A DNA stretch of 35,541 nt from Ramlibacter sp. (GTDB lineage Bacteria; Pseudomonadota; Gammaproteobacteria; Burkholderiales; Burkholderiaceae_C). This document shows, in pieces, positions 1-35,541 of the stretch (within the stretch, counting starts at the first letter, position 1; every line of letters begins with the position of its first letter). Position numbers and translations under genes: made by a program. The stretch is taken from the NCBI GenBank assembly GCA_022844525.1, contig JALHLO010000008.1:1-35541 (forward strand), written 5' to 3'. A model generated the notes under the pieces. It was given only the letters and a program-made list of their open reading frames with translations. It was not told the DNA's origin and did no database searches.

Positions 1-2
1 CC

Positions 3-1061
3 AGCCTCGCGCGCCGCGGCTGGCGCGTGCGCGTGCTCGACACGGCGGCCGGCCCCGCCACCGGCGCATCGGACCTGCCAGCGGGCCTGCTGGCGCCGCA
101 CCAGTCGCCCGACGATAACCTGCTGTCGCGCCTGTCCCGCGCGGGGGTGCGCGTGACCCTGCAGGAGGCGCAGCAGCGGCTCGCGCGCGGACTCGAATGG
201 GACCGCACCGGCGTGCTCGAGTGGCGCGGTGCGGACCACCGTCCGCTGCCCGCGATGGGCGAGGCGCTCGCGGTGTGGAGCCGCGAAGCCTCGGACGGCC
301 AGAAGCTTTCCGCCGGCATCGCGCCCATGGATGCGGCCTGGTGGCACGAGAACGCCGGGTGGATCGAGCCGGCGGCGCTGGTGCACCTGTGGCTGCGCGA
401 GCCCGGCGTGCGCTTCGCCGGCGGCCGCAAGGTCGCCCGCGTGTTCCGCGCGGGCGAACAGTGGGTGCTGGAGGATGCGGCGGGGCAGCGCATGGACGCC
501 GCGCCGCTCGTGGTCGTGGCGGCGGCCCTGGGAACGGTGCCGCTGGTGGACGGACAGGTGCAACTGCACCCGGTGCGCGGGCAGGTCACGTGGGCACCGC
601 GCGACGAGGACGCCGCCGCCCTGCCGCCCTTCCCCGTCAACGGCCACGGCCACTTCCTGCCGCGCGTGCCGCTGGTGGACCGCGACGCCTGGATCACCGG
701 CTCGACCTACGGCCGTGGCGACGCCGACGAGTCGCTCAGGCGCGAGGACAACGCGGCCAACCTGGAACGCGTGCGCGAAGTGATGCCGCGTGCCGCCCAG
801 GTCATGGAAGGCGCGTTCGCGCGGCGCGAGGTGCAGTGCTGGAGCGGCGTGCGCTGCGCCTCGAGTGACCGGCGGCCGATCGTGGGAGAGCTCGCTCCCG
901 GACTGTGGCTGAGCACGGCGATGGGATCACGCGGCCTCACCTTCGCGGCGCTGTGCGGCGAACTGATCGCCGCGCGCCTGCACGAGGAACCGCTGCCGCT
1001 GGAAGCGCGCCTGGCCCAGGCGCTGGACCTCAGGAGGCTGGGCCGAGCTCGATCCGGCTGA
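3..1061 (+). CDS. mnmC: FAD-dependent oxidoreductase, C-terminal part of MnmC-type tRNA modification protein (5' truncated by window edge)
   Basis: Frame is open upstream of the listed start to the window edge (SLARRGWRVRVLDTAAGPATGASDLPAGLLAPH); DAO-fold/MnmC oxidoreductase-like motifs (GLLAPHQSPDDNLLSRLSRAG, GVRCASSDRRPIVGEL). Confidence 0.8.
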   Translation, partial: SLARRGWRVRVLDTAAGPATGASDLPAGLLAPHQSPDDNLLSRLSRAGVRVTLQEAQQRLARGLEWDRTGVLEWRGADHRPLPAMGEALAVWSREASDGQKLSAGIAPMDAAWWHENAGWIEPAALVHLWLREPGVRFAGGRKVARVFRAGEQWVLEDAAGQRMDAAPLVVVAAALGTVPLVDGQVQLHPVRGQVTWAPRDEDAAALPPFPVNGHGHFLPRVPLVDRDAWITGSTYGRGDADESLRREDNAANLERVREVMPRAAQVMEGAFARREVQCWSGVRCASSDRRPIVGELAPGLWLSTAMGSRGLTFAALCGELIAARLHEEPLPLEARLAQALDLRRLGRARSG

Positions 1062-1761
1062 GCCAGGCGTCGAGCCGCTCGGCGTCGGGCGGGTGCTCCA
1101 GCAGGGCCGCGCCGCCGACCCAGGCGCGCACGCGCTCGGACAGGGAGCGCGCGGCCTTGGTCATGGCGACGTGCGGGATCGGCTTGCGGCCGCCCTTGAG
1201 CTGGCGCAGCAGCGCCCACGCGTCCATGTCGTCCAGGCCGGCGTCCACCAGCGCCACGTCGTACTGCTTGCCGCGCGCGAGCTCCACGGCCTGCGAGCCG
1301 CTCTCGGCTTCATCGGCGAGCGTCAGGCGCGCCAGCGACAGGCGCGCGCGCAGGTAGAGGCGTTCGTCGCGGTCGCCGCTGACAATCAGCGCCTGCTTCT
1401 GCGACATGACGGAATCCGGCTCCTGGGGCAGCCCGAGCTCGACGGTTTCGCCGAACAATCCATCCAGGCCTTCGAGGATCTCGGGCCAGGCGATCGGGCG
1501 CTGGTAAGTGCGCGAAACATTGGCAGGAGCGTTGGGCCCAACCCACAGAATCGGCAGGTCGCGGTGCAGCGGAGACTCCGCCTCGACCCGCGCCTCCCAG
1601 CTCTGGCCGTCCATGAAGGCCGCCCGCGCGGACTCGGAAGCCTGCGTGGTCCACAGCTGGTACATGGTTCGGCATTGCTCGGACAGCCGGAACACCGTGT
1701 TCAGCGCGTGGCGCTCCTCGTCGGAGAAGCCCACGACCTTGATGTAGACCCGTTGCGCCAT
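1030..1761 (-). CDS. response-regulator receiver-like protein (possible double receiver, no obvious output domain)
   Basis: ORF 1030..1866; preferred start MAQRVYIKVVGF at 1761. C-terminal half has a receiver-like layout (ALIVSGDRDE...YDVALVDAGLDDMDAWALLRQLKG...VAMTKAA). Confidence 0.65.
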   Translation of the reverse strand: MAQRVYIKVVGFSDEERHALNTVFRLSEQCRTMYQLWTTQASESARAAFMDGQSWEARVEAESPLHRDLPILWVGPNAPANVSRTYQRPIAWPEILEGLDGLFGETVELGLPQEPDSVMSQKQALIVSGDRDERLYLRARLSLARLTLADEAESGSQAVELARGKQYDVALVDAGLDDMDAWALLRQLKGGRKPIPHVAMTKAARSLSERVRAWVGGAALLEHPPDAERLDAWLSRIELGPAS

Positions 1762-1902
1762 GCCTTTGTTCGTCGCCCCAACTGTTGCGGAGACATCGGC
1801 CCTGCCGGATGGCTTATCCGGCGACCCGCCGGAAAGGCCGGCGGGGGCGCATCCCACTTCGTGCATAAGCTTATCCGCATAAGCGCGGAATTAAAAAATA
1901 GT

Positions 1903-1930
1903 TTGGATCCATATGGGACTTGCCTAAAGT
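1903..1930 (+). promoter_or_regulatory. candidate sigma70-like promoter of the cys operon (TTGGAT-16-TAAAGT)
   Basis: TTGGAT at 1903-1908, TAAAGT at 1925-1930, 16-nt spacer, about 40 nt upstream of the cysI ATG. Confidence 0.35.
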
Positions 1931-1969
1931 CGCCGCTCCGGACCCCTCCCGGGGTCGCCAAGTCCGCCC

Positions 1970-3796
1970 ATGTACCAATACACAGAATTCGACCGGCAGT
2001 TCGTCCAGGCCCGCGCCGCCCAGTTCCGCGACCAGCTGGAGCGCTGGCAGGCCGGCAAGCTCAGCGACGAGGAGTTCCGGCCGCTGCGCCTGCAGAACGG
2101 CTGGTACATCCAGCGCTATGCGCCGATGACGCGCATCGCCGTGCCTTACGGCGACATCGCCGGCTACCAGCTGCGCGCGCTGGCGCGCGTCGCGCGCGAG
2201 TACGACCGGCCGGATCCCGCGCTGCTGCGGGAAGCGCAGGAAAAGCAGCTGGCGCTGGGCGAAGTCCCCGTGCCCGGCGGCGCGCCCGTGGCGACGAAGC
2301 TGAAGTACGGCTACGGCCACTTCAGCACCCGCACCAACGTGCAGTTCAACTGGATCCCGATCGACAAGGCCGCCGACGTGATGGAGCTGCTGGCCGCCGC
2401 CAACATGCACGGCATCCAGACCAGCGGCAACACCATCCGCAACATCACCACCGACGAATTCGCCGGCATCGGCGCCGACGAGATCGCCGATCCGCGGCCC
2501 TTCGCCGAGATCCTGCGCCAGTGGAGCACGCTGCACCCCGAGTTCGCCTTCCTGCCGCGCAAGTTCAAGGTGGCCCTGAACGGCTCGAAGGAAGACCACG
2601 CCGCCCTGGGCTGGTACGACATCGGCCTGCAAGTGGCGCGGAACGCCGCGGGTGAACTCGGCTTCAAGGTGATGGTGGGCGGCGGCATGGGCCGCACGCC
2701 GATCATCGGCACCGTGGTGCGCGAGTTCCTGCCCTGGCAGCAGCTGCTGAACTACATCGAGGCCTGCATCCGCGTCTACAACGAGTACGGACGCCGCGAC
2801 AACCTGTGGAAGGCCCGCATCAAGATCCTCGTGAAGGCCGAGGGCCAGCGCTACATCGACAAGGTGGAGGCCGAGTTCAAGGCCATCGTCGAACAGGACG
2901 GCGGCCCGCACACGCTGACGCAGGCCGAACTCGATCGCGTGGCCGGCTCCTTCGTCAATCCGGAACTCAACCCGCCGGTGCGCAAGGGCGCCGCCGCGCA
3001 GGTGTACGCCATCGTCAAGGCCGACGCCGAAGCGGACCCGCTGTACCAGCGCTGGCTGCAGCGCAACGTGCGCCCGCACCGCAACCCGCAGCTGCGCATC
3101 GTGACGCTGTCCTTCAAGCGGCTGGGTTACGCGCCCGGCGATGCCACCGCCGAACAGATGGAGACCGCCGCCGACCTGGCCGAGCGCTTCTCCGCCGGCG
3201 AAGCCCGCCTGACGCACGAACAGAACCTGCTGCTGCCCTGGGTGCACGCGGAGGACCTGCCCGAGCTGTACGCGGCGGCGCGCAAGGCCGGTTTCGCCAA
3301 GCCGAACATCGGCCTGCTGACCGACATGATCGCCTGCCCCGGCGGCGACTTCTGCTCCCTGGCGAACGCGCGCTCGCTGCCGATCGCCGAGGCGATCACG
3401 CAGCGCTACCAGGACCTGGACGAGGAGTTCGACCTCGGCGACATCCGCCTGAACATCTCGGGCTGCATCAACTCCTGCGGCCACCACCACGCCGGCCACA
3501 TCGGCATCCTCGGCGTCGACAAGGACGGCAAGGAGTGGTACCAGGTGACGCTGGGCGGCAGCGACGGCACGGCGCATTCCGGCCCCGCCACGCCCGGCAA
3601 GGTCGTGGGGCCGTCCTTCTCCGCCGCCGAAGTGCCGGTGGTGATCGAGGCCGTGCTCGACACCTACCGCCGCGAGCGCCAGACCCTGGCCGACGGCCGC
3701 CAGGAAACCTTCATCGCCACCTTGAAGCGCGTGGGCATCGAGCCTTTCAAGGCCGCCGCCAACGGCGCGCGCTTCGTGGAACGGGAAATCGCATGA
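1970..3796 (+). CDS. cysI: nitrite/sulfite reductase hemoprotein (CysI-like)
   Basis: 608 aa; siroheme/4Fe-4S reductase motifs (TRTNVQFNWIPI, TGNTIRNITTDEFAG, CPGGDFCSLANARS, NISGCINSCGHHH). Confidence 0.92.
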   Translation: MYQYTEFDRQFVQARAAQFRDQLERWQAGKLSDEEFRPLRLQNGWYIQRYAPMTRIAVPYGDIAGYQLRALARVAREYDRPDPALLREAQEKQLALGEVPVPGGAPVATKLKYGYGHFSTRTNVQFNWIPIDKAADVMELLAAANMHGIQTSGNTIRNITTDEFAGIGADEIADPRPFAEILRQWSTLHPEFAFLPRKFKVALNGSKEDHAALGWYDIGLQVARNAAGELGFKVMVGGGMGRTPIIGTVVREFLPWQQLLNYIEACIRVYNEYGRRDNLWKARIKILVKAEGQRYIDKVEAEFKAIVEQDGGPHTLTQAELDRVAGSFVNPELNPPVRKGAAAQVYAIVKADAEADPLYQRWLQRNVRPHRNPQLRIVTLSFKRLGYAPGDATAEQMETAADLAERFSAGEARLTHEQNLLLPWVHAEDLPELYAAARKAGFAKPNIGLLTDMIACPGGDFCSLANARSLPIAEAITQRYQDLDEEFDLGDIRLNISGCINSCGHHHAGHIGILGVDKDGKEWYQVTLGGSDGTAHSGPATPGKVVGPSFSAAEVPVVIEAVLDTYRRERQTLADGRQETFIATLKRVGIEPFKAAANGARFVEREIA

Positions 3797-4167
3797 TCCG
3801 CATCCTCATCGCCGGCGCCGTGCCGGAAGACCAGCTGAACGTGCTGGTGCTGGCCAACGACGCCGACCCGCTGGAAGTCCCGCTGGACGGCGTCGATCGC
3901 ATCGAGCTGGACTTCCCCAAGTTCACCGACGGCCGCGCCTTCACGCAGGCGCGCCTGCTGCGCCAGCGCCGCGGCTTCACCGGCGACATCCGCGCCACCG
4001 GCGACGTGCTGATCGACCAGCTGGTGCAGATGCACCGCACCGGCTTCACCAGCGCGGTGCTCAAGGAAGGCAAGGACCCGGCCGACGCCGAGCGCCAGTT
4101 CGCGCGCTACGCCGCCTTCTACCAGGGCGACGCGGTGGTCAGGCAGCCGCTGTTCGCGCGGAGCTGA
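3793..4167 (+). CDS. DUF934 domain-containing protein
   Basis: ATG overlaps the cysI stop (ATGA); MIRILIAGAVPEDQLN...DGRAFTQARLLRQRRGFTGDIRATGDVLIDQLVQMHRTGF is typical of DUF934 proteins in cys operons. Confidence 0.9.
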   Translation: MIRILIAGAVPEDQLNVLVLANDADPLEVPLDGVDRIELDFPKFTDGRAFTQARLLRQRRGFTGDIRATGDVLIDQLVQMHRTGFTSAVLKEGKDPADAERQFARYAAFYQGDAVVRQPLFARS

Positions 4168-4168
4168 G

Positions 4169-4906
4169 ATGGGAGCCAGGGAACTGCACGCCCGCGCCTC
4201 GCAGGACTACGAGGCCAAGCTGGCCGCCACGCAGAAGCTGCTGATCCAGGCGGCTTGCGAGTTCGCGCCGCTGAAGCAGGCTTCCAGCCTGGGCGCCGAG
4301 GACGTGGTGATCACGCACCTGGTCAACAGCCTGGAGCTGGACATCCCCGTCTTCGTGCTGGAGACCGGCGCCCTGCACGCCGAGACGCTGCAGCTGCTGG
4401 AACGCACGCGCACGAACTCGCGCGCGCCGGTAGAGGTCTACCGCCCCGTGCACGAAGCCGTGGTGCAGTTCGTCGCTCGCGAAGGCGCGACCGCCATGTA
4501 CCGCAGCATCGAGCTGCGCAAGGCCTGCTGCGGCATCCGCAAGATGGAGCCGCTGGAACGCGCGCTGGCCGGCCAGAAGGCCTGGATCACCGGCCTGCGC
4601 CGCGAGCAGTCCGCGGCGCGCGCCGAAGTGCCCGCCATCGACCTGGGCGACGTGCCGAAGAACGGCCGCGCCAAGATCAACCCCCTGGCCGACTGGACCT
4701 GGGGCGACGTCTGGCACTACATCGCCGCCAACGAGGTCGACTACAACCCGCTGCACGACCAGTTCTTCCCCAGCATCGGCTGCGCGCCCTGCACCCGCGC
4801 GATCAGCCTGGGCGAGGACTTCCGCGCCGGGCGGTGGTGGTGGGAGGATGAAGCCGCGAAGGAATGCGGCCTGCACGTGAAGAACGAAGAAAAGGCCCCC
4901 GCATGA
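4169..4906 (+). CDS. cysH: phosphoadenylyl/adenylyl-sulfate reductase, Fe-S type
   Basis: 245 aa; SSLGAEDVVITHL, ELRKACCGIRKMEPL, GCAPCTRAI (CC...CxxC cysteines of the 4Fe-4S APS reductase subtype). Confidence 0.92.
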   Translation: MGARELHARASQDYEAKLAATQKLLIQAACEFAPLKQASSLGAEDVVITHLVNSLELDIPVFVLETGALHAETLQLLERTRTNSRAPVEVYRPVHEAVVQFVAREGATAMYRSIELRKACCGIRKMEPLERALAGQKAWITGLRREQSAARAEVPAIDLGDVPKNGRAKINPLADWTWGDVWHYIAANEVDYNPLHDQFFPSIGCAPCTRAISLGEDFRAGRWWWEDEAAKECGLHVKNEEKAPA

Positions 4907-5835
4907 ACGCGCGCACGGAACCGCAACTGCTGTCCCGCATCAGCAACCGCCACCTCGACGCGCTCGAGGAAGAGGCGATCTTCATCCTGCGCGAAGTGGC
5001 CGGTGCCTTCGAGCGCCCCACGCTGCTGTTTTCCGGCGGCAAGGACTCGCTGGTGCTGCTCAAGTGCGCGGAGAAGGCCTTCGGCACGGGCCGCATCCCC
5101 TACCCGCTGCTGATGATCGACACCGGCCACAACTTCCCCGAAGTGACCGACTTCCGCGACTTCCGCGCGAAGGAGCTCGGTGCCGAGCTGATCGTGCGCA
5201 GCGTCGAGGACTCCATGAAGCGCGGGACGGTGCGACTGGCGCACCCCGGCGAAAGCCGCAATGCGCACCAGTCGGTCACCCTGCTGGAGGCGATCGAGGA
5301 ATTCCGCTTCGACGCCCTGATCGGCGGCGCCCGCCGCGACGAGGAGAAGGCGCGCGCCAAGGAGCGCATCTTCTCCCACCGCGACAGCTTCGGGCAGTGG
5401 CAGCCGAAGGCGCAGCGCCCGGAACTGTGGACGCTGTTCAACACCCGCCTGCAGCCCGGCGAGCACTTCCGCGTGTTCCCGATCTCGAACTGGACCGAGC
5501 TGGACGTCTGGCAGTACATCGAACGCGAGCAGATCGCCCTGCCCTCGATCTATTACGCGCACCGGCGCCAGGTGATCGAGCGCCGCGGCCTGCTGGTGCC
5601 GGTCACGGAGCTCACGCCTCCGAAGGACGGCGAGGAGGTCGTCACGCGCACCGTGCGCTTCCGCACCGTGGGCGACATCACCTGCACCTGCCCGGTGGAA
5701 AGCCCCGCGGCCAACGCCGGCGAAGTGGTCGCCGAGACGCTGGTGGCCGAAGTGAGCGAGCGCGGCGCCACCCGCATGGACGACAAGACCTCCGACGCCT
5801 CGATGGAAAAGCGCAAGAAGGACGGGTACTTCTGA
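4903..5835 (+). CDS. cysD: sulfate adenylyltransferase subunit 2
   Basis: Start MNARTEPQLL at 4903 overlapping the cysH stop; LLFSGGKDSLVLLKCAEKAF, ISNWTELDVWQYI, C-terminal MEKRKKDGYF. Confidence 0.95.
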   Translation: MNARTEPQLLSRISNRHLDALEEEAIFILREVAGAFERPTLLFSGGKDSLVLLKCAEKAFGTGRIPYPLLMIDTGHNFPEVTDFRDFRAKELGAELIVRSVEDSMKRGTVRLAHPGESRNAHQSVTLLEAIEEFRFDALIGGARRDEEKARAKERIFSHRDSFGQWQPKAQRPELWTLFNTRLQPGEHFRVFPISNWTELDVWQYIEREQIALPSIYYAHRRQVIERRGLLVPVTELTPPKDGEEVVTRTVRFRTVGDITCTCPVESPAANAGEVVAETLVAEVSERGATRMDDKTSDASMEKRKKDGYF

Positions 5836-5836
5836 C

Positions 5837-7114
5837 ATGAACACGACCGCGACCGCCACCGGCCACGACGCCGCCCTGCGCTTCATCACCTGCGGCTCCG
5901 TCGACGACGGCAAGAGCACCCTGATCGGCCGCCTGCTGGTGGACAGCCGCGCCGTGCTGCAGGACCAGCTGGCCTCCGTGTCGCGTTCCGGCGAGACCGA
6001 CCTGGCGCTGCTCACCGACGGCCTGTCCGCCGAGCGCGAACAGGGCATCACGATCGACGTGGCCTACCGCTACTTCGCCACGCCGGCGCGCAAGTTCATC
6101 ATCGGCGACGCGCCCGGCCACGAGCAGTACACCCGCAACATGGTCACGGCCGCCTCCGGCGCGGATGCCGCCGTGGTGCTGGTCGACGCCACCAAGCTCA
6201 AGTGGCAGAACCCGGGCCTGGAACTGCTGCCCCAGACCCGCCGCCACACCCTGCTGGCGAACCTGTTGCGCGTGCCCTCCATCGTGTTCGCCGTGAACAA
6301 GCTGGACGCGGTGGAAGATGCCACCGTCGCCTTCACCAACATCCGCGGCGCGCTGGAGCAGTTCACCGAAGCGGCCGGCATCCACGCCCGCGCCGTCGTG
6401 CCGATCTCCGCGCTGAAGGGCTTCAACGTGGTGGAGGCCCGGCCGGGGTGGTGCGGCTACCGGGGCCTGTCGCTGCTCGCGCTGCTGGAACAACTGGACG
6501 TGACCCCGGCCGAAGCCGAGGAAGCGTTTTCCTTCCCGGTGCAGTGGGTCGAGAAATTCTCCTCCTCCGCCGACACCTCGCAGGGACGGCGCGTGTTCTG
6601 GGGCCGCGTCGCCTCGGGCAGCGTACAGCCGGGCCAGGAAGTCACCGTGCTTCCCGGCGGCCAGACCGCGAAGGTCGCACAGGTCCTCGACCACGTGCGG
6701 CAGCCCGCCGCCGTCGGGGCGCGCCACAGCGCCGGCATCGTGCTGGATCGCGAAGTGGACGTTTCGCGGGGCGACTGGCTGCTGGCGCCGGGCGCCTTCG
6801 CGCCGTCGCGTGAGCTTTCCGCCACGGTTGCGTGGATGGACGACGAACCGCTCGTCGCCGGGCGGGTGTACTGGGCGCTGCATGGCCACCGCTGGGTGAA
6901 GGCCAAAGTGAAGCGGATAGTGCACAAACTGGACGTGAACACCCTGGCGGAGCAGGACGCCGACCACCTGGAGCCCAATGGCATCGGCCACGTGGAGCTG
7001 TCGCTGCAGGAGCCGCTGGCCACCCTGCCGCACGCCCGCTCGCGGGCGCTGGGGGCGCTGGTGCTGGTGGACACCGCGACGCACAGGACCTCGGGGGCCG
7101 TGCTCGTTCGTTGA
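5837..7114 (+). CDS. cysN: sulfate adenylyltransferase subunit 1 (GTPase)
   Basis: 425 aa; [57 protein letters not shown]. Confidence 0.95.
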
Positions 7115-7209
7115 CAATGCTCAAACCCTGCGGGCCGTACGGCCACGTCGGCAGGGGTGGTATGAAAACCCAATAAAATCGAGGGTTTCCCCGATCCCTC
7201 GGCACAACA

Positions 7210-7539
7210 ATGACCCACGTCGTCACCGAATCCTGTATCCGCTGCAAGTACACCGACTGCGTGGATGTCTGCCCCGTGGACTGCTTCCGCGAGGGGCCGA
7301 ACATGCTCGTGATCGACCCGGACGAATGCATCGACTGCGCGGTCTGCATCCCCGAGTGTCCCGTCAACGCGATCTACGCGGAGGAGGACGTGCCCGCGGA
7401 CCAGGTCGCCTTCACCAAGCTGAACGCGGACCTGTCCCACGCCCCCGGCTGGAAGAGCATCACCAAGCGCAAGCCCGCGCTGCCGGACGCGGAGGAGTGG
7501 AAGGACAAGCCGGGCAAGTTGTCCGAGCTGGTCAAGTAG
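7210..7539 (+). CDS. fdxA: 7Fe/8Fe-type ferredoxin
   Basis: 109 aa; [54 protein letters not shown]. Confidence 0.95.
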
Positions 7540-7544
7540 GGAAT

Positions 7545-8660
7545 ATGGAACCTCAACTGAACCAAGAAGTGATCAAGACCGCAGCCGCGCATGACGGCCC
7601 GATCGAGACCGACGCGGTCATCGTCGGCGCGGGCCCGGTGGGCCTGTTCCAGGTTTTCGAGCTCGGTCTGCTGGAGATCAAGGCGCACGTCATCGACTCG
7701 CTCGCCTATCCCGGCGGCCAGCCGATCGAGCTGTATCCGGACAAGCCGATCTACGACATCCCGGCGATCCCGGTGTGCACCGGCAAGGAACTGACCGACG
7801 CGCTCCTGAAGCAGATCGAACCCTTCGGCGCGACCTTCCACCTGGGCCAGACGGTCACCGTGGTGCAGAAGCAGGACGACGGCCGCTTCCGCGTCGAGAC
7901 CTCCAAGGGCACGCGCTTCCTGACCAAGACCATCTTCATCGCCGCCGGCGTGGGCGCCTTCGAGCCGCGCACGCTGAAGGTCGACGGCCTCGACAAGTTC
8001 GACGGCTCGCAGCTGTTCTACCGGGTGAAGAACCCCGCCGACTTCGCCGGCAGGAACCTCGTGGTGGTCGGTGGCGGCGACTCCGCGCTCGACTGGGCCC
8101 TGAACTTCACCGCCGGCAACGTGGACGGCAACCCGCACAAGGCGGAGAGCGTGATCCTGATCCACCGCCGCGACGGCTTCCGTGCCGCGCCCTCCTCGGT
8201 GGCGCGGATGCACGAGCTGTGCGAGCAGATGGAAATGCAGTTCATCGTCGGCCAGGTCACGGGCTACGAGGAACAGGACGGCAAGCTCACGGGCGCCAAG
8301 GTGACCGGCTCCGACGGCGTCACGCGCGTCGTGCCGCTGGACGTGCTGCTGGTGTTCTTCGGCCTGTCGCCCAAGCTCGGGCCGATCGCCGACTGGGGCC
8401 TGGACATCGAGCGCAAGCAGCTGAAGGTGGACACCGAGAAGTTCTCCACCAACGTGCCGGGCATCTTCGCGGTGGGCGACATCAACACCTACCCCGGCAA
8501 GAAGAAGCTGATCCTCTCGGGGTTCCACGAGTGCGCGCTGGCCGCCTTCGGCGCCGCGCCGATCATCTTCCCCGAGAAGGGCAAGATCCACCTGCAGTAC
8601 ACGACCACCAGCCCGAAGCTGCACAAGGTGCTGGGCGTCGAGACGCCGGTGTTCGACTGA
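7545..8660 (+). CDS. thioredoxin-reductase-like ferredoxin-NADP+ reductase
   Basis: Start MEPQLNQEV at 7545, in frame in ORF 6978..8660; [73 protein letters not shown]. Confidence 0.9.
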
Positions 8661-8709
8661 CGTTTTGCTGAAGCGTGGTCGAGCTGCCGGAAAGGCGCGA
8701 AAGCCACGC

Positions 8710-8715
8710 TATAAT
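8710..8715 (+). promoter_or_regulatory. -10 box (TATAAT) of the tRNA-Asn promoter
   Basis: Consensus TATAAT about 11 nt upstream of the mature tRNA 5' end. Confidence 0.6.
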
Positions 8716-8726
8716 CTAAGGCTTGT

Positions 8727-8802
8727 TCCCCGATAGCTCAGTCGGTAGAGCGCCGGACTGTTAATCCGTAGGTCCCTGGTTCGAGCCCAGGTCGGGGAGC
8801 CA
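8727..8802 (+). tRNA. tRNA-Asn (anticodon GTT), CCA encoded
   Basis: TCCCCGA/TCGGGGA acceptor stem; anticodon stem-loop CCGGA-CTGTTAA-TCCGT; T-loop GGTTCGAGCC; 3' GCCA. Confidence 0.97.
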
Positions 8803-8810
8803 GAACATCG

Positions 8811-8846
8811 AAGGGGCCAGCTGCATGCAGCTGGCCCCTTTTGTCT
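8811..8846 (+). terminator. intrinsic terminator downstream of tRNA-Asn
   Basis: Perfect 30-nt palindrome AAGGGGCCAGCTGCATGCAGCTGGCCCCTT followed by TTGTCTTT. Confidence 0.85.
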
Positions 8847-8900
8847 TTGGCTGCAACATCGATGCCGTCCTACACGCCACCACCGGCAGCGGGGGAGAAC

Positions 8901-9143
8901 ATGGCGTCCCCAACACCAGCCATGGAGCCGCTCATGCCTGCCGACGAGGGCTTTCTCCCCGCGCCCGCTGCCCATGCGCCGCAGCACCCGCCCTTGTGGC
9001 GCGCGCTGCGACTGAGCCCGTGCGAATGCGGGCCGAACGACTTCGTGCGGCTGCGCCGGCCCGGGTGGCTGCGGCGACTGGTGCCTTCGCGCCGGCTGTA
9101 CCGGTGCCCGCACTGCGGCACCACCATGTTCTACGGACGCTAG
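8901..9143 (+). CDS. small hypothetical protein with a zinc-ribbon-like Cys pattern
   Basis: ORF ends ...RLSPCECGPNDFVRLRRPGWLRRLVPSRRLYRCPHCGTTMFYGR (CxC...CxxC). Start uncertain: ATG at 8862, 8901 or 8922. Confidence 0.5.
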   Translation: MASPTPAMEPLMPADEGFLPAPAAHAPQHPPLWRALRLSPCECGPNDFVRLRRPGWLRRLVPSRRLYRCPHCGTTMFYGR

Positions 9144-9144
9144 G

Positions 9145-10419
9145 CTACTTCGCCGCCGCCGATGTCGCAGCGGCCGTCGCGGCCGGCGTTCCCGCCGCGG
9201 CCGCGGGCGCCGCTTCCTTGCGGCGGATGATCGTCGCGCGGCGCTCGTCTTCCTTGTACGCGTAGCCGCGCTCCTGGTTGCGCCAGGTGCCGAGCCACAG
9301 CATGTTGGCGGAGATCGCGTCGTGGTCGGTGGGCGAGAACGCGCGCTCGTAGGTCGTGACCACGCCGCGGTAGGTGTTGGAGGGATGCTCCAGCGCCTTC
9401 TTGAGGCTGGGTCCGCTCAGGTCGCCCTTGGAGTCGAACATCGCGCGCAGCAGCAGGTGCACGGCGTCATAGGTCTGCGCCGCGGACATCATCGAGCCGA
9501 TCGGCGTTTCCTTGCTCAGTTTCGTGTAGTTGCGCAGGAAGGTGCTGTTGCGTTCGAGGAAGATGTTCGGCAGCACCGTCTGAACCATCAGGGCGCCTTC
9601 CACCTTGCCCTGCGACACCGCGAAGGCCGACGCGTGCGACAGGCCCCAGGGCCCGAACTGCGGGACTTTCCAGCCGATGGCCGCCCGGGCCGCGGACAGC
9701 ACGCCCTCCTCCGGCCCGACGGTCCAACCGATCAGGGCGTCGGCGCCGGAATCGCGCAGCTGCTTCATTTCGGCTTCCAGGTTCTGCACGCCCACCTTGA
9801 AGCGCACCACCGCGGCGGGCTTCAGGCCCGCGCGGCCCAGGGCCGCTTCCAGGTCCTTCAGGCCGGCATCGCCGTAGCCGGAGGTGTCCACCAGCAGCGC
9901 CACCCTCGCCAGGCCGCGCTTGACGATCTCGTCGACGAGGAACTGCGTCTGCAACTGGTCGCGCGCGGAAGTGCGGAAGATATAGCTCTGCTCCGGCGGG
10001 TACTTCGCGGTGATCGCCGTCCCGGTCGCGCAGGTGACCATCAGCACGTGCTTGTTCGCCTGGAACACGTCCAGCGCCTTCATGGCCACACCCGTGTTGC
10101 AGTAGCCGATGGTGGCGGTCACCTTCTCCTTCTCCACCAGTTCCCTGGCGTGCGCCAGGCCGGTGTCGTTGTCCGCCTTGTCGTCGCGGATCACCAGCTC
10201 CAGCGGCCGGCCCAGGTAGCCGCCCACCTCGTTGATCTCCTGCACCGCCACCTGCGCGCCGACCCGCGCGCTGTTGCCCATGTCGGCGGAGCCGCCGGTC
10301 AGCGGGAACACCAGGCCGATGCGGATCGGCCGAGGCTGGGATGGCGTCTGGGCCGCGGCGAAGCCGGGCAGGGACAGGGCGGCCGCAAGGAACGCCGTCG
10401 TCAGGGCAGCACGGTTCAT
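9145..10419 (-). CDS. ABC transporter substrate-binding protein, branched-chain amino-acid (LivJ) family
   Basis: 424 aa; signal peptide MNRAALTTAFLAAALSLPGFAAAQ; IRIGLVFPLTGGSADMGNSARVGAQVAVQEINEVGGYLGRPLELVIRDDKAD. Confidence 0.92.
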   Translation of the reverse strand: MNRAALTTAFLAAALSLPGFAAAQTPSQPRPIRIGLVFPLTGGSADMGNSARVGAQVAVQEINEVGGYLGRPLELVIRDDKADNDTGLAHARELVEKEKVTATIGYCNTGVAMKALDVFQANKHVLMVTCATGTAITAKYPPEQSYIFRTSARDQLQTQFLVDEIVKRGLARVALLVDTSGYGDAGLKDLEAALGRAGLKPAAVVRFKVGVQNLEAEMKQLRDSGADALIGWTVGPEEGVLSAARAAIGWKVPQFGPWGLSHASAFAVSQGKVEGALMVQTVLPNIFLERNSTFLRNYTKLSKETPIGSMMSAAQTYDAVHLLLRAMFDSKGDLSGPSLKKALEHPSNTYRGVVTTYERAFSPTDHDAISANMLWLGTWRNQERGYAYKEDERRATIIRRKEAAPAAAAGTPAATAAATSAAAK

Positions 10420-10549
10420 GGGAGTCCTCCTCCGTCTTTGGTAACATGAAGTTACACGGAGCCGGCCCTTGATACAAGTGAACTAGCTCACGGAGGATGC
10501 TTATTTAAGCACCACCCGTCACCTCGCTTCGGAAAACTGCCTAGTACTT

Positions 10550-10759
10550 TCAGTGACCCTGGCGCAGCGCCCGAAGGGTGTCTTCCATGGACGGGAACAC
10601 CGGGTTGCGGATCGAGGCGCCCCCCTCGTCCCCGAGGCCGGGCCGCGCATGAAGCGCCATGGTGAGGTAGGGCACCACGCTGTGCGCGCCAAAGCCCCAG
10701 CGGCGGCCTTCGGGCAGCAGGCGGGCCTGGCTTTCGGGGGGGCGGGACGCACGCATCAT
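10550..10759 (-). CDS. small hypothetical protein (69 aa)
   Basis: Isolated ORF MMRASRPPESQARLLPEGRRWGFGAHSVVPYLTMALHARPGLGDEGGASIRNPVFPSMEDTLRALRQGH with a plausible non-GC-artefact composition; not verified. Confidence 0.4.
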   Translation of the reverse strand: MMRASRPPESQARLLPEGRRWGFGAHSVVPYLTMALHARPGLGDEGGASIRNPVFPSMEDTLRALRQGH

Positions 10760-10868
10760 GGCTTGACTCGACCTGTCGAGTGTCGCACAGCACTCCGCGG
10801 CGCACTACCGGTTTTTCGAGTGGCGGAGCGTGCAACGGCGGGAATAATCCCAGAGCGAGGGCAAGACT

Positions 10869-11027
10869 TCAGGCAGTCGTGAGCAGCAGCGCGATCGCGG
10901 TCCAGAGCAGCAGCGACGCGCCGCCCGTGAGCCACAGCGTGCCGTCGAATCCGGCCTTCCCCGTTTCCGGGGACAACGCCCAGAGATGGCGGGGCGTGAC
11001 GTCGGCAGCGGTATCGCGGTCGTCCAT
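10869..11027 (-). CDS. small single-TM membrane protein (52 aa), absent from the ORF track
   Basis: MDDRDTAADVTPRHLWALSPETGKAGFDGTLWLTGGASLLLWTAIALLLTTA; Shine-Dalgarno GAAAGGAG 5 nt before the ATG; C-terminal hydrophobic helix. Confidence 0.6.
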   Translation of the reverse strand: MDDRDTAADVTPRHLWALSPETGKAGFDGTLWLTGGASLLLWTAIALLLTTA

Positions 11028-11218
11028 GGCGGCTCCTTTCAACGACAGCGCATGCTAGAAATGTGCCGGGTCCCGCGCCTGTGGGAAAACGCCTTCGCGT
11101 GCTGTAGTCGCCCGTCTGCTCGCCCGGTCCGCCAGCCGCGTCCCACGCGTCGGTGCGGATGGCGCCTACAGCGCCGCGACGCCCCGGCGATAGGGTCGGT
11201 GGCTCACGAGGAGAAGCC

Positions 11219-11602
11219 ATGGCTTCAGACGGGCCGCGAATTGCTATTCCGCTGACGACGCGCGACGAGCGCCGCCGCGCCGATCGCTTCGCCGCGGCCA
11301 TGCCGGTGACGGTGGACGGCCACCATGGCACCACCTGCGACCTGAGCGCGTCCGGCCTCTCCTTCGAGGCCGACCGCCACTATGAGCCCGGGACACTGGT
11401 GGACGTGGTGATCGAGTACCTGCTCGATGGTCACCAGTACCCGCTGCGTTGCCAGGCGGAAGTGGTGCGCAGCGAGGCGACCGCGCAGGGGTTCACCATC
11501 GGCGCGCGGCTCTCGCCCCAGTCGCGGCTGGAGGAAGTCCCGGTCGGCGGCGGCGACATCCCGCCCCGGCCGGGCGGCCCCTTCCTGCGCGAAGTCGGCT
11601 AG
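11219..11602 (+). CDS. PilZ domain-containing protein
   Basis: MASDGPRIAIPLTTRDERRRADRFAAAMPVTVDGHHGTTCDLSASGLSFEADRHYEPGTLVDVVIEYLL: RxxxR ... D/NxSxxG PilZ pattern; AGGAG SD upstream. Confidence 0.75.
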   Translation: MASDGPRIAIPLTTRDERRRADRFAAAMPVTVDGHHGTTCDLSASGLSFEADRHYEPGTLVDVVIEYLLDGHQYPLRCQAEVVRSEATAQGFTIGARLSPQSRLEEVPVGGGDIPPRPGGPFLREVG

Positions 11603-11928
11603 CGCAGCGGCGGCGGCGCAGCCTCCTCCTCGCCCTCGAAGAAGGGAGCGAGCAGGCGGGCCGCGACGCCGACGCGCTGGCCTTCGGCCTGGACGCGCAC
11701 GACCTTGCCCTCGCACAGCAGCCGGTGCTTGCGGCCGTAGAGGGTGAACTCGATCGACAGCTGGACCAGCGCGCCGAGCCGGTGCTCCACGTCCGTCTCG
11801 AAGTACACGCCTTGCGTGCTGATGTTGTGCGCCGTCCCCGCACCCCCCTCGATCCGCACGGGCATGCTGGTGTCGAAGCGCACGGCGCCGCGCTGGTCAC
11901 GCGCGCTGTGGGCGATCCTGGTGGCCAT
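11599..11928 (-). CDS. PilZ domain-containing protein
   Basis: MATRIAHSARDQRGAVRFDTSMPVRIEGGAGTAHNISTQGVYFETDVEHRLGALVQLSIEFTL: NxSxxGxxxE PilZ-like motif. Start within ORF 11599..12126; alternative ATG at 11964. Confidence 0.75.
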   Translation of the reverse strand: MATRIAHSARDQRGAVRFDTSMPVRIEGGAGTAHNISTQGVYFETDVEHRLGALVQLSIEFTLYGRKHRLLCEGKVVRVQAEGQRVGVAARLLAPFFEGEEEAAPPPLR

Positions 11929-12071
11929 GGAAGTCCTGTGGGCGTTGTGCACGGGACCGACCATAAGGGGACCGCGGACAGCCTCCTTGTAGGCCGCCGC
12001 CGATGCGCGCGTGCCGGAGATCCCGCACACGGACATTCGCGCATTGCCCGGCGACGGCACAATGACAGCCG

Positions 12072-12818
12072 ATGCACCTGCCCTGGCTTCAACCCGGCGA
12101 CGCCTTTCCCGAACCGTCCCAGGCATGGGACCACAAGCAGCCGGCGCCCGGCCTGCTGGCCGCGGGCGGCGCGCTCGACGTCGACAGCCTGCAGCGGGCC
12201 TACGCGCGCGGCATCTTCCCGTGGTTCAGCGAGGGCCAGCCCATCCTGTGGTGGAGCACCGACCCGCGCATGGTCCTGTTCACGGATGAATTCAGGCTGC
12301 ACCGTTCGCTGCGCAAGACGGTCGCGCGCTTCGCGGCCGATCCGCGCTGCGAAATCCGCTTCGACGGCGACTTCGACGCGGTCATCCATTCCTGCGCGAC
12401 GAGCCAGCGGCCCGGACAGTCCGGCACCTGGATCGTGCCGGCCATGGTGGCCGCCTACCAGGCGTTCCACCGCGCCGGCTTCGCGCACAGCGTGGAGACC
12501 TGGATCGACGGCCGCCTCGCGGGCGGCCTGTACTGCGTCGTCATCGGCCGCTCCGTGTTCGGCGAGTCCATGTTCACGCGCGTGCCCGACGCTTCCAAGA
12601 TCGCGCTGGCGGCGCTGGTGGCCTGGGCGCGGCAGGCGCAGGTGCGCATGATCGACTGCCAGCAGAACACGCGGCACCTCGCCTCGCTCGGCGCTCGCGA
12701 GATCCCGAGGGCGGAATTTGTGCAACAAGTCGCCGGGGACTCCTCCCTGCCCACTCCTGCCTGGCGATTCGAGCCCGTATACTGGAACGCACTCCTGCCG
12801 CATCCGACACCTGAGTGA
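12072..12818 (+). CDS. aat: leucyl/phenylalanyl-tRNA-protein transferase
   Basis: [60 protein letters not shown]. Confidence 0.95.
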
Positions 12819-13561
12819 CGCACCTCAAGGATCTCCCGCTCCAGACGCTGCAGTTCTACGCGACGGCGCCTTACCCGTGCAGCTACCTGCCCGGCAAGCA
12901 GGCACGCTCGCAGGTCGCCACGCCCAGCCACCTGATCCACAACGACGCGTACTCCGACCTGGTGACCAGCGGGTTCCGCCGCAGCGGCATGTTCACCTAC
13001 CGGCCCTACTGCGACGGCTGCCGCGCCTGCGTGCCGCTGCGCGTGGCGGTGGACCGGTTCCGCGCCAGCCGAAGCCAGCGGCGCGCGGGCAAGCAGCACG
13101 CCAACCTGCAGGCGCGCGTGCTCAAGCTGTGCTTCGTGCCGGAGCACTACCACCTGTACCTGCGCTACCAGACCGGCCGACACGCCGGCGGCGGCATGGA
13201 CCACGACAGCATCGACCAGTACACGCAGTTCCTGCTGCAAAGCCGTGTGAATTCGCGCCTGGTGGAGTTCCGCGAGAAGATGCCCGATGGCAGCACGGGC
13301 CCCTTGCGCATGGTGTCCATCCTCGACGTGCTGAACGACGGCATTTCCGCCGTGTACACCTTCTACGAGCCGGACCCGGTCGCGAGCTACGGCACCTACA
13401 GCGTGCTGTGGCAGATCGACCAGGCCCGGCGGCTCAAGCTGCCGCACGTATACCTCGGCTACTGGATCGCCGAGAGCCCCAAGATGAACTACAAGGCGCG
13501 CTTCCACCCGCACGAGGTGCTGGTGGACGGCCAATGGCGCCCGGGCAGCCCGCAAGCCTGA
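12815..13561 (+). CDS. bpt: aspartate/glutamate leucyltransferase (Bpt; arginyltransferase family)
   Basis: GTG start overlapping the aat stop (GTGA); [66 protein letters not shown]. Confidence 0.93.
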
Positions 13562-13626
13562 CGCCGTTCCTGGGCCTCTGCCCGCGCCGCTTTTCACAAG
13601 ATAAAATGGGCGGCGAGGTCAACCCC

Positions 13627-14424
13627 ATGCGACAAAAAGACTCCCAGGCTCCGGCCACCCCGACCATCCAGGTCATCGAGCGCATGTTCGCGCTGATCGA
13701 CGTCCTGGCTTCCCGCGAGGACGCGATCTCCCTGAAGGAGATCAGCGAGAAGACGGGCCTGCACCCCTCCACCACGCACCGCATCCTGAACGACCTGGCC
13801 ACCGGCCGCTTCGTCGACCGTCCCGAGGCGGGCAGCTACCGGCTGGGCATGCGCCTGCTGGAACTGGGCAACCTGGTCAAGGCGCGGCTGAACGTGCGCG
13901 ACGCGGCGCTGCTGCCCATGCGCGAACTGCACAAGCAGATCCAGCAACCGGTGAACCTGAGCGTGCGGCAGGGCGACGAGATCGTCTATGTCGAGCGCGC
14001 CTACAGCGAGCGCTCGGGCATGCAGGTGGTCCGCGCCATCGGCGGCCGGGCGCCGCTGCACCTGACGTCCACGGGCAAGCTGTTCCTCGCCGCGGACGAC
14101 CCGCAGCGGGTGCGCGCGTATGCCACGCGCACGGGCCTGGCCGGCCACACCAAGAACAGCATCACGCAGCTGCCGCTCCTGGAGCGCGAGCTCGCCAAGG
14201 CCAGGCAGTACGGCATCGCCCGCGACAACGAGGAACTGGAGCTGGGCGTGCGCTGCATGGCCGCCGGCATCTACGACGACCAGTCCAAGCTGGTCGCGGG
14301 CCTGTCGATCTCCGCCCCGGCCGACCGCCTGGACGAGAACTGGCTGCAGAAGCTGCAGTCGACCGCCGAGGAGATCTCCGCCGCGCTGGGCTACAAGCCG
14401 CCGACGCAGCGCATGGCGGCCTGA
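13627..14424 (+). CDS. IclR family transcriptional regulator
   Basis: MRQKDSQAPATPTIQVIERMFALIDVLASREDAISLKEISEKTGLHPSTTHRILNDLATGRFVDRPEAGSYRLGMRLLELG; in frame in ORF 12718..14424. Confidence 0.92.
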   Translation: MRQKDSQAPATPTIQVIERMFALIDVLASREDAISLKEISEKTGLHPSTTHRILNDLATGRFVDRPEAGSYRLGMRLLELGNLVKARLNVRDAALLPMRELHKQIQQPVNLSVRQGDEIVYVERAYSERSGMQVVRAIGGRAPLHLTSTGKLFLAADDPQRVRAYATRTGLAGHTKNSITQLPLLERELAKARQYGIARDNEELELGVRCMAAGIYDDQSKLVAGLSISAPADRLDENWLQKLQSTAEEISAALGYKPPTQRMAA

Positions 14425-14440
14425 CCCTCTTCTCCAATGA

Positions 14441-14468
14441 AAAAGGGCCCCGAGGGGCCCTTTTCTTT
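14441..14468. terminator. bidirectional intrinsic terminator between the IclR gene and the convergent endopeptidase gene
   Basis: AAAAGGGCCCC-GA-GGGGCCCTTTT inverted repeat followed by CTTT, with an A-tract on the opposite side. Confidence 0.85.
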
Positions 14469-14479
14469 CGCTTTCAGCG

Positions 14480-15541
14480 TCAGCCGTTGACCTGGCGGAT
14501 CACCGTGTTGCCGTTGGGCAGCGGCACGCCGGTCGGCGAGTTGGTCTCGACCCAGCGGCGCACGCGCTCGGCATCGCCGATGCGGCTCAGCTTGCCGGCG
14601 GAATCCAGGAACACCATGATCAGCTTGCGGCCCGCGACCTTCGCCTGCATCACCAGGCACTGGCCCGCTTCCGAGATGTAGCCGGTCTTCTGCAGGCCGA
14701 TGTCCCAGGCCGGGTTCTTTACCAGGCGATTGGTGTTGCCGAAGCGCAGCGTGCGGCGGCCCACTTCCACCTCGTGGCCGGGGGACGTGGACAGCTCGCT
14801 GATCATCTTGTCGTTGGAGGCCGTGGCCACCAGCCGCGCCAGGTCCTGGGCGCTCGACTGGTTGCGGCTGGACAGGCCCGTGGGCTCGACATACTTCGTG
14901 TCCGCCATGCCCAGGATCCGCGCCTTCTGGTTCATCGCCTCGACGAAGGCGCTCATGCCGCCCGGATAGGTGCGGCCGAGCGCGTGGGCCGCGCGGTTCT
15001 CGCTGGACATCAGCGACAGGTGCATCAGTTCGCCGCGGGTAAGGGCGGTGCCCACGCGCAGGCGCGAGCTGCTGCCCTTTTCCGTGTCCACGTCGTCCTG
15101 GGTGATGGTGATCGTCTCGTCCATCGGCAGCTTGGCCTCGCTGATGACCAGGCCGGTCATGAGCTTGGTGATGGAGGCGATCGGCAGCACCGCCGAATCG
15201 TTCTTGCGCAGCAGGATCTGGCCGTTGTCCTGGTCGATGACGAGGGCGACGCTGGACTTCAGGTCGAGTTCGTCCTCGGCGGAATGCAGGCCGGCGAGCT
15301 GGCCGAAGGAAGGGCGCGGGGGCGCCAGGCGAACGACGGAGCGGGACTTGCGAGCCGACAGGTGCTGCCGGCCGGCCGCATAGGACTTGGCCACGCGCGC
15401 GCGCTTGACCACGCTCGTGTGCTCCTTCTTGACGACGCGCTTGGCCGGCGCCGCTTCAGCGGCGGCGGGGGCCAACGCCAGAGCCAAGACACTCAGGGCG
15501 ATGGTATGAACGAGTCGAATCAAGTGCGGCACTCCTGGCAA
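14480..15541 (-). CDS. pbpG: D-alanyl-D-alanine endopeptidase / serine-type peptidase (S11, PbpG-like)
   Basis: Signal peptide; SVALVIDQDNGQILLRKNDSAVLPIASITKLMTGLV (SxxK), SSENRAAHALGRTYPGG (SxN), LQKTGYISEAGQC (KTG). Confidence 0.9.
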   Translation of the reverse strand: MPGVPHLIRLVHTIALSVLALALAPAAAEAAPAKRVVKKEHTSVVKRARVAKSYAAGRQHLSARKSRSVVRLAPPRPSFGQLAGLHSAEDELDLKSSVALVIDQDNGQILLRKNDSAVLPIASITKLMTGLVISEAKLPMDETITITQDDVDTEKGSSSRLRVGTALTRGELMHLSLMSSENRAAHALGRTYPGGMSAFVEAMNQKARILGMADTKYVEPTGLSSRNQSSAQDLARLVATASNDKMISELSTSPGHEVEVGRRTLRFGNTNRLVKNPAWDIGLQKTGYISEAGQCLVMQAKVAGRKLIMVFLDSAGKLSRIGDAERVRRWVETNSPTGVPLPNGNTVIRQVNG

Positions 15542-15679
15542 CGACGTCCTGGGTGTAGGAGACTGCTTACACCCTCGGACGCAGTGTACTTCGGCTGTGT
15601 ACTGGCGGGCTCAAAAGTTACACAAATCAATGACTTAGGAGACTAAGCTCACAGTCGAGCTTCGGAATAGGGAATAACC

Positions 15680-17230
15680 CTAGACGTTGCCCCCACCCTG
15701 CGCCGCCACCCGTTCCACCTTGCTGCGCAGCTTGTTCAACGCGCTCAGGTAGGCCTTGGCCGATGCCACCACGATGTCGGGATCCGCGCCCACCCCGTTG
15801 ACCACCCGGCCGGAGTTCTGCAGGCGCACCGTCACCTCGCCCTGGCTCTCGGTGGAGCCGCTGATGGCATTCACCGAATAGAGCACCATTTCGGCGCCGC
15901 TGCGGACCTGGCTTTCGATCGCCTTGAGCGAGGCGTCCACCGGGCCGTTGCCGTCCGACTGGCCCCGCACCTCCTTGCCCTGGGCGGTGAAGACGACCTC
16001 CGCATGGGGCCGCTCCCCCGTCTCGCTGTGTTGCCGAAGCGAGACAAGCCGGTAGCTTTCCTCTTCCTTGGTTACAGCCTCGTCGCTCACCAGCGCCAGG
16101 ATGTCCTCGTCGAAGATCTCGCTCTTGCGGTCGGCCAGCTCCTTGAACTTGGCGAAGGCCGCGTTGATCTCGGCTTCGCTGTCGAGCGCCACGCCGAGCT
16201 CCTGCAGGCGTTGCTTGAAGGCATTGCGGCCCGACAGCTTGCCCAGCACGATCTTGTTGGCCGACCAGCCCACGTCTTCCGCCCGCATGATCTCGTAGGT
16301 GTCGCGCGCCTTGAGCACGCCGTCCTGGTGGATGCCGCTGGCGTGGGCGAAGGCGTTGGCGCCGACCACCGCCTTGTTCGGCTGGACCACGAAGCCGGTG
16401 GTCTGGCTGACCATGCGGCTGGCCGCCACGATGTGGCGGGTGTCGATGTTCACGTCCAGGCCGAAGTAGTCCCTGCGCGTCTTCACGGCCATGACGACCT
16501 CTTCCAGCGAGCAGTTGCCGGCGCGCTCGCCCAGGCCGTTGATGGTGCACTCGACCTGGCGCGCGCCGCCGAGCTTCACGCCGGCCAGCGAGTTGGCCAC
16601 GGCCATGCCGAGGTCGTTGTGGCAGTGCACGGACCAGACCGCCTTGTCGGAGTTCGGGATGCGCTCGCGCAGCGTGCGGATGAATTCGCCGTACAGCTCC
16701 GGGACGGCATAGCCGACCGTATCGGGCACGTTGATGGTGGTGGCACCCTCCGCGATCACCGCCTCCAGCACGCGGCAGAGGAAGTCCAGCTCGCTGCGGT
16801 AGCCGTCCTCGGGGGAGAACTCGATGTCGCCGCACAGGTTGCGGGCGAAGCGCACCGACTGCTTCGCCTGCTCCAGCACCTGCTCGGGCGTCATCCGCAG
16901 CTTCTTTTCCATGTGCAGCGGCGAGGTCGCGATGAAGGTGTGGATGCGCGCCCGCTGCGCGCCCTTGAGCGCCTCGGCGGCGCGCGAGATGTCGCGGTCG
17001 TTGGCGCGCGAGAGCGAGCAGATGGTCGATTCCCGGATCGCGTTGGCGATCGCCTGCACGGCCTCGAAGTCGCCGTTGGAGCTGGCGGCGAAGCCGGCCT
17101 CGATCACGTCGACGCGCAGCCGCTCGAGCTGCCGCGCGATGCGCAGCTTCTCGTCCTTGGTCATGGAGGCGCCGGGGGACTGCTCGCCGTCGCGCAGCGT
17201 GGTGTCGAAAATGATCAGTTGGTCTGCCAT
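15680..17230 (-). CDS. leuA: 2-isopropylmalate synthase, LeuA type 1
   Basis: [77 protein letters not shown]-terminal regulatory domain. Confidence 0.95.
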
Positions 17231-18915
17231 GTGGATTCCTCTTGTTCGCAAGCGAGGCCGGCGCGCTGCAGGCCCGAGACGATCGCCTTGAGCGACGCCG
17301 ACACGATGTTCGCGTCCATGCCGACGCCGAACAGCGTCCGCTCGCCGACCCGCAGCTCCAGGTAGGCCACGGCGCGCGCGTCGGCACCGGATGCGATTGC
17401 ATGCTCATGGTAGTCGAGCACGCGGATGGTTTGGCCGGTGGCCTGGCCCAGGCCTTCCACGAAGGCCGCGATCGGGCCGTTGCCCGCGCCCCGCACCGCG
17501 ATGTCGCGGCTGCCGGCGCGCACCTCGGCCGCGAGGGTCACCAGGTCACCGGCGGGGCCCACGCCCGATTCGAGCACCTGGTGCGCCACCGAGGCCTGCC
17601 CCAGGCGGTATTCGCTCTCGAACAGCGCCCACAGGTCGCGCGCGCTCAGCTCCTTGCCGCTGGCGTCCATCACGCCCTGCACCACCCGGCTGAACTCGAT
17701 CTGCAGCCGGCGCGGCAGTTCCAGCCCGTACTCGGTCTCCAGCAGGTAGGAAATGCCGCCCTTGCCCGACTGGCTGTTCACGCGGATCACCGCTTCGTAG
17801 CTGCGGCCCAGGTCCTTGGGGTCGATCGGCAGGTAGGGCATGTCCCAGGGCTCGCCTTCCTTGCGGGCCGCGAAGGCCTTGCGGATCGCGTCCTGGTGCG
17901 AACCGGAAAAGGAGGTGTAGACCAGGTCGCCCACGTACGGGTGGCGCGGATGCACCGGCAGCTGGTTGCAGTGCTCCACGGTGCGGCGGATCTCGTCGAT
18001 GTCCGAGAAGTCCAGCCCCGGGTCCACGCCCTGGCTGTACAGGTTGAGCGCCACGTTCACGAGGTCGAGGTTGCCGGTGCGCTCGCCGTTGCCGAACAGG
18101 CAGCCTTCCAGCCGGTCCGCGCCGGCCATCACCGCGAACTCGCCGGCGGCGGTGCCGGTGCCGCGGTCGTTGTGAGGATGCACCGACAGCACGATGGAAT
18201 CGCGCCGCGCCAGGTGGCGGTGCATCCACTCGATCATGTCCGCGAAGATGTTGGGCGTGGAGTGCTCCACCGTGGACGGCAGGTTGACGATGCACTTGCG
18301 CGCCGGCGTGGGTTGCCACACCTCGGTCACCGCGTCGACCACGCGCTTGGCGAAAGCCAGCTCGGTGCCCGAGAACATCTCCGGCGAGTACTGGAACACC
18401 CAGTCGGTCTCCGGCTGCCGCGCCGCCAGCTCCTGGAACAGGCGGGCCTGCGAGCTCGCGAGGTTCACGATGCCGTCCTCGTCGAGGCCCAGCACCACCT
18501 TGCGCATCACCGGCGCGGTGGCGTTGTACAGGTGGACGATCACGCGGCGCGCGCCCCGCATCGATTCGAAGGTGCGGCGGATCAGTTCCTCGCGCGCCTG
18601 CGTCAACACCTGGATGGTGACGTCGCGCGGGATCAGGTCCTCCTCGATCAGCTTGCGCACGAAGTCGAACTCCACCTGCGACGCCGAGGGGAAGCCGACT
18701 TCGATCTCCTTGAAGCCGATCGCCACCAGCGCCTCGAACATGCGCAGCTTGCGCGGGATGTCCATGGGCTCGATCAGGGCCTGGTTGCCGTCGCGCAGGT
18801 CCACGCTGCACCACACGGGAGGCTTCGTGGTCACCGCGTCCGGCCAGGTGCGGTCGGCCAGGCGCACCGGCGCGAATTGGCGGTACTTGGTGGCGGGGTT
18901 CTTCAACATCGGCAT
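17215..18915 (-). CDS. leuA: 2-isopropylmalate synthase, LeuA type 2
   Basis: 566 aa; [80 protein letters not shown]. Confidence 0.95.
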
Positions 18916-18950
18916 GGTCGGGTCTCTCGAGGGGGTGAACCAGCAGCCCC

Positions 18951-18988
18951 AAATGCAAACGGCCCGCTGCTGGTGGCAAACGGGCCGT
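18951..18988 (-). terminator. candidate attenuator (terminator hairpin) upstream of leuA type 2
   Basis: Minus-strand RNA ACGGCCCG-TTTGCCACCAGCAG-CGGGCCGT followed by TTGCATTT; 8-bp GC-rich stem directly downstream of the Leu-rich leader ORF. Confidence 0.65.
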
Positions 18989-19011
18989 GATACGGGAATG
19001 CTGCGCGCGCG

Positions 19012-19065
19012 CTACCGTCTCCGCCCGTGGGGGGATAGCAGTAGGGCCAGCGCGATGCGGTTCAT
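19012..19065 (-). CDS. leucine leader peptide MNRIALALLLSPHGRRR
   Basis: ATG AAC CGC ATC GCG CTG GCC CTA CTG CTA TCC CCC CAC GGG CGG AGA CGG TAG: 4 Leu codons in 17, three consecutive, two CTA. Followed by a terminator hairpin and leuA. Confidence 0.75.
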   Translation of the reverse strand: MNRIALALLLSPHGRRR

Positions 19066-19112
19066 GCGGTCGACTCTAGCACAGGGGCCGATCCGGGGAG
19101 GATCAGGGTTTT

Positions 19113-19925
19113 CTATCGATGCAATCCGGATTCCTCCGGCTCGTCGGTGGAGGTGCTGATCATGCTCGCGCGCTGCCCGCGCGCCTTGCGCCAGAAGTAG
19201 ACGCCGTAGCCGGACAGCCCGTAGATCACGAAGATGGCGAACAGCACCACCGGCGGGTCGATGTTGATGACGGCGATGCCCAGCGCGATCAGCACGATCA
19301 CGGCGAAGGGCACGCTCTTCTTCATCTGGACGTCCTTGAAGCTGTAGAAGGGCACGTTGGTGACCATGGTCAGCCCCGCGTACAGCGCCAGCGCGAACAT
19401 GACCCAGGTGACGTCGTAGGGACGCACGCGGTAGTCCGTCATCAGCCAGATGAAGCCGGCCACCAGCGCCGCGGCCGCCGGCGACGGCAGGCCCTGGAAG
19501 TAGCGCTTGTCGACCACGCCGGTGTTCACGTTGAAGCGCGCCAGGCGCAGCGCGGCGCAGGCGCAGTAGACGAAGGCGGCGATCCAGCCCCAGCGGCCCA
19601 GGCCCTTGAGGGCCCACTCGTAGGCGATCAGCGCCGGGGCGGCGCCGAAGGACACCATGTCGGAGAGCGAATCCATCTGCTCGCCGAAGGCGCTCTGCGT
19701 GTTGGTCATGCGCGCCACGCGCCCGTCCAGGCTGTCCAGCACCATGGCGCTGAAGACGCCGACGGCGGCCAGGTCGAAGCGGCCGTTCATCGCCATGACG
19801 ATGGAATAGAAGCCGCCGAACAGCGCGGCCAGCGTGAAGAGGTTGGGCAGGATGTAGATGCCCTTGCGCCGCTTGCGCACCACCACTCCCTCGGGGGGCA
19901 TCTCTTCTTCGTGTCCGTCGTGCAT
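19113..19925 (-). CDS. pssA: CDP-diacylglycerol-serine O-phosphatidyltransferase
   Basis: KGIYILPNLFTLAALFGGFYSIVMA, DSLDGRVARMTNTQSAFGEQMDSLSDMVSFGAAPAL (CDP-alcohol phosphotransferase signature). Confidence 0.95.
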   Translation of the reverse strand: MHDGHEEEMPPEGVVVRKRRKGIYILPNLFTLAALFGGFYSIVMAMNGRFDLAAVGVFSAMVLDSLDGRVARMTNTQSAFGEQMDSLSDMVSFGAAPALIAYEWALKGLGRWGWIAAFVYCACAALRLARFNVNTGVVDKRYFQGLPSPAAAALVAGFIWLMTDYRVRPYDVTWVMFALALYAGLTMVTNVPFYSFKDVQMKKSVPFAVIVLIALGIAVINIDPPVVLFAIFVIYGLSGYGVYFWRKARGQRASMISTSTDEPEESGLHR

Positions 19926-19962
19926 GGGCCAGAGTGTAAAGGCTCCCCCTTCCCGCGAAAAA

Positions 19963-19988
19963 CAAAAGCCGCCCGGGGGCGGCTTTTG
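19963..19988. terminator. intrinsic terminator-like hairpin between ilvC and pssA
   Basis: CAAAAGCCGCC-CGGG-GGCGGCTTTTG; minus-strand reading continues with TTTTTCG. Confidence 0.8.
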
Positions 19989-20004
19989 CCGTGCGAAGAA
20001 CGCG

Positions 20005-21672
<1,668 letters not shown>

Positions 21673-23448
21673 TTAGAGGTCCTCGCTCCCGAGGAGCATC
21701 TGCGTGATGCCCTGCCCGGCCTTCACCATCGGCCAGACGTTTTCCGTCGGGTCGGTGCGGAAGTCCATGAACACGGTGCGGTCCTTGAGCTTGCGGGCTT
21801 CCCGCAGCGCCGGCTCCACGTCCGCCGGCCGCTCGATCAGCATGCCGACGTGGCCATAGGCCTCGGCCAGCTTCACGAAGTTGGGCAGCGCGTCCATGTA
21901 GCTGTGGCTGTAGCGGCCCTCGTAGTCCAGTTCCTGCCACTGGCGCACCATGCCCAGGTAGCGGTTGTTCAGCGCGACGATCTTGATCGGCGTGTTGTAC
22001 TGCAGGCAGGTGGAGAGTTCCTGGATGCACATCTGCACCGAGCCCTCGCCCGTGACGCAGTACACCTCGGAGTCCGGCTTGGCCAGCTTGATGCCCATGG
22101 CGTAGGGGATGCCCACGCCCATGGTGCCCAGGCCGCCGGAGTTGATCCAGCGGCGCGGCTCCTGGAACTTGTAGAACTGCGCGGCCCACATCTGGTGCTG
22201 GCCCACGTCGGACGTGACATAGGTGTCGACGTCCTTGGTCATGTTCCACAGCGTCTCGATCACGTGCTGCGGCTTGATGACCTCGCGGTTGTTGCGGTCG
22301 TAGCGCAGGCAGTCCTTCTTGCGCCAGCCCTCGATGGTCTCCCACCAGCCGCCCAGCGCCGAGGCGTCCGGCTTCATGCCCGATTCGCGGATCTGCGCGA
22401 TCAGCTCCGACAGCACTTCCTTCACGTCGCCCACGATCGGGATGTCGACCTTCACGCGCTTGGAGATGCTGGAAGGGTCGACGTCGATGTGGATGATCTT
22501 GCGGTCGCTGGAGCCGAAGTGCTTGGGGTTGCCGATCACGCGGTCGTCGAAGCGCGCGCCCACGGCCAGCAGCACGTCGCAGTTCTGCATCGCGTTGTTG
22601 GCCTCGATCGTGCCGTGCATGCCCAGCATGCCCAGGAACTTGGGGTCCGTGCCGGAAATCGCGCCCAGCCCCATCAGCGTGTTGGTGCAGGGGTAGCCGA
22701 GCAGGTTGGCCAGCGTGCGCAGTTCCTCGCTGGCATTGCCCAGGATCACGCCGCCGCCGGAGTAGATGTAGGGCCGCTTGGCCGTCATCAGCAGCTGCAG
22801 CGCCTTGCGGATCTGGCCGCTGTGGCCCTTGCGCACCGGGTTGTAGGAGCGCATCTCCACCTTGTCCGGGTAGCCGGTCCAGGGGGTCTTGTTGAAGGAG
22901 ACGTCCTTGGGGATGTCCACCACCACCGGGCCCGGGCGGCCGCTGCGGGCGATGTGGAAGGCCTTCTTCATGACCATCGCCAGGTCGCGCACGTCCTTGA
23001 CCAGGAAGTTGTGCTTGACGATCGGGCGCGTGATGCCGACGGTGTCGCACTCCTGGAAGGCATCGAGGCCGATCGCGGCCGTCGGCACCTGCCCGGTGAT
23101 GATCACCATCGGGATGGAGTCCATGTACGCGGTGGCGATGCCGGTGACCGCGTTGGTCACGCCGGGACCCGAGGTCACCAGGGCCACGCCGACGTCGCCG
23201 GTGGCGCGCGCGTAGCCGTCGGCCGCGTGCACCGCCGCCTGCTCGTGGCGCACCAGCACGTGCTGGATGGTGTCCTGCTTGTAGAACGCGTCGTAGATGT
23301 GCAGCACCGCGCCGCCCGGGTAACCCCAGACGTACTTCACGTTCTCGGCCTGCAGGGCCTTGACGAGGATTTCGGCGCCGCGGAATTCGGAGGCCTGGCC
23401 GGCCTGGGCGGCGGCAGCGGAGCTGAGCTCCGTGCGGGAGATTTCCAT
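21673..23448 (-). CDS. ilvB: acetolactate synthase large (catalytic) subunit
   Basis: MEISRTELSSAAAAQ... start at 23448; EILVKALQAENVKYVWGYPGGAVLHIYDAFY, TPP-binding GEGSVQMCIQELSTCLQYNTPIKIVALNN. Confidence 0.96.
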   Translation of the reverse strand: MEISRTELSSAAAAQAGQASEFRGAEILVKALQAENVKYVWGYPGGAVLHIYDAFYKQDTIQHVLVRHEQAAVHAADGYARATGDVGVALVTSGPGVTNAVTGIATAYMDSIPMVIITGQVPTAAIGLDAFQECDTVGITRPIVKHNFLVKDVRDLAMVMKKAFHIARSGRPGPVVVDIPKDVSFNKTPWTGYPDKVEMRSYNPVRKGHSGQIRKALQLLMTAKRPYIYSGGGVILGNASEELRTLANLLGYPCTNTLMGLGAISGTDPKFLGMLGMHGTIEANNAMQNCDVLLAVGARFDDRVIGNPKHFGSSDRKIIHIDVDPSSISKRVKVDIPIVGDVKEVLSELIAQIRESGMKPDASALGGWWETIEGWRKKDCLRYDRNNREVIKPQHVIETLWNMTKDVDTYVTSDVGQHQMWAAQFYKFQEPRRWINSGGLGTMGVGIPYAMGIKLAKPDSEVYCVTGEGSVQMCIQELSTCLQYNTPIKIVALNNRYLGMVRQWQELDYEGRYSHSYMDALPNFVKLAEAYGHVGMLIERPADVEPALREARKLKDRTVFMDFRTDPTENVWPMVKAGQGITQMLLGSEDL

Positions 23449-23597
23449 GATCAACCTTTCGGGTTTCGAACAACGAACCTTGGGGTGCCCCTTCGCCCGC
23501 CCTCGTGAGGCTGCGTCGGGACTTAGAGCACCGGGCCATGGGCGGGCGCGTCGCACCGCCGGATCCGGACTCGTTTGCCTTTTGACTTGCAGCGCGC

Positions 23598-23626
23598 ATT
23601 ATCGCACTGCAACACGACGGTTCCAA
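23598..23626 (-). promoter_or_regulatory. candidate promoter of the ilvBHC operon (TTGGAA-17-GATAAT)
   Basis: Minus strand TTGGAA, 17-nt spacer, GATAAT with an extended TGC; about 145 nt upstream of the ilvB ATG. Confidence 0.55.
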
Positions 23627-23742
23627 AGCCCGACCGCGGCGGTGCCATAATTTCCGGCTGCCCGATCCCCGGCCGACGCGGGGGCGGGCCCTCCCGCAGC
23701 CAGTGCGCGACCCAGAACAAGGCTCACCAGCCACCCGGACTC

Positions 23743-24309
23743 TTGGCCACCGACCGCGAACTCTCCGACTTCCTGCTCAGCGTCGAGAAGCGCGCCTTCA
23801 AGCGCACCGTCTACCACGTGCGCGAGGAGGAATCCGCCCTGGACATCGTCCAGGACAGCATGATGAAGCTGGCGGAGCACTACGCCGGCAAGCCGCCCAA
23901 CGAGCTGCCCATGCTGTTCCAGCGCATCCTGTCGAACTGCACCCTGGACTGGTTCCGGCGGCAAAAGACGCGAAATGCGCTCTTTTCCAACCTGAGCGAC
24001 TTCGAATCCGCCTCGGATGACGGGGATTTCGATCTGCTGGAAACTTATGCCTCATCCGATGCCTCCCAGCAGGTCGAGAGCGCCGAGGACGCCACCCGCC
24101 GGGCGCAGGTCCTGCGGGAGATCGAAACCGAGATCATGGAACTGCCGGCTCGTCAACGCGAAGCGTTTCTGATGCGTTACTGGGAGGACATGGACGTGGC
24201 CGAAACGGCGGCCGCCATGGGCTGCTCGGAGGGAAGCGTCAAGACGCACTGTTCGCGAGCGGTCGCCGCCCTCAGCAAGGCGCTGAAGGCAAAGGGAATA
24301 CAACTATGA
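23743..24309 (+). CDS. RNA polymerase sigma factor (sigma-70/ECF family)
   Basis: TTG start giving MATDRELSDFLLSVEKRAFKRTVYHVREEESALDIVQDSMMKLAEHY; region 4 LPARQREAFLMRYWEDMDVAETAAAMGCSEGSVKTHCSRAVAAL. Confidence 0.88.
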   Translation: MATDRELSDFLLSVEKRAFKRTVYHVREEESALDIVQDSMMKLAEHYAGKPPNELPMLFQRILSNCTLDWFRRQKTRNALFSNLSDFESASDDGDFDLLETYASSDASQQVESAEDATRRAQVLREIETEIMELPARQREAFLMRYWEDMDVAETAAAMGCSEGSVKTHCSRAVAALSKALKAKGIQL

Positions 24310-24728
24310 CCACCAGGGATCCACAGCGCGCGCAGCGGCTGGCCGACCAGTTCGGCCGGCGCGTGGCCGTGCGCCTGGACAGCGCCGCGGAAGAAATGCC
24401 GTACGAAGTCCGCGAACGCCTGCGCGCCGCCCGCGTACGCGCCCTGCAGCTGCGCCAGCAACCGGAAGTTGCACCCGTCGCCGTCAACCGTGGCGGCACC
24501 GCCACACTTGGCCTGGGCGATCGCGGCTGGTTCCACCGCATCGCCTCGGTACTGCCGCTGCTGCTGCTGGCCGCCGGCCTGGTGCTGCTGCACTCGGTCC
24601 AGAGCGACCGCCGCGCCAGCGAGCTGGCCGAGGTCGACGCCGCCTTGCTGACCGACGACCTGCCCCCCGCTGCCTACGCCGACCCCGGCTTCGTGCAGTT
24701 CCTGAAGACCGGCGGCGGCGGCGACTGA
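24306..24728 (+). CDS. DUF3619 family protein
   Basis: ATG overlaps the sigma factor stop; RLADQFGRRVAVRLDSAAEEMPYEVRERLRAARVRAL plus one TM segment; typical downstream partner. Confidence 0.8.
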   Translation: MTTRDPQRAQRLADQFGRRVAVRLDSAAEEMPYEVRERLRAARVRALQLRQQPEVAPVAVNRGGTATLGLGDRGWFHRIASVLPLLLLAAGLVLLHSVQSDRRASELAEVDAALLTDDLPPAAYADPGFVQFLKTGGGGD

Positions 24729-24741
24729 GCGGAGACTGCAG

Positions 24742-25434
24742 ATGACGCTCCGCAGCCAAGCGATCGTTGCCGGCCTGCTGCTGGCGGGCCTGGCCGCGGG
24801 CGCGTCCCGGGCCGCCGATCCCGCCGCCGTGCCGCAAGCCACCGGGACCTCCGTCGCGCAGGCCAACAAGCCTTCCGTGTCCACCCAGGCGCCGATCCGC
24901 CCGGCGCAGGTGCGCACCGCCCCCGCCACGCGGCCGGAATCCAGGCCCACCTGGGCCGAACTCACCCCGGCGCAGCAGCAGGCGCTGGCGCCGCTCACCG
25001 GCACCTGGCGGGTGCTGGGCGAAGCGCACAAGCGCAAGTGGCTGGCCCTGTCGCAGAACTTCGCGAGCATGCCGCCGCCCGAACAGGCCCGCCTGCACAG
25101 CCGCATGACCGAGTGGGCCGCGCTGTCGCCGCAGCAGCGTACGCTGGCGCGCCTGAACTTCGCGGAAGCGCAGAAGGTGGCTCCCACGGACAAGCGTGCC
25201 AAATGGGAGGCCTACCAGGCCCTGTCCCCGGAGGAAAAGCGCAAGCTCGCCGCCGGCGCCGCCGCCGCCAAGCCGGCGCCGCCGCCGACCGCCCTGGCCG
25301 AAAAGCCGGTGCCGCAGCAGAAGCTGGCCAAGATCCCGAAGAAGAAGGCCGAAAGCGCCAAGATCGCCGTCGTGCCCGGCCAGGTGGACAACAACACCTT
25401 GCTGCCGCAGCCCCTCGCCCCCCTGCAGCCTTGA
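24742..25434 (+). CDS. DUF3106 domain-containing protein
   Basis: Signal peptide; repeated WxxLSPxQxxxL-like segments (WAELTPAQQQALAPL, WLALSQNFASMPPPEQARLHSRMTEWAALSPQQR, WEAYQALSPEEKRKL). Confidence 0.8.
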   Translation: MTLRSQAIVAGLLLAGLAAGASRAADPAAVPQATGTSVAQANKPSVSTQAPIRPAQVRTAPATRPESRPTWAELTPAQQQALAPLTGTWRVLGEAHKRKWLALSQNFASMPPPEQARLHSRMTEWAALSPQQRTLARLNFAEAQKVAPTDKRAKWEAYQALSPEEKRKLAAGAAAAKPAPPPTALAEKPVPQQKLAKIPKKKAESAKIAVVPGQVDNNTLLPQPLAPLQP

Positions 25435-25934
25435 GCGTACCCCTTCCCGACCCGCTGGCCGCGCCCAGCCTGCGGCGCCGCATGGCCGCCTGGTTCTACG
25501 AAGCCGTGCTGCTGTTCGCCATCGGCCTGATCGCCACCCTGCTCTTTTCCGTGGCCGTGCAGATGCGCAGCGGCATCGACACGCGCCGCTGGCTGCTCCA
25601 GGGCTTCCTGGCGGTGGTCTTCGCCATCTACTTCTGCTACCTCTGGCCGCGCGGGCAGACGCTGCCCATGAAGACCTGGCGCATCCGCGTCGTCGACCGG
25701 CAGGGCCGCCGGCTCACCCAGGGGCGCGCCCTGCTGCGCTACGTGTTCTGCTCGGTGTGGTTCGCGGCGCCGCTGGCGGCGTGGAACTCCGGGCGCTTCA
25801 CGCTGCCGCAGCTTGGCGTGATCGCCGCGGGGTGGATCGCGGTCTGGGCGCTCCTCAGCCGCTTCCACCCGCAGCGCCAGTTCTGGCACGACGCCTTCGC
25901 GGGCACGCGCCTGGTCGACGCGCCCGAACGCTAG
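25431..25934 (+). CDS. RDD family membrane protein
   Basis: TTG start overlapping the upstream TGA; RRRMAAWFYEAVLLFAIGLIATLLF, GQTLPMKTWRIRVVDRQGRRLTQGRALLRYV. Confidence 0.85.
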   Translation: MSVPLPDPLAAPSLRRRMAAWFYEAVLLFAIGLIATLLFSVAVQMRSGIDTRRWLLQGFLAVVFAIYFCYLWPRGQTLPMKTWRIRVVDRQGRRLTQGRALLRYVFCSVWFAAPLAAWNSGRFTLPQLGVIAAGWIAVWALLSRFHPQRQFWHDAFAGTRLVDAPER

Positions 25935-25949
25935 GCGACAATCGCGCGC

Positions 25950-26357
25950 ATGTCGACCCCCGACGAAGTCCTGCCCGAGGTGGTGAACCCGCAGAAGGCC
26001 CGCACCGGCTTCAGCCGCATGTGGCACGCCACCGGCTATTCGCTCGCGGGCCTGCGTGCCGGCTGGGACGAAGCGGCCTTCCGGCTGGAAGCCTGCCTTG
26101 CTTTCGTCATGCTGCCGCTTTCGTTCTGGGTCGGGCGCAGCTGGGTGGAGGTGGCGCTGCTGGCCGGATCGATCCTGCTGGTGCTGATCGTCGAACTCCT
26201 CAACACCGGCATCGAAGCCGCCATCGACCGCGTCGGCCTGGAGCGGCACCCCCTGTCCAAGCGCGCCAAGGACATGGGCAGCGCCGCCGTCTTCCTTTCC
26301 CTCCTGGTGGCGGGCGGCATCTGGTCGGCCGGCCTGTGGCAACTCTTCTTCGCATGA
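25950..26357 (+). CDS. dgkA: diacylglycerol kinase
   Basis: EAAFRLEACLAFVMLPLSFWVGRSWVEVALLAGSILLVLIVELLNTGIEAAIDRVGLERHPLSKRAKDMGSAAVF (ELLNTGIEAAIDR signature). Confidence 0.95.
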   Translation: MSTPDEVLPEVVNPQKARTGFSRMWHATGYSLAGLRAGWDEAAFRLEACLAFVMLPLSFWVGRSWVEVALLAGSILLVLIVELLNTGIEAAIDRVGLERHPLSKRAKDMGSAAVFLSLLVAGGIWSAGLWQLFFA

Positions 26358-26941
26358 CCCCCCATTTCTCGATCTGCGTCTATTGCGGTTCCCGTTCCGG
26401 CGCCGACCCGCGCTTCGCCGAGGTGGCGGCCCAGGTGGGCCGCTGGATCGGCCGCCACGGCGGCCAGCTGGTCTACGGCGGCGGCAACAACGGCCTGATG
26501 GGCATCCTCGCGGACGCCGCGCTGCAGTCCGGCGCTCGCGTGGTCGGCGTGATCCCGCACTCGATGGTCGAACGCGAATGGGCCAAGCGCGATTGCACCG
26601 AGCTGCACGTGGTGGAGAACATGCACCAGCGCAAGATGCTGATGGCCGAGCGCTCCGACGCCTTCCTGGCGCTGCCGGGCGGCATCGGCACCTTCGAGGA
26701 GTTGTTCGAGGCCTGGAGCTGGCGCATGCTGGACTTCCACCGCAAGCCGGTGGCGCTGCTGGACCAGGACGGCTACTACCAGCCGCTGCTGCGTTTCCTG
26801 GAGCAGAGCGTGGGCCACGGCTTCATGAACCGGTCGCAGATGGAACTGCTGACGGTGGGCGCGGATGCGGCGACGCTGCTGCCGCAGCTGGTGCAGGCGG
26901 CGGGGTTCGACGCGCGGCCGGTGGACGTGTCGCAGATCTAG
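26354..26941 (+). CDS. LOG family protein (TIGR00730-type; nucleoside 5'-monophosphate phosphoribohydrolase)
   Basis: SICVYCGSRSGADPRF, LVYGGGNNGLMGILADAAL, LPGGIGTFEELFEAWSWRMLDFHRKPVALL; ATG overlaps the dgkA stop. Confidence 0.93.
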   Translation: MTPHFSICVYCGSRSGADPRFAEVAAQVGRWIGRHGGQLVYGGGNNGLMGILADAALQSGARVVGVIPHSMVEREWAKRDCTELHVVENMHQRKMLMAERSDAFLALPGGIGTFEELFEAWSWRMLDFHRKPVALLDQDGYYQPLLRFLEQSVGHGFMNRSQMELLTVGADAATLLPQLVQAAGFDARPVDVSQI

Positions 26942-26948
26942 GGCACTC

Positions 26949-26980
26949 ACTTCAAGAATTCGCAAGCGAATTCTTGAAGT
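26949..26980. repeat. perfect hairpin, 15-bp stem, downstream of the LOG gene
   Basis: ACTTCAAGAATTCGC-AA-GCGAATTCTTGAAGT. Confidence 0.9.
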
Positions 26981-26983
26981 GGC

Positions 26984-27187
26984 CTGGTCAGTGTGAAGGC
27001 GCCCGGCAAAGCCGGATCCCCTTCACAAGGGAGACCGGCCTGCGCGATGCTCCGTCCGGTCTACGTGCCGCTGCGCGGAGGTCTACCCGGCTTGCACTCC
27101 TGACACGCGGACCGCGCGGAATATCATGCAGCGCGGGCCCCCTTGTGAAGAGGATCCGGCTTCGCCGGTCCTCTTCACACTGACCAG
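26984..27187. repeat. ~204-bp nested inverted-repeat element (MITE/REP-like candidate)
   Basis: 15-bp terminal inverted repeats CTGGTCAGTGTGAAG / CTTCACACTGACCAG; inner inverted 18-mers GGATCCCCTTCACAAGGG / CCCTTGTGAAGAGGATCC (1 mismatch); each arm also folds on itself (26993-27026, 27145-27178). Confidence 0.75.
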
Positions 27188-27189
27188 AC

Positions 27190-27221
27190 AACTCAGAAAA
27201 ATCGCTTGCGATTTTTCTGAG

Positions 27222-27223
<2 letters not shown>
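27190..27223. repeat. perfect hairpin, 16-bp stem, overlapping the 3' end of the P-II gene
   Basis: AACTCAGAAAAATCGC-TT-GCGATTTTTCTGAGTT. Confidence 0.9.
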
Positions 27224-29259
<2,036 letters not shown>

Positions 29260-29265
29260 TTAGAC

Positions 29266-30420
29266 GTGCCAGACCTCTCGAACGATTATGTCACCCGGGT
29301 GCTGCAGGCGCCGTCGGACGTGGACGCGGCGGCGTGGAACGCGCTGCTCGCGCTCTCGGGCGGCTCGCCCTTCATGCGGCACGAATACCTGGCGGCCATG
29401 CACGACAGCGGCAGCGCCGTGCGCGACACCGGCTGGACGCCGCAGTTCCTCACGCTCTGGCGCGACGGCGAGCTGGAGGCCGCCTGTCCGCTGTACCTCA
29501 AGGGCCACTCCTACGGCGAATACGTGTTCGACTGGGCCTGGGCCAACGCCTACGAGCAGCACGGGCTGCGCTACTACCCCAAGGCGCTGACGGCCGTGCC
29601 CTTCACCCCGGTACCGGGGCCGCGGCTGCTGGCGCGGGACGCGGCCGCGCGCGGCGCGCTGGTGCGCTGCGTGATCGCCTGGTGCAAGCAGAAGAAGGTG
29701 TCCTCGTACCACCTGCTGTTCGCGAGCGACGAGGATGTGGCGGCGTGCAGCGAGGCGGGGCTGATGCTGCGCCACACCGTGCAATTCCACTGGACCAACG
29801 CGGGCTACCCGGACTTCGACGCCTTCCTCGCATCGCTCACGCAGGAAAAGCGCAAGAAGATCCGCCAGGAGCGCCGCAAGGTGGCCGAGGCCGGCGTGAG
29901 CTTCCGGCACGCGCGCGGCGCGGCCATCGCCCAGGCCGACTGGGACTTCTTCTATCGCTGCTACGAGCGCACCTACCTCGAGCACGGCAACGCGCCCTAC
30001 CTCACGCGGGACTTCTTCCGCCGCATGGCGCGCACCCTGCCGGAGAACTGGCTGCTGTTCGTCGCCGAGCGCCAGGGGCGGCCGATCGCCAGCAGCCTGA
30101 TCGGCGTGGACGCGCAGGTGGCGTACGGCCGCTACTGGGGCGCGCTGGAGCGCGTGGACTGCCTGCACTTCGAGGCCTGCTACTACCAGCCGCTGCAGTG
30201 GTGCATCGCCCACGGCATGCGCAGCTTCGAGGGCGGCGCGCAGGGCGAGCACAAGATGGCGCGGGCGCTGATGCCGGTGAAGACGACCAGCGCGCACTGG
30301 CTGGCCCATCCGGCCTTCGCCGATGCGGTGGAGAAATTCCTGGAACGCGAGGGGCGCGGGATAGGGAACTACGTGGAGCACCTGGAGGAGCGGTCGCCGT
30401 TCCGGCAACCGCCATCCTAG
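29266..30420 (+). CDS. FemAB-like / GNAT-fold N-acyltransferase (peptidogalycan biosynthesis-type)
   Basis: In frame in ORF 27433..30420; SFMRHEYLAAM-like start, EKRKKIRQERRKVAEAGVSFRHARG, CYYQPLQWCIAHGMRSFEGGAQGEHKMARALMPVKTTSAHWLAH. GTG start at 29266 (alternative 29299). Confidence 0.85.
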   Translation: MPDLSNDYVTRVLQAPSDVDAAAWNALLALSGGSPFMRHEYLAAMHDSGSAVRDTGWTPQFLTLWRDGELEAACPLYLKGHSYGEYVFDWAWANAYEQHGLRYYPKALTAVPFTPVPGPRLLARDAAARGALVRCVIAWCKQKKVSSYHLLFASDEDVAACSEAGLMLRHTVQFHWTNAGYPDFDAFLASLTQEKRKKIRQERRKVAEAGVSFRHARGAAIAQADWDFFYRCYERTYLEHGNAPYLTRDFFRRMARTLPENWLLFVAERQGRPIASSLIGVDAQVAYGRYWGALERVDCLHFEACYYQPLQWCIAHGMRSFEGGAQGEHKMARALMPVKTTSAHWLAHPAFADAVEKFLEREGRGIGNYVEHLEERSPFRQPPS

Positions 30421-30433
30421 CCGCGGCGGCGCG

Positions 30434-30976
30434 TCAGCCCTGCGGATGGTCCTTCTTGTAGTTCTCGATCCCGTCCAGGATCTCCTTGCGGGCCGACTCC
30501 GGGCCTTCCCAGCCCAGCACCTTCACCCACTTGCCGGGCTCCAGGTCCTTGTAGTGCTCGAAGAAGTGGGCGATGGTCTTCAGCCGCAGCGGGTTCAGGT
30601 CTTCCGGCTTCTGCCACTGGGTGTACAGGCTCAGCACCTTCTCGATCGGCACCGCCAGCACCTTGGCGTCGTCGCCCGCCTCGTCCTGCATCTTCAGGAT
30701 GCCGATCGGGCGGCAGGTCACCACCACGCCCGGGATCAGCGGCACGGGGGTGATCACCAGCACGTCCACCGGGTCGCCGTCGCCGCTGATGGTCTTGGGC
30801 ACGTAGCCGTAGTTGGTGGGGTAGTGCATCGCCGTGCTCATGAAGCGGTCGACGAAGATCGCCCCCGTCTCCTTGTCCACCTCGTACTTCACGGGGTCGG
30901 CGTTCATCGGGATCTCGATGATCACGTTGAAGGCGTCGGGAACATGCTTGCCGGGGGTGACTTGGTCGAGGGACAT
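30434..30976 (-). CDS. ppa: inorganic pyrophosphatase (soluble)
   Basis: [61 protein letters not shown]. Confidence 0.96.
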
Positions 30977-31208
30977 GGTGGTTTCGTTGTACTACGGGAA
31001 AGGGACGGATCGGGGGAAACCCTGATTTTAGTCAATGACACTACCGAGGCCTTACACAGTCATTTCTGTGTAAAGGCTTTGCTGATAGAGTCCGCGCGTT
31101 GGCCAATCGTCTCCTTCAACGCCGGAGCAACGAGGAAGCAACGCAGCGGGGGCTCCGCGGCGTTGGCGCCCCCTCGAAGACTCAAGCGAAACGACAGGAG
31201 AAACTTCA

Positions 31209-33275
<2,067 letters not shown>

Positions 33276-33277
33276 CG

Positions 33278-33305
33278 GTCATCCCCGCGCAGGCGGGGAC
33301 CCAGC
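33278..33305. repeat. REP-like palindromic unit
   Basis: GTCATCCCCGCGCAGGCGGGGACCCAGC; CCCCGC-GCAG-GCGGGG stem; translated minus frame reads WVPACAGMT, a familiar REP-derived string in GC-rich betaproteobacteria (from memory, not searched). Confidence 0.6.
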
Positions 33306-33312
33306 GCGTTTG

Positions 33313-33340
33313 AAAAGCGGCCCCGCGGGGCCGCTTTTTC
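33313..33340. terminator. bidirectional intrinsic terminator after hppA
   Basis: AAAAGCGGCCCC-GC-GGGGCCGCTTTT followed by TC. Confidence 0.85.
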
Positions 33341-34946
33341 ATGGCCCGACGATGCTCCGCGCCGCCGCCCGCGCCGTGAGGATGCACCCCGGCAGGAAGG
33401 TCCCCTCCAGCGAACGCTTGCCGTTGGCGCCCCCACCGCCGAAGCCCGCCGCCTCGCCGACGCAGTAGAGGCCGTCCATGGCCTGGCCCGCGCCATCGAG
33501 GACCCGGCTGCGCAGGTCCGTCACCAGGCCGCCCAGGCTCTTGCGGGTGATCAGCTGCATCCGGATGGCGATGAAGGGTCCCGCGCCCGGTTTCTGCAGC
33601 GGCGCCGGCGCGCAGGTGCGCAGCCGGTCCGGTCCCCACTGGCGGGCGTGCAGGATGCGCCGCAGCTGGTCGTCGTTGTGCAGCTTGTTGCCGCGCGCGA
33701 AGTTGGCATCGAAGGCATCGGCCGTGGCCTGCAGCACCTCGGGCCGCACGTGCTCGCCGCCGGTGAGCGCATTCATCCTGCCGGCGAGTCCGGCCAGGGT
33801 GTCGTCCACCAGGAAGTCCGGGCTCTCCTGCTGCAACTGCCGCACCAGCCGATGGTTGCCCAGCAGCATCTCCTTGAGGAAGGCCGCGAACTGCCGGTCG
33901 CGGATGCGCGGGTTGTGCTCGGCGCCCGAGATCGCCAGTTCCTTGGCGGCGATGCGCCAGTTCAGCAGGTGCCAGGTCCAGGGCTGGTCCTGCGCCGCGA
34001 CGCGCTGGCACAGGTCGTGGGTGTCGAAGCCCGTCACCAGCGGCTCGGGGCCGATGCGCCTGCCGCGGTGGTCGAGCCACAGGGCCGACTTGCACGGGAT
34101 CGTGGACAAGCCATGACCCTCGAAGTGCGGGTGCGGGTGCGGGATGCCCGCCGCGTAGTTCCACATCTCGCCGGCCGCCTCGATGCGCCCGCCGAGCCCT
34201 TCCACCAGGCGATGCAATCGGCCGTCCGCGTAAGGGTGGGCGCCATTGAGCATGGTCTTCGGCAAGGGCCGGCCCGCCACCCAGTTCGCGCGGCATTCCT
34301 CGTGGCCGCCGTTGAGGCCGCCCATGGCCAGTACCACCACCGGCGCGGCGATGCGCAGTTCCTCGCCGGTCTCCTCGTCGATGCCGGTGGCGCCGGCGAG
34401 CTGGCCGCCCGCGCGCTCCAGGCCGGTGATGCGCGTGCGCGCCAGCAGCCGCAGCCGGCCCTGGCCGCCGGCGCGCTCCACGGCTTCGATCATGCGCAGG
34501 GCCAGCAGCCGCGAGGTGCCCCACAGCACGTGGTAGCGCGGCACGGTGTTGCCCTCGCCCCAGCGGCCGCGTTCCACCCACTGCACCGCCGGCAGGAACT
34601 TCAGGCCGTGCGCCGTGAGCCAGTCGTAGACCTCGGCCCGCGAATGCTCGACGTAGTGGCGCGCCCAGGCGAGGCGCAGCGTGTCGGTGTCGCGCAGTTC
34701 GCCGAAGCGGATCCAGTCGGCCAGCGCCCGTTCGGGGTGGTCCGGGATCTTCATGCGCGCCTGCAGCGGCGTGCCCACCAGCGCCATGCCGCCGAAGGCC
34801 CACAGCGCCAGGCCGCCCAGGCGCTCGCGCGTGTCGCGATCGACCACGATGACGCTCTTTCCCGCCTGCAGGCATTCGAGCGCGGTGACCAGCCCGGCCA
34901 GGCCGCCGCCCACCACCAGCACGTCGCATTGCAGGGGGCCGCTCAT
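33339..34946 (-). CDS. FAD-binding dehydrogenase (COG3573/fumarate-reductase-like flavoprotein)
   Basis: MSGPLQCDVLVVGGGLAGLVTALECLQAGKSVIVVDRD; C-terminal GLYCVGEAAGFGGGGANGKRSLEGTFLPGCILTARAAARS; start at 34946. Confidence 0.88.
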   Translation of the reverse strand: MSGPLQCDVLVVGGGLAGLVTALECLQAGKSVIVVDRDTRERLGGLALWAFGGMALVGTPLQARMKIPDHPERALADWIRFGELRDTDTLRLAWARHYVEHSRAEVYDWLTAHGLKFLPAVQWVERGRWGEGNTVPRYHVLWGTSRLLALRMIEAVERAGGQGRLRLLARTRITGLERAGGQLAGATGIDEETGEELRIAAPVVVLAMGGLNGGHEECRANWVAGRPLPKTMLNGAHPYADGRLHRLVEGLGGRIEAAGEMWNYAAGIPHPHPHFEGHGLSTIPCKSALWLDHRGRRIGPEPLVTGFDTHDLCQRVAAQDQPWTWHLLNWRIAAKELAISGAEHNPRIRDRQFAAFLKEMLLGNHRLVRQLQQESPDFLVDDTLAGLAGRMNALTGGEHVRPEVLQATADAFDANFARGNKLHNDDQLRRILHARQWGPDRLRTCAPAPLQKPGAGPFIAIRMQLITRKSLGGLVTDLRSRVLDGAGQAMDGLYCVGEAAGFGGGGANGKRSLEGTFLPGCILTARAAARSIVGP

Positions 34947-35541
34947 GGCGCCAGCTTCCGCTTGAGCGCGCGCGCCACCGGCTGCGGCAGGCTGCCCAGG
35001 GAGCGCAGCAGGAAGGGCAGCACGCGCAGCTTGAGGCCCGAGAAGACGCTGGGGACCACGGCCTCGATCAGGTGGGGCCCGGGCGCGGCAAGGGCGCGCT
35101 CCAGCGCCGACGTGAACTCCTCTGCCGTCGTGGCGCGCACGGCGGCCACGCCCATCCCCTTGGCCAGTTGCACGAAATCGAGCCCGGGGTTGGCCAGGTC
35201 CAGCTGCGCCTTCGCCGTCGGGCCGGCCCGCTCCACGCCGACGCGTTCCAGTTCCACGTTGAGGATGGCGTAGGAGCGGTTGTTGAAGACGATGGAGATG
35301 ACGTTGAGCCGTTCCCGCGCCATGGTCCACAGCGCCTGGAAGGTGTACATGGAGGAGCCGTCGCCCACCAGCGCCAGCACCTGGCGGTCGGGGCACGCCA
35401 CCGCCGCGCCCACGGCCACGGGCAGGCCCTGGCCGATGGCGCCGCCGGTGAGCGCCAGCACGTCGTGGCGGGGCGCGCCGGCCGTGAACAGGGGCAGCAT
35501 GGTGCCCGAGGTCTGCGCCTCGTCGACGACGATGGCGTTGG
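34943..35541 (-). CDS. thiamine-pyrophosphate-requiring enzyme (acetolactate synthase/benzoylformate decarboxylase-like), N-terminus outside window
   Basis: GGAIGQGLPVAVGAAVACPDRQVLALVGDGSSMYTFQALWTMARERLNVISIVFNNRSYAIL (TPP GDGS...NN motif); ATGA overlap with the downstream flavoprotein gene. Confidence 0.88.
   Translation of the reverse strand, partial: NAIVVDEAQTSGTMLPLFTAGAPRHDVLALTGGAIGQGLPVAVGAAVACPDRQVLALVGDGSSMYTFQALWTMARERLNVISIVFNNRSYAILNVELERVGVERAGPTAKAQLDLANPGLDFVQLAKGMGVAAVRATTAEEFTSALERALAAPGPHLIEAVVPSVFSGLKLRVLPFLLRSLGSLPQPVARALKRKLAP

Follow-up and report, generated by a model that had tools for sequence, protein, structure and literature searches.

A close described counterpart of the RNA analysed here is the enterobacterial leu attenuator (leuL; Rfam Leu_leader, RF00512), which likewise places before leuA a short leucine-rich peptide that includes CUA codons, a 1:2 hairpin and an intrinsic terminator, and whose antiterminator has a predicted equivalent here. 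Both theory and experiment single out CUA as the most sensitive codon of the leu attenuator in enteric bacteria (PMC1183508). Attenuation by the ribosome can also act on a leaderless RNA: the rnTrpL (trpL) leader RNA of Sinorhizobium meliloti starts at the AUG of its leader peptide (PMC7298713). Leaders of branched-chain operons have been reported from Corynebacterium as well, where the ilvB leader transcript of C. diphtheriae is leaderless and a leu leader, MNRANLLLLRRGGSQA, was reported upstream of leuA (PMC5784534).

The leuA leader of Ramlibacter sp. and its relatives shares features with each of these systems and differs from all of them. Its peptide has 17 residues, whereas the enterobacterial leader has 28 (the latter per PMC6123439). 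Unlike leuL, it has its own promoter next to pssA, an extended -10 element that abuts the AUG with no Shine-Dalgarno sequence, and it has an additional covarying helix that joins the terminator loop to the 5' untranslated region of leuA. With rnTrpL it shares the probable leaderless attenuation, although the amino acid there is tryptophan and here leucine; the likeness is one of architecture, without a demonstrated sequence relation, and the helix between loop and downstream segment found here is not described for rnTrpL. The Corynebacterium ilvB and leu leaders also encode leader peptides of branched-chain operons, but they belong to another phylum and another RNA, and their peptides are alike by composition only.

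We analysed a stretch of 35,541 nucleotides (the window), in which the element lies on the minus strand between pssA, a gene of the CDP-alcohol phosphatidyltransferase family (19113..19925 (-); Pfam PF01066), and leuA type 2, the 2-isopropylmalate synthase gene that it would regulate (17215..18915 (-); Pfam HMGL-like, IPMS_D2, LeuA_dimer). A second leuA-type gene, of type 1 (15680..17251 (-); Pfam HMGL-like and LeuA_dimer), overlaps the end of leuA type 2. Reading from pssA to leuA, the order is: promoter TGTGCTAGAGT (19083-19073), 7 bases, the ATG and leader MNRIALALLLSPHGRRR with its stop codon (19065-19012), 23 bases, the hairpin ACGGCCCG-loop-CGGGCCGT (18988-18959), a U-rich stretch to 18951, GGG, the segment GCTGCTGGT (18947-18939), 23 bases, and the leuA ATG. 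A first-pass annotation of this DNA had described the ORF with its Leu codons as well as the hairpin, and its description is exact against the minus-strand sequence. Its interval omitted the promoter at one side and the third conserved segment (18947-18939) at the other, and it mentioned neither the helix made by the terminator loop nor the probable leaderless start. All 200 shuffles of the attenuator region of the window fold less well than the region itself (z -2.7). Elsewhere in the same operon, the Rfam ilvH RNA (RF02993, 88.2 bits) was found at 21567-21634 (-), between the gene for the acetolactate synthase large subunit and ilvH, so this operon region would hold at least two cis-regulatory RNAs. 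The ilvH RNA is also a cis-regulatory RNA of branched-chain biosynthesis, but it has a separate covariance model with no match to the leuA leader.

For comparison we took the leuA upstream regions of relatives, aligned 50 of them (alignment A1) and built a covariance model, R1. R1 found matches in 315 of 401 genomes of the family, representing 118 of 141 genera and nearly always one per genome; under strict filters, 86 of the 401 genomes had no R1 match. In a class-wide sample of 369 genomes, the only ones to match were the three that belong to the family. Directly downstream of the element lay leuA type 2 or type 1 in all 93 further loci aligned to R1, and one genome in which the leuA paralogues are located apart carried two elements, so that each paralogue, type 2 as well as type 1, has its own ahead of it. 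The exact leader-core pattern was present in 104 stretches of named genomes; among the 80 of these 104 matches that were listed, the sources were genera such as Ramlibacter, Polaromonas, Acidovorax, Rhodoferax and Caenimonas, and MAGs under the labels Comamonadaceae, Burkholderiales, betaproteobacterium or proteobacterium. Conservation in hundreds of genomes places the element beyond chance. The same leader-terminator design was seen in the loci of a further family (f10) and in two likely relatives of them.

The leader ORF (19012..19065 (-)) spans 17 codons and a stop (ATG AAC CGC ATC GCG CTG GCC CTA CTG CTA TCC CCC CAC GGG CGG AGA CGG TAG), keeps its frame among relatives, is not preceded by a Shine-Dalgarno sequence and probably heads a leaderless mRNA. 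Its control codons, CTG-GCC-CTA-CTG-CTA (19036..19050 (-)), include four Leu codons: CTG at 19050-19048, CTA at 19044-19042, CTG at 19041-19039 and CTA at 19038-19036. The first-pass annotation had expected CTA to be rare, and indeed none of the 236 Leu codons in seven neighbouring genes of the window is CTA. Every one of 131 leaders compared has at least three Leu codons, always with CTA, and their Leu codons sum to CTA 303, CTG 211, CTC 26, TTG 22 and CTT 16, a CTA share of 52%. Among the 74 aligned leaders of 17 codons, the stop is TAG throughout, codons 8-10 stay CTA-CTG-CTA, and in unpaired stretches of the RNA the third positions are variable (the seventh codon, for Ala, is GCC, GCA, GCG or GCT); differences in length between aligned leaders are mostly in whole codons. 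A second class of leaders, such as MNTFAVTALLLLVEPRVR (L182, stop TGA) and MKTWAVTALLLLGEPRVR (L199), retains the CTA/Leu run while most of the remaining peptide and nucleotides differ. The pairing partner of the stop codon has also changed in this class, and the retention of the CTA run despite that change argues against CTA being kept by RNA pairing only. Judged from its sequence, the leader ORF is very probably translated and would count leucine.

Three further observations concern the leader. The second class was seen at 17 loci, where the peptides end in (E/D/V)PRVR, SRAR or similar and the stop is TGA or TAG. The leader peptide, padded with three alanines, had no match in a Pfam scan. 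At and just past the leader stop, in the window (19014-19001 (-)) and in relatives, the sequence TAGCGC(G/A)CGCG is strongly conserved, non-coding and outside the main helices.

Beginning 23 nt past the leader stop in the window, the terminator hairpin (18959..18988 (-)) pairs ACGGCCCG (18988-18981) with CGGGCCGT (18966-18959) across a large loop and is followed by a U-rich tract, UUUGCAUUU (18951..18959 (-)). The comparison across the family that had been proposed with the first description supports it: both the stem of the terminator and the Leu codons are kept, the stem being paired in 99.8% of cells in the 50 sequences of A1, and one pair, the second, changes on both sides (C-G in 39, A-U in 11). 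At 12-16 nt, and exactly 13 in 97 of 131 sequences, the loop is large for a terminator. The U-tract of the window is weak; that of most relatives is UUUUUCUUU or similar, with a median of 8 T per 12 nt over 131 sequences. Given the weak U-tract and the large loop, termination in the window may be leaky. The leader region shows two features of the class of ribosome-mediated transcription attenuators: a short ORF with codons for the end product (131 leaders, leuA downstream in 93 of 93 loci) and an intrinsic terminator between this ORF and leuA.

Upstream of the terminator, segments 1 and 2 form a hairpin (CUACUG...CGGUAG with an inner C-rich/G-rich stem; 19012..19044 (-); -13.3 kcal/mol), the putative anti-antiterminator, which is paired in 92.7% of cells and shows one-sided changes only. 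By complementarity and folding, segment 2, ACGGGC (19023..19028 (-)), and segment 3, GCCCGT (18980..18985 (-)), are the predicted 5' and 3' halves of an antiterminator, the latter overlapping the 5' arm of the terminator. They are complementary in 98.3% of cells, and five of the six pairs are invariant (core CGGGC:GCCCG), an invariance that gives no covariation support. When folded without the terminator 3' arm, 128 of 129 sequences had the 2:3 pairing predicted at a probability of at least 0.5; once the arm was present, the terminator dominated. The invariance of 2:3 is consistent with attenuation but is not proof alone; helix 1:2 and the terminator could by themselves explain it. Of the two alternative pairings that the first-pass annotation had pointed out, the one between leader ACGGGC and the 5' arm GCCCGT is this conserved pairing. 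The other, between the Leu-codon segment and the terminator 3' arm (GGCCC-CTGCT/AGCAG-GGGCC), is present in the window; 87% of cells pair, but as many as 20 of the 50 sequences disrupt it without compensation, and we rejected it.

Just past pssA stands an extended -10 promoter, TGTG-C-TAGAGT (19073..19083 (-)), with no conserved -35 and with its hexamer ending 7 nt before the leader ATG. The family motif is TGTGnTAnAnT. Of 131 leaders, 123 have a TAnnnT hexamer whose end lies 6-9 nt ahead of the leader ATG (at 7 nt in 70 leaders, 6 nt in 32, 8 nt in 17 and 9 nt in 4); random control positions give 1.4%. TGn precedes the hexamer in 121 of these leaders, and an SD-like sequence precedes the leader ATG in 0 of 131. 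The position profile aligned on the hexamer gave no -35 signal; conservation begins at TGTGn. Bacterial RNA polymerase usually starts ~6-7 nt past the -10 hexamer, so with this spacing the transcript should begin at the leader AUG. Both marks of a leaderless-attenuator architecture, a promoter spaced to place the start at the AUG and the absence of a Shine-Dalgarno sequence, are found here, and on this basis we think it quite likely that the leader mRNA is leaderless and starts at its AUG. Leaderless genes with a promoter motif directly upstream of the start are known in Burkholderia cenocepacia (PMC4603805).

Because a conserved promoter belongs to the element itself and lies between pssA and leuA, the leu part of the operon appears to have its own switch, as had been proposed at the outset. 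The gene pssA is upstream in 121 of 130 orthologous loci and in most of them ends ~27 nt before the promoter. In RNA that reads through from ilv-pssA, the leader would lie internally, without a Shine-Dalgarno sequence; it would then be untranslated and terminate by default, and the switch would so be insulated from the upstream operon.

Beyond these parts, the terminator loop has a partner of its own. Segment 4, ACCAGCAGC (18966..18974 (-)), consists of terminator-loop sequence and the first base of the 3' arm; segment 5, GCTGCTGGT (18939..18947 (-)), is complementary to it and lies 23 nt before the leuA ATG. In A1, which was aligned by sequence only, 80% of the cells of helix 4:5 are paired and three pairs change on both sides, while slid registers reach at most 54%. 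The partner was picked by best complementarity in our other analyses (131-sequence, permutation, pair-type and tree), which favours pairing; the A1 alignment is free of that bias. With the partner so chosen, the loop segment finds one within ~110 nt better than shuffles do (p <=0.05) in 99 of 131 sequences, and when the loop segments are reassigned at random among the sequences, the mean pairing score falls from 19.8 to 15.6, with 0 of 1000 permutations above 16.5. The pairs are of several types: A-T 58, C-G 32, T-A 6 and T-G 7 at position 4, A-T 97 and G-C 7 at position 7, and G-C 56 and A-T 42 at position 8. The protein tree of the downstream LeuA type 2 requires no fewer than 13 changes of the loop base at position 4, 8 at position 8 and 4 at position 2. 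Independent comparisons on supported branches at these three positions were nearly all complementary, though too few for a significant sign test per position; at position 1, comparisons on the LeuA tree were not mainly complementary. To our knowledge, no conserved, covarying helix between a terminator loop and the downstream UTR has been described for any amino-acid attenuator.

Loss of helix 4:5 in the leuA1-containing clade was considered and proved wrong: segment 5 is displaced ~14 nt downstream there, so that the partner lies ~23 nt past the terminator, compared with ~10 elsewhere, and still ~25-30 nt before the start codon. The leuA1 start as mapped is ~21 nt too early, the reference ORF having an upstream in-frame start. 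Part of the family has leuA type 1 immediately behind the leader (ten loci and others), and several of these have the terminator AAGGCCCG...CGGGCCTT and segment 5 ~14 nt further downstream. The second leader class has a longer loop helix, GCAACCTGCAG:CTGCAGGTTGC.

Helix 4:5 is weak or absent in about a quarter of sequences, including some in which leuA comes right after the U-tract. As it would also form only after the termination decision, it is not essential to the basic switch. Helix 4:5 and the terminator stem have a single base in common, so that the two can coexist as an H-type pseudoknot; scored as separate hairpins, the terminator (8 pairs) has -14.0 and helix 4:5 -15.5 kcal/mol. We rejected a second intrinsic terminator as the general role of helix 4:5: a U-run directly follows segment 5 in some relatives, but not in the window or most others. 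The comparative evidence makes it very likely that helix 4:5 is an RNA structure, and our confidence in any particular function for it is low. Segment 5 is transcribed only once termination has been decided, so any action of the helix must fall in read-through RNA, through the structure of the 5' end, stability or leuA translation. One tentative proposal, which we doubt more than we credit, is a second control layer, in which the loop pairs just upstream of the leuA ribosome-binding region, a pseudoknot or competing hairpin sets leuA translation or mRNA stability, and the free loop of the terminated RNA is available in trans on leuA mRNA.

Two other accounts of segments 4 and 5 leave the attenuator in place. 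The terminated leader RNA might act in trans as a small RNA, its exposed 13-nt loop pairing either with segment 5 in the full-length leuA mRNA or with targets elsewhere. In favour of this are the unusual size and constancy of the loop (13 nt in the majority counted above), the absence of its partner from the terminated RNA, and the terminated leaderless trp leader rnTrpL of S. meliloti, which does act in trans (PMC7298713); yet pairing in cis within the same RNA should outcompete it, and we judge this account improbable. About equally unlikely is that the two segments form a DNA inverted repeat bound by a regulator. Half-sites near the leuA start that change together would suit such an operator, but they drift through many types (ACCAGCAGC, ACCAGCAAC, ACCAGCGAC, ATCCGCAAC, AACTGCAAC, GCAACCTGCAG) with G-U intermediates, at spacings of ~6 to 25 nt, a drift and variability that an RNA helix is expected to tolerate and a protein operator is not.

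Taking the leader as a whole, the family-wide comparison supports the reading first given to the leader and terminator before leuA, and we consider it very probable that the element controls leuA by ribosome-mediated transcription attenuation, with charged leucyl-tRNA as the signal sensed. We infer that it would work as follows. RNA polymerase would begin at the extended -10 promoter just past pssA, placing the 5' end of the transcript at, or within 1-2 nt of, the leader AUG, and the leader would be translated as a leaderless message. With ample leucine, the ribosome would clear CUG-GCC-CUA-CUG-CUA, reach the stop and cover segment 2; the terminator, ACGGCCCG/CGGGCCGU, would form and transcription would end before leuA. 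When charged tRNA-Leu is scarce, the ribosome would stall on the Leu codons, segment 2 (ACGGGC) would pair with the 5' arm (GCCCGU) and leuA would be transcribed. In the read-through RNA, the loop segment ACCAGCAGC would pair with GCUGCUGGU ~25 nt before the leuA start, forming either a hairpin of its own or, together with the terminator stem, a pseudoknot, and helix 4:5 would probably shape or protect the 5' region of leuA mRNA.

Sensing of leucine or a related metabolite by the RNA itself, riboswitch-like or through a protein, would make translation of the ORF unimportant. The strong nucleotide conservation (CGGGCGG, TAGCGCrCGCG) and the covarying extra helix, more than many attenuators show, would fit such sensing. 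Against it, codon-level conservation, length changes of codon size and the preference for CTA point to translation, the second leader class keeps the Leu run while changing most other peptide and nucleotide sequence, and no Rfam riboswitch or other family matches the leader, all of which leaves it very unlikely. Equally remote is the idea that the hairpin merely terminates the upstream ilv-pssA transcript, beside a constitutive leuA promoter and an incidental small ORF: an intrinsic terminator between two units is ordinary and pssA almost always lies upstream, close to the promoter, but this terminator is downstream of the leuA promoter and so would block leuA itself, every genome keeps the frame of the ORF and its rare Leu codons, and the element persists where pssA is not detected upstream (at three loci, for example).

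Several more distant families of the order carry, ahead of leuA, another Leu-rich ORF (for example MVSQQHGQSGLFLVSNLLTGLLLRPART or MEQLFIATLLSVSLLLSGLLRLVR), often with a TATAGT -10-like sequence ~7 nt before the ATG, and no obvious U-tract or intrinsic terminator was seen beside these ORFs. Such ORFs, with endings LLLRPART, LLAGLLRLAR or similar, were noted at ten loci, many of them with a -10-like box that precedes the ATG by 6-8 nt, and some with a hairpin near the leuA start (e.g. CCGGCCGCAAAATGCGGCC in L112). This hairpin suggests another mode of attenuation in some distant families, and a 5'-terminal leucine leader before leuA may be older than the present attenuator.

Searched against Rfam 15 with cmscan, at gathering thresholds and at E up to 10, the leuA leader matched neither Leu_leader RF00512 nor any other family. 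By its sequence we regard it as a bona fide leucine attenuator RNA that is uncatalogued in Rfam 15, resembling the enterobacterial one in its predicted working and standing outside that Rfam family. The openly searchable literature contained no description of a leuA leader of Betaproteobacteria/Burkholderiales; an earlier one may stand in subscription papers, the main comparative study of proteobacterial attenuators (2004) among them.

These results point to a leucine switch that is spread across the family (Ramlibacter, Polaromonas, Acidovorax, Rhodoferax, Caenimonas and relatives) and is missing from current libraries of RNA families. Its layout is minimal, with promoter, 5'-terminal AUG and attenuator in ~110 nt. 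This layout would restrict antitermination to transcripts from this promoter, insulating leuA from ilv-pssA read-through. The covarying loop helix, in turn, offers a testable case of an attenuator terminator that may have a further role in the read-through mRNA.
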